64,000 bases of DNA, from positions 186,001-250,000 of the forward strand of contig NZ_QJOW01000002.1 of assembly GCF_009184545.1 (NCBI RefSeq), in the 5' to 3' direction. The notes below the pieces were generated by a model, which saw only the letters and a list, made by a program, of their open reading frames with translations, did no database searches and was not told where the DNA came from. Below, piece after piece: positions 1 to 64,000 of the stretch. How positions within the stretch are numbered: the first letter of the stretch is position 1; each line of letters begins with the position of its first letter. The position numbers were made by a program, and so were the translations under genes. Source of the stretch: Halosegnis rubeus. Lineage in GTDB: Archaea > Halobacteriota > Halobacteria > Halobacteriales > Haloarculaceae.

Positions 1-1
1 C

Positions 2-832
2 GCCCGGCAGACGGACAGCGCCCGCGTCGGTCCCGGCGTCGCCAACCCCTACGACACCCATCCGCTCACGCTCGCCGGAAAGGTCGCAACCTTAGACGAG
101 TCCTCGGGCGGGCGTGCCGTGTTCGGCATCGGACCGGGTGACCCGTCGACGCTCCGGAACCTCGGCGTCGAGCGCGAGCAGGGGCTTTCGGCGACGATTC
201 AGGCGTTCAAGGACGCTCAACGGGTCTGGGACGGCGAGCGCGTCTCCCGTGAGGGGGTCCACACCGCGGCCGACGCGGGACTGAACTTCGAGCCACCACA
301 GGGGGCCGACATCCCGGTGTACGTCGGCGGCGAAGGGCCGCACATGTGCCGGATGGCCGGCAAACACGCCGATGGACTGTTGTTCAACGGCTCGCATCCA
401 GACGACCTCGCGTGGGCGCGCGACCGCGTCGAGGAAGGGAAATCCGACCGGCCCGACGAGCGCGGCGAGTTCGAACTGGCGGCGTACGCCTCCGTTTCGG
501 TCGCAGCGGACGCCGACGCGGCACGCGCTGCCGCCCGCCCGCCGGTCGCGTTCATCGCGTCGGGAGCCGCCCCGCCCGTCCTCCAGCGACACGGCATCGA
601 CCCCGGGGTGGCCGACGCTATCGGTGATTCGATTGCAGCGGGGAACTTCGAAGCGGCCTTCGAGCAGGTGACCGAGCCGATGGTCGACGCGTTCTGTATC
701 GCCGGGACGCCAGAGGCGGTCGCTGCGCGGGCGGAGGAGGTGTTAGCACACGCGGATACTCTGGTCGTCGGGTCGCCACTCGGTCCCGACCTGGAGACGG
801 CAATCGACCTCACAGGAGAGACGCTGTCGTAG
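2..832 (+). CDS. mer: F420-dependent methylenetetrahydromethanopterin reductase-like (LLM family), 5' partial
   Basis: The reading frame is open from the left window edge, so the amino end is missing and an internal GTG at 119 is not the start. The visible part (about 276 residues) has luciferase-like monooxygenase features: a GPGVANPYDTHP segment, AVFGIGPGD, and the VYVGGEGPHMCRMAGKHADGL block that resembles Mer enzymes. Family knowledge: such enzymes move hydride between F420 and methylene-tetrahydromethanopterin; in non-methanogenic haloarchaea the homologue is thought to act in C1-folate metabolism (MetF-like). That role is inferred. It ends one base before the stop of a convergent small gene. 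Confidence 0.8.
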   Translation, partial: ARQTDSARVGPGVANPYDTHPLTLAGKVATLDESSGGRAVFGIGPGDPSTLRNLGVEREQGLSATIQAFKDAQRVWDGERVSREGVHTAADAGLNFEPPQGADIPVYVGGEGPHMCRMAGKHADGLLFNGSHPDDLAWARDRVEEGKSDRPDERGEFELAAYASVSVAADADAARAAARPPVAFIASGAAPPVLQRHGIDPGVADAIGDSIAAGNFEAAFEQVTEPMVDAFCIAGTPEAVAARAEEVLAHADTLVVGSPLGPDLETAIDLTGETLS

Positions 833-1039
833 TTACTGGTCCGGCGGGCCGGCGGTCGGGAGCGCGCGACCGACGAGACTGACGACGGCACCGAGCGAGA
901 GCACGCCGAACACCGCCGACGCGCCGCCGACGATGAGTCCGCCGAGGGCGACGAGAATCGCCTGCTCGGGACTCTGCATGATGACGCCGCCGAAGTACTC
1001 GATGACACCCTGTATCGTGTTCTGGATGAAGCCTGCCAT
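833..1039 (-). CDS. small membrane protein, 68 aa
   Basis: This short protein has an amphipathic amino end followed by two hydrophobic stretches (about residues 25-42 and 44-58, rich in Gly, Ala, Val and Leu), so it probably sits in the cytoplasmic membrane. It starts at ATG 1039 and its stop abuts the stop of the upstream Mer-like gene, tail to tail. No catalytic motif is visible and the function is unknown. Support for it being real is the clean ATG start, the hydrophobic pattern and the exact fit between neighbours. Confidence 0.6.
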   Translation of the reverse strand: MAGFIQNTIQGVIEYFGGVIMQSPEQAILVALGGLIVGGASAVFGVLSLGAVVSLVGRALPTAGPPDQ

Positions 1040-1115
1040 GTGTCCCGGTTGGTGTGCGACTACTTCTCAGTTGCGGGTTCGCCACGTTCTTGCCGCTGTG
1101 TGTCGAGTTACGGGC

Positions 1116-1349
1116 GTGAGCGACCACTCGCTGTCGGACTTTTCCGACGACGCTGACGCGCCGGACACGCCGGACAAGCGGGACGCGAGTGACCGAACCT
1201 CGGACGATTCGACTGACGACGCCGAGGAACTCCTCGCGACGGCCCGGTTCTCGCCCGACGGCACGCCCTGTGAGGGCTGTGGAGCGGTCGTGACGCGCCG
1301 CTGGCACGACGACGGTCGGTTCGTCTGTACCGACTGCAAGAACTGGTAG
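1116..1349 (+). CDS. small zinc-ribbon protein, 77 aa
   Basis: The GTG start at 1116 was chosen because sequence before it reads out of character, while the product from there (VSDHSLSDFSDD...) is strongly acidic. The carboxyl end has two Cys pairs, CEGCG and CTDCKNW, separated by a short basic stretch (VVTRRWHDDGRF), a single zinc-ribbon knuckle typical of haloarchaeal microproteins (DUF7573-like, from memory). The role is unknown; such proteins are suspected of nucleic-acid or protein binding. It is divergent from the 68-aa membrane protein. Confidence 0.7.
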   Translation: MSDHSLSDFSDDADAPDTPDKRDASDRTSDDSTDDAEELLATARFSPDGTPCEGCGAVVTRRWHDDGRFVCTDCKNW

Positions 1350-1462
1350 CTTTTGTGGGATGACGCGGCCACCGACCTCATCGGCTGGCTATCGACGGTA
1401 GCAGACTCAGGTGACCGCGTGGACCACCTGCTACCGACCCGCGGGGTCCACCTGTGTGCCCC

Positions 1463-2236
1463 TTACAGCGCCAGCGTCGTCGTCTCCACGCCGTGGGTCG
1501 CGGCGAACTTCTCTAGCTCCTCTTTGCGCGGCTCGATTTCGCTCGGGTCGTGTGAGTCGGTACCGAAGACGAACTCGACGCCTTCCTCCCGGAGTATCTC
1601 CATGAACTGCGGGGTAGGGTGGACCTCGCCGTACTCCGAGAGGACGCGCCCGGCATTCAGTTCTGGAACGGTCCGAGAGTCGGTGAACGCCTCGGCCACC
1701 CGTCGGTACTGCTCGTCCGTCGCCAGCCCCCGGAGCGTGCTGTTGCGCTCGATGAGGTCGACGTGGGCGGCGATGTCGAACAGCTCCGACTCGATGAGTG
1801 CGACCAGGCGGTCGAAGTAGGTGGTGACGTGGTCGCGGCGTGCAGCCGCCGACTGCTCGGCGAAGTGGTCCTCGAAGTGGACGTTCGTGCCGTCTACCTC
1901 GTGGACGCTCCCGACGGCGTACTCGAAGCCGACCTCGTCGAGGAAGGCCGCGATTTCTGTCTCGTCGTCCGGGTGGAAATCCATCTCGACGCCGTCGATA
2001 ACATCGATGTCGCGGCGTTCGTTCAGGGCGTCGATGGCGGCCCTCCGGCGCTCGTACGTCACGTCGAGGTTGAAGCCCATGTTCTCGCGCTGGTGGCGCG
2101 GTCCCTCGCGCGAGGAGACGATACAGTGGTCGGTGATGCCGATGGCATCGAGCCCGGCGCTCTCGGCGGCGTGGACCATCCACCCGAGAAAAGAGCCGTC
2201 CGAGTAGGTCGTATGAGTGTGATAATCACAGCGCAT
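1463..2236 (-). CDS. PHP-domain phosphoesterase (histidinol-phosphatase family)
   Basis: The ATG at 2236 gives MRCDYHTHTTYSDG at the very amino end, the metal-binding HxH motif that opens PHP domains; a start seven codons upstream is possible but less natural. Later metal ligands are visible: ITDHC (about residue 39), a GVEMDFHPD block, VGSVHEVD and a carboxyl-terminal FGTDSHDPSEI. At 257 residues it matches the HisK/PHP histidinol-phosphatase size. It may dephosphorylate histidinol phosphate, but PHP proteins also act on other phosphates or nucleotides and no his genes are nearby. It lies 42 bases downstream of ABCE1 on the same strand and may be co-transcribed. Confidence 0.8.
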   Translation of the reverse strand: MRCDYHTHTTYSDGSFLGWMVHAAESAGLDAIGITDHCIVSSREGPRHQRENMGFNLDVTYERRRAAIDALNERRDIDVIDGVEMDFHPDDETEIAAFLDEVGFEYAVGSVHEVDGTNVHFEDHFAEQSAAARRDHVTTYFDRLVALIESELFDIAAHVDLIERNSTLRGLATDEQYRRVAEAFTDSRTVPELNAGRVLSEYGEVHPTPQFMEILREEGVEFVFGTDSHDPSEIEPRKEELEKFAATHGVETTTLAL

Positions 2237-2278
2237 ACCCCGACCAAGGAGAGCCACGGATAGGAAGCTTCGGGTCCG

Positions 2279-4126
2279 TTACAGCTCCTCGTCGTCGGCG
2301 GGCGCGTAGTAGTACTCGCCGGCGTTCTTCTGCTCGCGGTCCTTCTGTGAGCCGGGCTTGTTGATGCGCGGGCGACCAGTGCGCTGGTCGCGCCGGAACG
2401 TCACGTCGAGGTTCGCGAGGAACTCGTTCATCCCCTCGCGCATCCCGACCGGCTGGTCGGCATGGCCGTGTTCCGCCGGCTGGCCGTCGAACACCTGTAG
2501 CCGGTCGGCGAGGAGGTCGATCATGTAAATATCGTGGTCGATGACCATCGCCGTCGCCTTGTGGTTCTCGGTGTACCGACGGATGGCACGGGTGGCGAGC
2601 ACCCGCTGTTCCACGTCGAGGTGGGCCGACGGCTCGTCCAAGAGATAGAGGTCGGCGTCCTTCGAGAGACACGCCGCGATGGCGACCCGTTGCCGCTCGC
2701 CGCCCGAGAGGTCGGTGAGGTTCTGCTCCATGATTCGCTGGAGTTGGAGCGGCTGGGCGATTTCCGTCTCCCAGTAGGAGGAGCCGAACTGGTCCGTAAT
2801 CGATGACAAGAACGCGTCGACGCGCATCGGCTGGTCGATGTCGACGTACTGCGGCTTGTACGAGATGTCGAGGTTCGCGTCGAGACTCCCCTCGTCTGGG
2901 TCGAGCTTGCCGGCGAGCATCTTCGCGAACGTCGACTTCCCGATACCGTTCGGCCCGACGATACCCAACACCTCGTTGTTGCGGATTTCGCCGGCCTCGA
3001 TGTCGAGTGAGAACTCCCCTTCGCCGTAAGACTTCGAGAGCGCCGGATACTCGACGAGCGTGTCGGTGTTGGAGGCCACGCGTGGCGCGTGCTGCTCGAA
3101 CTCAATTGCCTCCTGTCGGATTCGCATGTTCTCGTTGTCGAGATAGCCGGAGAGGTACTCGTTGATGCCGCTTTTCGTGCTCTTCGGGTCGGTGATGACA
3201 CCGTAGGCGGACGGCTCACCGTACGCGACGTGAATGGAGTCCGCCAACAGATCGAGCACGGCGAGGTCGTGTTCGACGACGAGCATCGAGCGGTCCCCGT
3301 CCGCGGCGAGGTCTTGGATGAGCCGCGAGGCGGTAACGCGCTGGCCGATGTCGAGATACGGCGTAATCTCATCGAGGAAGTAGAAGTCGGCGTCGCGCAC
3401 GAGCGTCGCCGCGAGCGCGACTCGCTGAAGCTCCCCGCCAGAGAGCGTGTCGATCGGCTGGTCGAGCACCGGCTGGATGTCGAGCCGCTCGGTGATCTCG
3501 TCTGCGATGCCGCGTTCGTCGACGCCCTCGATGAGTTCGCGGGTGATTCCCGAGAAGCTGCTCGGAATCTTATCGACGTACTGTGGCTTGCGCGCGACGG
3601 TCACGTCACCCTCGCGCAGCTCTGCGAGATACGACTGCAGTCCGGTGCCACGGTACGCGTCCATCACCTCGTCCCAAGAGGGGGTGTCGGTGTGGCGGCC
3701 GAGATTCGGCTCGATTTCGCCGGCGAGGATGCGGACGGCCGTCGTCTTCCCGATGCCGTTCGGGCCGAGGATACCGGTGACAGTCCCCGATTCGGGCGCT
3801 GGAAGCCCGTAGAGACCGAACGCATTCTCGCCGTAGCGGTGGGTCGGGTTCTCGTCGAGTTCCTGGGGCAGATTGATGATTTCGATGGCGTCGAACGGGC
3901 ACTTCTCGACGCAGATCCCACAGCTCTCGCCCAGACAGATCTCCTCGGAAATTAGGATCTGGTCGTCGCCCCCTTCGTGGGGTTCGTCCTCGCCGAAGTA
4001 GTCACTGCGCTCGACGATACACTCCTTGCCCGTCCGGTTCGGCGGGCAGTAGTTCATGCACTCGTAGTTACACCGGTCGGGCTGACACCGGTCTAAGTCG
4101 ACGACAGCGATAGAATCGCCGGCCAT
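2279..4126 (-). CDS. rli1: ribosome recycling ATPase ABCE1/Rli1
   Basis: ABCE1 splits ribosomes after termination by ATP-driven closure of its twin ABC domains. The 615 residues show the full layout: an amino-terminal ferredoxin-like part with two [4Fe-4S] Cys sets (Cys14/19/23/27, then CLGESCGICVEKC around 64-77), first Walker A GPNGIGKTT near 120, signature LSGGELQR, DEITPYLD, then a second Walker A GPNGIGKST near 392, LSGGERQR and LLDEPSAHLD. Length and motifs are standard. Its ATG overlaps the stop of the EMC6-like gene in a TAATG junction, implying translational coupling. Confidence 0.97.
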   Translation of the reverse strand: MAGDSIAVVDLDRCQPDRCNYECMNYCPPNRTGKECIVERSDYFGEDEPHEGGDDQILISEEICLGESCGICVEKCPFDAIEIINLPQELDENPTHRYGENAFGLYGLPAPESGTVTGILGPNGIGKTTAVRILAGEIEPNLGRHTDTPSWDEVMDAYRGTGLQSYLAELREGDVTVARKPQYVDKIPSSFSGITRELIEGVDERGIADEITERLDIQPVLDQPIDTLSGGELQRVALAATLVRDADFYFLDEITPYLDIGQRVTASRLIQDLAADGDRSMLVVEHDLAVLDLLADSIHVAYGEPSAYGVITDPKSTKSGINEYLSGYLDNENMRIRQEAIEFEQHAPRVASNTDTLVEYPALSKSYGEGEFSLDIEAGEIRNNEVLGIVGPNGIGKSTFAKMLAGKLDPDEGSLDANLDISYKPQYVDIDQPMRVDAFLSSITDQFGSSYWETEIAQPLQLQRIMEQNLTDLSGGERQRVAIAACLSKDADLYLLDEPSAHLDVEQRVLATRAIRRYTENHKATAMVIDHDIYMIDLLADRLQVFDGQPAEHGHADQPVGMREGMNEFLANLDVTFRRDQRTGRPRINKPGSQKDREQKNAGEYYYAPADDEEL

Positions 4127-4440
4127 TAGAAGCTACTCCCCGTGGTCAGCAGGATACCCCAACTGATGAACCAGAGCGCGAAGGTCATGAACGCGACGTA
4201 GAGGTAGTCCTTCGTCGAGAACTCACCGACGTCGATACCCATGACCGACAGGACGGGGAACTGAACGAGGATCGCCCCCACCAGCACGTATAGCGCCTGG
4301 TTGCTCGTTGCGGGCGTCTGGAGGCCGGCCGTCACGACCGACGACGCGACCGCAGCGGCAAGCCCCATCGAACACGCCAGTGATGTGACCACGACTCCGC
4401 GCAGATGTGAGGAGAAGCGGCCAGCGGTGTCGGTCGCCAT
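4126..4440 (-). CDS. EMC6-like membrane protein
   Basis: The ATG at 4440 gives MATDTAGRFSSHLRG..., 104 residues with three hydrophobic segments (about 14-40, 47-66 and 78-100). This matches the small EMC6-like membrane proteins commonly encoded just before ABCE1 in haloarchaea (family assignment from memory). EMC6 homologues belong to membrane-protein insertion complexes, so a role in insertion is an inference. Its stop and the ABCE1 start share one base, so the two are very likely translated together, linking membrane insertion and ribosome recycling in one operon. Confidence 0.75.
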   Translation of the reverse strand: MATDTAGRFSSHLRGVVVTSLACSMGLAAAVASSVVTAGLQTPATSNQALYVLVGAILVQFPVLSVMGIDVGEFSTKDYLYVAFMTFALWFISWGILLTTGSSF

Positions 4441-4574
4441 GTACCTCCGTCGTCTCCCTGACGGCAAAAGCGATTCGAAGCCACAACCGCACGCGAACCT
4501 GGTGCGTCGGCCCCTCACATTCGTCGCTCGCGGCCTGCTGTGGGGCGGTTAGCAATAACTCACCTTCATGTTTA

Positions 4575-4582
4575 TGACGTCA
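4575..4582. promoter_or_regulatory. TGACGTCA palindrome in promoter of winged-helix gene
   Basis: A perfect 8-base palindrome TGACGTCA lies 22 bases before the ATG at 4604. A TATA-like TGTTTATG stretch overlaps its left edge (about 4569-4576), at the spacing expected for a leaderless transcript. A regulator bound here would cover the core promoter, so autoregulation by the downstream HTH protein is possible; this is inference. Confidence 0.35.
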
Positions 4583-4603
4583 GACGTTCTGTGGGTAAGT
4601 AGT

Positions 4604-4876
4604 ATGAGCGATTCTGACGGAGAGACAGTCGCCGATCTCCCACCGAGCGCCAAGCTCGTCTACAAGGTACTGGAGTACGACGGGCCGATGACCCAGAAGG
4701 GCATCGTTGAGGAGTCGATGCTGTCGGCCCGGACCGTTCGCTACGCCCTCGAACGGCTCGAAGCCATCGACGTGGTCAGCGAAGACGTCTACTTCGCCGA
4801 CGCCCGGCAGAATCTCTACCAGCTCACCGACGCCGACGACCAATCCGCCGAGACCGTCGCGGCCGCCGACGACTGA
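4604..4876 (+). CDS. winged-helix DNA-binding protein (MarR/TrmB-like)
   Basis: The 90-residue protein is a single winged helix: LPPSAKLVYKVLEYDGPMTQKGIVEESMLSARTVRYALERLE is a helix-turn-helix with the recognition helix around residues 40-52, followed by a short wing (DVVSEDVYFADARQNLYQL) and an acidic tail. The ATG at 4604 is preferred over 4568 because a TATA-like element sits about 28 bases upstream. Such one-domain regulators are common in haloarchaea; the target is unknown. It is transcribed divergently from the EMC6-ABCE1 operon. Confidence 0.8.
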   Translation: MSDSDGETVADLPPSAKLVYKVLEYDGPMTQKGIVEESMLSARTVRYALERLEAIDVVSEDVYFADARQNLYQLTDADDQSAETVAAADD

Positions 4877-4948
4877 GTTTCTCGTCCTGCTCGTTGCAGT
4901 TCGTCTTCTCCGTGAGTCCCGTTCCGATAGCGCGGCTGCTCTTCTCGA

Positions 4949-6808
4949 CTACTGCGGCGTAATCGTCACCTGTTGGCCGCTGTCGACTGCCGTCTCCAGT
5001 TCGTCGGCCAGCCCGCTCCCGCGGGAGATCTGCACCTCACCGCCCCGCGAGACGGTCGCCGTGAACAGATACTGCCCGCCGGCCTGCACCTCGACCGTCT
5101 CGCCCGAGTGGCCCTCTACGGGGAGGATGATGTGACGCGAGGTGATTTCGGGCGTGACGATTTCACCCTGCTTGCCCCCGCCGGTTGCGCCGGCGGAGCT
5201 GCCACCACTGCCACCGCCGAAGCCGCCGGCGTACTCATCGAGTGTCCGCACGTCTAACTCCATGCTCAGCCGGTTTTCGATATCGGTGATGCGGCCGCCG
5301 CCCTTCCCGATGACCGACGAGATATCGTTTTCGGAGACGTAGACGGTGGCGGCGTTGTCACTCGTAATCTCGACTTCCACCTGTCCGTGGGCGATGGATT
5401 TGATTTCGCGCTCGATTTCGTTTTTCGCGATGCGGCTGACCCCCGACTCCTGTTCGTCGCCGTCTTCGAGCGGGACGGTGACGACCTGCTGATTGAACGT
5501 GTAGATCTCGTAGGCCGGCTCGCCCGTCTCGTAGTCGGAGATGACGACGACCGGGCGGGTGAGGTCCTCCTCCATCAGGCCGTGGGGAACCTTCACCTTC
5601 GTTTCGACCTCGTAGACGGTGTCGATCTCGCCGGCCTCGATGTAGACGACCGTGTCGACGACCTGTGGAATCATGCCGAGTTCGACGCGGCCGACGAGCC
5701 GCTGGAGGGCGTCGATGGCACGCGTCGCGTGGACGACACCGATCATCCCGACGCCGGCGAGTCGCATGTCGGCGAAGGTACTGAAGTCAGACGTTTTGCG
5801 CACCTCGTCGTAGATGGTGTAGTCGGGCCGCACCATGAGCAGCGAGTCGGCCGTCCGCTCCATCGACCCGCGAAGCTCGGTGTACTGGGTGATGTGGTCG
5901 CCGACCTGGAGGTCGCGCGGCTTCTCCATCGTCTTAACGGCGAAATCGGAGTCGGCGAGGAACTCAGCTACCGCCTGCGCGAACGTCGACTTCCCTGCGC
6001 CGGGCGACCCCGACAGCAAGATTCCGCGCTGGTGTTCGGTGAAGCGGTCGCGAAGCCCGTCCGGTAGGTCGTACTCGTCGAGCGTGGGCGAGGCGATGGG
6101 TCGAACGGCCGTGATCTCGATTCCGTCGGCGAAGGGCGGCCGGGCGACGGCGATACGGTAGTCGGCGTACTGGATGATCTTCATCCCCGGCTCCTCAAGT
6201 TCGATGAAGCCGCGCGAGGAGGCGCGCGCCGTCGACTCGATGTCGTTCGCGAACGTCAGCATCTCCGATTCCGACAGCGGCTCACCGCCGATCGGGCCGT
6301 ACGCGATGTCGCCGATGTCGCCGCGCTTCGCCATCGGTGCGACGCCCGTCTTCAGGTGGACGGACATCGTCTCGCCGTCGAAGTACCGCTCGATGTCGAG
6401 TCCGTCGTCGGTCCCGTCGTCGGTCGTGTCGACCTTCGGCTCGACGTACTCGACGGTGACGCCCATCGCCTCACCCACCTCCGCCTGCACGCGGTCGCTG
6501 GTGAGCAGCGTCGCGTCGTGGTCGCGCGCGAGGTCGCGAATCAGCGCGTCGATGTCACCTTCGCCCGCGCCCTCGGTCTCGTCGTGAGTCGGGCGACGGC
6601 CGATGTATTCGACAGAGATATCGCCGGCGTCGGCAGCCGCCGCCAGCCGCTGTAGCTCTTCGAGTCCGGCCCACCCCGAATCGCGCCCCTGATTCGCCTG
6701 CGACTCCAGCTCCGCGACGACAGCGTTCGGCACGTAGACGTGGGCCACGTCGTCGTGTTCGGACACGCGGCCGTCGATGACCGCGCTCGTGTCCGGAAGA
6801 ATATCCAT
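4949..6808 (-). CDS. PIN-domain / AAA ATPase / KH-domain protein
   Basis: The 619-residue protein joins three modules: an amino-terminal PIN domain (MDILPDTSAVIDGRV at the start, LLTSDRVQAEV near 105), a secretion-type ATPase core (Walker A GSPGAGKSTF near 267, with DYTIYDEVR and GVVHATRAIDALQRL further on), and a carboxyl-terminal KH RNA-binding fold (SSVIGKGGGRITDIE near 500) followed by a Gly/Ser-rich linker and a beta-rich tail. The family is conserved in archaea. A role as RNA-directed nuclease or remodeller is inferred from the domains. It stands alone, with its own upstream region of about 60 bases before riboflavin synthase. Confidence 0.88.
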   Translation of the reverse strand: MDILPDTSAVIDGRVSEHDDVAHVYVPNAVVAELESQANQGRDSGWAGLEELQRLAAAADAGDISVEYIGRRPTHDETEGAGEGDIDALIRDLARDHDATLLTSDRVQAEVGEAMGVTVEYVEPKVDTTDDGTDDGLDIERYFDGETMSVHLKTGVAPMAKRGDIGDIAYGPIGGEPLSESEMLTFANDIESTARASSRGFIELEEPGMKIIQYADYRIAVARPPFADGIEITAVRPIASPTLDEYDLPDGLRDRFTEHQRGILLSGSPGAGKSTFAQAVAEFLADSDFAVKTMEKPRDLQVGDHITQYTELRGSMERTADSLLMVRPDYTIYDEVRKTSDFSTFADMRLAGVGMIGVVHATRAIDALQRLVGRVELGMIPQVVDTVVYIEAGEIDTVYEVETKVKVPHGLMEEDLTRPVVVISDYETGEPAYEIYTFNQQVVTVPLEDGDEQESGVSRIAKNEIEREIKSIAHGQVEVEITSDNAATVYVSENDISSVIGKGGGRITDIENRLSMELDVRTLDEYAGGFGGGSGGSSAGATGGGKQGEIVTPEITSRHIILPVEGHSGETVEVQAGGQYLFTATVSRGGEVQISRGSGLADELETAVDSGQQVTITPQ

Positions 6809-6869
6809 ACCGGACGGAAGGCGGGCGAGCTTATAAGGGTTGTAACAGCGGGCGCTGTGTCACCGCATC

Positions 6870-7460
6870 TCAGGCGTACTGTTCGGTGATGGATTCGACG
6901 TACTTGGCGATGACGTCAACCTCCAGATGGACGGGGTCGCCAACCGACTTCTCCGAGAGTGTCGTGATCTCGTAGGTCGCCGGGATGATGGCGACGGCGA
7001 ATCCGTCCTCGTCGATGTCGGCGACGGTCAGCGAGATGCCGTCGATGGTGATCGAGCCCTTCGAGACGACGTACTGGCCCATCGACTCGGGGAGCGAGAA
7101 CTCGAAGTACCAATCTTCTTCCACCTGCTCGATTCCGGTCACCTCGCCGACGCCGTCGACGTGACCCTGCACGATGTGGCCGTCGAAGCGACCGTCCGCG
7201 GGGAGTGCGCGCTCGAGGTTCACGCTGTCGCCGACACCGAGGTCACCGAGATACGTCACCTCGACGGTCTCCTCGGCCAGGAAGACGGAGAAGTCGTCGT
7301 CGGTCTGCTCCTCGACGGTAAGACAGGCCCCCGACACCGCGACCGACTGGCCGTGCGTCAGTTCGTCGGCGAAGGGCGCTGCCAGTCGGAGCCGCAGTCC
7401 GTCGTCGGTCCGCTCGCGGGCGAGCACCTCACCCGTCGTCTCGATGATTCCGGTGAACAC
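6870..7460 (-). CDS. ribE: riboflavin synthase, bacterial alpha-chain type
   Basis: Riboflavin synthase dismutates two 6,7-dimethyl-8-ribityllumazine molecules into riboflavin. The GTG at 7460 gives VFTGIIETTGEV, the invariant amino end of the two-barrel enzyme. The 196 residues contain two repeats: barrel 1 with SVAVSGACLTV (about 43) and barrel 2 with HIVQGHVDGVGEV (about 97) and GSITIDGISLTV (about 137). Methanogens use an unrelated lumazine-synthase-like enzyme, so this bacterial-type form is characteristic of haloarchaea and was probably acquired from bacteria long ago. It is divergent from the 79-aa membrane protein gene. Confidence 0.95.
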   Translation of the reverse strand: MFTGIIETTGEVLARERTDDGLRLRLAAPFADELTHGQSVAVSGACLTVEEQTDDDFSVFLAEETVEVTYLGDLGVGDSVNLERALPADGRFDGHIVQGHVDGVGEVTGIEQVEEDWYFEFSLPESMGQYVVSKGSITIDGISLTVADIDEDGFAVAIIPATYEITTLSEKSVGDPVHLEVDVIAKYVESITEQYA

Positions 7461-7554
7461 AGTCGAGATACGGCGACGCGACGCAAATGTGTTAGTATTC
7501 CCGAAACTGGGACGGACCCGGAGCGTTTTCGGTCGCCGGCGACTCACGGGAGAC

Positions 7555-7794
7555 ATGGCGCGGTCAATCACGAGTACCATCGGGCTGGCGGCGACCGTCG
7601 CGCTGGCGGTCCCGCTCGTCATCTTCGGCATCGAGCAGCTGCTCGCGGGCGAGCATCTGGTTGGGGGTATCGTGCTCGCGATTGCGGCGTTGATGGTGCT
7701 CATCGAGGAGTATCTCACGACGCCGACGGACATCCCGGGTCTCGTCGCGGAGAAGACCGTCGGAGCGGTCGTCGAGGAGCCCGAAGAGGACTAG
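7555..7794 (+). CDS. small membrane protein, 79 aa
   Basis: Starting at ATG 7555, the product has two adjacent hydrophobic helices (about residues 8-27 and 33-50) and an acidic carboxyl tail ending EEPEED. It resembles a conserved haloarchaeal family (DUF7533, from memory). No catalytic residues are seen and the function is unknown. It is convergent with the next gene, their ends overlapping by four bases. Confidence 0.65.
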   Translation: MARSITSTIGLAATVALAVPLVIFGIEQLLAGEHLVGGIVLAIAALMVLIEEYLTTPTDIPGLVAEKTVGAVVEEPEED

Positions 7795-8066
7795 ATTTCG
7801 TCGTCGGGGTCGTGTTCGGCGGCCATTCGCTGTGCTTCGGCCGCGTACTGCGCCCGCTCGTCGGGGTCGGTCACGTCGCCGAGATTCTGCGGCTCCGCCT
7901 TGACGGCTGCGGTCGTCACTCGGCGGTCTCCCGGGGTCGTGAGCGCACGCTCCTTCCGGAAGTAGCGCTCGCCGTCTGTCGTCGCGTACGTGAGGATGAT
8001 GAGGTTCTGCTCGTCGTCCGAGTAGGTTCGTTCGACAAGCCACACTCGTGTCGTTTGCTCGCTCAT
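7791..8066 (-). CDS. conserved hypothetical protein, 91 aa
   Basis: A soluble acidic protein. The amino half (RVWLVERTYSDDEQNLIILTYATTDGERYFRKERALT) looks like a small beta sheet, and the carboxyl half is a charged helix ending in DPDDEI. No known motif was recognised. It lies 46 bases downstream of the UvrD helicase stop on the same strand, so it is probably co-transcribed with the helicase. Composition and start are typical of real haloarchaeal genes. Confidence 0.6.
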   Translation of the reverse strand: MSEQTTRVWLVERTYSDDEQNLIILTYATTDGERYFRKERALTTPGDRRVTTAAVKAEPQNLGDVTDPDERAQYAAEAQRMAAEHDPDDEI

Positions 8067-8112
8067 ACCTGAAGTAGAGTCGCTAGCGGTGAAACGACTG
8101 CGGTCGCCGCGG

Positions 8113-9954
8113 TCAGTCGGCCGGCTCGGCGACCTCGAGCGGTTCCTGTGCCTGCTCGATGAACTCCACGAGCGGGAGCTCGCTGGGCTCGTTGTCGATG
8201 AGCACGTCGAGCGGGAGCGTCGGCGCGCCGTCGATGAGATTCTCCATCAAGACGAGTCGCTCGCGGGCGCGCGACATCCCGACGTAGAAGACGCGGCGTT
8301 CGTTGTCCGTCAACACGGGGACCGGGTCGGTTCCCTTCTCGAACTCCACCGCTTCGGGGAGCCGGTCGCGGTCGACGCTGGCCGCCATCTGCTCGACGAC
8401 CTTCTCCGTGAGGTCGGTACAGACGAAGACGTGGTCGGCCTCGCGACCCTTCGCGGAGTGGATGGTGCCCACGCGGACGCGGTCGGCGTCCATCCCCTGA
8501 TACGGCCCGTCGAAGTAGGCGTCGACGGACCGCTCTTGGAAGTTCGAGGTGCGGGTGAGCATGTCCGACGCGCCGGCGACGCCGGGCGTGAAGGGAGCGT
8601 ACTCCTCGATGAAGTCGGGACTGACCTCGAAATCCTCCAGTCGCGCATTGTTCTGCTCTTTCAGCTCGTCGAGCGCGTCGAAGAGGTCGTCGCGCTCTTT
8701 CGTGCCGAACGCGGAGTCGGCGAGCATCTCGGCCAGCCGCCGCGCCTCCAGTCCGGTCATGTGTCCCTCGTCGGTCTTCTTCTCGACGGCGCGGACGTAC
8801 CCTTCGAGCCGGTCGGTCCACATCCGGATGTCCGTCAGCGAGGTGTACGGAATCCCCATCGAGGTGAACTCCTCCATGAACTGGAACAGCTGATAGCGCG
8901 CCCGGAACAGCACCATCACGGTCTCGTCCTCGGTCGCCTCGATGGTGTCGCGGACGTTCCGCGTCAAATCGAACATCGACGGCGAGCGAATCCCCTCGAC
9001 GGTGCCGCCCTCCTTGCGCGGGTTCAGGTCCTTCTCCTGTCGCTCGTCGATGTGGCGGATCTCGCGGTTGACGACGTTGAGCACGTTCGACGGGAGCCGG
9101 TAGGAGTTCGGCAAGATTACGTCGTCGTCGGGGTCGGCCTCGAGCAGGAGCGCGGGGTCGGCCCCCTGCCACGCGTAGACGACCTGGTCGTCGTCGCCGG
9201 CGATGAGCACCGACTCCATGTGGGGTCGCCACTCCTCGTAGGCGTCGTGTTGGAGCGTCGTGATGTCCTGGAACTCGTCGATGACGAGGTGGTCGACGTT
9301 CGGAACGAGCGAGCGCTGGGTGACGCGTTCGAGCATGTCGGCGAAGCCGACGACGCCGTGTTCCCCCTTGTACGCGCGCCACGCCCGGATGACCTCCGGC
9401 ACGTCGATGCGGTCGTCGTCCGACGGCCACGTCGGGGTGTACTTGTTGCCCGTCTGTGAGTTGGGGTCCTCCTCCGGCGGGAGTCGAACCTCCTCCACGT
9501 CCCACTGGAAGGGTACGTCGTACCAGTCGGCCACGTCCCGGCGGGTGCGCTGGAGCCACTCGGAGGTGGCGAGAATCTTGTTGCCGATGGTGGTCGAGCG
9601 CGACGAGCGCCGCCGGTTGGAGTCGTACTCACCCTCGAACTCGATGCCGTACTCCGAGCAGAACTCCTTTTTCTCGTCCTCGCCGACCACGTCGCCGCGT
9701 GATAAGTCGAGCAGCTCGTACGCCTTCGCGTGCATCGTGGAGACGTTCCCCTTCAGCGACTTCGGCGAGCGGTCGAGTCGTTCGGCGAGTCGCTCGCGAA
9801 TCTCCGCGGCGGCCGCCCGGGTGTAGGAGACGACGAGGATGTCCCGCACGTCGACGCCGTCGTCGAGCATCTCGTCGACGCGGTCCAATAGCGCGGTGGT
9901 CTTCCCGCTGCCGGGACCACCGAACAGCCGCGTCAGGTGCGTATCGTCGGTCAT
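8113..9954 (-). CDS. UvrD/Rep-type superfamily 1 DNA helicase
   Basis: This ATP-dependent 3'-5' helicase has the SF1A motifs in order: Walker A GGPGSGKTT at residues 12-20, motif Ia (VSYTRAAAAEIRERL), Walker B VIDEFQDIT near 235, motif III GDDDQVVYAWQGADP, motif V TIHSAKGREADHVFV near 485 and motif VI FYVGMSRARERLVL near 560. The ATG at 9954 is chosen because the Walker A then falls at the usual distance; an open frame continues upstream but reads as non-coding. At 613 residues it is shorter than bacterial UvrD. Role: DNA repair or replication fork processing, inferred. Confidence 0.9.
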   Translation of the reverse strand: MTDDTHLTRLFGGPGSGKTTALLDRVDEMLDDGVDVRDILVVSYTRAAAAEIRERLAERLDRSPKSLKGNVSTMHAKAYELLDLSRGDVVGEDEKKEFCSEYGIEFEGEYDSNRRRSSRSTTIGNKILATSEWLQRTRRDVADWYDVPFQWDVEEVRLPPEEDPNSQTGNKYTPTWPSDDDRIDVPEVIRAWRAYKGEHGVVGFADMLERVTQRSLVPNVDHLVIDEFQDITTLQHDAYEEWRPHMESVLIAGDDDQVVYAWQGADPALLLEADPDDDVILPNSYRLPSNVLNVVNREIRHIDERQEKDLNPRKEGGTVEGIRSPSMFDLTRNVRDTIEATEDETVMVLFRARYQLFQFMEEFTSMGIPYTSLTDIRMWTDRLEGYVRAVEKKTDEGHMTGLEARRLAEMLADSAFGTKERDDLFDALDELKEQNNARLEDFEVSPDFIEEYAPFTPGVAGASDMLTRTSNFQERSVDAYFDGPYQGMDADRVRVGTIHSAKGREADHVFVCTDLTEKVVEQMAASVDRDRLPEAVEFEKGTDPVPVLTDNERRVFYVGMSRARERLVLMENLIDGAPTLPLDVLIDNEPSELPLVEFIEQAQEPLEVAEPAD

Positions 9955-10074
9955 AGAGACATGAACACGACCACCGGGCATAAGGGGCGTGGCTTCGCTG
10001 GGCCGCTCGTCCGCCGCAATCCGTGCTACCACGTACCACACATTTATTGCCACCGGGGCTAACTATCTGCTTGT

Positions 10075-10248
10075 ATGGCGACCGCGAACGACATCTTCGA
10101 CGACTTCCTCGCAGACAGGGGCCACGAGACGGAAACCGAGACGCCGGCGTGGGAGGAGGATTATAATAAAAAGCGGTGCCCGGAGTGTGGCGGACTCCAC
10201 GAGATGGCGGCCTCGGAGTGTACCGTCTGCGGCTGGACGCCGAACTAA
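10075..10248 (+). CDS. CxxC zinc-ribbon microprotein, 57 aa
   Basis: Starting at ATG 10075, the 57-residue product has an acidic amino half (DIFDDFLADRGHETETETPAWEEDYNKK) and a compact zinc ribbon RCPECGGLHEMAASECTVCGW. It matches the haloarchaeal HVO_0416-type zinc-finger microproteins, as far as I recall. Four Cys in two CxxC pairs should hold one zinc. The function is unknown, but the family is nearly universal in haloarchaea. A TATA-like ATTTATTG lies about 28 bases before the ATG, consistent with a leaderless transcript. Confidence 0.8.
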   Translation: MATANDIFDDFLADRGHETETETPAWEEDYNKKRCPECGGLHEMAASECTVCGWTPN

Positions 10249-10317
10249 CCGGCGTCTCGTTCTCGCGTCGCTCGCGCTCACCAGCGAACGCGTCGGGGAG
10301 TGAAACGTGTCCCCGGA

Positions 10318-10343
10318 GGGAGGAGGGTGGGGGGAGTCCTCCC
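10318..10343. repeat. inverted repeat with G-rich loop
   Basis: GGGAGGA and TCCTCCC form perfect 7-base arms around a 12-base, almost all-G loop, just after the zinc-ribbon gene. The G runs (10315-10334) could also form a two-layer quadruplex. No T-rich tract follows on the + strand, so it is not a typical archaeal terminator. Confidence 0.5.
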
Positions 10344-10372
10344 GACAGGGACGAGGTGGGGATGCACCCAAA

Positions 10373-10392
10373 ACTGGGTGCACCCGGTTGTA
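10373..10392. repeat. inverted repeat TGCACCC-6-GGGTGCA
   Basis: Perfect 7-base arms with an AAAACT loop, extendable by two G-C pairs past one mismatch. It precedes a TATA-like GTGTATAAG (about 10401-10409) in front of rimI, so it could be an operator for that promoter or an RNA hairpin ending the upstream transcript. Confidence 0.5.
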
Positions 10393-10464
10393 AATGGTAG
10401 GTGTATAAGAAAGTGCTGGCTGCCGGCGACCAAGGCTTTACTGGCCGACCGACGTACGACGAAT

Positions 10465-10935
10465 GTGACGACAGCCGGGAGCCAGCCGACCGACGGGCCG
10501 ACGATTCGGCAGGCGACGCGGGCGGACCTGCTCGACGTGTACCGCATCGAGACCACGTCGTTTCCCCAGCCGTGGCCCTACGCCGCCTTCGAGCAGTTCC
10601 TCGGTCAGCCCGGATTTCTCGTCGCCGGCGAGCGGTCAGTCGACGGCTTCATCGTCGCCGACACCGTCCCGAACGGCGGGACGCCGCTCGGCCACGTCAA
10701 GGACCTCGCGGTCCGCCCCGACGCCCGCGGGCAGGGACTCGGCGCGAATCTCCTCGGGACCGCCCTCAGTATCTGTCGACGCCAGGGCGTCGGCCGCGTC
10801 AAGCTCGAAGTGCGGGAGACCAACGACACCGCCAAGCGCCTCTACGAGCGGTTCGGCTTCGAGATTCACCGACGACTTCCCCGGTACTACGACGACGGCG
10901 AGGACGCGTTCGTGATGGTGTGTCCCCTACAGTAG
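10465..10935 (+). CDS. rimI: ribosomal protein S18-alanine N-acetyltransferase family (GNAT)
   Basis: A single GNAT acetyltransferase of 156 residues, using GTG 10465. The acetyl-CoA site is DLAVRPDARGQGLGANLL near 85-100, followed by KLEVRETNDTAKRLYERFGF, the typical last part of RimI/Naa10-like enzymes, and RRLPRYYDDGEDAFVM. Archaeal homologues acetylate protein amino termini, as the NatA catalytic subunit does. Upstream is a long structured spacer; downstream its end overlaps a convergent NUDIX gene by nine bases. Confidence 0.88.
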   Translation: MTTAGSQPTDGPTIRQATRADLLDVYRIETTSFPQPWPYAAFEQFLGQPGFLVAGERSVDGFIVADTVPNGGTPLGHVKDLAVRPDARGQGLGANLLGTALSICRRQGVGRVKLEVRETNDTAKRLYERFGFEIHRRLPRYYDDGEDAFVMVCPLQ

Positions 10936-11469
10936 CCCGTCCGCCCGCGCGAGCAGAATCCCCTCGATGGTGGCGTCGTTGGCTGGCGCTTCGCGTGCGC
11001 GGGCCAGCGCCTCCGCCACTGGGACGCGCACCACGTCGATGAACTCGTTGCCGTCGAGCTTGCGCTTCCCGTCGGTGAGTCCCTCCGCATAGACGATGCC
11101 GCGACGGTGACGGAGGACGCCCGTCGAACACCAGAACTCCTCGACGTGCGCGACGGAGTCGGGGACGAAGCCGGTCTCTTCCTCCAGTTCGCGCGCGCCG
11201 GCCTCGGCGTACGTCTCGCCGTCCTCGACGATGCCGGCCACGAGCTCGAGACAGTGCTCGCGGATGGCCGGCCGGAACTGCTCTACCATCACCAGGTCGT
11301 CGCCGTCCTGTGCGACGACGACGACCGCCGGCGGCAGGTCAGCCCAGTAGTACTTCTTCGTCGTGGCGTCGGGCTGGCGCACCTCGTCGTAGCCGCCGGT
11401 GTACCAGCCGGTCTCGTACTCGGCGACGGACTCGACGACCGGCCAGTCGTGGTCTGCGTTGTCGCTCAC
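10927..11469 (-). CDS. NUDIX hydrolase (ADP-ribose pyrophosphatase-like)
   Basis: NUDIX enzymes hydrolyse nucleoside diphosphates linked to another moiety. The box is visible as GIVEDGETYAEAGARELEEETGF (residues about 78-100), with the expected REx2EE metal-binding core and upstream VVVVAQDGDDLVMVEQFRP typical of ADP-ribose/NADH pyrophosphatases. Start is GTG 11469, overlapping the upstream gene's stop in a GTGA junction. It is the last gene of a three-gene coupled operon; substrate is inferred. Confidence 0.88.
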   Translation of the reverse strand: MSDNADHDWPVVESVAEYETGWYTGGYDEVRQPDATTKKYYWADLPPAVVVVAQDGDDLVMVEQFRPAIREHCLELVAGIVEDGETYAEAGARELEEETGFVPDSVAHVEEFWCSTGVLRHRRGIVYAEGLTDGKRKLDGNEFIDVVRVPVAEALARAREAPANDATIEGILLARADGLL

Positions 11470-11864
11470 GGCTGCACCACCGTCACACGATACGTGACGT
11501 TCTCGAAGGTGACGAAGACGGCGTCGCCCGACATGTTTGACGCGTACCGCTGTCTGAACACGTCGCGCTCGTCGAACACCGAGTGGGTAAACGTCTCCTT
11601 GATGCCGAACGGTCCCCTGTAGTAGGCCGTCGAGCGCGCCGTCCCGCCGTCTGCTGCGCTCACCGCGCCGTAGGTGTACGGAAACCGTTGCTCGGAGAGG
11701 TTCGCGCCGTCGATGGGAACGACTCCATCTGGAGCCTCGGCCGCCGTCGCCTCGGCGTAGTAGGGGTCGCCGCTCTGGAGCAGCGACGGCAGCGCCCCGA
11801 GCGCGAGCAGCAGGACGACGACCACCAGCAGTCCGAGCGTGACGTTGCGCGTGATGCGTCTCAC
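11466..11864 (-). CDS. membrane-anchored hypothetical protein, 132 aa
   Basis: Start GTG 11864 overlaps the upstream stop as GTGA. The product has one amino-terminal transmembrane helix (about residues 8-30, LGLLVVVVLLLALGALPSLL) and an outside domain of about 100 residues rich in Tyr, Phe and small residues, with no recognised fold. The helix could be a signal anchor; no Cys lipobox is seen. It is sandwiched between a DUF5809-like gene and a NUDIX gene by 4-base overlaps on both sides, so the three are almost surely made together. Confidence 0.7.
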   Translation of the reverse strand: MRRITRNVTLGLLVVVVLLLALGALPSLLQSGDPYYAEATAAEAPDGVVPIDGANLSEQRFPYTYGAVSAADGGTARSTAYYRGPFGIKETFTHSVFDERDVFRQRYASNMSGDAVFVTFENVTYRVTVVQP

Positions 11865-12319
11865 GACGCGGCTCCCTCCACACTCTCCTCGCTTCCGTCG
11901 CCTTCCTTCAGGATGTCTCGGTACACCTTCCCGTACGCCTGTCGCCGCAGCGTGCCGACGGCGGCTTCCTCCTCGGCGTGGAACGTCGCAGCGACGACGG
12001 TGTCTCCCGCAGGGGCGACGTGCCACGCGACGTTGTCAACCTCGTCGCTCCCCTCCAGTTCGACGGCGAACTCCGAGTCTTCGACCACTGACTCGAACTC
12101 TCCGCGCGTGCCGACCGTCACCTTGAGCAGGGAGGCGAACAGCGCGTCCAGTGCCGTCTCGATGACGTCGCTCGTGACGCGGTCGCCGTACTCCTCGCGG
12201 TCGAACGCCATCGCCTTGGCCGTCTCCCGGACGACCGTCTGTGCCGTCGGCGCGAGGTCGCTGTACGCCTCCCGGGCCTCCGTCGCCGTCGTCGGGGCGA
12301 GCCACCCGTCTTCGTGCAT
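11861..12319 (-). CDS. conserved haloarchaeal protein (DUF5809-like)
   Basis: The 152-residue protein begins MHEDGWLAPTTATEAREAY and includes AQTVVRETAKAMAFDREEYGDRVT, which matches a conserved haloarchaeal family I recall as DUF5809. The fold appears helical at the front and beta-rich later (EVDNVAWHVAPAGDTVVAATF), with an acidic tail. No catalytic motif is known. It heads the coupled operon with the anchored protein and the NUDIX enzyme and is divergent from the arylsulfotransferase-like gene. Confidence 0.7.
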   Translation of the reverse strand: MHEDGWLAPTTATEAREAYSDLAPTAQTVVRETAKAMAFDREEYGDRVTSDVIETALDALFASLLKVTVGTRGEFESVVEDSEFAVELEGSDEVDNVAWHVAPAGDTVVAATFHAEEEAAVGTLRRQAYGKVYRDILKEGDGSEESVEGAAS

Positions 12320-12391
12320 ACCTCCCGTACGTGGTCGTCGGTGGTAGATATACCGAAACAGTATCCTACCCTGCCCGACACGTCAGAGTCG

Positions 12392-13729
12392 ATGCCCGCC
12401 CGCTCGACCCTCCGCCGTGCCCTCCTCGCGGTCGTCGTCGTCTGTCTCGTCGGCCTGCTCGTCGGCTATCTCACCGGCCCGCACGACCCGACGACGACCG
12501 ACGGCTTCCGCCCGACCGACGCCGGGGGGTACGACCCCGCCGCCCTCGAATCGGCCGCCAACGTCACCGTCGCCGCCACTCAGGGCGTCCCCGAATCCGA
12601 CGCCGCGGGTGAACTCGTCGCGCTCACCGACGAGGGGAACGTCGCGTACCGCAACGACACCCTCCAGACCTACTTCGACGTGGACCCCGTCCCCGACGCC
12701 CCCTACGTCGTCGAGTACGTCGGCGCCGAGAAGCTGACCGGCGACGCCTGTGCCGGCGTCTCCACCGACACCTGCTCGCGAAACGTCTACGAGCGGCTGA
12801 ATCTCCGCACCGACGAGACCACCCGCCTGTGGTCGAAGACGACGCCGCGTATCCCGTCGAACCGATACCACGACATCGACCGCGTCAACGGGACCCACAT
12901 CGCCGTCGCCGACATCTACGAGGACGCGCTCTACACCGTCGACCTCGCGACCGGCGAGGAGGTGTGGCGCTGGAACGCCGAGGAGGACTACGACCGCTCG
13001 TCGGGCGGGTCGCCCGGCGACTGGACCCACGTCAACGACATCGAGACGACGCCAGACGGCCGGTTCCAGGCCAGCCTCCGGAATCAGGACTCCGTCGTCT
13101 TCGTCCGGCCCGGCGAGGGCTTGGTGGCCGAACAGACGCTCGGCTCCGACGGCGCTCACAGCGTCCTGTACGAACAACACAACCCCGACTACATCCCCGC
13201 GGCGAACGGCGGCCCGGGCGTTCCGGTCGCCGACTCCGAGAATCGCCGCGTCGTCGAGTACCAGCGACAGGACGGCGAGTGGGTCCAGACGTGGGCGTGG
13301 ACCGACGCGCGACTCCAGTGGCCGCGCGACGCCGACCGACTCCCGGACGGCTCGACGCTCGTCACCGACAGCCACGGCGACCGCGTCATCGAGGTCGCGC
13401 CCGACGGCACCGTGCTCTGGTCCGCGACCGTCCGGCTCCCGTACGAGGCGGAACGACTCGCCACGCCCAGCGAGTCGGGTGGCGGTCCGGCCGTCGACAC
13501 CGGCGACCCCGGTATCGACCCGAGCGCGGGGCTGCTCGCGAATCCGGGCTACACCCTCCGAACCGCCGTCCCCCAACTACTCGTCAACGGGCTGTTGTAC
13601 GTCTCGCCCTCGTGGGTTCTGTATCCCGAGCTGCTCGTAGTGCTCGCGTTAGGGTTGACGCTGCTCGCGTGGGGCGTGGGAGAAATCTGGTGGCGGCGCG
13701 ACCGCATCCGGGCCGCGGTCGGGCGCTAA
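12392..13729 (+). CDS. arylsulfotransferase-like membrane-anchored beta-propeller protein
   Basis: The ATG at 12392 gives 445 residues: an amino-terminal membrane helix (about 8-28), an extracellular repeat domain with ASST-like blades (HDIDRVNGTHIAVADIY, THVNDIETTPDGRFQASL, SVLYEQHNPDYIPAANGGPGVPVADS, DADRLPDGSTLVTDSHGDRV) and a carboxyl-terminal helix (about 410-430). The blades and buried His residues fit the arylsulfotransferase (ASST) superfamily. True sulfotransferase activity is not assured; many archaeal members have unknown substrates. It is convergent with the DUF5810-like gene, overlapping by four bases. Confidence 0.75.
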   Translation: MPARSTLRRALLAVVVVCLVGLLVGYLTGPHDPTTTDGFRPTDAGGYDPAALESAANVTVAATQGVPESDAAGELVALTDEGNVAYRNDTLQTYFDVDPVPDAPYVVEYVGAEKLTGDACAGVSTDTCSRNVYERLNLRTDETTRLWSKTTPRIPSNRYHDIDRVNGTHIAVADIYEDALYTVDLATGEEVWRWNAEEDYDRSSGGSPGDWTHVNDIETTPDGRFQASLRNQDSVVFVRPGEGLVAEQTLGSDGAHSVLYEQHNPDYIPAANGGPGVPVADSENRRVVEYQRQDGEWVQTWAWTDARLQWPRDADRLPDGSTLVTDSHGDRVIEVAPDGTVLWSATVRLPYEAERLATPSESGGGPAVDTGDPGIDPSAGLLANPGYTLRTAVPQLLVNGLLYVSPSWVLYPELLVVLALGLTLLAWGVGEIWWRRDRIRAAVGR

Positions 13730-14175
13730 TTCTCGTCTTCGTCGTCGGGTTCGTCTGCTTCGCTCTCGGCCAGCATCTCTTTCGTCAGTTCGCGTGCCTC
13801 CTCTAACACCGCCTGCGTGTCCTCGTCCATCTCTACGTCCGCCTGTGACGGCAGCTCCTGGTCGTGTGCGTGACCGTGGTCGTGACCCGAGTGGTCGTGT
13901 CCCTCGCTCTCGAACAGTTCGCCCGAGCGACCACTCTCTCGGTCGGATCGCCCGCCGGTGGTGTCCTCGAACACCTGTGGGTACTCGTCTTCCTCCGCGA
14001 ACTCGCGGACGCGCTCGGCGAGCTCCGCTTCGCCCTCCTCGGCCCAGTCGGGGGCGTGCTCGTCGAGCCACGCCTCGTGGCCGTCGTCACCGAGGATGGC
14101 GGTGAAGGCGAGGTGGTTCGCGAGGTGGCGAGCGTCGACCTGCGGGTCGTCACAGACGGGACACGCGTAGCCCAT
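13726..14175 (-). CDS. DUF5810-like zinc-finger protein
   Basis: The 149-residue protein starts MGYACPVCDDPQVDARHLANHLAFTA, a C2H2-like finger (Cys5, Cys8, His17 and His21), followed by HEAWLDEHAPDW. The middle is His/Asp-rich (DHSGHDHGHAHDQ), and the tail is very acidic. This amino end is conserved in haloarchaea as DUF5810. The His-rich stretch could bind metal; function is unknown. Confidence 0.78.
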   Translation of the reverse strand: MGYACPVCDDPQVDARHLANHLAFTAILGDDGHEAWLDEHAPDWAEEGEAELAERVREFAEEDEYPQVFEDTTGGRSDRESGRSGELFESEGHDHSGHDHGHAHDQELPSQADVEMDEDTQAVLEEARELTKEMLAESEADEPDDEDEN

Positions 14176-14222
14176 ACCCGACGTGGGGTATCGGGAGGGA
14201 AAAACACAGCGTCCCCGCGAAC

Positions 14223-14609
14223 TCAGAAGTCGTCGGGGGCCTCGTCCTCAACGTCGCGTTTCATCGAGTCGCGCCGCGCTTTCGCGTCGCGACCCGTTGC
14301 TTCGAGCAGAAACTCGTTTTTCGCGGTGTTGGCGTCGCCGGCGGTGTCCACGTCGCCCGTCTCCATCAGGTCCTCCAGTTCGCGCTCCTCGAAGTTGACC
14401 GCGAGGGTGTCCTTCTTGCTTCCGTACGTTACGGCACCGACGACGATGCGCTCGAACACCGGGTTCTCGGGGTTCTCGATGACGAACAGGTCCGAGTCGT
14501 TGTACTCTTGTGTGTCGGTGATCTCGCCGAAGTACTCCTGGACGGTCGATTCGAGGTCGGGGATTCGCTCCTCGAGATACTCCCCGCGCCGCATCTTATA
14601 CTCCTCCAT
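14223..14609 (-). CDS. DUF5611 family protein
   Basis: The 128-residue protein begins MEEYKMRRGEYLEERIPDLE and carries FGEITDTQEYNDSDLFVIENPENPVFERIVVGAVTY, recalled as the haloarchaeal DUF5611 signature. The predicted fold is mixed alpha/beta with an acidic end. ATG 14609 is used; an internal Met five codons later is possible. Function is unknown. It follows the DUF7093-like gene by 39 bases on the same strand. Confidence 0.72.
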   Translation of the reverse strand: MEEYKMRRGEYLEERIPDLESTVQEYFGEITDTQEYNDSDLFVIENPENPVFERIVVGAVTYGSKKDTLAVNFEERELEDLMETGDVDTAGDANTAKNEFLLEATGRDAKARRDSMKRDVEDEAPDDF

Positions 14610-14648
14610 ACGGCCGATTCGACACCCGATGGTTTACGGATTTCGGAG

Positions 14649-15380
14649 CTATCGGGCGTCGAGATACCCTCGGTGACACGCCGGACACGCGTCGCCTTCC
14701 CGCAGCGAGGAGGCGTCCATCTGCTCTGTGAATCCACACTCCGGGCAGACGTACTCGCCGTCGAGAATGCTCGTCGCCGCCGGCTCCGTCGTCGCCTCCG
14801 CCCCCTCGGTTGATTCCGACTGTGGCGACTCGTCGCTCGACTCCGTGGACGCCGACGCCTCGACCCCTTCGTCGCCCGTCAGCGTGCTCGGGTCGAACTG
14901 GTCGCTCTCGTCCGGCCACTGCCCAGGTTCACGCATCGCCGACTTCGGCGTCTCCGTCGGCTCGTCGTCGAGGATCTCCGCGTCCTCCTCGCTCGGGTCG
15001 GCGGGTGGCTCCTCGTCGTCCTCGCCGGACGTGAACCCCGGGTCCACCGCCGGGTCGGACTCGAGCGGCGGTTCGTCACCGCCCGGCCCCGGCTCTCCGC
15101 CGGCAGTCGCCGCCGCGACCGCCGGCTCAGGCTCCGACTCGGCGTCTGTTTCTGCCGCCGATTCCGGCTCCGGGTCGGTCGCGTCGTCGACGGCCACGTC
15201 CGACGGTTCGACGATGGAGGTGACTTCCTTGCTCTCGGAGGTGACGCGGCGCTCGCCACAGCGGCGACACTCCTCGATTTCGCGGACGACGGTGATCGCC
15301 TCGCTCCCTTGCTCGGTTCGTTCACGCTCGGTGTCCGCCTCCTCGAAGGCGTGCCCGAGTAGCGAACACGTAACTCCCAT
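14649..15380 (-). CDS. DUF7093-like zinc-ribbon protein with long acidic linker
   Basis: The 243-residue protein has ordered ends and a low-complexity middle. The amino end MGVTCSLLGHAF... includes the knuckle EECRRCGERRVTSESKEV (about 36-54). Residues about 60-200 are a Glu/Asp/Pro/Ser linker. The carboxyl end YVCPECGF...ACPACHRGY is a full CxxC-CxxC zinc ribbon. The architecture suggests a tethered nucleic-acid or protein-binding module. It heads the same-strand run with the DUF5611 and DUF5810 genes and is divergent from the small winged-helix gene. Confidence 0.75.
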   Translation of the reverse strand: MGVTCSLLGHAFEEADTERERTEQGSEAITVVREIEECRRCGERRVTSESKEVTSIVEPSDVAVDDATDPEPESAAETDAESEPEPAVAAATAGGEPGPGGDEPPLESDPAVDPGFTSGEDDEEPPADPSEEDAEILDDEPTETPKSAMREPGQWPDESDQFDPSTLTGDEGVEASASTESSDESPQSESTEGAEATTEPAATSILDGEYVCPECGFTEQMDASSLREGDACPACHRGYLDAR

Positions 15381-15485
15381 TGGTCATCTTCCCGTCGTCG
15401 CGGGCATAAGGCTACCGACGCCCCCGACGAGTGTCTGACGCGCGCCCTACGAACGGTTATGTCGCCCCGCCACGTAGCCGTGAGT

Positions 15486-15779
15486 ATGCAGGCGAAGTCG
15501 ACCTATCGCGACCGCGACGAGACGGAACTCGCGGTGCTCGACACGCTGGTCGACGCACGCGAGGAGGGGCTCACGATCTTCGAGGTGCGCGCCAGCGTCG
15601 ACGCCTCCATCGACGACATCGAGGAGAGTCTCGCCGCGCTGAAAGCAGACGACCTCATCCGCGTCACCAACGCCGACAGCGAGACCCGCATCTACCCCCG
15701 CGACCGCGTGATTCCCGACGACGAGGAGACGGACGACCCATCAGTCGTCGATGCGCTCCGCGAGCGGCTCCCCTTCTAG
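15486..15779 (+). CDS. small winged-helix protein (DUF6432-like)
   Basis: From ATG 15486 (an in-frame ATG nine codons upstream is less likely), the 97-residue protein reads as one winged helix: ETELAVLDTLVDAREEGLTIFEVRASVDASIDDIEESLAALKADDLIRV, then a wing (ETRIYPRDRVI) and an acidic tail. It corresponds to the haloarchaeal DUF6432 group as I recall. DNA targets are unknown. It precedes the YgfZ-like gene by 46 bases on the same strand. Confidence 0.72.
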   Translation: MQAKSTYRDRDETELAVLDTLVDAREEGLTIFEVRASVDASIDDIEESLAALKADDLIRVTNADSETRIYPRDRVIPDDEETDDPSVVDALRERLPF

Positions 15780-15825
15780 TTTCGACGACGAGCCGTTTTT
15801 CACCCTCGGCACACTTCGGTAGGTA

Positions 15826-16911
15826 ATGACCGTCCTTCCCGAGGTCCACGAGCGCCACGGGGCCACCTTCCGCGAGTACGACGGCCGCCGGGTCGTCGAC
15901 TCCTACGGCCGACCCGACCGCACCCACCGCGCCGTCCGCAAGGGCGTCGGCGTCATCGAAACGCGCTACGGGATTCTCCAGATCTCCGGCGACGACCGCG
16001 TCGAGTTCGTCGACAACGCCGTCACCAACGCCGTCCCGACCGAGAACGGCCGCGGCGTGTACGCCCTCCTGCTTGACCCGCAGGGACGAATCGAGACGGA
16101 TCTCTACGTCTACAACGCCGGCGAGCGACTGCTCTGTTTCACCCCGCCCGGCGAGGCCGCGCCGCTCGCGGCGTCGTGGCGCGAGAACGTCTTCATCCAG
16201 GACGTCGACATCGAGAACGCGACCGATGATCTCGCCGTCTTCGGTGTCCACGGGCCGACGGCCACGGAGAAGGTGGCCAGCGTCCTCCACGGTGGCGTCG
16301 GCAGTCCGGACGAGGAATTCACCTTCGTACGCGGCTCGATGGGCGAAGCCGGCGTCAGCGTCATCCGGACGGACAACCTCCCCGGCGAGGAGGGGTACGA
16401 GGTGGTGTGTGCGGCCGACGATGCTCACGAGGCGTTCGAGACGCTCATCACCCGCGGTAACAACGCCGTCCCGTTCGGCTACCGAACCTGGGAGTCGCTG
16501 ACGCTCGAAGCCGGCACCCCGATGTTCGAGACAGAACTCGACGGGACGGTGCCGAACGTGCTCGGGCTTCGGAACGCCCTCGACTTCTCGAAGGGCTGTT
16601 ATGTCGGGCAGGAAGTCGTCTCGAAGATCGAGAACCGCGGGCGACCCTCGCGCCGGCTGGTCGGTCTCGCGCTCGATTCGGTGCCCGAACCTGGAGCAGC
16701 CGTGTTCGCCGGAGACAGCCACGCCGGCGAGGTGACCCGCGCCGGAGATCCCCCGCTGCGTGAGTCGCCGGTTGCGCTCGCGTTCGTCGGCTTCGGTGAC
16801 GACCTCGATACTCTCACCGTCCGCGTCGACGGCGAGCAGGTGGCAGCGAGCCACGAACCGCTCCCGTTCGTCGACGGGTCCGAGCGGTCGGCCCGACTGC
16901 CGGAGTACTGA
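15826..16911 (+). CDS. YgfZ/CAF17-like Fe-S cluster maturation protein (GcvT fold)
   Basis: The 361-residue protein has the tetrahydrofolate-binding aminomethyltransferase fold and the YgfZ hallmark KGCYVGQEVVSKIENRG (about residues 258-274), whose Cys is conserved in folate-dependent Fe-S repair proteins. That motif distinguishes it from GcvT proper, and no glycine-cleavage partner genes are nearby. Upstream GVYALLLDPQGRIETDLYVY and GLALDSVPEPGAAVF are usual for the family. Expected role: helping assemble or repair [4Fe-4S] enzymes. Confidence 0.85.
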   Translation: MTVLPEVHERHGATFREYDGRRVVDSYGRPDRTHRAVRKGVGVIETRYGILQISGDDRVEFVDNAVTNAVPTENGRGVYALLLDPQGRIETDLYVYNAGERLLCFTPPGEAAPLAASWRENVFIQDVDIENATDDLAVFGVHGPTATEKVASVLHGGVGSPDEEFTFVRGSMGEAGVSVIRTDNLPGEEGYEVVCAADDAHEAFETLITRGNNAVPFGYRTWESLTLEAGTPMFETELDGTVPNVLGLRNALDFSKGCYVGQEVVSKIENRGRPSRRLVGLALDSVPEPGAAVFAGDSHAGEVTRAGDPPLRESPVALAFVGFGDDLDTLTVRVDGEQVAASHEPLPFVDGSERSARLPEY

Positions 16912-16950
16912 CCCGGCGATTTTTTATTTTCCACGGGGGAGACCAATCTC

Positions 16951-17403
16951 GTGCAGGAACATCTACTCGTCCCGGTCGACGGCTCCGAACAGGCGCGCGA
17001 GGCGTTCGAGTACGCGCTCGACCGGTTTCCGGACGCGGAGCTGACGCTGCTGTCGGTCGTCGACCCCGCAGACGCAGTCGTCTCCGAGCCGATTACGGGC
17101 GCATACGAATCCCCCGCCGGCACCGCCGGCGCGGGGGCCGAACTGCTCGACGAACTGGAGACGACCGCGACCGAACGCGTCGAGGAGACGGCCTCCGAAG
17201 CGCGGGCGGCCGGGCACGACGCGGATTCCGAGGTCGTCGTCGGCCAACCCGGCCGCGCAATCGTGGTGTTCGCCGACGAGCGCGACTGCGACCACATCGT
17301 GATGGGAAGCCACGGTCGCTCCGGCGTGTCGCGCGTCCTGCTCGGCTCCGTCGCCGAGTCCGTGATGCGCCGGGCACACGCCCCCGTGACAGTCGTCCGC
17401 TGA
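16951..17403 (+). CDS. universal stress protein, UspA family
   Basis: A single 150-residue Usp domain starting at GTG 16951: LLVPVDGSEQAREAFEYAL at the amino end and the ATP-binding HIVMGSHGRSGVSRVLLGSVAESVMRRA at the carboxyl end (G-x2-G-x9-G(S/T) pattern). It should bind nucleotide and dimerise; the stress role is inferred from the family. A T-rich stretch (16920-16930) about 25 bases upstream acts as a likely TATA element. It precedes the MinD operon by 40 bases. Confidence 0.9.
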   Translation: MQEHLLVPVDGSEQAREAFEYALDRFPDAELTLLSVVDPADAVVSEPITGAYESPAGTAGAGAELLDELETTATERVEETASEARAAGHDADSEVVVGQPGRAIVVFADERDCDHIVMGSHGRSGVSRVLLGSVAESVMRRAHAPVTVVR

Positions 17404-17443
17404 GGCCGAATGTTTTTGTTCGACCGACGGCGAGTGAAACCAG

Positions 17444-18208
17444 ATGGTCGAAGCGTTCGCCGTCGCCTCCGGCAAGGGCGGAACGGGTAAGACGACGAGC
17501 ACGCTCGCGCTCGGGATGGCACTCGCCGATTCCTACGACGTGACGGTCGTGGACGCCGACACCGGGATGGCGAATCTGCTCTTTCACGCCGGTCTCTCCG
17601 ACGCCGACGCGACCCTCCACGACGTGCTCGTCGAGGGCGGTCCGTCCGTCGAGGCGGCCACCTACGAGCGGTTCGGGATGTCGGTCGTCCCGTGTGGCAC
17701 CTCACTCGCGGCGTTCGAGCGCGCCGACCCCGACCGACTGCGCGACGTGGTGGCCGACCTCGCGAGCGACACCGACGTGCTGCTCCTCGATTCGCCGGCG
17801 ACGCTCGGCTCGAAGGCCGCGGTCCTCCCGGTGGTGTTGGCCGACCGCGCCATCGTCGTGCTCCAGCCGACGGTGCCCGCGCTCTCTGACGGGCTGAAAG
17901 TACAGGAGTACGCGCTCTCGTACGGGACGGACATCGCCGGCGTCCTGTTCAACAAAGTCCACGACGGCGACGATGGCGTCGCCCAGCAGGCCGACCGCTA
18001 CTTCGAGGGACCGACGCTCGCCGAGGTACCCGACGCCGACGCCGCCCGCGCCGCCAGAAGCGCGGGCGAACCCCTCCTCGCATACGCTCCCGAGTCGGCC
18101 GCTGCCGAGACGTTCCGGCAGGCTGCCGACGCGCTCGACGTGCGCGCCGGTGACGGCGAGGCGGTCGCCGACCGGTTCCAGTCGGCGGTCATCCCCGACC
18201 CGCCATGA
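17444..18208 (+). CDS. minD: MinD/ParA-family P-loop ATPase
   Basis: The 254 residues begin with the deviant Walker A ASGKGGTGKTTS (about 8-19), then switch I VVDADTGMANL and Walker B LLLDSPATLGSKA (about 112), and IAGVLFNKVHDGD further on. These are MinD/ParA traits; such ATPases position proteins at membranes or nucleoids. Haloarchaea carry several MinD paralogues that act in pole positioning rather than division, so the exact role is open. A clear carboxyl-terminal amphipathic membrane helix is not obvious. Its stop overlaps the next start as ATGA. Confidence 0.85.
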   Translation: MVEAFAVASGKGGTGKTTSTLALGMALADSYDVTVVDADTGMANLLFHAGLSDADATLHDVLVEGGPSVEAATYERFGMSVVPCGTSLAAFERADPDRLRDVVADLASDTDVLLLDSPATLGSKAAVLPVVLADRAIVVLQPTVPALSDGLKVQEYALSYGTDIAGVLFNKVHDGDDGVAQQADRYFEGPTLAEVPDADAARAARSAGEPLLAYAPESAAAETFRQAADALDVRAGDGEAVADRFQSAVIPDPP

Positions 18209-18720
18209 CGCCCGAGGGGACGCTGGTCGCCTCGCGGGTCGTCGAGTCGCTCGCTACCCCGCTGGAAACCTGTTTCGCGGACCAACTCACCGGCTACCTC
18301 CGGATCGAGTCGGGGATGCCGCTCGCCGACGCCGACCCTGTCGTCGTCACCCTCGATGGTGGTGTGCCGACCGCGGCGGTCGTCCCCGACGGCGACCAGA
18401 CGGGCGCGGGTGCCCTCGCCGCGCTCCCCGACACGGGACCATTTCGGGTCGAACGCGCCCGGACGAGTGCGAGTGCCCTCGCGTCGCTCCACGACCGCCC
18501 CGCGTGTCACGTCGACCCCGGGGCGATAGCCGAGCGCGCCGACGCCCCCGCACTCGCGGCCCGCCTCCGCGAGCGCGCGCCCGACGACCCCACCGACGAC
18601 TCCATGGCTGACTTTCTCGACGACCCCGACCAGATCGCCGCGCTGAAAGCCGAGGCGCGGGCCGAGGCGACCGCACGGGCCGACGAGTGGGGGTTGTCGG
18701 ACCAGCTCGACACCGAGTGA
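18205..18720 (+). CDS. MinD-coupled hypothetical protein, 171 aa
   Basis: The ATG at 18205 overlaps the minD stop by four bases. The acidic product has an amino-terminal alpha/beta part (TLVASRVVESLATPLETCFADQLTGYLRI) and a helical carboxyl tail (DPDQIAALKAEARAEATARADEWGLSDQLDTE). No known domain was recognised. The coupling suggests a partner or cargo of the ATPase. An 18760 regulator follows after 39 bases. Confidence 0.6.
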   Translation: MTPEGTLVASRVVESLATPLETCFADQLTGYLRIESGMPLADADPVVVTLDGGVPTAAVVPDGDQTGAGALAALPDTGPFRVERARTSASALASLHDRPACHVDPGAIAERADAPALAARLRERAPDDPTDDSMADFLDDPDQIAALKAEARAEATARADEWGLSDQLDTE

Positions 18721-18759
18721 CCCCGCAGATTTTAGGCCGAACCGAGCGAACATATGTAG

Positions 18760-19407
18760 GTGTCACGCGCGAACCTCGTCGTCCAGCTCTCGGAGGGGGA
18801 GTGGGCACACACCGTCTCGACGCAGTTTCCAGACGCCGAGTTCGAGCTGTTGGCGCTCGAACCCGGCGAGAACGAGTGTCACCAGCTCGTCCGCGTCGAC
18901 GCGACCAACCCCGACCGGCCGGTCGAGTTCATGCGCGAGGTCGACGGCTTTCGCGCCTTCTCCGTGGTCCAGCGCGGTGAGGGGGCGACCGTCGTCCGAT
19001 TCCGCTCTGAGACGCCGCTCGTGGTCTTCTGTCTGCGCCGGGCGTCGATACCGTTCGAGCCGCCGCTCGCCTGCCGTGACGGTCGCGCCTCGCTGCAGGC
19101 GACTGCGCCCGACGACGCCATCTCGAAGCTGACCGACTACTTCCGCGAGTACGGGCTTCGGTTCGAGGTGGAGTCGCTCAGACAGGAGTTGGACGTGGAG
19201 ACGCTGCTCACGCCGCGCCAGCGCGACCTCGTACTCACCGCCGTCGAGGAGGGGTACTACGACACTCCCCGCGACTGCACGCTGACCGAACTCGCCGAGG
19301 CGGCCGACGTGGCGAAATCTACGGCTTCGGAGACGCTCCACCGCGCCGAAGGGAGCATCATCCGGCAGTTCGTCGGCGACGCGCTGGCCGACGCCGACAC
19401 CGAGTGA
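18760..19407 (+). CDS. Bat-type HTH transcriptional regulator (HTH_10)
   Basis: Starts at GTG 18760. The first 150 residues form the poorly conserved sensor-like part of bacterio-opsin-activator-family proteins. The end holds the HTH_10 domain: LTPRQRDLVLTAVEEGYYDTPRDCTLTELAEAADVAKSTASETLHRAEGSII (about 153-204). These regulators are numerous in haloarchaea; the regulon is unknown. It is probably co-transcribed with the MinD pair or independently. Confidence 0.85.
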   Translation: MSRANLVVQLSEGEWAHTVSTQFPDAEFELLALEPGENECHQLVRVDATNPDRPVEFMREVDGFRAFSVVQRGEGATVVRFRSETPLVVFCLRRASIPFEPPLACRDGRASLQATAPDDAISKLTDYFREYGLRFEVESLRQELDVETLLTPRQRDLVLTAVEEGYYDTPRDCTLTELAEAADVAKSTASETLHRAEGSIIRQFVGDALADADTE

Positions 19408-19471
19408 CCGGTCTGTCACGAACGATACAACGAGCGAGAGCCGTTTAGTAGCCCGGCGATAGAGACGAAAT

Positions 19472-21721
19472 ATGGGACTCGACGAGGACGCACTGGAGTA
19501 TCACGAGGCGAAGCCGCCGGGGAAGATCGAGATTTCGACGACAAAGCCGACGAAGACTCAGCGCGACCTCTCGCTGGCCTACTCGCCGGGCGTCGCCGCC
19601 CCCTGTGAGAAGATAGCCGACGACCCAGCCGACGCCTACCGCTACACCACGAAGGGGAACATGGTGGGCGTCGTCTCGAACGGGACCGCCGTGCTCGGTC
19701 TGGGTGACATCGGCGCACAGGCCTCGAAGCCAGTCATGGAGGGAAAAGGCGTCCTGTTCAAGCGATTCGCCGACATCGACGTGTTCGATATCGAACTCGA
19801 CGACGCCGACCCCGACGGCTTTTGTGCCGCGGTCGAGCGCATGGAACCGACGTTCGGCGGTATCAACCTCGAGGACATCTCTGCGCCCGAGTGTTTCGAA
19901 ATCGAGACGCGCCTGCGCGAGTCGATGGACATCCCCGTCTTCCACGACGACCAACACGGCACCGCCATCATCTCCGGGGCGGCGCTGATGAACGCCTGTG
20001 AGCTGACGGGCAAATCCTTCGAGAATCTCTCGGTCACTTTTTCGGGTGCCGGCGCGGCCGCTACCGCCACCGCTCGCTTTTACACTGATCTCGGCGTCGA
20101 CCCCGACAACATCACGATGGTCGATATCGACGGTATCATTACCGAAGCGCGGGCGGCCGCCGGCGACCCACACGAGTACACCGAGCCGTTCGCCGCCGAG
20201 TCTGGGGGCGAACTCGCGGACGCGATGGAGGGAGCCGACGTGTTCGTCGGGCTCTCCGTCGGCGGTATCGTCTCACAGGAAATGGTGCAGTCGATGGCCA
20301 CCGACCCGGTCGTGTTCGCGATGGCGAATCCGAATCCGGAAATCGGCTACGAGGAGGCGATGGCCGCCCGCGACGACCTGATCATGGCGACGGGCCGGTC
20401 GGATTACCCGAACCAGGTGAACAACGTGCTCGGATTCCCGTTTCTGTTCCGGGGCGCGCTCGACGTGCGCGCGACCGACATCAACGAGCCGATGAAACAG
20501 GCCGCCGCCGAGGCGCTCGCCGACCTCGCGAAGGAGGACGTGCCCGACGCCGTCGTGAAGGCGTACGGCGACGAGCCGCTCCAGTTCGGCCCGGAGTACC
20601 TGATTCCGAAGCCGCTGGATACCCGCGTCCTGTTCGAGGTGTCGGCGGCCGTCGCGCAGGCGGCTATCGACTCCGGGGTCGCCCGCGTCGAGCGCGACCT
20701 CGACGGCTACCGCGACGAACTCGAGGCCCGCCTCGGGAAGGGCCGCGAGATGATGCGTACCGTCCTGACGAAGGCGCAGTCGAACCCGAAACGGGTCGTC
20801 TTCTCCGAGGGCGCAGACCGGAAAATCATCCGCGCCGCCTACCAGCTACAGGACGAGGGCATCGCCGAGCCGATACTCGTCGGCGACGCCGACCAGATTC
20901 ACCGCCGGGCGGCGGAACTCGGACTCGCCTTCGACCCCGAAATCGTCGACCCGACCAGCGACCACCTCGACCCCTACGCCGAGCGACTCCACGAGCTACG
21001 CAAGCGCGACGGCGTCACCCGCAACGAGGCCGACTCGCTCATCCGCGACGGCGACTGGCTCGCCTCGACGCTCGTTGAGATGGGCGACGCCGACGTGATG
21101 CTCACCGGCCTGACCCACCACTACCCGACCGCGCTCCGCCCGCCGCTGCAGGTCGTGGGCACGGCCCCCGACGCCAATTACGCCGCCGGCGTCTACATGC
21201 TCACCTTCGACGACCGCGTCGTCTTCTGTGCCGACGCGACCGTGAATCAGGCTCCCGACGAGGACGTGCTAGAGGAGGTCGCCCGCCACACCGCCGACCT
21301 CGCGCGACAGTTCAACGTCGACCCCCGGGTCGCCCTGCTGTCGTACTCCGACTTCGGAACCGTCGACAACGAGGGGACGCGAAAACCCCGCGAGGCCGCA
21401 GACCGCCTCCGCAGCGACCCGACCGTCGACTTCCCGGTCGACGGGGAGATGCAGGCAGACACCGCCGTCGTTGAGGACATTCTCACGGCCGACTACGCCT
21501 TCACCGAACTCGACGAGCCGGCGAACGTGCTCGTGTTCCCGAACCTGGAGGCCGGCAACATCGCGTACAAACTGCTCCAGCGGCTCGGGGGAGCCGACGC
21601 CGTCGGCCCGATGCTCGTCGGGATGGACAAGCCGGTCCACGTCCTCCAGCGCGGCGACGAGGTCAAAGACATCGTGAATTTGGCGTCCGTTGCGGTCGTC
21701 GACGCACAGGAAGAAGAGTAG
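19472..21721 (+). CDS. maeB: NADP-dependent malic enzyme fused to phosphotransacetylase domain
   Basis: The 749 residues comprise a malic-enzyme part (residues about 1-420: [50 protein letters not shown]) and a phosphotransacetylase-like part (about 425-749: [55 protein letters not shown]). It oxidatively decarboxylates malate to pyruvate; the second domain usually regulates rather than transfers acetyl groups. The final 18 codons and the flanking 30 bases are repeated downstream at 21835-21926. Confidence 0.95.
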
Positions 21722-21751
21722 TCCGCGAGCGACAGCGAGCGGTTCACCGCG
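21666..21751 (+). repeat. direct repeat copy 1 (maeB 3' end)
   Basis: Eighty-six bases covering the last codons of maeB and 30 bases after the stop recur, with few changes, at 21835-21926. This copy encodes the real carboxyl end ([11 protein letters not shown], then TAG). Confidence 0.9.
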
Positions 21752-21834
21752 CCCGAACTCGTGAGGGCGCGGCCTTTCCGGTCCAGGGGTTTGCCGCGAG
21801 GGTGGAACCCGAGCGGGAAACGGCTGGAAGTGCG

Positions 21835-21926
21835 AAGACATCGTGAATTTGGCGTCCGTTGCGGTCGTCGACGCACAGGAAGACGAAGAGTAGGCGTCCG
21901 CGAGCGAGGGCGAGCGGTTCACCGCG
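21835..21926 (+). repeat. direct repeat copy 2 (displaced maeB 3' end)
   Basis: The second copy starts 169 bases after copy 1, is identical for its first ~49 bases, gains three bases (one codon) near the stop (QEDEE then TAG), three more just after the stop, and keeps the GCGAGC...GGTTCACCGCG tail. The spacer 21752-21834 is not repeated. The copy has no start codon or upstream frame of its own, so it is a gene remnant or recombination scar. Confidence 0.85.
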
Positions 21927-21973
21927 ACTGTACTGCCCCGACGTTTATCATGTCCCCACCCGGCTACCGGCGT

Positions 21974-22978
21974 ATGAGCTACGAACTCGTCTTATCGACC
22001 GACGACCACGACTCGCTGGACTCGCTCGCCGCCCGCGCTCGACACGCCGAACAACTGGGGTTCGAGCGCGTCTCGGCCGGCGAGACCACCGGCTGGGACA
22101 TGGTGTCGGCGTTCACCGTCGTCGGCGAGCGAACCGAGGAAATCGGCGTCTCGACGGACGTGCTCTCGCCGTACGGGCGCGCGCCGACCGTGCTCGCCCA
22201 GACTGCTCTGACGATGCACGACACGACGGACGGGCGCTTCCGGCTCGGGCTGGGTACCTCCTCGCCGGCCATCGCGGAGGGGTGGCACGGGGGGGATTTC
22301 GACCGTCCGCTTCGGCGACTGCGTGAGTGTCTCGACATCATCCGGGAGGTGTACGAGGGCGGTAGCGTCGAGTACGAGGGGGAGTGTTACGATGTCGGTG
22401 GACTGCGGTACAGCCGTCCGGTGCCAGAGGAGCCGCCGGCAATCGACGTGGCCGCGCTCGGTCCGAAGGCGACCGAACTCGTCGGGCGGTTCGCCGACGG
22501 CTGGGTGCCACAGCTGTTCACGGCCGACGGGCTTCGCGACCGGCTGGCCGACCTCGAACGCGGAGCCGACCTCGGCGGGCGAGCCGTCGAAGACGTGCGG
22601 GTGACGCCGTTGGTGCGGACGGTCGCGAGCGAGGACCGCGAGCAGGCGCGTGCGAGCGCGCGGTCGGCGGTCGCGTTCCTCATCGGCGCGTACGGGCCGT
22701 TCTACGGTGACTCGGTCGCGAAACAGGGGTATCCGGACGTGGTCGACGAGATTCGCGAGGCGTGGGAGTCGGACCGCGACACGGACGCGATGGCGGCCGC
22801 GCTGCCCGACGAACTCCTCGACTCGCTCGCGGCCGCCGGCACCCCACGGGAGGTGCGGGAGCGACTCTCGACGTTCCGGGATATCGACGGGGTCGACGCC
22901 GTCAGAGTCGGCTTCGCGAGCGGGCTGGACGACGACACGAAGGAGGCGACGATGGCGGCCGTCGAGCCGCTGTTGTGA
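21974..22978 (+). CDS. LLM-class F420-dependent oxidoreductase
   Basis: The ATG at 21974 gives 334 residues with a luciferase-like barrel: HAEQLGFERVSAGETTGWDM, PTVLAQTALTMHDTTDGRFRLGLGTSSPAIAEGWHG and PPAIDVAALGPKATELVGRFADGWVPQLF. These are typical of F420-binding LLM enzymes (the TIGR04024 group, from memory). The substrate is unknown. It may form a monocistronic unit, as 250 bases of non-coding and repeat sequence separate it from maeB. Confidence 0.85.
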   Translation: MSYELVLSTDDHDSLDSLAARARHAEQLGFERVSAGETTGWDMVSAFTVVGERTEEIGVSTDVLSPYGRAPTVLAQTALTMHDTTDGRFRLGLGTSSPAIAEGWHGGDFDRPLRRLRECLDIIREVYEGGSVEYEGECYDVGGLRYSRPVPEEPPAIDVAALGPKATELVGRFADGWVPQLFTADGLRDRLADLERGADLGGRAVEDVRVTPLVRTVASEDREQARASARSAVAFLIGAYGPFYGDSVAKQGYPDVVDEIREAWESDRDTDAMAAALPDELLDSLAAAGTPREVRERLSTFRDIDGVDAVRVGFASGLDDDTKEATMAAVEPLL

Positions 22979-23008
22979 CGAACCGTCGGCGGTCGGCGCT
23001 TGCCGGCG

Positions 23009-23024
23009 ATACACGCGAGTGTAT
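23009..23024. promoter_or_regulatory. ATACAC-GCGA-GTGTAT inverted repeat upstream of kinase promoter
   Basis: Perfect 6-base arms around GCGA end seven bases before the TATA-like ATATATA (23031-23037). That TATA is at the right distance from ATG 23062 for a leaderless transcript. A factor bound at the repeat would sit next to the BRE/TATA complex. This is an operator candidate; the cognate regulator is unknown. Confidence 0.45.
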
Positions 23025-23061
23025 GTAAGTATATATACGAGTGCCCGCAATTTATACATAG

Positions 23062-24924
23062 ATGAATGCGAAGGGAGAGTCAACGGGACCGACGGTCCTC
23101 GTGGTCGCCGACACGGCCACCCGCGTGACGGCGGAACTCTCCCGGCGAGCCCCCTCCCTGTCTGCGATTCCAATCGACGCCGCCACGGACGCCAGCGACG
23201 TTCTCAATCACCTCTCTGAGGCCGACTGTCTCGTCGTCGACCCGACTGCGGGCGACTTCGACACGGTCGAGAGGGTCCGTGAGTACGACGCGCTGTTGCC
23301 TATCGTGTTGTTCACCGCCCGTGACCCCGCGGCGTTCGCCGAGGCGGCCATCCGCGCCGACGTGACCGACTACGTCCCCGCGACAGACGAGGACGCGTAC
23401 GACCGACTGCTCGACCGCATCGAGCGTCGCGTCACGCGGTACGACCGCGAGACGGTCGACCGGGTCTCGACACGGATGCAGCCGCTCGCCGCCTTCACCA
23501 GCGACCTCCACGCCTGTACCGACGAGCTGGAGGCCATCGAGATGGCCGCAGACGCCGCGACGCAGATTCTGGCGTTCGACCGGTGTTCCTTCGGCATCGA
23601 GCGTGACGGGATGCTCCGTGTCGTCGAGGAGCGCGGCGACGAACATGGCGAGGCTGACGTGCTCCCCAGCGACGAGGGAATCGCCGGTCTCTCCTATCAG
23701 TCGGGCGAGGCGCTGCTCATCGACGACGTGGCCGCGTACCCGCACGTCGAGAGCGACAACGAGGTCGCACTCCTCAGCGTCCCAATCGGCGAACACGGTA
23801 TCTTCCAGGCGGTCGGTGACGGCGTCGGCGTCTTCACGACCGAGGACCACGAGGCCGCCGTCCTGTTGTGCGACCACCTCGCCGAGACGCTCTCGCGCAT
23901 CGAACGCGAGGACGAAATCGCCGAACAGGAGCGGTTCTTCCGGGAGGTGCTCAACTCCATCCCCGACCCGGTGTACATCCTCGATGAGTCGTTGCGCTTT
24001 GACACGGTCAACGACGCCCTGCTCGAGGCGGTCCCGTACAGCCGCGACCAACTCGTGGAGATGTCTGTCGCCGAGATACCAAACGACACCGTCGAGGGCG
24101 ACTTCACGACCGAGCTTCAGGAGATCCTCGATTCGGGCGGCTCCTTCCGCGGGGAAATTGAGGTCAACAACGACGGCGAGTGTATTCCCTACCAGCTGAA
24201 CACGCGCCGCATCGTCCACGACGGCGAGCCGATGTTGTTGGGCGTGGCCCGCGACATCTCCGAGCGGAAGGCCCGCGAGGAGGAACTTCGCCGACAGAAC
24301 GAGCGGCTCGACGAGTTCGCGTCGGTCGTGAGCCACGACCTCCGGACGCCGCTCAACGTCGCCAGCGGCCGTATTGAACTCGCCCGCGAGACCGAGGACG
24401 CCTCGCATCTCGGTGCCGCCGAGGACGCGCTCGACCGGATGACGACGCTCATCCAAGACGCCATGACGTTAGCGCGCGACGGCCGCACCGTCGAGTCGCC
24501 GTCGCCGGTCGAACTGACGCCGCTGGTCGAGACTGCATGGAACGGCGTGCCCGCCGACGGCGCGACGCTCTCGGTCCCCGCCGAGTCGGTGACCGTGCTT
24601 GCCGACAAGCCGCGTCTCCAGCGGTGTGTCGAGAACGTGCTCCGCAACGCCGTCGACCACGCGGAGGACCCCCACATCGACGTGAGCGTGACCGTCACCG
24701 GCGACACTGCGACGCTGTCAATCTGTGACGACGGTCCCGGCATCCCGGCCGATGAGCGCGAGGACGTGCTCCAGTCGGGCTACACGACCAGCAGCGAGGG
24801 GTCGGGACTCGGACTCGGCATCGTCGCCCGCATCGCCGAGGCGCACGGCTGGGGTATCTCACTCTCCGAGAGCGACGCCGGCGGACTCTGTATCGAGCTG
24901 TCGAGAATCGCCCTCGCCGAGTGA
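23062..24924 (+). CDS. sensor histidine kinase with receiver-like, GAF and PAS domains
   Basis: Domains in order over 620 residues: a receiver-like front (about 10-120, VLVVADTATRVTAEL, DCLVVDPTAGDF, VLFTARDP), GAF (about 150-290), PAS (about 295-410, FFREVLNSIPDPVYILDESLRFDTVND), HisKA with the phospho-His in SVVSHDLRTPLNVA (about 432) and HATPase (about 500-615, NVLRNAVDHAED, ICDDGPGIP, GSGLGLGIV). No transmembrane segment is seen, so it senses cytoplasmic signals. The partner regulator is not adjacent. It may be followed in the same transcript by the Rieske gene. Confidence 0.92.
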   Translation: MNAKGESTGPTVLVVADTATRVTAELSRRAPSLSAIPIDAATDASDVLNHLSEADCLVVDPTAGDFDTVERVREYDALLPIVLFTARDPAAFAEAAIRADVTDYVPATDEDAYDRLLDRIERRVTRYDRETVDRVSTRMQPLAAFTSDLHACTDELEAIEMAADAATQILAFDRCSFGIERDGMLRVVEERGDEHGEADVLPSDEGIAGLSYQSGEALLIDDVAAYPHVESDNEVALLSVPIGEHGIFQAVGDGVGVFTTEDHEAAVLLCDHLAETLSRIEREDEIAEQERFFREVLNSIPDPVYILDESLRFDTVNDALLEAVPYSRDQLVEMSVAEIPNDTVEGDFTTELQEILDSGGSFRGEIEVNNDGECIPYQLNTRRIVHDGEPMLLGVARDISERKAREEELRRQNERLDEFASVVSHDLRTPLNVASGRIELARETEDASHLGAAEDALDRMTTLIQDAMTLARDGRTVESPSPVELTPLVETAWNGVPADGATLSVPAESVTVLADKPRLQRCVENVLRNAVDHAEDPHIDVSVTVTGDTATLSICDDGPGIPADEREDVLQSGYTTSSEGSGLGLGIVARIAEAHGWGISLSESDAGGLCIELSRIALAE

Positions 24925-24961
24925 GCGAAACGCACACCTCGCTCGGACGTGAACCGCCGGT

Positions 24962-25369
24962 ATGGAACGTATCACGACGACCGACGAAGTGCCCGAACAG
25001 GGGTCGTTCCTCTTTACCGTCACCGAGAGCGACGGCCGCGAGGAGGAGGTCATCCTCATCCGCGACAGCGAGGACGAAATCGCCGCGTGGAAGAACTTCT
25101 GTCAGCACGAAATCGACCAACGACTCGACCGTGGCAACGGTGCAGTCACCCGGGACGGCGGCGTCATCTGCCCGAAACACGGCTCCATCTTCGACGGGTC
25201 GACCGGCTACTGCGACAACGGGAAAGCCGCCGGCTCGACACTCGCCGAGGTCGACATCACGATCAACCGGACGGACGTGTATCTCACCGACGACGACCTC
25301 GCCTTCGAACACGTCGGTGGCATCAGCGACGACGATATGCCCGGATCGAGCTCGCATCTCGGCTTCTGA
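24962..25369 (+). CDS. Rieske [2Fe-2S] ferredoxin-like protein
   Basis: A soluble 135-residue protein with the Rieske cluster ligands FCQHE (about 45) and ICPKHGSIFDG (about 70), matching C-x-H ... C-x2-H, and a beta-rich surround (VILIRDSEDEIAAWKN). It lacks a membrane helix, so it is more like a dioxygenase-type ferredoxin or nitrite-reductase small subunit than the bc1 protein. No partner oxygenase is nearby. It follows the kinase by 37 bases. Confidence 0.88.
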   Translation: MERITTTDEVPEQGSFLFTVTESDGREEEVILIRDSEDEIAAWKNFCQHEIDQRLDRGNGAVTRDGGVICPKHGSIFDGSTGYCDNGKAAGSTLAEVDITINRTDVYLTDDDLAFEHVGGISDDDMPGSSSHLGF

Positions 25370-25421
25370 ATTCGACAGCCGTCGTAGATAGTTTTAGTAT
25401 GTGTCGTCCTCAGTCGCGGAT

Positions 25422-25616
25422 ATGGACTCGGTCCGAGCGCTGTCCTCGCCGACGGCGAAGCTGGTGTATCTGTATCTGAGCGAGCGCGGCGCGGCGACGG
25501 CCGACGAGCTGTCGGCCGCGCTCGACGAGCAACTGCTCTGACTGCTGCCGGTGTGTCGCCGGCTGGTCGAGACGGGACTAATCGAGCAGCGCGGCGACCG
25601 GTACACCGCCGTCTGA
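25422..25616 (+). pseudogene. winged-helix regulator gene interrupted by in-frame TGA
   Basis: From ATG 25422 the frame reads a small winged helix: SPTAKLVYLYLSERGAATADELSAALDEQLL, then TGA (codon 40, 25539-25541), then LLPVCRRLVETGLIEQRGDRYTAV and a normal TGA at 25614. The two halves join in the same frame without a gap and resemble the intact regulator at 4604. The TGA falls inside the helix-turn-helix, so only 39 residues would be made. A nonsense mutation or sequencing error is most likely; haloarchaea are not known to use selenocysteine. Confidence 0.7.
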
Positions 25617-25653
25617 CACGAGCGCTTTTGTCGGTCTCGCGCACACCTCGCGT

Positions 25654-26700
25654 ATGCGCGCTGGCGTCCTCCGTGAGTACGGCGAACCGCTCGACGTGAC
25701 GACCCGGCCCGACCCGACCCCCGACGCCGACGGGGCCGTCGTCGCGGTCGAGGCCTGCGGTATCTGTCGTTCCGACTGGCACGCGTGGCAGGGCCACGGC
25801 GAGTGGGCCGACGATCAAGCCCCTCTCGATTATGTGCTCGGCCACGAGCCGGCGGGCCGCGTCGTCGAGACGGGTCCGGACGTGACCGGCTTCTCGGTCG
25901 GTGACCGCGTCGTCGTCCCGTTCAGTCTCGGCTGTGGCGCGTGTTCACACTGCTATTCCGACCATGGGAACACCTGCCCCGACGGGCTGGCGCTCGGTTT
26001 CGAGCGTCCCGTCCCCGGCGCGTTCGCCGAGCAGGTGGCCGTCCCGAACGCATCCTACAACCTCCAGCCGATTCCCGACGGCGTCTCCTTCCGAGACGTG
26101 GCCGCCGTCGGCTGTCGGTACATGACGGCCTTCCACACCCTCGCACACCGGGCCGATATCTCCGGTGGCGACTGGGTCGCGGTCCACGGCTGTGGCGGCG
26201 TCGGGCTTTCGACCGTCCAGATTGCCGACGCACTCGGTGCGCGAGCGATTGCCGTCGACGTTGACCCCGAGGCGCTCGCCCGCGCCGAGCGTGCGGGCGC
26301 GGTCGCGACCGTAGAGTCAGACCCGGTCGAGGCGATCCGCGACATCACTCACGGCGGGGCCGACGTGAGCGTCGACGCGCTCGGTCGCGCGGAGACCGCG
26401 CGCAACTCCGTCCGGTGTCTCCGCGAGCGCGGCACCCACGCACAGGTCGGACTGACGACCGAGGCCGAGAAAGGTGTGGTGTCGCTGCCGACCGACTGGA
26501 TGACCCGGTGGGAGATTGATTGGCTCGGCGCGCGCGGGATGCCTCCGACTAGATTCGGTGAACTGCTCTCGATGGTCGAAAGCGGCCACCTCGACCCCGG
26601 GTCGCTCGTCGGCCGGGAGGTGTCGCTCGATTCGGTGTCGGAGCGACTCGCCGCGATGTCGACGTACGACACCGACGGCATCGAGGTGTTGACGTCCTAA
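25654..26700 (+). CDS. zinc-dependent alcohol dehydrogenase family protein
   Basis: The 348 residues have catalytic-zinc ligands CGICRSDWH (about 32) and GHEPAG (about 63-68), the structural-zinc Cys cluster CGACSHCYSDHGNTC (about 95-109), and an NAD(P)-binding Rossmann turn VHGCGGVGLSTVQIA (about 180). It oxidises alcohols or reduces aldehydes; the substrate is unknown. It is convergent with a PAS kinase gene, the stops overlapping by four bases. Confidence 0.9.
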   Translation: MRAGVLREYGEPLDVTTRPDPTPDADGAVVAVEACGICRSDWHAWQGHGEWADDQAPLDYVLGHEPAGRVVETGPDVTGFSVGDRVVVPFSLGCGACSHCYSDHGNTCPDGLALGFERPVPGAFAEQVAVPNASYNLQPIPDGVSFRDVAAVGCRYMTAFHTLAHRADISGGDWVAVHGCGGVGLSTVQIADALGARAIAVDVDPEALARAERAGAVATVESDPVEAIRDITHGGADVSVDALGRAETARNSVRCLRERGTHAQVGLTTEAEKGVVSLPTDWMTRWEIDWLGARGMPPTRFGELLSMVESGHLDPGSLVGREVSLDSVSERLAAMSTYDTDGIEVLTS

Positions 26701-27755
26701 CGCCGGGGGAGTCGCAGGCGGACGCTGTTGCCCCCGAGGTCGCTCTCCTCGAAGCTGAGCGTCCCGCCAAACGTCTCCGTCGCCCAGCGGACGAGCCACA
26801 GCCCCAGCCCGCGGCCGTGGCGAACAGGGGTGATGTCGGCGTCGTCGCCCACGACGGCGCGCTCGATTTCGGGAATCATCGGGCCGTCGTCCTCGACGGC
26901 GATGTCGGCCCAGCTGTCGGCGTCGGCGGCCCGGGCGGTCAATTGGACCGTCGGCTCCGGGTCGGGGTTGTGTCTGACGGCGTTGTCGGCGAGGCTGTCG
27001 AGCGCGCGCCGGAGGTGGTCGTTCGCGTAGACGACGAGTTCCTCAGGGAGGTCGGTATCGACGGTCGCGGTCGGAGCGTTCGCGCGCGTCTCGCTCGCTA
27101 CCTGCCGGACGAGCGGGACGGCGTCGATACCCGACTCGTCCACCTCCGGCTCGTCGAGCATCCGCTGGATGTCCGCGCTCTCTTCGGCTAGCGTCTCCAG
27201 TTCGCGGGCCGCTCGCTCGACCGTCGCGGCCGTCTCTGTCCGTTCTGCTGTCGGCTCGCCCTCCGCGAGCAGCCGCGCGGTGTTGCCGGCGATGACGTTG
27301 GCCCCGTTGCGGAGGTTGTGTCTGAGGATGCGATTCATCACCTGAATCCGGCGCTCGCTCCGTGTCACCTCCGTCAGGTCGGTGTAGACGGCGAACCCGT
27401 CCAGTCCGCCCGCTTCGTCGGTGTACGGTATCCCCCGGTAGAGAAACTCCCGCAGCCCTGTCGCCGTCTCCCGACGCACCCGCTGGTAGTTCACCTCACC
27501 CGCTCGCGTCTGTTCGTCGAGCGCCTCGGCTTCGGTCGCCAGCCACTCGGGGACGATCCAGTCGTTGAGCGGTTCGCCGACGATCTCCGCGGCCCCGTAG
27601 CCGAACTGCTCGGTGAACGCCCCGTTCACCTCCCGGACGACCGGCGTTCCGTCGACGAACTCGAACTCGACGACCGCGTCCTGGACGTGCGGGATGAGAT
27701 GGTGGTAGCGGTCGTCGGTGTCGACGGCTGCCTCGTCACGCGGGGAACTATCCAT
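26697..27755 (-). CDS. PAS-domain sensor histidine kinase
   Basis: The 352 residues comprise a PAS domain (about 20-130, VVEFEFVDGTPVVREVNGAFTEQFGYG), a HisKA-like region whose His lies in NRILRHNLRNGANVIAGN (about 145-160) and an HATPase with LADNAVRHNPDPEP, IAVEDDGPMIP and GRGLGLWLVRW. The HNLRN H-box is a haloarchaeal variant. No transmembrane segments are seen. It probably signals to a remote response regulator. Confidence 0.88.
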   Translation of the reverse strand: MDSSPRDEAAVDTDDRYHHLIPHVQDAVVEFEFVDGTPVVREVNGAFTEQFGYGAAEIVGEPLNDWIVPEWLATEAEALDEQTRAGEVNYQRVRRETATGLREFLYRGIPYTDEAGGLDGFAVYTDLTEVTRSERRIQVMNRILRHNLRNGANVIAGNTARLLAEGEPTAERTETAATVERAARELETLAEESADIQRMLDEPEVDESGIDAVPLVRQVASETRANAPTATVDTDLPEELVVYANDHLRRALDSLADNAVRHNPDPEPTVQLTARAADADSWADIAVEDDGPMIPEIERAVVGDDADITPVRHGRGLGLWLVRWATETFGGTLSFEESDLGGNSVRLRLPRR

Positions 27756-27887
27756 CGTTTCCGTATTCCTCCGGTTCGGGGTTAGTGCTTCGGTAGCGAC
27801 AGTCGGAAAACAGCACGTTCGTCAACTTCACTGCCGCCGGAACGAACGCAAAGAGCTACGGCGCTCGCCGTCTCCCCACCGTGTGTC

Positions 27888-29288
27888 GTGTCCCTGCTTG
27901 CACCGCTGCGCGAGACGCTTCCCGCTCGGGTCGGTATCGATACCCGCGGGCTCGCCGCCGTCCGTATCGCCCTCGGGCTGCTCGTGCTCTGTGACCTCGC
28001 GCTCCGGCTCCCCGACATCGCCGCGTTCTACACTGACGCCGGCGTCCTCCCGCGGTCGCTGCTTGCGGAGGCGTATCCGACCATCAGCCAACTGTCGTTG
28101 TATCTCCTCTCGGGGTCGCTCGCGTGGGGGACCTTTCTGTTCGGGCTGACGGCGCTCGCGGCGGTCGCCCTCGTCGTCGGCTACCGGAGCCGGCTGGCCG
28201 CGCTCGTGCTGTTCGTCCTCCTGCTCTCGCTCCACGCGCGGAATCTCCTCATCGCCAACGCCGGCAACTGGCTCCTGCGTCGGCTGTTGTTGTGGTGTGC
28301 GTTCCTCCCAATCGGTCGCCGGTGGGCGCTCGACGCCCGGCACGTCGCCGCCGACCGCGGCCGCGCCGTCTCCATTGCGACGCTCGGCGTCCTCGTACAG
28401 GTGGTCGTCGTCTACGCCGTCAACGCCGTGCTCAAGCTCCGCGGTGACCGCTGGGTCGAGGGGAGCGCCGTCCAGTACATCTATCAGGTCGACTCGCTCA
28501 CCGTTGGACTCGGCGATCTCGTCGCGGGGACGCCGCTGCTCTCGGTCGGGAGCCACGCGTGGCTCGCTCTCCTCGTCTGTTCGCCCCTGCTCGTGCTCGC
28601 GCGCGGTCACGTCCGGACGCTGCTCGTCGCCGCGCTCGCCGGTGGCCACCTGTTCATGTTCGCGACCCTCCGGCTCGGGGTGTTCCCGCTCGTCTCCGTT
28701 GCGAGCTTGCTCGTCTTCCTCCCGCCGCCGGTCTGGGACCGCGTCGAGCGAGTGACCGAGCCGTTGCGCGCACGCCTCCGTGACCCCGCGGCCGCGCTCC
28801 CGACGCCTGACGACTGGCCGACCGTCCCGCGACCCGCAACCCAGACGCTCACAGCCGTCGCGCTCGCGTTCGTGCTCGTGTGGTCGCTCGCGAGCATCGG
28901 GTTTCTGACGGTGCCCGCGGCACCCGTCGACCCCGAAGAGCGCCGGTGGGACATGTTCGCGCCACAGCCGAAGACCGCGGACAGCTGGTCGGTTCCGGTT
29001 GGCACGACGACCGACGGCCAGCGCGTCGACGTCTTCCGCGGCGGCGAGCCACAGTTCGCCGTCGCCGACAGCGGGGCAACGTACCCCAACGTCAGTTGGT
29101 ATCTGTATCTCACCAGCTTGCCCGACGCGGCGACGCTCCGGCCCGGCTTCGCCGACTACCTCTGTGACCGGTGGGACCGGCGTCACGACTCGCGGCTCGC
29201 GACCGTCGAACTGTTCCATGTCACACAGGAGATGTATCCGGAGCCGTCGGCTCCCGACCGACGGTCGCTCGGGACGTTCGACTGCTGA
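27888..29288 (+). CDS. HTTM-domain membrane protein (gamma-carboxylase-like)
   Basis: Starts at GTG 27888. The 466 residues have many hydrophobic helices through residue ~340 and a characteristic opening IDTRGLAAVRIALGLLVLCDLALRL, plus SVASLLVFLPPPVWDRV, as in HTTM/vitamin K-dependent gamma-carboxylase-like proteins. The last 120 residues are an exposed domain (RRWDMFAPQPKTADSW, a common HTTM ending). Carboxylase activity has not been shown for archaeal members. A monocistronic gene facing the double UspA gene. Confidence 0.8.
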   Translation: MSLLAPLRETLPARVGIDTRGLAAVRIALGLLVLCDLALRLPDIAAFYTDAGVLPRSLLAEAYPTISQLSLYLLSGSLAWGTFLFGLTALAAVALVVGYRSRLAALVLFVLLLSLHARNLLIANAGNWLLRRLLLWCAFLPIGRRWALDARHVAADRGRAVSIATLGVLVQVVVVYAVNAVLKLRGDRWVEGSAVQYIYQVDSLTVGLGDLVAGTPLLSVGSHAWLALLVCSPLLVLARGHVRTLLVAALAGGHLFMFATLRLGVFPLVSVASLLVFLPPPVWDRVERVTEPLRARLRDPAAALPTPDDWPTVPRPATQTLTAVALAFVLVWSLASIGFLTVPAAPVDPEERRWDMFAPQPKTADSWSVPVGTTTDGQRVDVFRGGEPQFAVADSGATYPNVSWYLYLTSLPDAATLRPGFADYLCDRWDRRHDSRLATVELFHVTQEMYPEPSAPDRRSLGTFDC

Positions 29289-29289
29289 G

Positions 29290-30150
29290 TTACTCGCCGC
29301 CGACGGTGATGACCGGGACCGAGGCGGTGCGGACGGTCTGTTCGGCGACCGAGCCGAGCAGGATGCGGTCGACGCCGCGGCGGCCGGTCGTCCCGAGCAC
29401 GACCGCGTCTATCCCGTTCGCCTCGGCGTACTCGCCGAGTGCGCTCGATGGCTTCCCGTCGATGACCGCGGTGGTCACATCGACGCCCTCCGGGGCGTCC
29501 CCTGCGACACCTCCCACCGTCTCGCGTGCGGCGGCTCTCGCGCCGCTGGTGTCGAGCACGGACCGAACGTCTGGACCGAGTTCCGCCGTGTCGATGACCG
29601 TGACGACGTGGACCGAAGCGTCCAGCGTCTCTGCGAGCGCGAAGGCGTGGCTCGCGGCGCGGTCGGCGGTCGCGCTCCCGTCCGTCGCGACGAGAATCCG
29701 CTTGTAGGGGAACGTGAGCGGGTCGTGGTCACCGCCCCGGAGCGTGAGCACCGGCACGTCGGCGAGTCGGACGACCTTCTCGGTCACGCTCCCGAGCAGC
29801 CCCCGGGCGACGCCCGTCCGGCCGTGGGTCGCCATCGCGATACAGTCGTAGTCGAACTCGCTGGCGTACTGGGCGACGGTGTCGGCCGGACTCCCCTGTA
29901 CCACGTCGGTCGTGTACTCGACGCCGAAGGTGTCGAGCACCTCGCCGGCGTCGTCGACCACGTCGCGGCCGGCGGCCTCGAGTGCGTCCACCAGTCCGTC
30001 GTTGGTGACGGTGACGCTGTCGCGGGCGGTGTCGGCGACGTGGAGCAGTCGCACCTCGGCGTCGAACCGGAGCGCGAGTTCACAGGCGTGTGGCAACAGC
30101 GCCATCTCGACGCTCGACTCGTCGACCGGGACGAGTAGCTTCTCGTACAT
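29290..30150 (-). CDS. tandem universal stress protein (two Usp domains)
   Basis: ATG 30150 gives 286 residues with two Usp domains: the first starts [19 protein letters not shown] and ends [27 protein letters not shown]; the second starts [21 protein letters not shown] and ends [27 protein letters not shown]. Both have the G-x2-G-x9-G ATP-binding pattern, so a pseudo-dimer is formed within one chain. Stress-related role inferred from family. Confidence 0.92.
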
Positions 30151-30246
30151 ACACAAGGCGGCGACGCGGGAGAGATTAAATCCACCCGGCCGAACAGGGG
30201 GTATGCACCAGACCACGCCCGCGCCCGACACGCGCCTCCCGACGGC

Positions 30247-31713
30247 GTGACCCGAACCCTGCTCGTGGCCGGGACCGCGAGCCACGTCGGGAAATCCACC
30301 GTCGCCGCCGGACTCTGCCGGCTGTTCGCCGACAGCTACGACGTGGCTCCGTTCAAGGCGCAGAACATGTCGAACAACGCCCGCGCCGTCACCGCGACCG
30401 TCGGCCCGGAGCCGTACGGCGAAGTCGGCGTCTCACAGCACGTACAGGCCCGCGCCGCCCGAACGCCGACGACGACAGACCACAACCCAGTCCTGCTGAA
30501 ACCGCGGGGGGACGGCGAGAGCCAACTCGTCGTGAACGGGCGCCCCCTCGCGAACGTCGCCGCCGGAGCGTACTACGACGACTACTGGGAGGAGGCGCGC
30601 GCGGCAGCCGTCGCCGCCCACGACCGCCTCGCGAGCACGGCCGACGTCGTCGTCGCTGAGGGGGCCGGCTCGATCGCCGAGCCGAACCTGCTCCACCGCG
30701 ACCTCGCCAACGTCGAGACCGCCCGGTTCGGCGACGCTGACATCCTGCTGGTCGCCGACATCGAACGCGGCGGGGTCTTCGCCCACGTCGTCGGGACGCT
30801 CGAACTCATGCCCGACGACCTCGAATCCCGGGTGGTCGGTGTCGTCATCACGAAGTTCCGCGGCTCGCGTGACCTCCTCGACCCCGGTATCGAGGAGCTC
30901 GAAGCTCGGACCGGAGTGCCGGTGCTCGGCGTGATTCCCTACGACGACCCCGGTCTCCCCGAGGAGGACAGCGTCGGCATCCCCGACGCGATGACCGGGC
31001 TGGAGACGGACGAGCCCGGAGCCGGCGTCACTGTCGGCGTCGTCCGCTTCTCGCACATCTCGAGCGCGACCGACGTGGGACCGTTGGCCGACGCGCCCGG
31101 CGTGTCGGTTCGGTATCTCGCCCCCAACGCTCCCCTCGACTGTGACGCGCTGGTCCTTCCGGGGACGAAGAACACCGTCGACGACCTCCGGGAGCTACAG
31201 GCGGCCGACTTCGGCGACCGCCTCGCCGACTTCGAGGGCCCCGTGGTCGGCATCTGTGGCGGCTACCAGATGCTCGGCGAGCGACTGCTCGGAGCCGACG
31301 TGGAGGGGACCGGCGAGACGGAGACGGTCGACGGTTTCGGCCTGTTGCCAGTCGAGACGACCTTCTCTCCCGAGAAGCGCGTGACACAGACGACCGTGAC
31401 GGTCGAGGGTGCGGGACCACTCGCCGGCGCGACGGGCGAGACCACCGGCTACGAGATTCACGCCGGCGACACCCGGCGGCTGGGAGACGTGCCCGCGCCG
31501 CTCGGTCCCGACAGCGCCCGTGTCGGCGGCGTGCTCGGCACCTACCTCCACGGGCTGTTCGAGAACGACGCAGTCAGGCAAGCGTTCCTCGACGGCGTGT
31601 TCGCGTCGGCGGGTGTCGAGCGCCCGACGGACGATGCCGAGGACGTGAACCCCTACGACGCGGCCGCGCGGCTCGTCGGCGAGCACGTCGATACCCGCCC
31701 GCTGGAGCCGTAG
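30247..31713 (+). CDS. cbiP: cobyric acid synthase
   Basis: CbiP amidates four side chains of adenosylcobyrinic acid diamide. Start is GTG 30247. The 488 residues have an amino-terminal dethiobiotin-synthase-like ATP domain ([44 protein letters not shown]) and a class I glutaminase domain ([17 protein letters not shown] with the nucleophile Cys about residue 337, and a later [11 protein letters not shown] with its His). Other cob genes are not nearby; the product supports the B12-dependent NrdJ encoded at 59.7 kb. Confidence 0.95.
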
Positions 31714-31724
31714 CGCCGGGGGCG

Positions 31725-31832
31725 TTATCGATTCAACATCCGGTAAGCGATGTACACGAGTCCGATGGTGATGAGGAGATTCAGGAGGACCAGTTCTGTA
31801 CCGCCGGGGATGCCGAACTGGAGGGGCGTCAT
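31725..31832 (-). CDS. 35-aa membrane microprotein with TatA-like start
   Basis: ATG 31832 to TAA 31725-31727. The peptide has a short polar start with GIPGGTEL, then a hydrophobic helix of about 18 residues (LVLLNLLITIGLVYIAY) and a basic end (RMLNR). The GIPGG-x-EL + helix pattern is like the amino end of haloarchaeal TatA, but the amphipathic helix of TatA is missing. It could be a stand-alone microprotein or a TatA-derived remnant. It fits exactly between cbiP and an 84-aa gene. Confidence 0.55.
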   Translation of the reverse strand: MTPLQFGIPGGTELVLLNLLITIGLVYIAYRMLNR

Positions 31833-31883
31833 ACGCGATGCTACTCGTGCACGGTAATAGTTCTTCTGTACCGACAGGTCGGC

Positions 31884-32138
31884 TTACGCCTCGGTGACGG
31901 GAATCGCGACGCCGTCAGACTGCTCGCTCGACCCGGTCTCGCGTTCGATTTCCCCGCCGTCCGGCAGGACCTTCCGGCCGGGAATCGGGACCGCGAGCGC
32001 GCCGGCGATGTAGCCACCCGCCGCACCGAAGCCCGCACCGACGCCGGCTCCGACCGGGCCGGCGCGCGCCCCGAGGCTGGCTCCGACGCTCGCGCCTGCG
32101 GATGCCGCACTCTTCGCGGGGTCGAATGATGGAATCAT
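31884..32138 (-). CDS. Gly/Ala-rich hypothetical protein, 84 aa
   Basis: The 84 residues have an Ala/Gly/Ser-rich first two thirds (GASVGASLGARAGPVGAGVGAGFGAAGGYIAGALAVPIPG), possibly a glycine-zipper type membrane segment, then an acidic tail. No family was recognised. The start ATG 32138 is preceded by an AT-rich stretch (GTGATTTAAAGATG) that may include a TATA element. Downstream is the microprotein gene. Confidence 0.5.
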   Translation of the reverse strand: MIPSFDPAKSAASAGASVGASLGARAGPVGAGVGAGFGAAGGYIAGALAVPIPGRKVLPDGGEIERETGSSEQSDGVAIPVTEA

Positions 32139-32180
32139 CGCCCGCAGATACGGTCTCGTGATTTAAAGATGTAGGGGGCG

Positions 32181-32402
32181 TCAGTAGCCGTTCGCGCCCT
32201 CGCGTCCGATGAACATGTACAGCAGGATACCGATGACCGGCGCGAGGAAGACGACGACGGCCCACAGGAACGCGGGCTGTTCGCTGTGTCGTTGAGCGTC
32301 GTTGTACACCCACAGCGTCAGGGCGATGAAGAAGGCGAACACGAGCAGGCCGAACAGCCCAACGACCGCACCGGCGGCTTGGAGGGGGACCAGTTGCAGC
32401 AT
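32181..32402 (-). CDS. small membrane protein with PLDc_N-like region
   Basis: Two hydrophobic helices (about 10-32 and 45-63) flank the loop WVYNDAQRHSEQPAFLWAVVVFLAP, resembling the amino-terminal PLDc_N segment of cardiolipin synthases. The catalytic HKD domains are absent, so it is a stand-alone membrane protein of unknown role. ATG 32402 is used. Confidence 0.65.
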   Translation of the reverse strand: MLQLVPLQAAGAVVGLFGLLVFAFFIALTLWVYNDAQRHSEQPAFLWAVVVFLAPVIGILLYMFIGREGANGY

Positions 32403-32437
32403 ACCGCGTAGCTGTTCCGGCGAATAAAAAACGTTGT

Positions 32438-33838
32438 TCAGACCGCGTCAGCGAGCACCTTCGCCGCGACGAGAATCGGGTCCCAGACGGGCGAGAACGG
32501 CGGCGCGTACGCCAAATCCAGCCGCTCGAGTTCGGCGACGGTGTGCCCGGCGTTGAGCGCGGTCGCGAGCGTGTCGATGCGCTTTGCCGCGCGGTCGGTC
32601 CCGACGACGCTCCCGCCGAGGACGCGCCCGGTCCCGCGGTCGGCGGTGAGGGTGACGGTCGTCTCGGCGGCTCCGGGGTAGTAGCCCGAGCGGGACCCCG
32701 CGGTGATGGTCTCGGACACCGGTTCGAAGCCGGCATCGCGCGCCTCGCGCTCGGTGACGAAGCCCGCCCGACCAGCCCCGAGGTCGAACGCCTTCACGAC
32801 GGCCGTGCCGGCGATGTCGCCGACGGGTGTCGGCTCGCCGGCGACTGTCTGACCGATCGCTCTGCCCGCCCGGTTCGCCGTCAGCCCGAGCGGGACCCAC
32901 GTCGGTTCGCCGGTGACAGTGTGGCGCGATTCGGCCACGTCACCGGCGGCGTACACCCCGTCGGTGTCGGTGCGCCCGTAACGGTCCACGGCCACCGCCC
33001 CCGTCTCTCCGAGCGCGATGTCGGCGTCCTCGGCGATGTCGGTGTTCGGCGTGATGCCGACCCCGACGACGGCCATGTCGATGGCGAGCCGCTGGTCGCC
33101 GTAGCGAATCCCACTCACTCCCTCGTCGCCGGCGTCGAACCCTTCGACCTCGGTACCGGTGTGGACGACGACCCCCTCGGAGTCGAGGGTTGACTCGACC
33201 GCCCCGGCGACGGCAGGCCCGAACGGCGGGAGTAGGTCGCCGCGCTGGAACAGGTGTACGTCGGTGCCGTACGCAGAGAACGCCTCGGCCATCTCGACGC
33301 CGACGTAGCCGCCGCCGACGATGGCGACCGTCTCGGGGGCCGGACGGGTGGCGTACGGCCGGAGGCTGTCGGGGTCCATCGGGCCGAGCGCGGCGCTGTC
33401 GGGGTCGAACGCCGGGTCCACGCGGGCGCGGATGGCCGCCGCGTCCGGAAGCCCGTGGAGGGTGAACACGTCTTCGCCGGTCTCGAACGGCTGAGTCGCG
33501 CGGGCACCCGTCCCGAGCAGCAGGTCGCCGTACGCCTGCTCGCGCTCGCCGTCGGGACCGACGACGGTGACGGTCTCCGCCTCGGGGTTGATTGCCGTCA
33601 CCTCGTGGTCGCGGTGAAGGGCGACGTCTCGCTCCTCGATTTCCTCGGGCGTGAGCGAGATGAGATCCGTCAGCTCCTCGACCTCGCCTTTGACGTAGTA
33701 GGGCGTCCCGCAGTGGGCGTACGACACCCACTTTCCCTTCTCGAAGACGACGACCTCGCGCTCGGGGGCTTCGCGCTTACACTTGCTGGCGGCGCTCAAG
33801 CCGGCGGCGTCCCCACCGACGACGACGAACGGGTCCAT
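32438..33838 (-). CDS. FAD-dependent CoA-disulfide reductase / NADH oxidase-like
   Basis: The 466-residue protein starts VVVGGDAAGLSAASKC (FAD Rossmann fold) and has the single redox Cys of the family in SYAHCGTPYYV (about 43), VAIVGGGYVGVEMAEAF (NAD fold, about 153) and VYAAGDVAESRH (FAD motif, about 280). The C-terminal dimer domain ends normally. Such enzymes reduce CoA disulfide or O2 with NAD(P)H; the reaction here is inferred. It is followed by small membrane-protein genes on the same strand. Confidence 0.88.
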   Translation of the reverse strand: MDPFVVVGGDAAGLSAASKCKREAPEREVVVFEKGKWVSYAHCGTPYYVKGEVEELTDLISLTPEEIEERDVALHRDHEVTAINPEAETVTVVGPDGEREQAYGDLLLGTGARATQPFETGEDVFTLHGLPDAAAIRARVDPAFDPDSAALGPMDPDSLRPYATRPAPETVAIVGGGYVGVEMAEAFSAYGTDVHLFQRGDLLPPFGPAVAGAVESTLDSEGVVVHTGTEVEGFDAGDEGVSGIRYGDQRLAIDMAVVGVGITPNTDIAEDADIALGETGAVAVDRYGRTDTDGVYAAGDVAESRHTVTGEPTWVPLGLTANRAGRAIGQTVAGEPTPVGDIAGTAVVKAFDLGAGRAGFVTEREARDAGFEPVSETITAGSRSGYYPGAAETTVTLTADRGTGRVLGGSVVGTDRAAKRIDTLATALNAGHTVAELERLDLAYAPPFSPVWDPILVAAKVLADAV

Positions 33839-33878
33839 ACGAATGGTTCGCGGGGCGCATGCAAAAGGGTGTGCGCGG

Positions 33879-35378
33879 TCAGTCGTCGGCTGGCGCGGCG
33901 TCCGGCCGGTACTGTTCGCTGACGCGCTTCCAGACGCCGGAGCGGAACCGGTAGTAGTTCAACAGTGCCGGAATCGTCGTCTCGGCGACGAAGGCCAGAT
34001 ACAGCCCCCACATGCCGAGTGAGGTGACGCCACCGACGTACGCCAGCGGAATCGAACAACAGAACATGCCGAGGAACTGCGCGGCAAAGGGCCACCGGGT
34101 GTCGCCGCTGGCGTCGAGGGGACCGGCCGCGCCCCCCGAGACCCCCTGCATGATGACGGCGACACAGGCGGCGTAGACGAGCGAGACGGCGATGGGGACG
34201 GCGGGGTCGGTCGGCGAGTCGGCGAAGAAGCCGACGATCTGCTCGGCAAAGACCGCGACGATGACGGCCGAGACGAGATAGACGCCGACGGCGTGGCGGA
34301 CGATTTCACGCCCGTACGCCTCGGCTTCCGCCTCGTCGTTCGCGCCCAGCGACCGCCCGACGAGCGAGGAGGAGGCCAGCTCGAAGCCCCACCCCGGCGT
34401 GTTCATGATGCCCCAGATGCGGCGCGCGATGACGAACGCCGCGGCGACCTCGACGCCGAAGTAGCTGTCGAGGATGATGAACATCGGGAACTCGGCGACG
34501 GTCCAGACGAGCGAGCGGCCGAAGACGGGCGTCCCGATGTCGATGACGTCACGGACGGTCTCGCGGATGAGATACGGGCCGCGAACGTCGATGGAGACGG
34601 GAAATGACCCGACGCCCGGCAGATGTCCCCGGAGCAGGATGATCGTGAACGCGAGGGTTCCGGCCGCGTTCGAGAGCACGGTTCCGAGTCCCGCGCCGGC
34701 CGCGCCGAGTCCGAACCCGAAGATGAACAGCGCGTTCAGCCCGATGTTGGCGACGGCTGCGCCGCCGCGAACGAGCATCGGAGTCCGGGCGTCGTCCACG
34801 CCGATGAAGACGCGCGAGCCGACCAGATTCAGGGCGGCGAAGGGGACGCCGAAGGCGACGACGCGCAGATACTCGCCGCCGTAGCCGACGGCCGCGGCGT
34901 TGTCGCTGACGAGTCGGATGAGCGGTTCTGCCTGCGTCGCGAGCACGGCCATCACCGGGAGCGTGACGAGCAGAGCGACGGCGGCCGACGACCGGACGGC
35001 CTGTGCCAGCCCGTCGTTGTCGGCGTCGGAACCGAACCGCTGTGAGACGAGCGCGATTGCGCCGGCGGCGGCCCCGCCCCCGAGCGCGAACGCCAGCCCC
35101 CAGTAGGGACCGGCGAACCCGACGCCCGCGACGCCGGTCGAGCCGAGCACCGTCCCGACCATCGCTACGTCGACGGCGTTCTTCGACATCCGGGCGATAC
35201 CGGTGACGACGCGCGGCCACGCGAGGTCGGTCGTCTGCCGGACCCGGTGTTCGTCGGCGAGACCGAGTCGCGCGAGTGCGAGTCCGACCACGAGGACAAC
35301 GCCGCGAACCGGGTTCGGGAGCCGCGCGGCGACGCCGCTGGCGACGGCCCGCAGCGACGTGAGGGCCGAAAGAACCAT
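33879..35378 (-). CDS. MATE family efflux transporter
   Basis: The 499 residues contain twelve likely membrane segments in two related halves (first WPRVVTGIARMSKNAVDVAMVGTVLGSTGVAGVGFAGPY, second DIGTPVFGRSLVWTVAEFPMF...). MATE proteins export cationic drugs or metabolites with Na+ or H+. The amino end (about residues 1-60) is longer than usual and contains a hydrophobic stretch. A perfect 18-base palindrome 48 bases upstream suggests repressor control. It is 41 bases before the CoA-disulfide-reductase-like gene on the same strand. Confidence 0.9.
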   Translation of the reverse strand: MVLSALTSLRAVASGVAARLPNPVRGVVLVVGLALARLGLADEHRVRQTTDLAWPRVVTGIARMSKNAVDVAMVGTVLGSTGVAGVGFAGPYWGLAFALGGGAAAGAIALVSQRFGSDADNDGLAQAVRSSAAVALLVTLPVMAVLATQAEPLIRLVSDNAAAVGYGGEYLRVVAFGVPFAALNLVGSRVFIGVDDARTPMLVRGGAAVANIGLNALFIFGFGLGAAGAGLGTVLSNAAGTLAFTIILLRGHLPGVGSFPVSIDVRGPYLIRETVRDVIDIGTPVFGRSLVWTVAEFPMFIILDSYFGVEVAAAFVIARRIWGIMNTPGWGFELASSSLVGRSLGANDEAEAEAYGREIVRHAVGVYLVSAVIVAVFAEQIVGFFADSPTDPAVPIAVSLVYAACVAVIMQGVSGGAAGPLDASGDTRWPFAAQFLGMFCCSIPLAYVGGVTSLGMWGLYLAFVAETTIPALLNYYRFRSGVWKRVSEQYRPDAAPADD

Positions 35379-35425
35379 GTGTGTGGCGAGCGAAGCCGCC
35401 CGCCGCGGCGCGGAACTGCTGATGT

Positions 35426-35443
35426 ACTGACTAACTAGTCAGT
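35426..35443. promoter_or_regulatory. TetR-like operator upstream of MATE gene
   Basis: ACTGACTA-AC-TAGTCAGT: perfect 8-base arms around two bases. On the minus strand it follows a CATAAC TATA-like element (about 35445-35450) at core promoter distance and precedes the MATE start. The TGACTA/TAGTCA form is common in operators of TetR-family repressors of exporters (family knowledge). No TetR gene lies adjacent. Confidence 0.6.
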
Positions 35444-35446
35444 CGG

Positions 35447-36457
35447 TTATGAACGTTGTCGTTTCTCGACAGATGTAGGCGTGATAGCGTCGGTCACACC
35501 ACCGACCGCGACTTCCGGCGAGCAGTCACACGCGAGTGCGGCAGCGACCCGTCGGAGGTGACGACGCGCCGCCGGCGCGTCGACAGCGTCTGCAGACTGT
35601 TCGAACGCGTGCCGGGTCGCCCGTGGTCCGTCGACCGCGACACCGCCGGCCAGTCGGTCGAGTTCGGGCGCGAACGCGTCGTACTCTCCGTCCGCCGCGT
35701 GTTCGACAGACGCAGCGAGGGTCGCTCCCGCACGGAGGTCGGCCGCGACCGCATCGAGGAACCGCTCGCACTCCGCGGTCTGACGGCGTCGGGTTCGGGG
35801 TCGAGTTCGCGTCCGAAGCGTCGTCGCCACCCCCTCAGCGAATTTCTCGATTTCTCCTCGCTCTCGGGTCGTATCGAGCGCGTCGAGCCGCGCCGGGAGC
35901 GTCTCTTCGGGACCACACAGCGCGCGACAGCAGTCGGCGAACGCAGACGACCTGGTCGTTCGCGCGGTCGATTCGAGCGCCGACCCGGCACCCTCCAGTG
36001 TGGCGCGGTCTCGGAGCGACGCGAACGCCTGTGCCGTCGGACCGTCGCTCGTCCGCACGACCGCACCGAACAGTCGCTCCCGGTCGGTCGTACCCGCGAC
36101 GCAGCGCCGGAGCGTCGCCGCCGCGTGGGGCATCGCGTGGTCCAGTCGTCTGTCCCGTCGCCACCGCGCGAACCGGAGTCGAGCGAAGCCGACCCGAACG
36201 AGGAGCAACCGCACGCCGACCACGGTCGCGAGCCCGACGAGAAGCCCCGAGCGCACGGTCGGGCGAGTCGCCGCCGTGGCCGTTCCGACAGCGAGCGCGG
36301 CGAGCCACGCCCAGGTGTAGAGCCGGACGACGTACCCGTCGACACGCTCCGTGCGACTACTCCGCGCGCGCCGCCAGTCGCTCGCGTGGCGAGAAAACAG
36401 CGCATGTGCGACCCGTTTCGGACGCGCCTGCCGCGCGAGTGCACGGACCGAATCCAT
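35447..36457 (-). CDS. membrane-anchored hypothetical protein, Arg-rich
   Basis: The 336-residue product has two hydrophobic segments (about 48-63 and 69-88) and long charged helical parts (RRDRRLDHAMPHAAATLRRCVAGTTDRERLFGAVV... and RRRQTAECERFLDAVAADLRAGATLAASVEH), with two repeats vaguely like the cytoplasmic domains of type II secretion F/TadC proteins. The Arg content is much higher than in neighbouring acidic proteins, and all frames here are open, so the call carries doubt. No PilB-like ATPase gene is nearby. Confidence 0.5.
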   Translation of the reverse strand: MDSVRALARQARPKRVAHALFSRHASDWRRARSSRTERVDGYVVRLYTWAWLAALAVGTATAATRPTVRSGLLVGLATVVGVRLLLVRVGFARLRFARWRRDRRLDHAMPHAAATLRRCVAGTTDRERLFGAVVRTSDGPTAQAFASLRDRATLEGAGSALESTARTTRSSAFADCCRALCGPEETLPARLDALDTTRERGEIEKFAEGVATTLRTRTRPRTRRRQTAECERFLDAVAADLRAGATLAASVEHAADGEYDAFAPELDRLAGGVAVDGPRATRHAFEQSADAVDAPAARRHLRRVAAALACDCSPEVAVGGVTDAITPTSVEKRQRS

Positions 36458-36556
36458 ACCTGTTCCCGCGGCTCGCTGCGTTTAACTCTTCTACTATGAG
36501 ACGAAACAAACCACATTCGCCCGGACACTCAAGCCGCCGGGACACTTTCCTCCGGT

Positions 36557-36973
36557 ATGAGCGAGCAGTCCGTGCTGTTGTACGACGGGAGCCGGCCGCT
36601 GTTCCGACGGCTCGCGCGCGCCGTCGAACGCCGCGCCGATGGGCTGGCGCTCGTCCCGCTGGGGAGCGAGACGGGCGCGGCCTTCTTAGACCGGCAGTTC
36701 GGCGAGCGGCCCTTCGCCTTCCTGCTCGTCGCGGGCGACCGGGTCTACGCCGGTGGGACGGCCATCTCGCAGCTGCTCGAACGCTACGGCGCGGGCGAGC
36801 GTCTCACCGCCCTCGCCGAGCGACTCTACGACGTGGGCGGTGACTCCTTCGGCCGGGTCGTCCACGGCGCGGAACCGGCCGACATCGACGGACAGTTCAC
36901 CCTCGACGACGACGCGGCGACCGTCCTCTGGGGCGCTGTCGGCGTCGAAATCGACGTGCAGGACGCTACCTGA
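36557..36973 (+). CDS. DCC-like (DUF393) protein lacking the CxxC pair
   Basis: The 138 residues resemble a thiol-disulfide oxidoreductase-like DCC protein: LLYDGSRPLFRRLARAVERR, ALVPLGSETGAAFLD, PFAFLLVAGDRVYAGGTAISQLLERYG. In DCC proteins the YDGxCxxC segment carries the redox Cys pair; here it reads YDGSRPLF with no Cys. So it may have lost redox activity or only share the fold. It is convergent with the next gene, with an 8-base overlap. Confidence 0.55.
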   Translation: MSEQSVLLYDGSRPLFRRLARAVERRADGLALVPLGSETGAAFLDRQFGERPFAFLLVAGDRVYAGGTAISQLLERYGAGERLTALAERLYDVGGDSFGRVVHGAEPADIDGQFTLDDDAATVLWGAVGVEIDVQDAT

Positions 36974-37847
36974 GGCCGCTCGCGGTGGCCATCGCCTCCC
37001 CGATCGACGTGCGGTCGATAGGGATGACCGACTGGATATCTGCCTCGGCGCTCACCGTCACCGGGTAGCGCATGCTCTCGATGAGCGGGCGCGCCATGTT
37101 GTAATCGACATCCGTCACCATCCGGAGCCAGTGGGCCGATAGCTCGGGACTCATCACCGGCACCGGGATGAGGACGATGTGTTTTTGCTTCAGTGCGGCG
37201 AGCAACCGGAGCATCGACTCGTAGGTGTGGACCGTCGGGCCGCCGATTTCGTAGGTCTCTCCTCGGGTCGCCGGCACGTTGAGGACGCCGACCAGATACC
37301 GTATCGCGTCGTCGATGTAGATGGGCTGACACGGCGTCTGTACCCATTCGGGGACGATCATCACCGGGAGCCGGTCGGTCAAATCGTCGATGATGCGGAA
37401 GCTCGAACTCCCCGCGCCGATGATGATGGCCGCCCGCAACACCGTCAAGTCGTAGCCGCCGGCCGCGAGCAGCCCCTCCACCTCGCGTCTGGAATCGAGG
37501 TGCGCCGACTGCGTTTCGTCGCTGGTGATGCCGCTGAGATAGACGACGCGGTCAACGTCGCCGGCGTCGGCCTGCGACCTGAATCGCTTGGCGTAGCGGC
37601 GGTCCCGCTCCACGAAATCCGCCGCCGACAGCGAGTGGAGCAGGTAGTAGGCCACGTCAATATCCTCACAGAGGCCCTCGAGCGTCGACGGCTCGGCGAA
37701 ATCCGCCTCGCGCGGCTCGACGCCTTCGGGGAACCCGTGGCTCGTCGCCGACCGCGAGCAGGCCACTACCTCGTGACCCGCTTCGGCCAGCGCTTCGACG
37801 AGTCGCGACCCCACGAATCCCGTTGCCCCGACGACGAGTGCGCGCAT
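36966..37847 (-). CDS. NAD(P)H-binding atypical short-chain dehydrogenase
   Basis: The 293-residue protein opens with VVGATGFVGSRLVEALAEAGHEVVACSRS, the GxxGFxG nucleotide-binding turn of atypical SDRs (NDUFA9/NmrA-like), and has DVAYYLLHSL, FVERDRRYAKRFRSQADAGDVDRVVYLSGI and PTVHTYESMLRLLAALK. The YxxxK pair is not clear, so it may act as a sensor or carotenoid/quinone-related reductase. It shares a transcript direction with the APH gene 51 bases upstream. Confidence 0.8.
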   Translation of the reverse strand: MRALVVGATGFVGSRLVEALAEAGHEVVACSRSATSHGFPEGVEPREADFAEPSTLEGLCEDIDVAYYLLHSLSAADFVERDRRYAKRFRSQADAGDVDRVVYLSGITSDETQSAHLDSRREVEGLLAAGGYDLTVLRAAIIIGAGSSSFRIIDDLTDRLPVMIVPEWVQTPCQPIYIDDAIRYLVGVLNVPATRGETYEIGGPTVHTYESMLRLLAALKQKHIVLIPVPVMSPELSAHWLRMVTDVDYNMARPLIESMRYPVTVSAEADIQSVIPIDRTSIGEAMATASGLR

Positions 37848-37898
37848 GAGAAAAGCGAGGTGCCGTCGTCACATATCGATTTGGGTGAGAATGACACA

Positions 37899-38852
37899 CT
37901 AACTGTCGGTGAGCGCGGCGAGTCGCTGCTCGATTTCGGTCTCGAGCCAGCCGGCGAACGCCGTCTCGTCGGTGTCGTCGAACGCGACGTAGTTATCGAA
38001 GAACGCGACCGGGCCGGTGAGCCGGACGGCCTCGTACACCGGTCGACGCTGGTCGTAGCCGTCGGGAAGCGACCCGGCGACCGCGGCGTACCCCTCGTGG
38101 TAGGCCGCGACGATAGCGGGGTCGGCGCGCCCGCGTGTCGGCGCGAACTGCTGTGATCGGGCACGGTACAGGTCTCGCACCGGGTCACCGACGTGTGCCC
38201 GTTCCCAGTCGAGCAGGCCGACCGACCCCGCCGAGACGACGGCGTTCGGTCGTGCCGGGTCGCCGTGGAGCAACACCGCCGGCGCGTCGGTGAGCCGGTC
38301 GCGCCACCCGTCGAGCGCGTCGAGCAGTCTGTCGAAGTAGTCGTCGTACCGTGTCGCGTCGGTCATCGCGCGGGTGTGGCGAATTGACTCGGCCAGCACG
38401 TCCGGCCACGCCGCGGGGTCGAGGCGGAGTCCCTCGCCGTCGCCACCGACCACCCGTCCGGCGGTGTCGAACCGTTGCTCGTGCACGCGTGCGAGCGTCC
38501 GCCCGACGCCCGCGGCCAGTTTGCGGCGCGTCTCGCCGTCGGCCCCGCTCCACCGCGCAAGCAACGAATCGCCGGTCATCGCTTCGGTGGCGAGGTACGG
38601 TCTCTGTCCGTCGGGGTCGGCCCGCAGGACCGTCGGCACGGCAACGTCGGTCGTGTCGGCGACGAACTCGATGGCGGCCCGCTCACGGCGGATTCGCTCG
38701 CCGTCGCGTGCGCACTTCAGATACGCAGGCGGGTGGGTCGCGAACGCGACCCGGACGGTCGCGGTGTCGGGGTTCCACGACGGGCCGGTGTCGCCGACCT
38801 CCCGCACCGTTCGGTCGGGGAACGCCCGTTCGACGACCGGTGTTGCGTCCAT
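37899..38852 (-). CDS. aminoglycoside phosphotransferase-family kinase (APH-like)
   Basis: Using ATG 38852, the 317 residues contain the APH catalytic loop VLLHGDPARPNAVV (about 215-228) with Asp and Asn, then SVGLLDWERAHVGDPVRDLYRAR (about 235-257) with the metal-binding Asp. The amino lobe has TEAMTGDSLL. Members phosphorylate small hydroxylated molecules; drug resistance should not be assumed. It is divergent from an acyl-CoA dehydrogenase gene. Confidence 0.82.
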   Translation of the reverse strand: MDATPVVERAFPDRTVREVGDTGPSWNPDTATVRVAFATHPPAYLKCARDGERIRRERAAIEFVADTTDVAVPTVLRADPDGQRPYLATEAMTGDSLLARWSGADGETRRKLAAGVGRTLARVHEQRFDTAGRVVGGDGEGLRLDPAAWPDVLAESIRHTRAMTDATRYDDYFDRLLDALDGWRDRLTDAPAVLLHGDPARPNAVVSAGSVGLLDWERAHVGDPVRDLYRARSQQFAPTRGRADPAIVAAYHEGYAAVAGSLPDGYDQRRPVYEAVRLTGPVAFFDNYVAFDDTDETAFAGWLETEIEQRLAALTDS

Positions 38853-38931
38853 ACGCTCTGCTCTCGGGGAGTTCGTATCGGTTTTGTGGCGGACCCGGAG
38901 GTTCAAGCCGGGGCGGGGACCAACGTGTGAC

Positions 38932-40065
38932 ATGCCATTTCACCCCACCGACGCACAGACGGCACTCCGGAGTGAGGCCCGGGAGTTCGCCACCGACGAG
39001 ATCGTCCCCGTCGCAGACGAACTCGACCACGAGGCCCGGTATCCTGCGGACATCATGTCCGCCCTCGGGGAACGGCGGTGGGCGGGACTGACCCTCCCCG
39101 AGTCCGTCGGCGGGCTTGGGCGTGGCTACGTCGCGCTCGCGCTCGTGACCGAGGAACTGGCGGCGGCGTCGATGCCGGTCGCCTCGGCGCTGAATCTCCA
39201 TCTCGGCGTCGCACAACTCACCGCGGAACACGGAACCCCGGCCCAGCGGGACCGTTGGCTCGACTCGATGGCGCGCTTCGAGACGGTCGCCGCGCTCGGC
39301 CTGAGCGAGGACAACGCCGGCAGCGACAAGTCGGGCATCGAGACGACGGCAGAACGCGACGGTGAGGGATGGCGGCTCACCGGCCACAAGCGGTGGGTGT
39401 CGAACTTCCACGAGGCTGACCTCGTGTGCACGTACGCGCGTACCGGCGACGAACCGTTTCCGGGCGGTATCACCGCCTTCCTCGTGGACAGCGAAGCGTT
39501 CACCCTCGACCGCGAGTGGGACACGCTCGGCGCGCGCCCGGTTCCGGCCTGCCGAGTCACGCTCGAGGACGCGTTCGTCCCCGACGAGCGGCGACTCGGC
39601 GCGGTCGGAGAGGGGTATCGCCACCGGAGCACCGTCGCCAACGGCGTGAACGTCCCCGCACGCGGTGTCGGTATCGCCCGCGCCGCCCGCGACGCCGCGG
39701 CGACACACACGACCGACCGCAAGCAGGCCGGGAACCCCCTCGCCGACCGGCAGGGCGTCCGCTGGGAGCTGGCGTCGCTAACACGCCGATTCGAGACGGC
39801 CAGGGCCGTGACCCTGCGGGCGGCCGACCGCGCCGACCGCGGGCTCGACTACGGGCGGGCGATGGCGACGGCGAAACTGGAGGCGACGGAGGCGGCCGTC
39901 GAGAACGCCAACGACGCGCTCCAGCTCCACGGCGGTATCGGCTACACCCGCGAGCGCTCCGTCGAGCGGTATCTGCGCGACGCGAAGCTGCTGACGATCG
40001 CCGGCGGACCGAACGCCGGCCACCGTGACGCGCTCGGCGCGGCAGTCGTCGAGGAACACCGCTAA
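38932..40065 (+). CDS. acyl-CoA dehydrogenase family protein
   Basis: ATG 38932 gives 377 residues, full length for the family. FAD and substrate motifs: LGLSEDNAGSDKSGIETTAERDG (about 122-144), GHKRWVSNFHEAD, and a carboxyl end QLHGGIGYTRERSVERYLRDAKLLTIAGG (about 329-357). It oxidises acyl-CoA with electron transfer to ETF. The expected catalytic Glu position near GGIGYT/ER is present but exact substrate is unknown. SAMP1 follows by 24 bases. Confidence 0.93.
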   Translation: MPFHPTDAQTALRSEAREFATDEIVPVADELDHEARYPADIMSALGERRWAGLTLPESVGGLGRGYVALALVTEELAAASMPVASALNLHLGVAQLTAEHGTPAQRDRWLDSMARFETVAALGLSEDNAGSDKSGIETTAERDGEGWRLTGHKRWVSNFHEADLVCTYARTGDEPFPGGITAFLVDSEAFTLDREWDTLGARPVPACRVTLEDAFVPDERRLGAVGEGYRHRSTVANGVNVPARGVGIARAARDAAATHTTDRKQAGNPLADRQGVRWELASLTRRFETARAVTLRAADRADRGLDYGRAMATAKLEATEAAVENANDALQLHGGIGYTRERSVERYLRDAKLLTIAGGPNAGHRDALGAAVVEEHR

Positions 40066-40089
40066 GCCGGTCGCGGCGCTTCTGTCGGT

Positions 40090-40368
40090 GTGCACTGGAA
40101 GCTGTTCGCGACGGTCGCGGATGCGGCCGGCGAGCGCGAGTCAACGCTCGAACTCGGAGACGGTGCGACCGTCCGCGACGCGCTGGACGCGCTGTTCGAG
40201 CGCCACCCCCAACTCCGCGAGGAGGTGCTGGACGACGAGGGCGATCTCCACGAACACATCACGCTGCTGTGTGGCGAGACGAACCCGTTTCTCGACGGTC
40301 AGGGGTTCGATGAGCCGGTCGGCGAGGGGGAGACGCTGGCGCTGTTCCCGCCCGTCTCGGGGGGTTAA
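40090..40368 (+). CDS. samp1: ubiquitin-like small archaeal modifier protein SAMP1 / MoaD-like
   Basis: Starts at GTG 40090. The 92 residues form a beta-grasp fold (HWKLFATVADAAGERESTLELGDGATVRDALDALFE) and end in PPVSGG. The diglycine terminus is adenylated by an E1-like enzyme for conjugation to Lys or sulfur transfer to molybdopterin. SAMP1 of Haloferax ends the same way. It could serve in MoCo synthesis as well. Its end overlaps a convergent GNAT gene by four bases. Confidence 0.85.
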   Translation: MHWKLFATVADAAGERESTLELGDGATVRDALDALFERHPQLREEVLDDEGDLHEHITLLCGETNPFLDGQGFDEPVGEGETLALFPPVSGG

Positions 40369-41252
40369 CGTCCGGTCAGGTCGGCTTCGAGGACGAAGTC
40401 GGGGTCGTCGGAGATGCCGGCGCGCGCGAGCGAGGCGTCGCTGACGTGCCGGGCGGTCTCGGGGATGGCGACGCGGGTGGCGTCGACGCCGTGGTCTGTG
40501 GCGTCGCGGGCGATGGCCGCGACCAGCGACCGGAGCGCCGGCACGTCGTCCCACGCGCCGACGCCGTACTCGGCGTAGCTGTCGTCGCCCTCCTCGCTCA
40601 CGCGGGTCCGGTAGGCCATCGCGCGAGTGCCGTTGCCGTCGCCGACGGCGAAGACGCGGGTCTCGGCGGCCGCGCGATGGAGCCGTTCGCGGGTCAGCTC
40701 CGCGAGCGCGTACGACTCGTCGATATCGAGCGTCAGCCCGCGAAGCTCGTCGTTCGCGTCGCTGCGCTTGAAACACGACCACGCGGCGTCGGGGTCGTTG
40801 TACACGTCGAGGGTCGGTTCGACCTCGTAGCTCGGCTCGGGCTGCATCCAGCGAAACTCCGTCGCCGGCTCGAAGCCGGCCGCCCGCGAGACGCCGAGCC
40901 CGCCCTGGTTCCACGAGAACACCATGTTGCGACAGACGGTCGCGCCCTGCTCGCGACACCAGTCGAAACAGGCATCGCTGAGGGTGGAACCGATACCGTC
41001 GCCGCGATAGTCGGGGTTGACGCGCATCCCCTGTGCCCACCCCTCGTGGGGCGAGAGCATGACGGCCTGACAGATACCCGCGAGGTCGTCGCTGTCCTCG
41101 GGATCGACGACAAACGTCTCCGCGGTCTCGTTGTCGATCCAGTCGTGGTAGATTCGGGGCAGGTAGTCGCTACCGTCGCGGTCGGGCCACGTGTTCTCGG
41201 TGAACGCAACGACGGCGTCGTGGTCGTCGTGGGTCGCCGGGCGGACAGTCAT
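40365..41252 (-). CDS. GNAT family N-acetyltransferase (two GNAT-like halves)
   Basis: The 295-residue protein has a clear amino-terminal GNAT: MTVRPATHDDHDAVVAFTENTWPDRDG, GWAQGMRVNPDYRGDGIGSTLSDACFDWCREQG, GLGVSRAAGFEP (acetyl-CoA R/Q-x2-G-x-G/A loop at about 85-97). The second half has a degenerate GNAT-like domain. The ATG at 41252 overlaps the gatD stop as ATGA, so it is translated with gatD. The acetyl acceptor is unknown. Confidence 0.82.
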   Translation of the reverse strand: MTVRPATHDDHDAVVAFTENTWPDRDGSDYLPRIYHDWIDNETAETFVVDPEDSDDLAGICQAVMLSPHEGWAQGMRVNPDYRGDGIGSTLSDACFDWCREQGATVCRNMVFSWNQGGLGVSRAAGFEPATEFRWMQPEPSYEVEPTLDVYNDPDAAWSCFKRSDANDELRGLTLDIDESYALAELTRERLHRAAAETRVFAVGDGNGTRAMAYRTRVSEEGDDSYAEYGVGAWDDVPALRSLVAAIARDATDHGVDATRVAIPETARHVSDASLARAGISDDPDFVLEADLTGR

Positions 41253-42511
41253 GCCTGCCATGGTGTCGAGCGGTCGGTCGCTTCGCCGGCGAGGTCAGTC
41301 CCCATCGCCGCGGCGGGGTCGTCGTGATTTTCGAGCGCCCACATCAGCTTCACATACGCCGTCTCGGGGAGGGTGTCCTCGGCCTCGACGACGCCGGCGT
41401 CGAGCAGGTCGCGGCCGGTGTCGTAGACGCGGTCACACACCCGGCCCTCGATGCAGGCGGAACTCATCGCGACGACCGTGCCGTCGTCGACGAACTCCGC
41501 GAGCGTCGGAATCAGGTCCGTGTTGACGTGTCCCAGCCCTGTGCCCTCGATGACGATGCCGTCCGCGCCCGACAGCGATTCGAGCCGCGAGGGATCCATT
41601 CCCGGATGGAACTTCAGCAGTTCGACGTTCTCGTTCAGCGCCGGCGCGAGCGAGAGGGCCCGTTCGCCGCGGGCGACGTAGTCGCCGCGGAACTCGACTG
41701 CTTCCTCCGGTTCGTCGCCGGTCGCGGCGTCGTAGTCGACGACGCCGAGCGGGGGCGCGCCGACGGTCTCGAAGGCGTCACGCCGGGAGGTGTGGCCCTT
41801 CCGGACGCGCGTGCCGCGGTGGAGCGCGCACTCGTCGTCGGACTCGCTGGCGTGCATACAGACGAGCACCTCGGCGCAGTCTGCTTTCGCCGCCTCGACC
41901 GCACAGACGGCGTTCATCACGTTATCCGAGGACGGGCGGTCCGCAGAGCGCTGGCTCCCGGTGAAGACGACCGGAACCGGGGTGTCGAGCATCAAGGCGA
42001 GCGCGCTGGCGGTGTACTGCATCGTGTCGGTGCCGTGCATCACGACGACGCCGTCGGCTCCGTTCTCGATTTCCTCGTGGACCGCGTCGGCAAGGTCCTG
42101 CCAGATGCTCGCGTCCATGTTTTCCGAGAGGATGTTGGCAACGACGCGCCCGCGGTAGTTCGCCCGGCCGGCGAGGTCCGGTACCGCTCGAAGCACGTCC
42201 TCGGCGTCGAACTGTGCGGTGACGGCCCCCGTCCGGTAATCGACGGTGGAGGCGATGGTACCCCCCGTCGAGACGAGCGCGACCGTCGGGAGGTCCTCGT
42301 CGAAGGCGACGGTCGAATCGCCCGTTTCGGATTCGCCGACGGTGTGGACGTTCTCCTCCAGTACCTCGACGCTCGCCTGCTCGCGATCGAGACCGACGTT
42401 GTAGCCGCCGTCGAGCTTGACGACGAGCTCCTCGTCCGTGCTGGACGGTAACAGTACACCTTCGTGTGTCACCGCGTTGCGTTCGACCCGCACGCGGTCG
42501 CCTACGTTCAT
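41249..42511 (-). CDS. gatD: Glu-tRNA(Gln) amidotransferase subunit D
   Basis: GatD is the asparaginase-like subunit that frees ammonia for conversion of Glu-tRNA(Gln) to Gln-tRNA(Gln) with GatE. ATG 42511 gives 420 residues: an amino-terminal beta-barrel (GDRVRVERNAVTHEGVLLPSS), then ALVSTGGTIASTVDYRTGAV (catalytic Thr) and VVMHGTDTMQYTASALALML (second Thr/Asp), as in GatD and asparaginases. Presence of the barrel distinguishes it from plain asparaginase. gatE is not in the window. Confidence 0.93.
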   Translation of the reverse strand: MNVGDRVRVERNAVTHEGVLLPSSTDEELVVKLDGGYNVGLDREQASVEVLEENVHTVGESETGDSTVAFDEDLPTVALVSTGGTIASTVDYRTGAVTAQFDAEDVLRAVPDLAGRANYRGRVVANILSENMDASIWQDLADAVHEEIENGADGVVVMHGTDTMQYTASALALMLDTPVPVVFTGSQRSADRPSSDNVMNAVCAVEAAKADCAEVLVCMHASESDDECALHRGTRVRKGHTSRRDAFETVGAPPLGVVDYDAATGDEPEEAVEFRGDYVARGERALSLAPALNENVELLKFHPGMDPSRLESLSGADGIVIEGTGLGHVNTDLIPTLAEFVDDGTVVAMSSACIEGRVCDRVYDTGRDLLDAGVVEAEDTLPETAYVKLMWALENHDDPAAAMGTDLAGEATDRSTPWQA

Positions 42512-42591
42512 ACGCTCGCTACCTCCGCCTCCGTCTTCAATTACCCCCATTCGGGCGAAACACCGTTACTGTTGGACGCCGAAGCTGGGGT

Positions 42592-43050
42592 ATGTCACGA
42601 AGCGGTGAGACGCTCCTCGAACGCGAACAGGAGTCCGAGCCGGAGTCGACGACGGAGGCATCCCCTGGGCGGCTCGCGCGCGTGAAACGCCGAGTCACCC
42701 CGTCGATGTCCGGCCGCTCGCTCCTGCTCGCCGTCGTCGTCACTATCGCCGCATCCGCGCTCGTCGGGATGGTTCCGCTCGTCCCGGGATCCGTCGCGAC
42801 GCTCGTCGGGCTTGCGCTCGGCGGGTTCCTCCTCGGCGTCGTTCGGTCGGCGGCGTCGTATCTGGAGATGGCCATCGCCGGCGGCGCGGCCGCGGCGCTG
42901 TCGCTCGTCTCGAATCTCCTCCTCTTTTCGGCGGCCGGCAACGCCGGGCTCGCCGTCGCCGGCGGCGGTGTCCTCGCCGGCATCTTCGCAGGCGTCATCG
43001 GTCACTACTTCGGGCGCGACCTGCGAGACGGGCTCACTCGCTCGCTGTGA
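42592..43050 (+). CDS. membrane protein, 152 aa
   Basis: From ATG 42592: an acidic amino end of ~30 residues, then four or so hydrophobic helices (about 40-150: LLLAVVVTIAASALVGMVPL, ATLVGLALGGFLLGVV, AIAGGAAAALSLVSNLLLF, LAVAGGGVLAGIFAGVIGHYFG). This resembles DUF456/DUF5518-like small membrane proteins, but no assignment is firm. It overlaps the convergent ArsR gene by 17 bases. Confidence 0.65.
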   Translation: MSRSGETLLEREQESEPESTTEASPGRLARVKRRVTPSMSGRSLLLAVVVTIAASALVGMVPLVPGSVATLVGLALGGFLLGVVRSAASYLEMAIAGGAAAALSLVSNLLLFSAAGNAGLAVAGGGVLAGIFAGVIGHYFGRDLRDGLTRSL

Positions 43051-43786
43051 GCCGCCACTCCTCGCCCACCTGTTCGAGCAGGTCCTCGCTTTCGAGTTGC
43101 GCGAGCGCGTCGGCCGTCACCGCCGGACTCGCGTCCACGCGGCGGGCGACCGCGCTCGTCGTCCGTGCGCCGTTCGCGACCGCCGCCAGCAGTTCGGCGT
43201 AAAATCTCCCGTCGCGGTCGCCGAAGGCAGCAGACAGGGAGTCCATCACGTCGGTCAGACGACCCTGTACCCAGCGTTGGGCCATCGACAGCTCGTTTTC
43301 GAGTGTCTCCAGCCGCTCCAGTTCCGCCGCGAGGTCGGACAGGGAGTCGTCCGCGTCGGGGTCCAGCTCGTCGGTCTCCGGGCTTCTCCCGTCCGGGTCG
43401 TCGTCGGCCGGCTCCACCGTCGGGATGTCGTCGTCTGGGTCGTCGACCGCCTTCGGCTCGACGTGCAAGGAGAGATACCGACATCGGGTCATGTCCAGCG
43501 AGCGCGAGGCCGGGTACGCGGACTTGGTGCCGAACTCGTAGGGAGAGACGTTCACCTCGAGTCGGAGATTTCGGGCGATAGAGAAGTACTTGCGGCGCTG
43601 CTCGTCCACCCGCGACTCGACGAGACCGGCGTCCTCCAGCTTGCGCAGGTGGTCGATGACGGCCTTGGGACTGACGCCGAGATACTCCGAGATCTCGGTT
43701 ACGTAGCACGGACGGCGCGCGAGCAGCCGGAGGATACGCCGCCGATTCTCGTTCCCCAACAAATTGAGGAGTACGGCGGAGTCCAT
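43034..43786 (-). CDS. ArsR-type winged-helix transcription regulator
   Basis: The 250 residues start with a canonical ArsR/HTH domain, LLNLLGNENRRRILRLLARRPCYVTEISEYLGVSPKAVIDHLRKLEDAGLVESRVDEQRRKYFSIARN (about 6-75), followed by LRLEVNVSPYEFGTKSA, an acidic linker, a helix (about 150-185), and a second small helical wHTH-like end (GARTTSAVARRVDASPAVTADALAQLESEDLL). Metal-binding Cys are not obvious. Conserved haloarchaeal type; targets unknown. Confidence 0.88.
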   Translation of the reverse strand: MDSAVLLNLLGNENRRRILRLLARRPCYVTEISEYLGVSPKAVIDHLRKLEDAGLVESRVDEQRRKYFSIARNLRLEVNVSPYEFGTKSAYPASRSLDMTRCRYLSLHVEPKAVDDPDDDIPTVEPADDDPDGRSPETDELDPDADDSLSDLAAELERLETLENELSMAQRWVQGRLTDVMDSLSAAFGDRDGRFYAELLAAVANGARTTSAVARRVDASPAVTADALAQLESEDLLEQVGEEWRLTASE

Positions 43787-43884
43787 TTACCTGACGTTAG
43801 CCACGAGACGGTAAAACGACACCGCTGGGAGAGACACACGCACGCAAGGCTTATGTGTGTCATTGACTACCACACTACCGAACG

Positions 43885-44214
43885 ATGTTCGAACGATTCT
43901 CCAGCGGCTACTACCTCGGCCGGCTCTACGTGGAGCCGACCGACGGGCCACACGCGACTATCAGCCAACGGACGTACGAGTCCGTCACCGAGGACCTCTA
44001 CGGCGAGCGACAGCCCCTCGTCGTGAAGCTCGGACAGACGCACCTCGCCGTCCGCGGGGAGGCGGGCGTGCCGGCGCGGACACTCAGCGTGCCGGCGACC
44101 GGTCTCGACGCCGCGGGCATCGACAACCCACCGACGCTGTCGGCCGTCCTGCTGGCGAAAGCCGACGTCGCCTCGCGGTATCTCCCGGCTGCGACGCCGC
44201 GGTCGGGGACATAG
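43885..44214 (+). CDS. DUF5802 family protein
   Basis: The 109 residues begin MFERFSSGYYLGRLYVEP, a conserved haloarchaeal opening recalled as DUF5802, and continue as a beta-rich domain (LVVKLGQTHLAVRGEAGVPARTLSVPA). Function unknown. The start is ATG 43885; an AT-rich stretch with CTTATGTGTG (about 43850-43859) lies about 28 bases upstream as a TATA candidate. Confidence 0.72.
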   Translation: MFERFSSGYYLGRLYVEPTDGPHATISQRTYESVTEDLYGERQPLVVKLGQTHLAVRGEAGVPARTLSVPATGLDAAGIDNPPTLSAVLLAKADVASRYLPAATPRSGT

Positions 44215-44255
44215 CTGTTCGGGAGCGTTAAGTGCGTCTCGCAGCAAGAGCGGCT

Positions 44256-45590
44256 GTGTCAGAACTGAGGCGGGCGGTCGCCTTCGCGGTCGTCGGCGTG
44301 CTCGCGTTGGCCGCCCCCGAACTCGACCCACGACAGACGGTGACAGCGGCCGTTCTCGCGGCGTCGCCGTTGCTCTTCGTCGCCGGCTACGCACTCCTGT
44401 TGGGCGAGGACGGCCCCTTCTTCGAGCTGTTTGCCCGCTCGGAGGAGTTCGAGTCGGGCCAGCTGTTCGGGCTCGGCTCCTTCGCGCTCGCGGCCGCCGC
44501 CATCGTCGCCTTCGCCGTCGGGACCCCGCTTTCGATCGTCGCTGCGGTCACCGCCATCTTCACGCTCACCGGCGGGCGGGTCGGCGCGGCAATCGCCATC
44601 GAGCGCGGACGGGGCACGTTCGCCTCGATGCTCGGCTTCCTCGTCGCCGCGCTCGCGTGGGGAGCCGTCGGCGCAGTCGCCGCGGACTTCCTCGCTGAGG
44701 GGACTGCATTCGGCGCGTTCGCCCCGACGCAGGTCGGCTTCCTCGCCGCCGCTGCCGCCGTCACCGCCGCCCTCCTGCGGGACATGTTCGGCGGACACGA
44801 CGCCCCGCTCATCCTCGTGTCGGTCGCGCTCGTCGTCTGGCTGTGTGCCGACCTCGACCCGACGGTCCCGCCCGTCCGCTTCGTCGTCGGCGTCGCCGCG
44901 ACCACGCTCCTCGGCTACGTCGCCTACGGTCTCGGGACGGCGAGCATCGCCGGGATGCTCACGGGCGTCCTGCTCGCGCTGTTTGCCGTCGTGCTCGGCG
45001 GCTACGGCTGGTTTGCGCTGCTCGTCACCTTCTTCGGGCTCGGTGCGCTCGCCTCGAAGTTCCGCTACGACGACAAGGCCGAGCGCGGCATCGCCGAGGC
45101 CAACGACGGGGCCCGCGGGAGCGGGAACGTCCTCGCGAACTCCGCCGTCGCGTTGGCCGCCGTCGTCGGCTACGCCGCCACGATGGGGGTCGACGCGACG
45201 CTCGCGCCCGCGTTCCGACTCGCCTTCGCCGGCTCGGTCGCCACCGCCCTCGCGGACACCTTCTCCTCGGAGTTCGGCGGCCTGTTCGACAACCCTCGAC
45301 TGATTACGACCCTCGGCCGGGTCGAACCTGGTACCGACGGCGCGGTCACGTGGCAGGGTGAGCTGTTCGGACTGCTCGGAGCGAGTCTCATCGCGGGACT
45401 CGCTGCGCTCGGCTTCGGTCTCGACGCCCCGACGACGGGGCTGGTCGTGCTCGGCGGCGTCGTCGGCATGACGACCGATAGCCTGCTCGGCGCGACCCTC
45501 GAAGGCGGTCGGGTCGGCAACCAGACCGTGAACTTCCTCGCCACCTTCTCAGGTGGTGTCACCGCCGGCGTTCTCTTCATGTTGCTGTGA
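44256..45590 (+). CDS. DUF92 membrane protein (TMEM19/phytyl-phosphate-kinase-like)
   Basis: GTG 44256 is preferred over GTG 44232: a TATA-like GTTAAGT sits at 44227-44233, about 26 bases upstream. The ~444 residues contain ten or more membrane helices and the DUF92 signature in the second half (YDDKAERGIAEANDGARGSGNVLANS, TALADTFSSEFGGLF, GGVVGMTTDSLLGATLEGGRVGNQTVNFLATF). DUF92 includes plant VTE6 phytyl-phosphate kinase; archaeal members may phosphorylate isoprenoids. Its stop overlaps the next GTG. Confidence 0.85.
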   Translation: MSELRRAVAFAVVGVLALAAPELDPRQTVTAAVLAASPLLFVAGYALLLGEDGPFFELFARSEEFESGQLFGLGSFALAAAAIVAFAVGTPLSIVAAVTAIFTLTGGRVGAAIAIERGRGTFASMLGFLVAALAWGAVGAVAADFLAEGTAFGAFAPTQVGFLAAAAAVTAALLRDMFGGHDAPLILVSVALVVWLCADLDPTVPPVRFVVGVAATTLLGYVAYGLGTASIAGMLTGVLLALFAVVLGGYGWFALLVTFFGLGALASKFRYDDKAERGIAEANDGARGSGNVLANSAVALAAVVGYAATMGVDATLAPAFRLAFAGSVATALADTFSSEFGGLFDNPRLITTLGRVEPGTDGAVTWQGELFGLLGASLIAGLAALGFGLDAPTTGLVVLGGVVGMTTDSLLGATLEGGRVGNQTVNFLATFSGGVTAGVLFMLL

Positions 45591-46003
45591 TTCGGCCGGC
45601 TCGCCCGGCCGACAAGCCGGCGGTGCGCGCACTCCAGTCGCTGCTCAACCACCGTGCGCCGGCGCTACTCGAAGCCGCCTTCGATGCCGGAGCCGGCGAC
45701 GTGGTCGTCGCCACGAACGAGGGGTCCGTCGTCGGCTACGCGCTCGCCGTGCCCGGCGACGAGACCGTCTACCTCGCCGAGCTGGCGGTCGCGCCCGGCG
45801 TCAGACGCGAGGGGTACGGTCGCCGACTGGTCGCGTCGCTGTCCGACGACTACGACGAGTTCGACCAGCTTCGGGTGACGGTCGCCGCTGGCGACGACGG
45901 TGCCCGCGCTTTCTACACCGCGTGTGGGTTCTGGGAACTGGACCGCATCGAGGACAGGTTCGACGGCGAGGACGGCTTACTGCTACTCCGCCGGCTGTCG
46001 TAG
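45587..46003 (+). CDS. GNAT family N-acetyltransferase
   Basis: Starts at GTG 45587, sharing GTGA with the DUF92 stop, so it is translated with it. The 138-residue GNAT domain shows LAVAPGVRREGYGRRLVASL (acetyl-CoA loop, about 65-82) and VTVAAGDDGARAFYTACGFWE (about 96-116). The acetyl acceptor is unknown. It overlaps convergently with dnaG by 21 bases. Confidence 0.85.
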   Translation: MIRPARPADKPAVRALQSLLNHRAPALLEAAFDAGAGDVVVATNEGSVVGYALAVPGDETVYLAELAVAPGVRREGYGRRLVASLSDDYDEFDQLRVTVAAGDDGARAFYTACGFWELDRIEDRFDGEDGLLLLRRLS

Positions 46004-47386
46004 CTCCGCCGCCGTCCGAATGCGGACGTTCGTCGGCTGTTTCACGAACTCGCCGGTCGCCGCGGCGACGATGTCCGCGACGCCGCGTTGGGCCGCTACG
46101 TCGAGCAGTCGCTGGCTCGCCTCGCCGTCGAGGACCACCGTCTCCGGCACCGGCTCGGCGTCGCGCACGAGCGTGAAGACATCGGCGGCGTCTCCCTCCG
46201 CCAGTACGCCGAAGTCGGCGTCGAGGAGCCGAACCAGCCCCGCCTCTCCGTCGATGACGGCGTCGACGTGGCCTCCGAGGGTTCGGGGCGTGCGATACTC
46301 CTCCGGCTCGTCCGACTCTCCCTCGGTGTCGCCAGCCGACTCGTCGCTCCCGCTCGGCTCCCGTTCGTCGGTGCCGTCCGACTCCGCGCTCTTCTCCGGA
46401 GCCGTCTCCGGTGCCGGGGGCGTGTCCTCGCCAGCCTCGTCGTCTGGTCCGTCGTCGGTCACCGACTGGAAGCCGCGGTCGGGGTCGGCCGACGCGTCGT
46501 CGGTCCGCTTCGGTGCGATGGTCGCCTCGTCGGCGACGGCTTCGGGGTCGTCGGCGACGGTGACGGAGCCGTCCTCGTCGGTGTCGGCCACCATCTCGTA
46601 GGGAGCCTTCTCGCGGAGCGCGGCCATCACGGCCGACCGCGAGAGGTCCTCGACGGACTCGCCCGAGGGCGCGAAGGCGACGAAGTCGATGTCGCCGACC
46701 TGTGCGAGCTCTTTCAGGATGAGTTCCCCGCCTCGGTCGCCGTCGAGGAAGGTGGTGACGGTGCGCTCTTTGGTGAGCTTCCCAATCGCGTCGGGGACGT
46801 TCGTTCCCTCGACGGCGACGGCGTTCTTGATACCGTACGTGAGCAGTTGGAGCACGTCCGAGCGACCCTCGACGACGATGATGGCGTCCGAATCGGCCAC
46901 GCGCGGCCCGGCCGGATACCCCTCGTACTCGGTCACGTCCTCGACGCGCAGGGCCTGTCGCACCTCGGCGACCAGCTCCTCGCTGGAGAGGATGGAGCCG
47001 TCGAACGACCCCTGTAAGAGTCCCTTCGCGCGGTCGACGACCTCGCGGCGCTTTGCGGCGCGCACGTCCTCGATGGTCTCCACGTCGATGGTGGAGCGAC
47101 AGGGACCCACCCGGTCGATGGTCTCCAGCGCCGCCGCGAGGATGGCGGTCTTGACCTTATCCAGTGAGGTCGCGATGGTGATCTCGCCGAACGACTGTCC
47201 GTGTGCGGAGTCGATATCCACGTCGATGCGCCCGACCTTCGAGGAGTCCTGGAGGTCGCGCAAGTCGAGGTCGTCGCCGAGCAACCCTTCGGTCTGACCG
47301 AAGATGGCACCGACCACGTCGGAGCGCTCGACCACCCCGTCGGCGGTGATGTCGGCGTGGATGAGATATTTGGCCGTGTCTTGCAT
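45983..47386 (-). CDS. dnaG: archaeal DnaG-like TOPRIM protein
   Basis: The 467 residues start MQDTAKYLIHADITADGVVERSDVVGAIFGQTEGLLGDDLDLRDLQ. The TOPRIM domain follows (SDAIIVVEGRSDVLQLLTYGIKNAVAVEG, about 170-199, with catalytic Glu; TTFLDGDRGG near 218, with DxD). A long acidic linker (about 300-390) leads to a carboxyl PIN/Rossmann-like part. Archaeal DnaG has weak primase activity and associates with the exosome, so an RNA-decay role is also known in the family. ATG 47386 is chosen from the conserved amino end. Confidence 0.93.
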   Translation of the reverse strand: MQDTAKYLIHADITADGVVERSDVVGAIFGQTEGLLGDDLDLRDLQDSSKVGRIDVDIDSAHGQSFGEITIATSLDKVKTAILAAALETIDRVGPCRSTIDVETIEDVRAAKRREVVDRAKGLLQGSFDGSILSSEELVAEVRQALRVEDVTEYEGYPAGPRVADSDAIIVVEGRSDVLQLLTYGIKNAVAVEGTNVPDAIGKLTKERTVTTFLDGDRGGELILKELAQVGDIDFVAFAPSGESVEDLSRSAVMAALREKAPYEMVADTDEDGSVTVADDPEAVADEATIAPKRTDDASADPDRGFQSVTDDGPDDEAGEDTPPAPETAPEKSAESDGTDEREPSGSDESAGDTEGESDEPEEYRTPRTLGGHVDAVIDGEAGLVRLLDADFGVLAEGDAADVFTLVRDAEPVPETVVLDGEASQRLLDVAAQRGVADIVAAATGEFVKQPTNVRIRTAAELRQPAE

Positions 47387-47395
47387 TGATGAACT

Positions 47396-47409
47396 GCCCC
47401 TCGCGGGGC
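47396..47409. repeat. GCCCC-TCGC-GGGGC hairpin before dnaG start
   Basis: Perfect 5-base GC arms around TCGC lie 10-23 bases upstream of the dnaG ATG, inside the likely 5' leader on the minus strand. If transcribed, the hairpin would sit next to the ribosome entry site. No TATA is obvious at leaderless distance. Confidence 0.4.
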
Positions 47410-47576
47410 GAATGATGGTGAACCGTTGCGAGAGACCGCAACACGAAGGATACGCGAGTCGTGGGGAAAACCCTGCCGGCCTGACCCGGCCGTGAAGAGA
47501 TTTCGACTTCAATCCAGAGATGTGAACGGACGGAGAGCAACACTTACCTCTACGTATCGGCTTCTGTGTGGCAGAG

Positions 47577-47807
47577 ATGGGATTGGACGCAAATGATGTC
47601 GACGTGTCGCCCGTAGAGGCGACGCTGTGGGTGCTCGCAATTGCTGTCGTCGTGGCGCTCGCCGTCCCGTGGTTCCTGTGGCGTGACGCGACGATAGTCG
47701 CCGGCCTGCCGGCGTGGATCTGGTGGCACATCGTGTGGATGGGCGTCGCCTCGCTGGTGTTCTACGGCTTCAGCCGCCGCGCGTGGGGACTGGGGGTGGA
47801 GCTGTGA
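47577..47807 (+). CDS. DUF3311 small membrane protein (symporter partner)
   Basis: The 76-residue protein has two membrane helices (about 13-33 and 40-60), with PWFLWRDATIVAGLPAWIWWHIVWM typical of DUF3311. These proteins sit just upstream of SSS-family symporters and probably form a small subunit. ATG 47577 is used; GTG 47568 is an in-frame alternative. Its TGA overlaps the symporter GTG by four bases. Confidence 0.8.
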   Translation: MGLDANDVDVSPVEATLWVLAIAVVVALAVPWFLWRDATIVAGLPAWIWWHIVWMGVASLVFYGFSRRAWGLGVEL

Positions 47808-49321
47808 CCCTCGCCGTCCAACTCGGCGTCCTCGGTCTCTATCTCGTCGCCTCGCTGGCCATCGGACTTATCGCCTACCGCGCGACCGACAGCGCCGCCG
47901 AGGACTACTATCTCGCGGGTCGAACGCTCGGGACCGGCGTCTTGTTGTTCACGACGTTCGCGACCCTGCTGTCGGCGTTCACCTTCTTCGGCGGGCCGAA
48001 CGTCGCGTTCAGCATCGGGCCGGAGTGGCTGCTCGTGATGGGGCTGATGGACGGCATCCTCTTTGCTGTCCTCTGGTACGTCGTCGGCTACAAGCAGTGG
48101 CTCGTCGGGAAGAAACACGGCTACGTCACGATGGGCGAGATGCTGGGCGACCGGTTCGGCTCGTCTCGGCTTCGCGGACTCGTGGCCGGCGTCGGGTTGC
48201 TGTGGCTGTTCCCGTACGTGATGCTCCAACAGCAGGGTGCCGGACAGGCAGTCGTCGGTCTCACCGACGGCGCGATACCCTACTGGGCCGGTGCGGCCCT
48301 CATCACCGTCTTCATGATTCTGTACGTCACCCTCGCGGGGCTGCGTGGGGTCGCGTGGACCGACACCCTCCAGGGAGTGTTCATGCTCGGCGTGTTGTGG
48401 GTCGCGGTCGCGTGGCTCGCCACCAGCGTCGGCGGCATCGGCGCACTCACCGACCAGATGGTCTCAACGAACCCCGAGTTCGGCGCGCTCGGCGGCGGTG
48501 CCTACTCCGTCCAGTACATCCTCGGGACGGCAATCACCATCGCCTTTGGCGTCGCGGCGTTCCCGCAGGTGAACCAGCGGTTCTTCATGGCAAAGCGCGT
48601 CGAGACGCTCAAGCGGTCGTTCGCGCTGTGGCCCGTCCTCGTCGTGCTGCTGTTCGTGCCGGCGTTCCTGCTGGGGGCGTGGGCGTCGGGACTCGGTGTC
48701 GCGGTTCCGGAGGGTGGAAACGTCATCCCCGCCGTCCTGAACGAATACACCCCGGCGTGGTTCACTGCGCTCGTCGTGGCCGGTGCGATGGCCGCGATGA
48801 TGTCCTCCTCCGACTCGATGCTGCTGTCCGGGTCGTCGTACTTCACGCGGGACATCTACCGACCGCTCCTCGCTCCGGACGCGAGCGAGGAGCGCGAGGG
48901 GCGAATCGCCCGCATCGGCGTCGCCGTCTTCGCGACCGCCACGCTCGTTGGCGCACTCCTCACGCAGGGCGGCGGACTCGGTGCAATCGTCGCGCTCGGT
49001 GACACCGCCTTCGGCGGCTACGCGCAGTTGACACTCCCGCTCCTGTGTGCGCTCTACTGGGGTGGAACGACACGGACCGGAATGCTCGCCGGTATCGTCG
49101 TCTCGCAGGCCGTCTATCTCGCCCACGTCGGCGTGTTGAGCGTGCTCGGTATGGAGGGTGTCACCGTCGCCGGCGTCACCCTGCTGAAGGCGTCGTATCT
49201 CACGTGGGAGTACGCGCTGTGGTGTATGCTGCTTTCCCTCGTCGTCACGGTCGGCGTGAGTCTCGTCACGCCGCCGGCGGGCAGTGAGAACCCGGCGAAG
49301 TTCGGCGTCGGCGCCGACTGA
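47804..49321 (+). CDS. sodium:solute symporter (SSS family)
   Basis: From GTG 47804, 505 residues with about 13 membrane helices. Family markers: DYYLAGRTLGTGVLLFTTFATLLSAFTFFGGPNVAF (about 29-64), GLRGVAWTDTLQGVFML (about 180), AAMMSSSDSMLLSGSSYFTRDIYRPLL (about 330-356). It uses Na+ to import an organic solute; the substrate cannot be read from sequence. Coupled to the DUF3311 gene. Confidence 0.92.
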   Translation: MTLAVQLGVLGLYLVASLAIGLIAYRATDSAAEDYYLAGRTLGTGVLLFTTFATLLSAFTFFGGPNVAFSIGPEWLLVMGLMDGILFAVLWYVVGYKQWLVGKKHGYVTMGEMLGDRFGSSRLRGLVAGVGLLWLFPYVMLQQQGAGQAVVGLTDGAIPYWAGAALITVFMILYVTLAGLRGVAWTDTLQGVFMLGVLWVAVAWLATSVGGIGALTDQMVSTNPEFGALGGGAYSVQYILGTAITIAFGVAAFPQVNQRFFMAKRVETLKRSFALWPVLVVLLFVPAFLLGAWASGLGVAVPEGGNVIPAVLNEYTPAWFTALVVAGAMAAMMSSSDSMLLSGSSYFTRDIYRPLLAPDASEEREGRIARIGVAVFATATLVGALLTQGGGLGAIVALGDTAFGGYAQLTLPLLCALYWGGTTRTGMLAGIVVSQAVYLAHVGVLSVLGMEGVTVAGVTLLKASYLTWEYALWCMLLSLVVTVGVSLVTPPAGSENPAKFGVGAD

Positions 49322-49356
49322 CCAACCCTTTTACCCGACTCCGGCCAAGTCGCCGT

Positions 49357-50256
49357 ATGCAGACCCACATCGTCCCGGTCGGCTTCGACTACGACCGGCT
49401 CATCGCCCCCCTGGTCCGGGACCGGCTCACCGTGGACCGCGTCATCCTGCTCGAGGGTGCGGTCGGGAGCGAAGCGAACGTCGAGTACTCCCGAAACTTG
49501 GGCGGAAAACTCGAACAGGACTTCGAGAACCTCCTCGGCGCGGAGACGCAGCGTCACGGCGTCGCCGACGTGTACGACTACGGGGCCGCCTTCGAGCAGG
49601 CGTTCGACCTTATCAACGCGGAACTCGACGCCGGTAACGAGGTGTGGGTGAACGTCTCCTCGATGCCCCGCGTCGTCTCTTTCGCCTTTGCGACCGCGGC
49701 CCACTCCATCGCCGTCGAGCGCAGCGCGGACCGCGACCGCATCCACACCTACTACACCGCCCCTGAGAAGTATCTGGAGACCGAACTCGCCGAGGAGCTG
49801 CGCGCCCAAACCGACCTGCTTGCCGAGGTGCTCGACGGCGCGGGCGACGACGAGCAGGTGCGCGAGCGACTGGAAGCGGGCCGTGAGCTACTCGCGGAGT
49901 TCGACGAGCGGGGCACGACCATCGGCGCAAAGGAGTTCGACGGCAGTCACATCGTCGAGCTTCCGGTGGCGTCGTTCTCGAACGTGAAGCCGTTCGAGGA
50001 GCTAATTCTGTTCACCCTCGGTGAACACGGCGAGTTCGGGTCGGTCTCCGAACTCGCGAAGACGCTCGCCTCGGAGCTGGGCGAGGAGTACACCGACTCC
50101 TTCCGGTCGAAGGTCATCTACAACGTCGACCGGCTCGGCCCGGGCGGAAAGGGGTACGTCGAACAGGAAGAACAGGGGAAATCCTACCGGACGCGGCTCT
50201 CGCGCATCGGTGAGCTGTGGGTGCGCTCGCACACGACCGAGGAGTTCGCCGAGTAG
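49357..50256 (+). CDS. CARF-like winged-helix regulator (HFX_2341/DUF6293 type)
   Basis: The 299 residues have a Rossmann-like front: THIVPVGFDYDRLIAPLVRDRLTVDRVILLEG (about 3-34) and NEVWVNVSSMPRVVSFAFATAAHSIAV (about 95-121), like CARF domains that bind cyclic oligonucleotides. A helical linker follows, then a winged helix (FEELILFTLGEHGEFGSVSELAKTLASELG..., about 210-255). It resembles the haloarchaeal HFX_2341 family. No CRISPR array or cas gene is in the window. A HerA-type ATPase follows 47 bases later. Confidence 0.75.
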   Translation: MQTHIVPVGFDYDRLIAPLVRDRLTVDRVILLEGAVGSEANVEYSRNLGGKLEQDFENLLGAETQRHGVADVYDYGAAFEQAFDLINAELDAGNEVWVNVSSMPRVVSFAFATAAHSIAVERSADRDRIHTYYTAPEKYLETELAEELRAQTDLLAEVLDGAGDDEQVRERLEAGRELLAEFDERGTTIGAKEFDGSHIVELPVASFSNVKPFEELILFTLGEHGEFGSVSELAKTLASELGEEYTDSFRSKVIYNVDRLGPGGKGYVEQEEQGKSYRTRLSRIGELWVRSHTTEEFAE

Positions 50257-50303
50257 CGGTTCCGCGAGCGGGGCTTTTTGTCTCCCGAACACGCAGGCGA
50301 CGC

Positions 50304-52082
50304 ATGACCGACCTCGGGGACTTCGAACCCGGCACGGAGCCGACGAGCGACGCCGACTCGGAGCCAGAACCAACGGGCGAGGAACCGGCGTTCGAGCCGG
50401 TGGATGCGACGCCGCGGGGACGCGACCGCGGGTTGGGGACGCTCTCGGCCGCGGAGGGGCTTTCCGTCGGCGAGGAGGAAGACGACACGCGACTGCGCGC
50501 GTACGTGACCGTGGGCAACCGCTCGCTCGTGCGCGTGGGCAGATACGCCATCGCCGACTACCCCGACGACGAGGCGCTGTTTTGTCGCATCTCGGCGCTG
50601 GAGTACGCACAGGAGTTCGAGTCCGACGACGCAACCGAGATTCACGCCCGGCGAGCCATGCGCAACGACGGTATCGACGAGGCCGACTACAAGCTGATGG
50701 CGACGCTTGAACCCCTCGCGGTGCTCTACTCCGAGGGTGGTGAACTCCGCCGGCGGATGGCGGACCGCGTCCCGAAACCGGAGACCGTCGTCCGGCAGGC
50801 CGAGGACAAAGTCGAGGTGAAGACCGGGCTGAAGGTGCCCGACGACGGCGTCTTCATCGGCCATCTCGCGGTCGGAGGCGAGAAGATCAAGACCGCGGCG
50901 GAGCCGCCGACCGTCGACTACCGACTACAGGACGATTACGATTCGGGCGACCCGCTCGTGTTCCGCCACTCGCTCATCGCCGGCGGGACCGGGTCGGGGA
51001 AGACCCACGCCTCGAAGAACATCCTCAGACAGTATCTCGGCCGGACCTACGAGATGAGCGACGGCCGGACGCCCGGCGCGGCGGTCGTCCAGTTCGACCC
51101 GCAAGACGAGTACGCACAGATGCACGACGACGGCGACTACCCCGACGACTTTGCTCGCAAACTCGACGCCGAGGGGGTCAAACACGGCGGCCACGCCGAC
51201 ACGAAGGCGTTCGTCCCTGCCGTCGGCGGGGCCACCTACGCCGCCGACCACCACCGCGCCGAGCAGGTGGCCTTCACGCTCCCCTTCTCGATGGTCGAGT
51301 CGCGGCCGTGGCTCGTCGCCGGCGCTGGATTGAACGACAATCAGTACCAGGGACTCACGAATCTGCTCGACCGGTTCTTCCGACAACACGGCAACGAGGG
51401 GACGTACGCGCGGTTCCGCTCGTTCCTCGACGATCCCGCACTGCGGGAAGAACTTCACGAGGGCGGCCAGATTCACGAGGCGACTTTCGACGCCGTCAAG
51501 CGGAAGACGCAGGGCTTTGGCGACATCTTCGACGGCGATGCCCCGCCCATCACCGAGCTGGTCCACGACTTCGTCCGACCCGGTGGGCTTACCTGCGTGC
51601 CGACGTACCACATCAACGATACGCGAGCGACGACGACCGTCGTGTTGGCGCTCTCCTCGCTGCTCGTGGACGAGAAGCTCTCGAACGACCCCCGGTACGA
51701 CCGCATCAAGGAGACGCCGCTCGTGCTTGGGATGGACGAGGCGCACAACTTCCTCACCGACGCCGACAGCGTACAGGCCGACAAGGTCATCTCGAAGTTC
51801 TCCGAGGCGGCAAAACAGGGCCGGAAAGAACGGCTCGGCTTATTCTTGATCACCCAGGACCCACAGGACATCGCCGACCCCGTGTTCAAGCAGGTGAACA
51901 CGACTGTCGTCCTGAACCTGGGCGACGAGGACGCCATCAAATCGGTGAACATCCCGTCGACGCTGGAGGGAAAGGTGCCGTACTTCGAGAAGGGACAGAT
52001 GGCCATCTACTCGCCGGACAACTCCGAGCCGGTGGAGGTGGTCGGACTGCCACACTGTGTCACCCGACACGGGCGAGACTGA
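50304..52082 (+). CDS. HerA-type ATP-binding protein
   Basis: ATG 50304 gives 592 residues. An acidic amino stretch leads to a HAS-barrel-like region (LRAYVTVGNRSLVRVGRYAIADYP), then the HerA/FtsK core: Walker A IAGGTGSGKTHASKNIL (about 231-247), VVQFDPQDEYAQM, Walker B LVLGMDEAHNFL (about 472-483), KFSEAAKQGRKERLGLFLITQDP (sensor and arginine finger region). HerA proteins translocate DNA in end resection with NurA. A NurA gene is not nearby; the adjacent CARF-like regulator is notable. Confidence 0.85.
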   Translation: MTDLGDFEPGTEPTSDADSEPEPTGEEPAFEPVDATPRGRDRGLGTLSAAEGLSVGEEEDDTRLRAYVTVGNRSLVRVGRYAIADYPDDEALFCRISALEYAQEFESDDATEIHARRAMRNDGIDEADYKLMATLEPLAVLYSEGGELRRRMADRVPKPETVVRQAEDKVEVKTGLKVPDDGVFIGHLAVGGEKIKTAAEPPTVDYRLQDDYDSGDPLVFRHSLIAGGTGSGKTHASKNILRQYLGRTYEMSDGRTPGAAVVQFDPQDEYAQMHDDGDYPDDFARKLDAEGVKHGGHADTKAFVPAVGGATYAADHHRAEQVAFTLPFSMVESRPWLVAGAGLNDNQYQGLTNLLDRFFRQHGNEGTYARFRSFLDDPALREELHEGGQIHEATFDAVKRKTQGFGDIFDGDAPPITELVHDFVRPGGLTCVPTYHINDTRATTTVVLALSSLLVDEKLSNDPRYDRIKETPLVLGMDEAHNFLTDADSVQADKVISKFSEAAKQGRKERLGLFLITQDPQDIADPVFKQVNTTVVLNLGDEDAIKSVNIPSTLEGKVPYFEKGQMAIYSPDNSEPVEVVGLPHCVTRHGRD

Positions 52083-52145
52083 GCCGTCGGTAGATTCCGA
52101 TCGACGAGGTGGGGCTTTTTATCTATCCACGTTGGACGTTCGCCC

Positions 52146-52571
52146 ATGGGAACGAAAATCGTCGTTCCGGTCGACGGCTCGGACCAGTCACAGAAGGCGT
52201 TGGAGTACACGTACGAGCATTTCCCCGACGCGACGGTGACGCTGCTTCACGTCATCAATCCGGCCCGCGCCGGCTACGGCGCACAGGCCGGTCTGCCGAG
52301 CTTCTCCGAGGAGTGGTACGAGGAGGCCGAAGCCGCCGCCGAGGAGCTGTTCGAGGAGGCGAAGGCCGACGCCCCCGAGGAGATGACCGTCGAGACCGCG
52401 ACGGAGGTCGGCCAGCCGGCCCGCACCATCGTCGAGTTCACCGAAGAGAACGGCCACGACAAAATCATCATCGGCAGCCACGGTCGAAAAGGGATCTCCC
52501 GCGTCCTGCTCGGCTCGGTCGCCGAGACGGTCGTTCGGCGCGCACACGTCCCGGTCACGGTCGCCCGGTAA
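52146..52571 (+). CDS. universal stress protein, UspA family
   Basis: A single 141-residue Usp domain: KIVVPVDGSDQSQKALEYTYEHFPDATVTLLHV at the front and IIIGSHGRKGISRVLLGSVAETVVRRAHVPVTVAR at the end with the ATP-binding G-x2-G-x9-G pattern. A GCTTTTTATC element (about 52111-52120) lies about 28 bases before the ATG as a likely TATA box, fitting a leaderless transcript. Confidence 0.92.
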   Translation: MGTKIVVPVDGSDQSQKALEYTYEHFPDATVTLLHVINPARAGYGAQAGLPSFSEEWYEEAEAAAEELFEEAKADAPEEMTVETATEVGQPARTIVEFTEENGHDKIIIGSHGRKGISRVLLGSVAETVVRRAHVPVTVAR

Positions 52572-52617
52572 CCGACTGACTGCGGTACGACTCACACCGG
52601 CTATCGCTCTGGTGTAC

Positions 52618-53760
52618 TCACAGTTGGCCCAGCTTCCGGAGGAGCTGTCCTTCGTACTCCTCGTCCGCCTGCATTCCCTTCAGCTCGACGACGTTGCGCT
52701 CGAGCTTGTCGAGTGCGACGCGGAACGCCGACTCGGCACCGTAGCCCTCGCCCGAGCCGCCGATCTGGCCGACGTTGGTCCGGAGCCGGATCTGCGCGTA
52801 GATGAGCGGCGTGCCACGGAGCTTCTCTTTGTGCTGTTTGAAGCGGACGTGGGCGTGTTGGACCTGCATGTCGGCGTACTTGTCCGAGACCGCCTCGATG
52901 CTGGAGACGATTTCCTCGCGGGTGATGGTCTCCAACACCTCGATGTTCGTGATCTGGACGTCCATGTGCTCGTCTTCGGTGTAGGTGAGCGCACGGAGCA
53001 CGTCCGTCTTGGTGATGATTCCCGAGACGAGCCGGTCCTCGGGGTCGCTGGTGACGACGAGCCCGCTGTACCGCTCGTCGAGCATGGTGCGGACGGCGGT
53101 CTCGACGGTGGCGTCGGGGTCGATGGTCTCGACCGGGCTCTGCATCACGTCGTACACCGGGATGTCGAGCATGCGCTCGATGTCGCCGCCGCGGTCGCCG
53201 GTGGTCGCTTTGTCCATGTCGCGCACGACGATGTCCGTGATATCGTGGGTCGTGACGACGCCCGTCAGGTAGCCGTTCTCGTTGGTGACGGGGGCACGCG
53301 AGATGCTGTTTTCTCGCATGAGGTTGATGACCTGCCCGATGGTGGCGTCTTCCGACACCGAGAGCACGTCCTCGGTCGCGATGTCGCCGACCGTGAGCAC
53401 GTCCAGGTTCTCGATGACGGCCTCGAGGATGGCGTTCTCGGTGATGATACCGGCGAGTCGCTCGCCGGCGAAGACGGGGGCGACCTTCACGTCACCCTCG
53501 ACGAGGACGCGCGCGACGTCGCGCACGTCGGCGTGTTCGTCGACGCGAGGGGCCGACAGCATCATCGCGCCGGCCTTCGTGCTGTCCTCGACGTGCGACT
53601 GAAGCAGCTGCTTTTCGGTGATAACGCCGGCGTACTCACCGTCCTCGGTGACGATGATGCCCTTGCTTCGGGTCCGCTCGAACGCCGAGCGCACCTTCCC
53701 CAGTCGTTCGTCTACGTCCACTTCCTCGTACTCGTCGATGATGATGTCCTCGATATCCAT
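52618..53760 (-). CDS. four-CBS-domain protein with ribosome-hibernation-like tail
   Basis: From ATG 53760, 380 residues carry four CBS units (about 1-60, 65-120, 125-185, 195-265; repeated GIIVTEDGEYAGVITEKQLL, VAPVFAGERLAGIITENAIL, SRAPVTNENGYLTGVVTTHDI, SGLVVTSDPEDRLVSGIITKTDVL). CBS pairs bind adenosyl ligands. The tail (about 270-380, MDVQITNIEVLETITREEIVSSIEAVSDKYADMQVQHAHVRFKQHKEKL) resembles S30AE/HPF ribosome-binding proteins. An energy-sensing ribosome-silencing role is inferred. Confidence 0.85.
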   Translation of the reverse strand: MDIEDIIIDEYEEVDVDERLGKVRSAFERTRSKGIIVTEDGEYAGVITEKQLLQSHVEDSTKAGAMMLSAPRVDEHADVRDVARVLVEGDVKVAPVFAGERLAGIITENAILEAVIENLDVLTVGDIATEDVLSVSEDATIGQVINLMRENSISRAPVTNENGYLTGVVTTHDITDIVVRDMDKATTGDRGGDIERMLDIPVYDVMQSPVETIDPDATVETAVRTMLDERYSGLVVTSDPEDRLVSGIITKTDVLRALTYTEDEHMDVQITNIEVLETITREEIVSSIEAVSDKYADMQVQHAHVRFKQHKEKLRGTPLIYAQIRLRTNVGQIGGSGEGYGAESAFRVALDKLERNVVELKGMQADEEYEGQLLRKLGQL

Positions 53761-54224
53761 TGGAGTCCCTCTCTTTCGGGCTTCGCAAGCCGCGGTATTG
53801 AAACTAATCCCGTGTCGCGTGTGGCCTATCCACACCCGCGCGAGGGACCGATATCGTCGCGACAGCACAGCCTCATCCGAACACATTCGTGCCAACGGTG
53901 AGACGCGTGCAACGCCTCCGTTCGGCTGTCCCGGCCGAGACCGACTCGGCCATCGAGCCGCTCTCTCCGACACGAGCCGCGCTCTCCCCCGACGCGGTCG
54001 TGGGGGACCGGTTTCGGCCCGCCGTGTCTCGACCCGGGACGTGGGACCTGTTTCAGAGCCACCACTGGCGCCGGCGTGACGGCCGCCCCCGAACGGCGTC
54101 ACGCGGTTCTCTGACGGACTCAGACGTCGTTCCCGGGGTTGTGAGGAAATGTGAGCGAGTTGTGGAACAAGTCGGCTATACCATATCGCACGTCGTGAGG
54201 TTGAGGAAAAGGTCTTTGCGAGTC
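53761..54224. other. gene-poor stretch with promoter elements
   Basis: No convincing gene lies between the CBS gene and vapB; open frames here are Arg-rich and have no family features. For the minus-strand CBS gene it holds a small hairpin (GGCTT-CGC-AAGCC, 53779-53791) and a GTGTGG-CCTAT-CCACAC repeat (53819-53835) upstream of a weak TATA candidate. Toward vapB, a CTATACCATAT element (about 54176-54186) is the nearest AT-rich promoter candidate. Confidence 0.5.
53819..53835. promoter_or_regulatory. GTGTGG-CCTAT-CCACAC inverted repeat upstream of CBS gene
   Basis: Perfect 6-base arms around a 5-base centre lie 59-75 bases upstream of the CBS gene start, upstream of its probable TATA. It is a candidate operator; the binding protein is unknown. 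Confidence 0.35.
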
Positions 54225-54242
54225 TGCATACAACTGTATGCA
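54225..54242. promoter_or_regulatory. TGCATAC-AACT-GTATGCA palindrome before vapB
   Basis: Perfect 7-base arms with a 4-base centre end one base before the preferred vapB start (54244) and overlap an alternative ATG (54238). VapB antitoxins usually repress their own operon by binding palindromes at the start; position and symmetry fit that role. Confidence 0.6.
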
Positions 54243-54243
54243 C

Positions 54244-54480
54244 ATGTCGAAGAGTATCCGTCTCTCCGAGGACGCCTACGAGCGTCTCGCCGCGCACAAG
54301 CAGGAGGACGAGACCTTCTCAGATGTCGTTCTCCGGCTCGCGGGTGAGCGGTCGTTGCTCGAACTCGCAGGAATCCTCAGCGACGAGGAGGCTGATGAAC
54401 TCCGAGACGCTGTGGCGGAGCGTCGAGAGAGTCGTAGCAAAGAACTCGAAGATATCGCTGGCGAGATGCGAGGGACGTAG
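54244..54480 (+). CDS. vapB: VapB-type antitoxin (UPF0330/DUF217 family)
   Basis: From ATG 54244 (ATG 54238 lies inside the palindrome), 78 residues: an amino-terminal ribbon-helix-helix-like start (SKSIRLSEDAYERLAAHK), SDVVLRLAGERSLLELAGILS and a basic/acidic helical tail that should wrap the toxin. It matches archaeal UPF0330 antitoxins. It precedes the PIN toxin gene by one base, as is usual for VapBC. Confidence 0.88.
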   Translation: MSKSIRLSEDAYERLAAHKQEDETFSDVVLRLAGERSLLELAGILSDEEADELRDAVAERRESRSKELEDIAGEMRGT

Positions 54481-54481
54481 C

Positions 54482-54871
54482 GTGCTCCTTGACACGTCGT
54501 TTCTCATTGACTTGATGAACGGCGACGAGGGAGCAGTTGAGAAGGCGAAGCAATTAGAACGCAATCTTGTCCAGCAACGCCTCTCATCAATGACGCTGTT
54601 CGAGCTGTACTACGGAGTTGCTCGCTCAAGCCAATCCCAAGACGAACGTGAGAAAATCGAGAACATCCTTGCCTCGAAACCAATCCACCCCGCCGATACC
54701 GCCGTGATGCGGAAGGCTGGCCGGCTCTCTGGCGAGTTGGTGAGTGAAGGAAATGCGGTTGGAGATGGGGATGTGATTATCGGCGCGACCGCCGATGTTG
54801 TCGACGAACCAGTCCTCACACGAAACGTAGACGACTTCGAACGTCTGGGTGTTGAGATAGAGACCTACTGA
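54482..54871 (+). CDS. vapC: VapC-type PIN ribonuclease toxin
   Basis: The 129 residues from GTG 54482 have PIN acidic residues: Asp4 in VLLDTSFLID, Glu41 in LFELYYG, then Asp in GDGDVIIGATA and Asp in RNVDDFERL. The enzyme cleaves RNA, often tRNA or rRNA, and is held by VapB. The codon use and GC are visibly lower than in flanking genes, suggesting later arrival. A start overlapping vapB is excluded by the stop and spacing. Confidence 0.88.
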   Translation: MLLDTSFLIDLMNGDEGAVEKAKQLERNLVQQRLSSMTLFELYYGVARSSQSQDEREKIENILASKPIHPADTAVMRKAGRLSGELVSEGNAVGDGDVIIGATADVVDEPVLTRNVDDFERLGVEIETY

Positions 54872-54880
54872 GACAGCGTT

Positions 54881-55036
54881 CTACAGCGGAACCGAACCGA
54901 CGAATTGTCCGATCACATCGACAACGTTCGCGACATCGACGGAGCCACCATTCGCCGCTCGGAGCAGCGTCCCGATACCGACACCTAGCACGAAGCCCGT
55001 CCCAGTGTAGCCGACTTCCTCGCGAGCATCCTTCAT
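54881..55036 (-). CDS. possible small membrane protein, 51 aa
   Basis: ATG 55036 gives a peptide with a hydrophobic Gly-rich stretch (TGTGFVLGVGIGTLLRAANGG). The frame stays open upstream with a GTG start giving about 85 residues including SVLLLLKPQSASSAATAFG, so a longer form is possible. No family was recognised. It lies in the lower-GC patch, convergent with vapC. Confidence 0.35.
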   Translation of the reverse strand: MKDAREEVGYTGTGFVLGVGIGTLLRAANGGSVDVANVVDVIGQFVGSVPL

Positions 55037-55177
55037 GTGGCCAACCTTCGCCTCCCGGATACCGAACGCCGTCGCCGCAGAACTCGCACTCTGGGGCTTC
55101 AAGAGCAGCAACACTGACGCGCCGAACACTCTCAGACACGGCGACCACCCCCGACAGCAGCGGCTACGCTGGGGTGC

Positions 55178-55195
55178 TTGTTGTGTGCACAACAA
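55178..55195. repeat. TTGTTGTG-TG-CACAACAA inverted repeat
   Basis: Perfect 8-base arms around TG lie 17 bases past the tRNA 3' end (tRNA is on the minus strand) and upstream of the possible 51/85-aa gene. It could be a terminator hairpin for the tRNA, or an operator for the small gene. Confidence 0.45.
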
Positions 55196-55211
55196 AATAC
55201 CGATAAGGGAA

Positions 55212-55286
55212 TGGGTTCGGGCGGATTTGAACCGCCGGCCTCCTCCATGTCAAGGAGGTGTCATAACCAGCCTAGACCACGAACCC
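55212..55286 (-). tRNA. tRNA-Val (anticodon GAC)
   Basis: Read on the minus strand, GGGTTCG ... CGAACCC forms the acceptor stem (discriminator A at 55212), the anticodon arm CCTCC-TTGACAT-GGAGG gives anticodon GAC, and the T arm is GGCGG-TTCAAAT-CCGCC. All four arms fold, with GTC/GAC pairs in the D stem. No intron is seen and CCA is not encoded. A T-rich stretch and a hairpin follow the 3' end. Confidence 0.95.
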
Positions 55287-55379
55287 CTGTTCCACTCTCG
55301 GGTAGCCCGGTGGTACAATTGAAGGTTTCGAATCGCCACCTCTCACCTGCGTCCCGTGGCTCCGACACGCTTTTACGAA

Positions 55380-55395
55380 TGTACAGACTTGTACA
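55380..55395. promoter_or_regulatory. TRP-box-like TGTACA-GACT-TGTACA element
   Basis: Two TGTACA copies separated by four bases directly precede and touch the TATA-like CTATAA (55396-55401) of the trp operon. TGTACA is the TRP-box consensus bound by TrpY in Methanothermobacter (established knowledge). A bound factor would block TBP/TFB access. No trpY-like gene lies next to it. Confidence 0.6.
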
Positions 55396-55401
55396 CTATA
55401 A
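55396..55401 (+). promoter_or_regulatory. TATA box of trpDFEG
   Basis: CTATAA centred about 28 bases upstream of ATG 55427 fits archaeal leaderless initiation; this supports choosing 55427 as the trpD start. Confidence 0.6.
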
Positions 55402-55426
55402 CACAGTATCGAACATTATGACGGAC

Positions 55427-56434
55427 ATGACACAGTACCTCGAACGGGTGACGGGTGGAAAAGACCTGACGCAGGCGGAGGCGCGAACCGCCGCACGGCT
55501 CGTCTTCGAGGACGCGACCGAGGCACAGATCGGCGCACTGCTCGCGGCGTTGCGCGCCAAGGGAGAGACCGAAGCCGAGATTGCGGGGTTCGCCGAGGGG
55601 ATGCGCGAGGTGGCCAACACCATCGCCCCCGACCGCCGGCCGCTCGTCGACACCTGCGGCACGGGCGGTGACGACTACGACACCATCAACGTCTCCACGG
55701 CCGCGACTATCGTGACTGCGGGCGCGGGCGTCACGGTCGCGAAACACGGCAACTACTCCGTCTCCTCCTCCTCGGGGAGCTCCGACGTGCTCGCCGAACT
55801 CGGTGTCGACCTGGAGTCGACTCCCGACGCCGTCGAAGAGCGCATCGAGCGCGACGGCATCGGCTACATGCACGCGCCGGCGTTCCATCCGGCGATGAAG
55901 GCCGTCATCGGGCCGCGCCGCGAACTCGAAATTCGGACGGTGTTCAACGTCCTCGGGCCGCTGACCAATCCAGCAGACGCGGACGCACAGGTCGTCGGCG
56001 TCTACGACCCTGACCTCGTGCCCGTGGTCGCGCGGGCGCTCGACCGCGTCGGCGTCGACCGCGCGCTCGTCGTCCACGGCTCCGGGATGGACGAAATCGC
56101 GCTCCACGACGACACCGCCGCCGCCGAACTCCGCGACGGGGACATTGAGGAGTACACCATCACGCCCGAGGACCTCGGACTCGACCGCGCCCCCGTCGAG
56201 GAAATCTCGGGCGGCACACCAACCGAAAACGCCGCCGACCTCCGCGATATCGTCACCGGGCAACTCGACGGTCCGAAACGCGACATCATCCTCGCGAACG
56301 CCGGGGCGGCTATCTACGTCGCCGGCGAGGCCGAGTCGCTCGCCGCGGGTGTCGAGCAGGCCCGCGAGGCCATCGATTCGGGCGCTGCGGGCGAGACGCT
56401 CGAAACGCTCGCCGGCGGCGAGGTGAGCCTCTGA
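55427..56434 (+). CDS. trpD: anthranilate phosphoribosyltransferase
   Basis: TrpD joins anthranilate to PRPP. From ATG 55427 (ATG 55418 is an alternative), 335 residues with VDTCGTGGDDYDTINVSTAATI (PRPP site, about 72-93), KHGNYSVSSSSGSSDVLAELG and IGPRRELEIRTVFNVLGPLTNPA. First gene of trpDFEG; its TGA overlaps the trpF ATG by one base (TGATG). Confidence 0.97.
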   Translation: MTQYLERVTGGKDLTQAEARTAARLVFEDATEAQIGALLAALRAKGETEAEIAGFAEGMREVANTIAPDRRPLVDTCGTGGDDYDTINVSTAATIVTAGAGVTVAKHGNYSVSSSSGSSDVLAELGVDLESTPDAVEERIERDGIGYMHAPAFHPAMKAVIGPRRELEIRTVFNVLGPLTNPADADAQVVGVYDPDLVPVVARALDRVGVDRALVVHGSGMDEIALHDDTAAAELRDGDIEEYTITPEDLGLDRAPVEEISGGTPTENAADLRDIVTGQLDGPKRDIILANAGAAIYVAGEAESLAAGVEQAREAIDSGAAGETLETLAGGEVSL

Positions 56435-57054
56435 TGGTGCGCGCGAAGGTGTGTGGACTCACCTCCGAGACGGACGTGGAGGCGGCCGTCGAGGCCGGCG
56501 CGGACGCGGTCGGCTTCATCGTCGACGTGGACGTGGACTCCTCCCGTGAGATCTCCGCGGAGAAGGCCGCAAGTTTGGAGGCGAGCGTGCCGCCGTTCGT
56601 CACGACGACGCTCGTCACGATGCCCGACAACGCCGCGCAGGCGATTACCCTGGCCGACCTCGTGCAGGTGGATGCGATTCAAGCCCATGGGCTTGACCCC
56701 TCCTCGCTGTCGGTCGTCATCGAGAGCTTCCGCGGGCCGGTGTTCCCCGCTATCACGCCCGCGGAGATTCCCGAGTACGAGAACCTGGGCGACGCGCTGT
56801 TGGTCGATACCCCGAGCGAGGACGGCGGCGGTGGCACCGGCGAGACGCACGACTGGGCGGCCACGCGGGACGCGGCCGCCGACCTCGACCGCCCCCTCAT
56901 CCTCGCGGGCGGGCTGACCCCCGACAACGTCGCCGAGGCAATCGAGACGGTCCGGCCGTACGCCGTCGACGTGGCCTCGGGCGTGGAGGCCGCGCCGGGC
57001 GAGAAGGACCCCGACGCCGTCGAGGCGTTCGTCGAGCGGGCCCACCGCGCATGA
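56434..57054 (+). CDS. trpF: phosphoribosylanthranilate isomerase
   Basis: TrpF isomerises N-(5-phosphoribosyl)anthranilate to CdRP. The 206-residue TIM barrel has the catalytic Cys in KVCGLTSETD (about 5-14), DAVGFIVDVD, VDAIQAHG (about 81), LILAGGLTPDNVAEAI (about 155-170), and VDVASGVEAAPGEKD (about 178-192) with catalytic Asp region. Overlaps trpD and trpE (4 bases) on both sides. Confidence 0.95.
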   Translation: MVRAKVCGLTSETDVEAAVEAGADAVGFIVDVDVDSSREISAEKAASLEASVPPFVTTTLVTMPDNAAQAITLADLVQVDAIQAHGLDPSSLSVVIESFRGPVFPAITPAEIPEYENLGDALLVDTPSEDGGGGTGETHDWAATRDAAADLDRPLILAGGLTPDNVAEAIETVRPYAVDVASGVEAAPGEKDPDAVEAFVERAHRA

Positions 57055-58613
57055 GTTTCGACACCACCCGCGAACGGTTCACCGAGCTCGCGGGCACAGA
57101 GCCGACGGTCGTCCGACTGGAAGCGCCCATCGACGCCGACGTGGAACCGCTGTCGGCGTACGCCGCCCTCGTCGGCAGAACGACTGACACCGACCGTGCG
57201 GACTACTCGTTCCTGTTGGAGTCGGCCCAGAAGGTCGCCTCCTCGGACCCGGACGGCGCGTTCTCGACCGACGAGACCGACCGCCACGCCCGCTACTCGT
57301 TCGTCGGCTACGACCCCGTCGGCGTCGTCACGGTCGGTCCCGACGGTGCCGACGCGGATAGCTTCGATGATCGCTACGACGACCTGCTCGCGCCCGACGC
57401 CGACGGCGACTGCATCGACACGCTCCGAACCGCGCTGCCAGACGTACCTCGGGAGAACTTCGCCGAGAGCGACCGCCGCCATCTCGACGGCGGGTTGGTC
57501 GGCTTTCTCGCGTACGAGGCCGTCTACGACCTCTGGCTCGACGAGGTGGGCGTCGACCGCCCCGACACCGAGTTTCCGGACGCGCAGTTCGTCCTCAACA
57601 CGAAGACGCTCGTCTTCGACGACGAAGCCGACTCTCTCTCGCTGGTCTGCACGCCGGTCGTCGACGAGTCCGACGCGGGACGGGTGTACGACGCCCTTGC
57701 CGACGAGGTCGAACGCGTCGAGGACCTGCTCGCGCAGGCCGACCCACCGGAGACGGGCGGATTCACGCAGGCGGGCGAGACCGCCGGGCCACAGCCGGAG
57801 TACGAGGACGCGGTCGACCGCGCGAAAGAGCACGTCCTCGACGGCGACATCTATCAGGGCGTCATCTCGCGCACCCGTGAACGGACTGGCGAGGTCGACC
57901 CCCTCGGCTTCTACCGTGCGCTCCGCGAGGTGAACCCCTCGCCGTACATGTATCTGCTCGGCTACGGCGACCGAACCGTGGTCGGGGCATCGCCCGAGAC
58001 CCTCGTCTCCGTGCGCGGCACAGAGGTGATGGCCAACCCGATTGCCGGTACCTGTGCCCGCGGCTCCTCGCCCGTTGAGGACCGCCGACTCGCCGGCGAG
58101 ATGCTCGCCGACGGGAAAGAGCGGGCCGAACACACGATGCTCGTGGACCTCGCACGCAACGACGTGCGCCGGGTGAGCGAGGCCGGCAGCGTCCGCGTCG
58201 ACGAGTTCATGAACGTCTTGAAGTACTCACACGTCCAGCACATCGAGTCGACGGTGACGGGGACGCTCGCCAGCGATTCGGACGCGTTCGACGCGACCCG
58301 TGCGGCGTTCCCTGCCGGAACGCTTTCGGGTGCGCCGAAGGTGCGCGCGATGGAAATCATCGACGACCTCGAACGCACGCCACGAGGCCTGTACGGCGGC
58401 GGCGTCGGTTACTACTCGTGGTCGGGCGATGCGGACTTCGCCATCGTCATCCGGACGGCGACGGTCGATACCGCCGGCGACGAAGACACCATTACCGTGC
58501 AGGCCGGTGCGGGCATCGTCGCGGACTCCGACCCCGAACGCGAGTACGAGGAGACTGAAAAGAAGATGGGCGGCGTGCTCGACGCGCTCGACGCCATCGC
58601 GGAGGAACCATGA
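57051..58613 (+). CDS. trpE: anthranilate synthase component I
   Basis: TrpE makes anthranilate from chorismate and ammonia supplied by TrpG. The 520 residues include the LLES tryptophan feedback motif (SFLLESAQKVASSDPDGAF, about 50), and the chorismate core ISRTRERTGEVDPLGFYRALREVNPSPYMYLL, VGASPETLVSVRG, NPIAGTCARGSSPVEDRRLAGEMLADGKERAEHTMLVDLARND, and FPAGTLSGAPKVRAMEII. So end-product inhibition is expected. ATGA links it to trpG. Confidence 0.97.
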   Translation: MSFDTTRERFTELAGTEPTVVRLEAPIDADVEPLSAYAALVGRTTDTDRADYSFLLESAQKVASSDPDGAFSTDETDRHARYSFVGYDPVGVVTVGPDGADADSFDDRYDDLLAPDADGDCIDTLRTALPDVPRENFAESDRRHLDGGLVGFLAYEAVYDLWLDEVGVDRPDTEFPDAQFVLNTKTLVFDDEADSLSLVCTPVVDESDAGRVYDALADEVERVEDLLAQADPPETGGFTQAGETAGPQPEYEDAVDRAKEHVLDGDIYQGVISRTRERTGEVDPLGFYRALREVNPSPYMYLLGYGDRTVVGASPETLVSVRGTEVMANPIAGTCARGSSPVEDRRLAGEMLADGKERAEHTMLVDLARNDVRRVSEAGSVRVDEFMNVLKYSHVQHIESTVTGTLASDSDAFDATRAAFPAGTLSGAPKVRAMEIIDDLERTPRGLYGGGVGYYSWSGDADFAIVIRTATVDTAGDEDTITVQAGAGIVADSDPEREYEETEKKMGGVLDALDAIAEEP

Positions 58614-59185
58614 CCGTCGTCATCGTCGACAACTACGACTCGTTCACGTACAACCTCGTGGAGTACGTCAGCCAACACGGCATCGACGTGGCCGTCGAGA
58701 AGAACGTCGCCGCCCTCGATACCGTGCGAGGTCACGACCCCGACGGCATCATCATCTCGCCGGGACCGGGCCACCCGAAGCACGACCGCGACGTGGGCGT
58801 TTCGGCGGACGTGCTCACTGAGCTATCGCCCGAGGTACCGACCCTCGGCGTCTGTCTCGGACTCGAAGCCGCGGCCTACGAGTACGGCGGGACGGTCGGG
58901 CGCGCGCCCGAACCGGTCCACGGGAAGGCCTCGCCAATCGACCACGACGGCGAGGGGGTCTTCGTCGGTCTCGACCAGGGGTTCCAGGCCGGGCGCTACC
59001 ACTCGCTCATCGCGACCGAGGTGCCCGAGGTGTTTGACACGACAGCGCGCACGGCCGACGACGCCGCGCTCGTGATGGGGATTCGCCACGAGTCGTATCC
59101 GCTCGAAGCCGTCCAGTTCCACCCGGAGTCGGTGCTCACGGGCGTCGGTCACGACATCATCGACAACTTCCTCGCGACGCTCTAG
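58610..59185 (+). CDS. trpG: anthranilate synthase component II (glutaminase)
   Basis: The 191-residue class I glutaminase has VIVDNYDSFTYNLVEYV at the start, ISPGPGHPKHDRDVG, nucleophile Cys in TLGVCLGLEAAAYEYGG (about 83), and AVQFHPESVLTG with catalytic His and Glu (about 170). GLE replaces the common GHQ after the nucleophile, a haloarchaeal trait as I recall. Last gene of the trp operon; its stop overlaps a convergent small gene by four bases. Confidence 0.96.
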   Translation: MTVVIVDNYDSFTYNLVEYVSQHGIDVAVEKNVAALDTVRGHDPDGIIISPGPGHPKHDRDVGVSADVLTELSPEVPTLGVCLGLEAAAYEYGGTVGRAPEPVHGKASPIDHDGEGVFVGLDQGFQAGRYHSLIATEVPEVFDTTARTADDAALVMGIRHESYPLEAVQFHPESVLTGVGHDIIDNFLATL

Positions 59186-59379
59186 AAGGGGAGCAGTTGG
59201 AACAGTCCGAAGTACCACAGCAGGCCGGCGACGATGGCTGCGACGACGGCCACCCGAACCGCAATCGAAAACAGGAGTCGGGCGGCGAAGACGGCGAGCA
59301 GGACGACGACGATTGTGGTGCCGATGGAGACCGGCGTCAGTTCCGGTATCGCCTGGAGCGCTGGCAGTACGGCGTTCAT
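59182..59379 (-). CDS. small membrane protein, 65 aa
   Basis: From ATG 59379, the product has a long hydrophobic core (TTIVVVLLAVFAARLLFSIAVRVAVVAAIVAGLLWYFGLF, about 22-60), one long or two short membrane helices. No known family. The exact overlap with the trpG stop and good start support it. Confidence 0.6.
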   Translation of the reverse strand: MNAVLPALQAIPELTPVSIGTTIVVVLLAVFAARLLFSIAVRVAVVAAIVAGLLWYFGLFQLLPF

Positions 59380-59591
59380 ACCTGCGTCTCCCCCTCCGCT
59401 CGCAAAAGCTTGTGGGCATCTCGACCCCCCTGACGTTCGAGTGGGAAACCGCACGACGACACCCCGATTTCGTGTCGAGTTATTCAGTTTCACTCCGCGG
59501 TGCGTAGCCTTATATGGGTGGGGCGACCACTGAGGTACGTACCACGTGTTCCACACGAGGAGCGACCCATCCACCACGAGCAGTGTCAACA
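59380..59591. other. divergent promoter region before nrdJ leader
   Basis: No gene is seen between the 65-aa gene and the mini-ORFs. A TATA-like TTATAT at 59510-59515 would start a + strand transcript near 59540, leaving about 190 bases before nrdJ, long for a haloarchaeon. No B12-box-like sequence of a cobalamin riboswitch was noticed. Confidence 0.45.
59510..59515 (+). promoter_or_regulatory. TATA-like element for nrdJ leader
   Basis: CTTATATG resembles a haloarchaeal TATA box. A second candidate, GTTAATTTG (about 59631-59639), would start transcription near 59660, just before the second mini-ORF. Confidence 0.4.
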
Positions 59592-59672
59592 ATGACCAGC
59601 AGCTCGGCGGGCGCTCCGCCGCGCCAAAGGGTTAATTTGGCCTGCCACGGAAGCACGCATCGTCACGAATGA
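59592..59672 (+). CDS. possible 26-aa leader ORF 1 of nrdJ
   Basis: ATG 59592 opens a 26-codon frame (MTSSSAGAPPRQRVNLACHG...) whose TGA shares an ATGA with the next mini-ORF. Its first part overlaps a GGCGGGCGC-TCC-GCCGCGCC imperfect hairpin. It may be a chance ORF; the overlap chain is what makes it worth listing. Confidence 0.3.
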   Translation: MTSSSAGAPPRQRVNLACHGSTHRHE

Positions 59673-59731
59673 CGCCACGGAATCTCCACATGAACATGAC
59701 CATCCACGCCACACAGACAGAGGCCCGATAA
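59669..59731 (+). CDS. possible 20-aa leader ORF 2 of nrdJ
   Basis: ATG 59669 overlaps ORF 1, encodes MTPRNLHMNMTIHATQTEAR, and its TAA shares one base with the nrdJ ATG (TAATG). This is the same kind of junction used for translational coupling elsewhere in the window (EMC6-ABCE1). No sequence family is known; it may be a regulatory leader peptide or chance. Confidence 0.35.
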   Translation: MTPRNLHMNMTIHATQTEAR

Positions 59732-62700
59732 TGTCCGGAACGGACCTCTCTGCGGACGACCTCGAACTGCCGATCAAACGCACCGACGGTGAGACGCTCG
59801 AAGACCGACTCACTGCGAACGCCTACCACAATATTCTCCCCGCGCGGTATCTCCGCCAGAACCAGGACGGCGAACTCACCGAGAGCCAGGAGGACCTCTT
59901 TTCCCGCGTCGCGAAGAACATCGCGCTCGCGGAAGCCGTCTTCGAGTCCGACAAGCGCGGCGTCGACGCGACTGTCACGCCGGACCAGCTCAAGCCCGAC
60001 CACCCGCGCCGCGATGAGCTCGCCGCCGAGGTGTTCGGTGCCGGCACGGCCGCAGACGACGACGCCGAGACCGAGCTCTCCGTTTACAACGTCAACAAGT
60101 TCGCCTACGACACCGTCGTTCCCGAACTCCCCGACGGGGTTCGCGCCCACGTCCAGGACAAACGCGAGGAGTTCCAGAACGTGATGGAGCGGCTCTCGTT
60201 TATCCCGAACTCGCCGACGCTGATGAACGCCGGCGACGAGCTTCAGCAGCTGTCGGCGTGTTTCGTCGACTCGCCCGAAGACGACCTGACGGACATCCAC
60301 CAGACGGCCAAGGAGGCCGCCGAGGTGTTCCAGTCGGGCGGCGGCATGGGGTACGCCTTCTGGCGGCTCCGCCCGTACGGTGACGCGGTCGGCTCGACCG
60401 GCGGCATCGCCTCCGGGCCGATTACCTTCATGCGGACGTTCGACCAGATGTGCGAGACCATCGCACAGGGCGGTGCTCGCCGCGGTGCCCAGATGGGCGT
60501 CATGCGCATCTCTCACCCGGACGTCATCGAGTTCATCCACGCCAAGAACAAGGATGTGAGCCTCGCGCACTGTCTCCGGCTCAACGACCCCGACGACTAC
60601 ACGTACACGACGTTCTCGGAGGCGCTCGAAGAGGCGCGCGGGCTCATCGACGACGACGGCAAGGTGCCGAAACACCTCCGTAACGCCGTCGAGGGCCACC
60701 TCTCGAACTTCAACATCTCCGTCGGCGTGACGGACGACTTCATGGACGCGCTCGACTCGGGCGAGGAGTTCACGTTCACGAACCCGCGCACGGGCGAGCC
60801 ACACATCGCCAGCGAGGAGACCAAGGAGATGTACTCCCGCTACGGACTCGGCGACGAGGTCGAGGTCGGCGAGCCGTTCTCCATCGACCCGAACCTCGTC
60901 TGGGAGCGCATCGTCGACGGCTCCCACGAGAACGGCGAGCCGGGCGTCGTCTTCCTCGAACGCATCAACAAGCAGCACTCCTTCGACGTAGAGGAGCACC
61001 CGGACCACCAGATTCTCGCGACGAATCCCTGCGGGGAACAGCCGCTCGAGGAGTACGAGGCCTGTAACCTCGGCCACATCAACCTCTCCACGCTCGCGGC
61101 TGACTCTGCTCCCGACTGGCGTGTCTGGTCGCAGAACAACGAGTTCGACACGCTGGAGGAGGGCGTCGAGCAGTTCCTGAGTGAGGCACTCGACACCGAG
61201 GAGTTCGACGAGCGCATCGAGACCGGCACGCGCTTCCTCGAGAACGTCGTCACGATGTCGGACTTCCCGGTCGAGAAGATCGAACAGAAGGTCCGCGAGA
61301 TGCGGAAAATCGGGCTTGGCGTCATGGGACTCGCCCAGCTGTACGTCCAACTCGGCATCCGCTACGGCAGCGACGAGGGCAACGAAGTCGCCCGGCAGGT
61401 CATGCAGCGTATCAACCACGGTTCGAAGGCGGCGTCTCACGAACTCGCGACCGAGCGCGGCTCCTTCGACGACTGGGACGACTCCAAGTACGCGAACCCG
61501 ACCGAGTACCGCGAGTGGTTCGAGAACCAGACCGGCGAGTCGGCCGACGACTGGGCCGACGGCTACCCGATTCGCAACCACAACACGACCACCATCGCGC
61601 CGACCGGCACGACCTCGATGGTCGGCAACACGACGGGCGGCTGTGAGCCGATCTACAACGTCGCCTACTACAAGAACGTCTCCGACGACGTGCAGGGCGA
61701 CGAGATGCTCGTCGAGTTCGACGACTACTTCCTGCGCACGCTGGAGGCCAACGACATCGACGTGGAGGCCGTCAAGCAGGAGGCTCAAGAGCAGATGGCG
61801 ACAAACGAGTTCGACGGCGTCGAGGGACTCGACACCGTGCCGAACCCCATCGGCGAACTGTTCGTCGTCACCTCCGACCTCTCGGGCATCGAGCACGCCG
61901 CCGTGCAGTGTGCCTGTCAGGTCGGCGTCGACTCGGCCATCTCGAAGACGTGTAACTTCCCGAACTCCGCGACGCCGGAGGACATGGACGAGGTGTTCCG
62001 CTACATCTACGAGAACGGAGGCAAGGGCGTCACGGTCTACCGCGACGGCACCCGCTCGAAGCAGGTGCTCACCACGCGCGCGGAGAACACGGAGTTCTCC
62101 GAGGACATGGACCCCGAGGAGGCCGCACCGGTGCTCGCAGAGCGCATCCAGGAGATCTTCGGCGGGCTAGACGAGTTCCTCAGCCACGAGGAAGTCACCG
62201 CGGCACTGGAGACGGCCCCCGAGGAACTGTTCAGCTTCGACGAGCACGCCTACGCCGAAAAGCAGAGCCGGCCGGACCTGCTCCACGGCGTGACCCAGCG
62301 CATCGACACCGGCTACGGGAAGCTCTACGTCACCATCAACGAGGACACCGAGCGCGAGCGACCGTTCGAGCTGTTCGCGACCATCGGCAACTCCGGTGGC
62401 TTCACAGCGAGCTTCACCGAGGCGCTCGCGAAGACCATCTCCACCGCGCTCCGGTCGGGCGTCGCGCCCGAGGAGATTGCGAGCGAACTGCGCGGCATCC
62501 GCTCGCCGAAGGTCGCGTGGGACAAGGGCGAGCAGGTGAACTCCATCCCGGACGCCATCGGCACCGCGCTCCAGCGCTACCTCGATGACGACATCGACAA
62601 GCCGTACCCACAACAGCAGCGCCTCTCCGAGGCGGCCGACGCCACGGAGACCGACCCGAACCGCGAACCCGAGCCGACGCCAGAGACGGACGGCGGCGCG

Positions 62701-62865
62701 AACGCGCTCGGCGAGCCGACGAGCGAGAGTCTGGCGAGCGACGACGCCACCGACTCGCTGCTTGCCGCCGGCGAGTCGCCGGAGTGTCCCGACTGTGGGG
62801 CGATGTCGCTCGCGATGAACGAGGGCTGTAAGACGTGTCAGTCCTGCGGCTGGTCGGAGTGTTAG
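59731..62865 (+). CDS. nrdJ: adenosylcobalamin-dependent ribonucleotide reductase, class II
   Basis: NrdJ makes deoxyribonucleotides using B12. The 1044 residues include LSACFVD (first redox Cys, about 170), GGGMGYAFWRLRPYGDAVGSTGGIASGP, ATNPCGEQPLEEYEACNLGHINL (radical Cys/Glu region, about 430-452), IAPTGTTSMVGNTTGGCEPIYN, the second redox Cys in CACQVGVDSA, a TSCPD-like region (GYGKLYVTINEDTER..., about 865-940) and a carboxyl zinc ribbon CPDCGAMSLAMNEGCKTCQSCG. No intein is seen, although haloarchaeal homologues often carry one. Confidence 0.96.
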   Translation: MSGTDLSADDLELPIKRTDGETLEDRLTANAYHNILPARYLRQNQDGELTESQEDLFSRVAKNIALAEAVFESDKRGVDATVTPDQLKPDHPRRDELAAEVFGAGTAADDDAETELSVYNVNKFAYDTVVPELPDGVRAHVQDKREEFQNVMERLSFIPNSPTLMNAGDELQQLSACFVDSPEDDLTDIHQTAKEAAEVFQSGGGMGYAFWRLRPYGDAVGSTGGIASGPITFMRTFDQMCETIAQGGARRGAQMGVMRISHPDVIEFIHAKNKDVSLAHCLRLNDPDDYTYTTFSEALEEARGLIDDDGKVPKHLRNAVEGHLSNFNISVGVTDDFMDALDSGEEFTFTNPRTGEPHIASEETKEMYSRYGLGDEVEVGEPFSIDPNLVWERIVDGSHENGEPGVVFLERINKQHSFDVEEHPDHQILATNPCGEQPLEEYEACNLGHINLSTLAADSAPDWRVWSQNNEFDTLEEGVEQFLSEALDTEEFDERIETGTRFLENVVTMSDFPVEKIEQKVREMRKIGLGVMGLAQLYVQLGIRYGSDEGNEVARQVMQRINHGSKAASHELATERGSFDDWDDSKYANPTEYREWFENQTGESADDWADGYPIRNHNTTTIAPTGTTSMVGNTTGGCEPIYNVAYYKNVSDDVQGDEMLVEFDDYFLRTLEANDIDVEAVKQEAQEQMATNEFDGVEGLDTVPNPIGELFVVTSDLSGIEHAAVQCACQVGVDSAISKTCNFPNSATPEDMDEVFRYIYENGGKGVTVYRDGTRSKQVLTTRAENTEFSEDMDPEEAAPVLAERIQEIFGGLDEFLSHEEVTAALETAPEELFSFDEHAYAEKQSRPDLLHGVTQRIDTGYGKLYVTINEDTERERPFELFATIGNSGGFTASFTEALAKTISTALRSGVAPEEIASELRGIRSPKVAWDKGEQVNSIPDAIGTALQRYLDDDIDKPYPQQQRLSEAADATETDPNREPEPTPETDGGANALGEPTSESLASDDATDSLLAAGESPECPDCGAMSLAMNEGCKTCQSCGWSEC

Positions 62866-62871
62866 GCTGAG

Positions 62872-63999
62872 CTAGTTGCTTATCGTTTCCGAATCCCAGC
62901 CCGTTGCGCCGCTGGGGTACGGTTCCGTTCGTTTTTGCGGTTGAAGCGTCCCGTCAGCCTCGCGAGCCCGAGCGACGACCTCGTGACTCCCCGACGGCTC
63001 GTACTCGAAGGCCCACTGTCGCCACACGTCCTCGCCCGGCAGCGGCTCTGAAAGGGTCGCCTCGTTCCACGTCTCGCCGCCGTCGACCGACACCTCGACC
63101 GCGGAGACGCCGCGCGTCCCGGCGTAGGCGTGGCCGGCGACGGTCCGCGTCCCGCTCTCGCGGCTCGTCGTCTCGATCTTCGCGACCGTGTGGACGGGAC
63201 CGGTGCCGTGCCAGCCGCGCTTTTCCCAGTAGCCTTCGGCCTCGCGGTCGAGGATTTCGATTTCCTCGAGCCACTTGACGTTGATCTCCCCCCAGTGACC
63301 CGGGACGAGCGCGCGCACGGGGAACCCGTGCCCGCGGGGAAGCGGCCGGCCGTTCATCCGGTAGGCCAACACCGCGGACTCGAGCACCTCAACGGGGAAC
63401 TCCTGGTAGTAGTCGTCGGCCGCTCGGAGCATGACGTGACTGGCCGCGTCGGTGACGCCGGCGCGGTCCAGAATCTCGCTGACCGGGACAACGGTCCAGA
63501 GCGCGGTATCCATCTTCTCGTCGTCCAGCCCGTCGCCGACACACCGGAGCGTGACGAACCGCTCTTCGTTGTCCATCTCGGTGACGGTCGCGAAACCGAG
63601 GTCGAGTTCCTCCTCCACTTCGCCGGTGACCGACAGCGACCACTCGCCGCGCGTGGTCTGTGGCGCGGCGATGCTGGCATCGACGCGGTAGAAGTCGGTG
63701 CTGACGAGCGGCTCCAACCCGGACACGTCGAGCGATTTCGCCTCGGCCTCGTCGAGTCGGTCGCGGACGGCGGGGTCACTGACAGCACGACTCGGGAGTG
63801 CCGGCCCCTGTAACACCCCGGACTCGATGCCGACCCAGACGGTCGCGAGCGCGGAGCCGACCGTGCCGAGGGTGCGCCGGCGCGCGGGCGAGACGCGTTC
63901 GCTCGGAACCCGCGCCGCAAGTGGAGGAACCGCCAGCGGGAGCAGTGAGGCGACCGCGGCCGCGAGTGCCGCACTCGAGCCACTCCCGAGGGCCGTGGC
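62872..63999 (-). CDS. sulfite-oxidase-like molybdopterin-dependent oxidoreductase, 5' partial
   Basis: The frame is open through the right window edge, so its start is outside. The visible part begins with a hydrophobic Ala/Leu-rich segment (edge to about 63900) and then a linker, another helix-like stretch (TLGTVGSALATVWVGI) and the enzyme domain: VTLRCVGDGLDDEKMDTALW (Cys ligand of Mo), LPRGHGFPVRALVPGHWGEINVKWLEEIEI, and a C-terminal Ig-like dimer domain (AYAGTRGVSAVEVSVDGGETWNEA). A membrane-anchored YedY/sulfite-oxidase-like enzyme; its substrate is unknown. Confidence 0.87.
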   Translation of the reverse strand, partial: ATALGSGSSAALAAAVASLLPLAVPPLAARVPSERVSPARRRTLGTVGSALATVWVGIESGVLQGPALPSRAVSDPAVRDRLDEAEAKSLDVSGLEPLVSTDFYRVDASIAAPQTTRGEWSLSVTGEVEEELDLGFATVTEMDNEERFVTLRCVGDGLDDEKMDTALWTVVPVSEILDRAGVTDAASHVMLRAADDYYQEFPVEVLESAVLAYRMNGRPLPRGHGFPVRALVPGHWGEINVKWLEEIEILDREAEGYWEKRGWHGTGPVHTVAKIETTSRESGTRTVAGHAYAGTRGVSAVEVSVDGGETWNEATLSEPLPGEDVWRQWAFEYEPSGSHEVVARAREADGTLQPQKRTEPYPSGATGWDSETISN

Positions 64000-64000
64000 C

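Follow-up and report, generated by a model that had tools for sequence, protein, structure and literature searches.

Two neighboring genes in the window (the whole stretch of 64,000 nucleotides that was analyzed) encode a CARF-type regulator of the Crr family and a HerA-type ATPase (hereafter P0002). They are best explained as two unrelated housekeeping genes that became neighbors through a lineage-specific rearrangement; we give this explanation as a whole, including a role for HerA together with NurA, a probability of approximately 0.8. The conserved genomic partner of HerA is NurA, not Crr. An earlier note on this DNA had read the pair as a unit in which a ligand-operated switch controls a HerA motor. 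This reading is not supported by the distribution of the adjacency, by the breakpoint between the genes, by the promoter-like box that HerA carries, or by the partnership of HerA with NurA.

Organization of the locus

The features of the locus are listed in Table 1. Both genes lie on the forward strand, and the gap from the stop codon of the regulator to the HerA ATG at 50304 is 47 bp, which agrees with the earlier description of a HerA-type gene within 50 bases of the regulator. A longer ORF for HerA begins with GTG at 50217; this start is less likely than the ATG because the HerA orthologues conserve an N-terminus of the form M[ST]-DLGDF, which aligns with the ATG (alignment A3). Past the HerA-USP-CBS block, a gene pair for a VapB-like antitoxin (PF02697) and a PIN-domain toxin (PF01850) is located at 54238-54871 of the window.

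Table 1. Features of the Crr-HerA locus (positions in the window)
Feature	Position	Strand	Remarks
Sodium:solute symporter (SSF)	47804-49321	+	PF00474; ancestral upstream neighbor of Crr
AT-rich promoter-like box TTTTA	49329-49333	+	-28 to -24 of the Crr start codon
Crr-family regulator gene	49357-50256	+	299 amino acids; ORF present at the position claimed
Rearrangement junction	50241-50262	.	blastn of the window genome against G146; homology jumps from the Crr end to the HerA upstream region
AT-rich promoter-like box TTTTT	50275-50279	+	-29 to -25 of the HerA start codon
HerA-type ATPase gene (P0002)	50304-52082	+	ATG start favored, 592 amino acids
Universal stress protein (USP)	52146-52571	+	PF00582; directly 3' of HerA

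Identity and distribution of HerA

P0002 scored above the Pfam gathering scores for DUF87 (PF01935, 35.7 versus 23.2 bits) and HerA_C (PF05872, 29.2 versus 22 bits), which confirms the assignment as a HerA-type ATPase, and both families were matched by all 10 aligned HerA members at E values up to 0.1. The protein contains GGTGSGKTH and LVLGMDEAH, which we take to be the P-loop and the Walker B motif, respectively, and a KQGRKE segment is conserved in alignment A3. The HAS barrel (PF09378) was found in five of the 10 aligned members (best E value, 0.0064) and is absent from the matches of P0002 itself. P0002 remained far below the cut-off of the NCBIfam equivalog for HerA in DSB repair (NF040819, 24 versus 970 bits) and below those of the anti-phage HerA families NF042943 and NF042944 (37.8 and 39 versus 800 and 850 bits), and its matches to PADLOC HerA profiles were weak (74 bits at best). 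The FtsK_SpoIIIE, TrwB, and AAA_10 profiles also matched HerA members weakly. In sequence searches, the nearest solved relatives are chains labeled ATP-binding protein or HerA (including 9c1m, 8ziq, and 8xau), ahead of 4d2i (HERA), and several chains of this type are presumably parts of defense complexes. A predicted model of HerA built from three sequences was unusable (mean pLDDT, 32.8).

HerA is present in 142 of the 145 class genomes, mostly in a single copy with 64-77% identity, and in all 14 genomes reached through named loci; in haloarchaea outside the genus, the proteins are 64-82% identical. HerA is therefore a core haloarchaeal gene. Given this near-universal distribution, we rejected HerA as a defense gene. 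USP directly follows HerA in 14 of 33 HerA loci, and the two genes thus moved together. The USP-HerA adjacency is more conserved than the Crr-HerA adjacency.

NurA is the conserved genomic partner of HerA

NurA (PF09376) was detected in 144 of the 145 class genomes, in every case above the curated cut-off, and in Haloferax volcanii, which was used as a control. Both HerA and NurA were listed in 135 genomes, 124 of which have them on one contig; the listings behind the adjacency and linkage counts covered 141 of the 142 HerA-positive and 138 of the 144 NurA-positive genomes. NurA lies within 10 kb of HerA in 99 of the 135 genomes, and all 99 have it upstream on the same strand. In 25 of the 124 one-contig genomes, the distance between the two genes exceeds 10 kb; together with the genomes in which they are on separate contigs, such cases number 36 of the 135. 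Among the 14 named-locus genomes, NurA is upstream of HerA on one strand and within 10 kb in 12; the exceptions are Halosimplex aquaticum, whose pair is 13.7 kb apart, and QH_7_65_31, whose pair is on different contigs. Gaps of 836-963 bp separate NurA and HerA in the three Haloferax genomes among these 12, all of them other than H. volcanii. A small DUF7113 gene often sits divergently between NurA and HerA (L174 7712-8047; L173 14203-14547). The window genome has lost the link: NurA is located on contig 7 (G000 contig 7, 503152-504075), 265 kb from HerA, and DUF7113 remained with NurA.

Asp93, Glu183, and Asp201 are invariant in the NurA alignment (A2), and we assume that they correspond to the catalytic acids of Pyrococcus NurA. 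PDB sequence searches with the A2 profile and with a plasmid-borne NurA found no solved NurA. The haloarchaeal pair shares with the HerA-NurA end-resection complex of thermophilic archaea the Pfam families (DUF87/HerA_C and NurA) and the position of NurA upstream on the same strand. By contrast, it is strongly diverged, often has DUF7113 between the two genes, and is split by 265 kb in the lineage of the window.

In thermophilic archaea, Mre11, Rad50, NurA, and HerA are known as a row of genes, and linkage of HerA-NurA to mre11-rad50 is typical of thermophiles. Runs of four overlapping or abutting genes for Mre11-like, Rad50-like, NurA, and HerA proteins were found on plasmids of Haloferax alexandrinus (pBNX82-4; L222 96-7692) and Halocatena salina (L223 167-7725). 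Over 573 aligned columns, the plasmid HerA shares 32% identity with P0002, and the plasmid NurA is homologous to the chromosomal NurA (hhalign, 99.9%; 29% identity) and has the same acidic motifs. This homology and the gene context of the plasmid runs indicate that P0002 belongs to the HerA-NurA family. The plasmid set differs from the core pair in being accessory and in having its own Mre11/Rad50-like genes. Second, diverged NurA-HerA pairs, approximately 200 bp apart and with a HerA 34% identical to P0002, were observed in two genomes (G147 contig 14, 72080-75015; G288 contig 2, 239655-242587).

Two other readings of this linkage were weighed. P0002 could be a stand-alone translocase, for example, a motor for chromosomes or DNA transfer, with the NurA linkage being an inherited order without function. 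Such a reading would accommodate the divergence of P0002 from the NCBIfam repair equivalog, the weak FtsK_SpoIIIE, TrwB, and AAA_10 matches, and the 36 of 135 genomes in which the genes are apart; we nevertheless regard it as unlikely, because all 99 close pairs share order and strand, the diverged plasmid pair keeps the NurA-HerA overlap beside Mre11/Rad50-like genes, and HerA and NurA co-occur almost always (142 and 144 of 145). It seems very improbable that the core HerA-NurA pair serves against viruses and not in repair: although the closest solved relatives include 9c1m, 8ziq, and 8xau, of which several presumably come from defense complexes, HerA is near-universal and well conserved across haloarchaea outside the genus. 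Furthermore, the PADLOC profiles gave nothing for the haloarchaeal NurA beyond one match (E value, 0.006) in one of 13 proteins, and scans of viral contigs found no relatives of P0002 or of the NurA of its own genome.

By analogy with the thermophilic HerA-NurA complex, HerA would form a hexameric ATPase ring that translocates on dsDNA, and it most likely works with NurA by feeding broken DNA ends to this nuclease for 5' resection before recombination.

The regulator is a Crr-family protein with a predicted CARF domain

The regulator matched the NCBIfam equivalog NF051475 ("HFX_2341 family transcriptional regulator") with 570.1 bits against a cut-off of 500, and the match spans residues 1-294 of the 299-residue protein on profile positions 1-298. 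The protein is composed of a CARF domain (approximately residues 1-135), a DUF7776 linker (residues 140-208), and a putative C-terminal DNA-binding region. Pfam matches were HFX_2341_N (PF19810; E value, 1.9e-26) and DUF7776 (PF24989), and the PADLOC CARF3 profile matched with an E value of 1.4e-153. An AlphaFold model built from 35 orthologues (mean pLDDT, 67.8) has a five-stranded N-terminal domain of alternating α/β structure, in which the pLDDT per 10-residue block is 71-93 over residues 21-130, except for 64 at residues 101-110, and 59 at residues 11-20. The top Foldseek matches of the model are nearly all CARF proteins (Cam1, Csm6, Csa3, Can2, and ring nucleases), and the VIA Z-scores against CARF structures are up to 15.4. 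Because the PADLOC and Pfam profiles and the predicted-structure matches agree, the CARF assignment, suspected earlier from the front half of the sequence, is right, and the N-terminal half is predicted to be a CARF Rossmann fold.

The earlier note had further likened the protein to Csa3 as a fusion of CARF to a winged helix. The CARF part of this comparison stands, and the winged-helix part is at most moderately supported: the C-terminus is poorly modeled (pLDDT < 50 in much of residues 262-299), although the NF051475 family is named a transcriptional regulator. A PDB sequence search with the regulator alone yielded only chance matches. With the regulator alignment (A1), it yielded weak MarR-type matches, among them 3nrv (E value, 0.011), a CRISPR-associated chain (3qyf; E value, 0.17), and unrelated chains. 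The DUF6293_C winged-helix profile matched only a paralogue, below its cut-off. This paralogue is a second Crr-like protein of the window genome, 45% identical to the regulator (L002 1498-2388, corresponding to G000 contig 2, 104574-105464), and it also matches the Csa3_N profile weakly. Csa3a of Saccharolobus solfataricus (2wte, 6w11, and 6wxq) shares the CARF fold with the regulator (VIA Z, 11.9-12.2; approximately 120 residues; rmsd, 2.5), and in both proteins, CARF is followed by a DNA-binding region, which is a predicted one in Crr. Crr differs from Csa3a in that it is not linked to CRISPR, has the conserved loop N-[VI]-[SA]-[SA]-M-P-R, and carries the DUF7776 region between its halves.

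The unit had been called uncharacterized, yet the regulator has already been published: its orthologue in Haloferax mediterranei was characterized in 2024 as crr (CRISPR-related repressor), a CARF-type global repressor (PMC11434293). Deletion of crr is described as raising many transcripts and overexpression as repressing cas genes in H. mediterranei; crr is placed on the chromosome away from CRISPR, its locus is reported to contain a transposable element, and homologues are counted in 643 of 861 haloarchaeal genomes (PMC11434293). The gene in the window and HFX_2341/Crr have in common the NF051475 family, the CARF N-terminus, and a chromosomal location away from CRISPR, whereas the window gene has HerA downstream, where the Halorarius outgroup and the same-genus genome G146 have ValRS. 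By extension from the Crr paper, the regulator would act as a ligand-responsive repressor of numerous genes for transport and metabolism. In a sister genome (G131), a TnpB-type transposase-like frame, recognized by eye, starts soon after Crr at the end of contig 9 (L179 1-313).

Crr is present in 140 of the 145 class genomes and Cas1 in 56. Crr occurs in 56 of 56 Cas1-positive and 84 of 89 Cas1-negative genomes, the five Crr-less genomes all being Cas1-negative (tallied by eye), and is thus not tied to CRISPR. No Cas1 was found in a search of the window genome, which bears out the earlier placement of the regulator outside any CRISPR locus and makes a CRISPR-made signal for Crr unlikely. The lack of Cas1 here and the Cas1-independent presence of Crr over 145 genomes led us to reject a CRISPR accessory role for the regulator.

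Crr and HerA were brought together by a rearrangement

Both Crr and HerA are listed in 136 genomes, of which 94 have them on one contig, the same-contig tests being constrained by draft genomes. They lie within 5 kb of each other in one of the 136, the window's own genome. Among the best 80 of 299 Crr relatives (L003-L082), several of whose loci end near Crr, HerA adjoins Crr in L003 only, which comes from the metagenome-assembled genome QH_7_65_31 (G147) of the same genus as the window. Within this genus, four genomes with both genes placed were compared (G131 and G148 could not be judged): the genes are 47-57 bp apart in the window genome (G000), G145, and G147 (50-57 bp in the latter two) and 36.7 kb apart in G146. 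The usual neighbors of Crr within six genes are the symporter (39 of 79 loci), PdxS (38), DnaG (36), and ValRS (25), as counted in 79 of the best 80 Crr loci with a home-made GC3-based gene caller; PdxS and ValRS were named by eye and the others by sequence or Pfam. The adjacency of Crr and HerA, whose conservation the earlier note had put forward as a check, is real but not conserved.

A blastn comparison with G146 located a breakpoint between the two genes. Window positions 49355-50240 correspond to G146 537615-536730, and window 50263 onward corresponds to G146 576138 downward; the sites joined at the junction are about 39.4 kb apart in G146. The reciprocal junction, which joins G146 536616 and 576203, is found at 502.1-502.7 kb of contig 7 in the window genome. 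The order in G146 is SSF-Crr-ValRS-PdxS and, separately, NurA-DUF7113-HerA-USP. In the window genome, SSF-Crr is joined to HerA-USP and, elsewhere, PdxS-ValRS is joined to DUF7113-NurA. The outgroup Halorarius retains Crr-ValRS-PdxS and has NurA 1.6 kb before HerA. These junctions indicate that a 39.4-kb segment was excised by cuts between Crr and ValRS and between DUF7113 and HerA, that its two ends were joined, and that it was re-inserted elsewhere after opening at another point; a series of other rearrangements could yield the same two junctions.

The TTTTT box upstream of HerA lies on the HerA side of the junction, and the same T-rich box is present in G146; the 41 bp upstream of HerA came along with it in the rearrangement. 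AT content is highest at -30 to -26, where the AT fraction is 0.88 in 65 Crr and 0.76 in 45 HerA upstream regions; both sets contain closely related genomes and a few duplicates. An AT peak near -30 to -26 is expected of haloarchaeal leaderless promoters. Because the junction is a breakpoint and HerA brought its own promoter-like box, a Crr-HerA operon is unlikely, and we infer that Crr does not control HerA, although in the new arrangement transcription could continue from Crr into HerA. We rejected a CARF-HerA operon, since the adjacency is not conserved and the junction is a rearrangement breakpoint.

The short gaps on one strand in G000, G145, and G147, the existence of HerA-containing defense systems, and the weak PADLOC matches (74 bits) might suggest a stress or defense module in which ligand sensing by Crr governs the neighboring HerA. 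Such a module is scarcely credible. Of the 136 genomes in which both genes are listed, 135 lack the adjacency, and G146 shows it disrupted even within the genus; the junction is a breakpoint beyond which HerA has its own promoter-like box; and, unlike defense islands, both genes belong to the near-universal core (present in 140 and 142 of 145 genomes).

Implications for haloarchaeal recombination

Published accounts state that H. volcanii lacks HerA and NurA (PMC7776575) and that the two are "not apparent" in the H. volcanii sequence (PMC2700283) and, as late as February 2026, in halophilic archaea (PMC12977600). A further account deduces that evolution toward haloarchaea involved loss of the nurA family and replacement of herA families (PMC7599335). 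NurA and HerA appear as annotations in a Natrinema genome paper (PMC9995536). Our search of largely open-access literature found no title or opening of an abstract describing a haloarchaeal HerA-NurA, although an earlier notice may exist. The genomes contradict the reported absence, with NurA in 144 and HerA in 142 of 145 and the two usually linked.

As the junction in the window illustrates, one rearrangement is enough to mimic an operon, and the result removes a tempting CARF-HerA defense unit. Judging from the sequences, we lean toward the view that haloarchaea carry a divergent, near-universal HerA-NurA end-resection machine, with additional plasmid-borne Mre11-Rad50-NurA-HerA operons in some strains, and that the core pair probably resects DSBs without Mre11-Rad50. 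For end resection in Haloferax, HerA-NurA offers itself as a candidate machine, and because Haloferax is a main genetic model for archaeal recombination, what resects DNA ends there is now directly testable. If this view is true, the core HerA-NurA pair would account for the recombination that persists in mre11 rad50 mutants of Haloferax.

Follow-up and report, generated by a model that had tools for sequence, protein, structure and literature searches.

A 10-bp-phased TGTACA array conserved at the trp promoters of haloarchaea, a candidate tryptophan operator

Background

The TRP box, as described by Xie and Reeve, reportedly reads TGTACA. In M. thermautotrophicus, TrpY acts at TRP boxes to repress trp; the Thermococcus protein shows no binding to the trp promoter of its host, and haloarchaeal homologues are placed by the published tree in separate uncharacterised branches, outside the branch of the characterised TrpY (PMC6737238). 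Both trp operons of Halobacterium salinarum are induced when aromatic amino acids are lacking; the regulator was left open, and lrpA2 (trh1), up 14.9-fold without aromatic amino acids, was suggested for this role (PMC4162585). The trp operons of Haloarcula hispanica depend on TrmB without a nearby TrmB site, additional factors being expected, and HAH_0923 was suggested as one (PMC10817205). With reference to Large et al. 2007, one paper describes the trpCBA promoter of H. volcanii as not being under tight regulation (PMC13147458). No haloarchaeal TGTACA or TrpY regulon was found in the literature searched.

Results

The window, i.e. the whole 64,000-nucleotide stretch of Halosegnis rubeus DNA analysed, carries a complete trpDFEG operon, all four genes being matched by family models (Table 1). 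The sequence TGTACAGACTTGTACA, found at 55380-55395 ahead of trpD, contains two TGTACA hexamers separated by four bases, with a start-to-start distance of 10 bp. The pair, the operon behind it and the LLES motif of TrpE had all been reported in an initial annotation of this DNA, and were found as described.

Lone TGTACA hexamers are common in the genome (313 in the 2.54 Mb scanned), and their excess in a shuffle test of the window (7 observed vs. 2.75 expected) is weak, so that spacing over the whole genome was used instead. TGTACA-N4-TGTACA in its exact form occurs once genome-wide, at trpD, 0.04 such pairs being expected by chance in 2.54 Mb. The trpD pair is also the only case in the 2.54 Mb scanned of two TGTACA hexamers at most 40 bp apart.

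A divergent tRNA-Val(GAC) gene (55212-55286, minus strand) lies upstream of trpD, a layout seen at 10 of the 13 haloarchaeal trpD loci checked; the Halogranum locus has two tRNA copies. At 54238-54871 (plus strand) a small ORF resembling an antitoxin precedes one resembling a PIN-domain protein, probably a VapBC-like pair. Downstream of trpG, a long ORF (59731-62865, plus strand) looks like a B12-dependent ribonucleotide reductase. Both assignments were made by eye from the translations.

Table 1. Promoter elements and genes of the trpDFEG operon in the window; column numbers refer to the alignment of 81 trpD promoters
Feature	Position	Strand	Evidence
BRE CGACA	55363-55367	+	columns -17 to -13 read CGAYA at 74-100% (n=81)
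TATA box TTTTA (TTAAG in most relatives)	55371-55375	+	TT invariant in 81/81
Half-site 1, TGTACA	55380-55385	+	at least 4/6 identical in 81/81, 6/6 in 22
Half-site 2, TGTACA	55390-55395	+	at least 4/6 identical in 81/81, 6/6 in 40; G, C, A (columns 11, 14, 15) invariant
Degenerate phase-20 position, AACACA	55400-55405	+	column 24 is C in 81/81; low overall identity to TGTACA
Phase-30 half-site, CGAACA (CGTACA in many relatives)	55410-55415	+	C, A at columns 34, 35 invariant
trpD	55418-56434	+	TIGR01245, 426 bits; ATG at 55418 or, from the alignment of relatives, at 55427
trpF	56434-57054	+	PF00697 PRAI, 115 bits
trpE, LLES at residue 55	57051-58613	+	TIGR01820, 575 bits
trpG	58610-59185	+	NF041322 haloarchaeal anthranilate synthase component II, 336 bits

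The trpD promoter of the window was aligned with those of 80 haloarchaeal trpD loci (n=81). Conservation sets in abruptly at the BRE, the mean information rising from 0.19 bits per column upstream to 1.24 within the element. The promoters share the same order, BRE (CGAYA), TATA box (TTAAG or TTTTA), TGTACN, TGTACA at +10, a degenerate copy at +20, and CGTACA at +30, joined to TTGGTG; half-sites thus follow the BRE and TATA box at phases 0, 10 and 30 bp. The exact TGTACA pair is found in 21 of the 81 promoters. Conservation of both hexamers in the relatives had been named beforehand as a test of the initial proposal, and each of the two half-sites retains at least four of the six TGTACA residues in all 81. 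TTGGTG follows the phase-30 half-site in most relatives (about 70-93% per column), and is probably a Shine-Dalgarno sequence.

The haloarchaeal TATA consensus is TTWT, and a haloarchaeal BRE has also been described (PMC4983044). According to the initial annotation the hexamers abut the TATA box; the AT-rich CTATAA on their right is not conserved as such, the conserved box being the TTTTA upstream of the hexamers. Judging from TATA spacing, transcription of trpD is expected to start at about 55397-55401, just downstream of half-site 2, which places the two boxes after the TATA box and ahead of this start.

A 10-bp-phased TGTACA-like array was found also at trpCBA, in each of the 30 haloarchaea whose trpC promoters were compared. 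Here a BRE (CGCAAG) and a TATA box (CTTAT) precede TGTACA, GTNCR at +10, TGTACA at +20, and then the ATG, self-similarity peaking at shifts of 10 and 20. The ATG is 3-4 nt past the last box, and trpCBA appears leaderless. In H. rubeus the site is located on contig C6 near 768156, ahead of trpC-trpB-trpA and an aldolase-like gene; the latter occupies the same position as OE1472F in Halobacterium (PMC4162585).

Matrices trained without the H. rubeus lineage were run over 2.54 Mb of the genome, about 0.12 Mb being outside the scan. The trpD (48.0 bits) and trpC (29.8 bits) promoters have the highest scores, the next hit scoring 13.2, and only trpD and the trpC region remain when a looser half-site search is combined with promoter criteria. 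Three-phase TGTACA-like arrays at C10:40091 and C8:138977 have no TATA box, and are probably due to chance. No convincing further regulon member was found in the 2.54 Mb scanned, over which the element seems to serve tryptophan synthesis alone.

A search for TrpY homologues in haloarchaea, also envisaged at the outset, found a TrpY-family gene in all of 391 genomes, with one match each save for a few exceptions. H. rubeus encodes one such protein (NF053754, 229 bits vs. a cut-off of 180). Phylum-wide, the family is encoded in 118 of the 119 genomes sampled, in 117 of them above the cut-off; two genomes of family f20 (G430 and G438) are the only ones sampled without a match above it. No case of joint absence of TrpY and trpC occurs in the sampled haloarchaea, both being universal there.

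The AlphaFold2 model of the TrpY-family protein features N-terminal helices and a pair of strands, followed by a C-terminal ACT fold, which is nearest to amino-acid-binding ACT domains and matches Lrp-type regulators too. At the sequence level the match to the Pfam ACT family (22 bits) is below the threshold of 27, no HTH family was matched, and a search of solved structures returned nothing beyond spurious hits to ankyrin and weak ones to ACT. The trpY-family gene of H. rubeus resides on contig C8, the trp operons on C7 and C6, and gene and operons are therefore unlinked. TGTACA is missing from all 30 trpY-family promoters compared, and this promoter was rejected as an autoregulated target.

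TGTACA elements were also monitored outside haloarchaea. They reside in the trpC promoter of all nine McrA-positive genomes (families f13 and f19) in which trpC leads the operon, and some of these promoters share the 0/10/20 phasing, as TGTACATCATTAGACATCATTGTACA at locus L292. In genome G461 the sole pair found genome-wide (at most one mismatch) sits just upstream of trpE. No TGTACA was found in the trpC promoter of three McrA-negative f15 genomes, although these encode a TrpY-family protein. Searches confined to 10-bp spacing and at most one mismatch detected no boxes near trpE in the methanogen families f14, f27, f28 and f29, and no TGTACA pair near trpE in the TrpY-less family f20 (G430, G438). 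Membership in the TrpY family hence does not guarantee a role at trp operators, as f15 genomes lack TGTACA at trpC and Thermococcus TrpY does not bind the trp promoter.

Discussion

The tandem hexamer is almost certainly part of a trp operator conserved in haloarchaea. Since the array is kept ahead of both trp operons in all sampled haloarchaea and in some methanogens, a regulator that senses tryptophan very probably docks there. Judging from sequence and family distribution, the TrpY-family protein is likely to bind it as a tryptophan-dependent repressor. The initial annotation had envisaged either a TrpY-type element reaching beyond methanogens or a convergent operator. The first part holds for the cis-element, found at 81 trpD promoters, at trpCBA and in McrA-positive relatives; convergence is disfavoured, because an element common to McrA-positive relatives points to inheritance from a methanogenic ancestor. 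We lean towards a reading in which a 10-bp-phased TGTACA operator, inherited from that ancestor and bound by an unlinked, universal TrpY-family protein, still controls the two split trp operons.

The hexamer pair would then form the central part of an operator through which tryptophan controls trpDFEG and trpCBA. Its half-sites, separated by integral helical turns (10 bp), would share one face of the double helix in the interval from TATA box to transcription start. With tryptophan on its ACT domain, the TrpY-family protein, a predicted HTH/ACT protein, would occupy several boxes cooperatively, and the occupied boxes would block recruitment of RNA polymerase; when tryptophan is absent the boxes would be released. 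Feedback inhibition of TrpE would provide a second, separate layer of control.

Conservation of the block might reflect only a basal promoter and a ribosome-binding sequence, with no specific regulator, as BRE, TATA box and the Shine-Dalgarno-like TTGGTG do fall inside it. This is very improbable: the strongest conserved columns outside these three are the phased half-sites, which recur at trpCBA despite a different leader, while the trpY-family promoters of the same genomes do not feature the block. Basal promoters, moreover, would recur genome-wide, and in the 2.54 Mb scanned the matrices match trp promoters only. Even harder to credit is an RNA element, such as an attenuator or riboswitch, in the leader. 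The predicted trpD leader does include the phase-30 half-site and TTGGTG, but is only about 30 nt long, two of the boxes are upstream of the predicted start, and trpCBA appears leaderless; in an Rfam scan tRNA alone exceeded the gathering score, which also counts against such an element at trpD.

The array could be a genuine tryptophan or aromatic operator and yet be bound by a different protein. Lrp proteins combine an HTH with an ACT-like domain, and a regulator of the Lrp/AsnC family, for instance LrpA2 (trh1), might recognise the boxes, although we consider this improbable. The induction of lrpA2 in H. salinarum led to the proposal of LrpA2 as regulator, but is correlative, and direct control was called open by the authors themselves (PMC4162585). 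The half-sites, on the other hand, agree with the TRP box linked to TrpY and recur in methanogen relatives, and no conserved regulator gene was found adjoining trpD. Binding by some other transcription factor, e.g. a TrmB paralogue, is unlikely too; we know of no factor of this type recognising TGTACA, and the cis-element occurs in methanogens as well. The TrmB dependence of the H. hispanica operons, without a nearby TrmB site, and the suggestion of HAH_0923 do speak for it, but the Haloarcula response was measured to glucose, not to tryptophan (PMC10817205). Counting against the TrpY-family protein as binder are its gene's lack of linkage to trp, the box-free promoter of that gene, the f15 genomes and Thermococcus TrpY mentioned above, and the loose regulation ascribed to H. 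volcanii trpCBA (PMC13147458).

If control by the TrpY-family protein is real, an element common to haloarchaea and methanogens would date trp regulation before the origin of haloarchaea. To our knowledge, no earlier tryptophan repressor system of haloarchaea has been described. The haloarchaeal TrpY branch, to which no function is assigned, would gain one (PMC6737238), and operator and single candidate regulator would connect this branch with the induction observed in Halobacterium (PMC4162585) and the Haloarcula response lacking a TrmB site (PMC10817205).

Comparison with known systems

LrpA2 (trh1) of H. salinarum resembles the candidate regulator as a proposed haloarchaeal regulator of aromatic amino-acid genes; it belongs, however, to the Lrp/AsnC family, and the case for it is one of expression correlation, direct control being unproven there (PMC4162585). 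Tar (TK0271) of Thermococcus kodakarensis is another archaeal protein that regulates trp and further aromatic amino-acid operons at the level of transcription, but it is an activator of three operons, and trp is not under the control of the TrpY homologue in that organism (PMC6737238). Methanogen trpY is autorepressed and has a promoter region in common with trpE (PMC6737238), whereas the haloarchaeal gene is unlinked and has a promoter free of boxes. The haloarchaeal arrangement would work like the TrpY/TRP-box system, but full membership is not claimed, since the regulator gene is neither linked to trp nor autoregulated and binding is a prediction. Haloarchaea differ from that system also in having two split operons, and arrays of three to four 10-bp-phased half-sites placed after the TATA box. 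They share with it boxes of the TGTACA type reportedly bound by TrpY, the location of these boxes at trp promoters, trp genes as targets, and an encoded TrpY-family protein.
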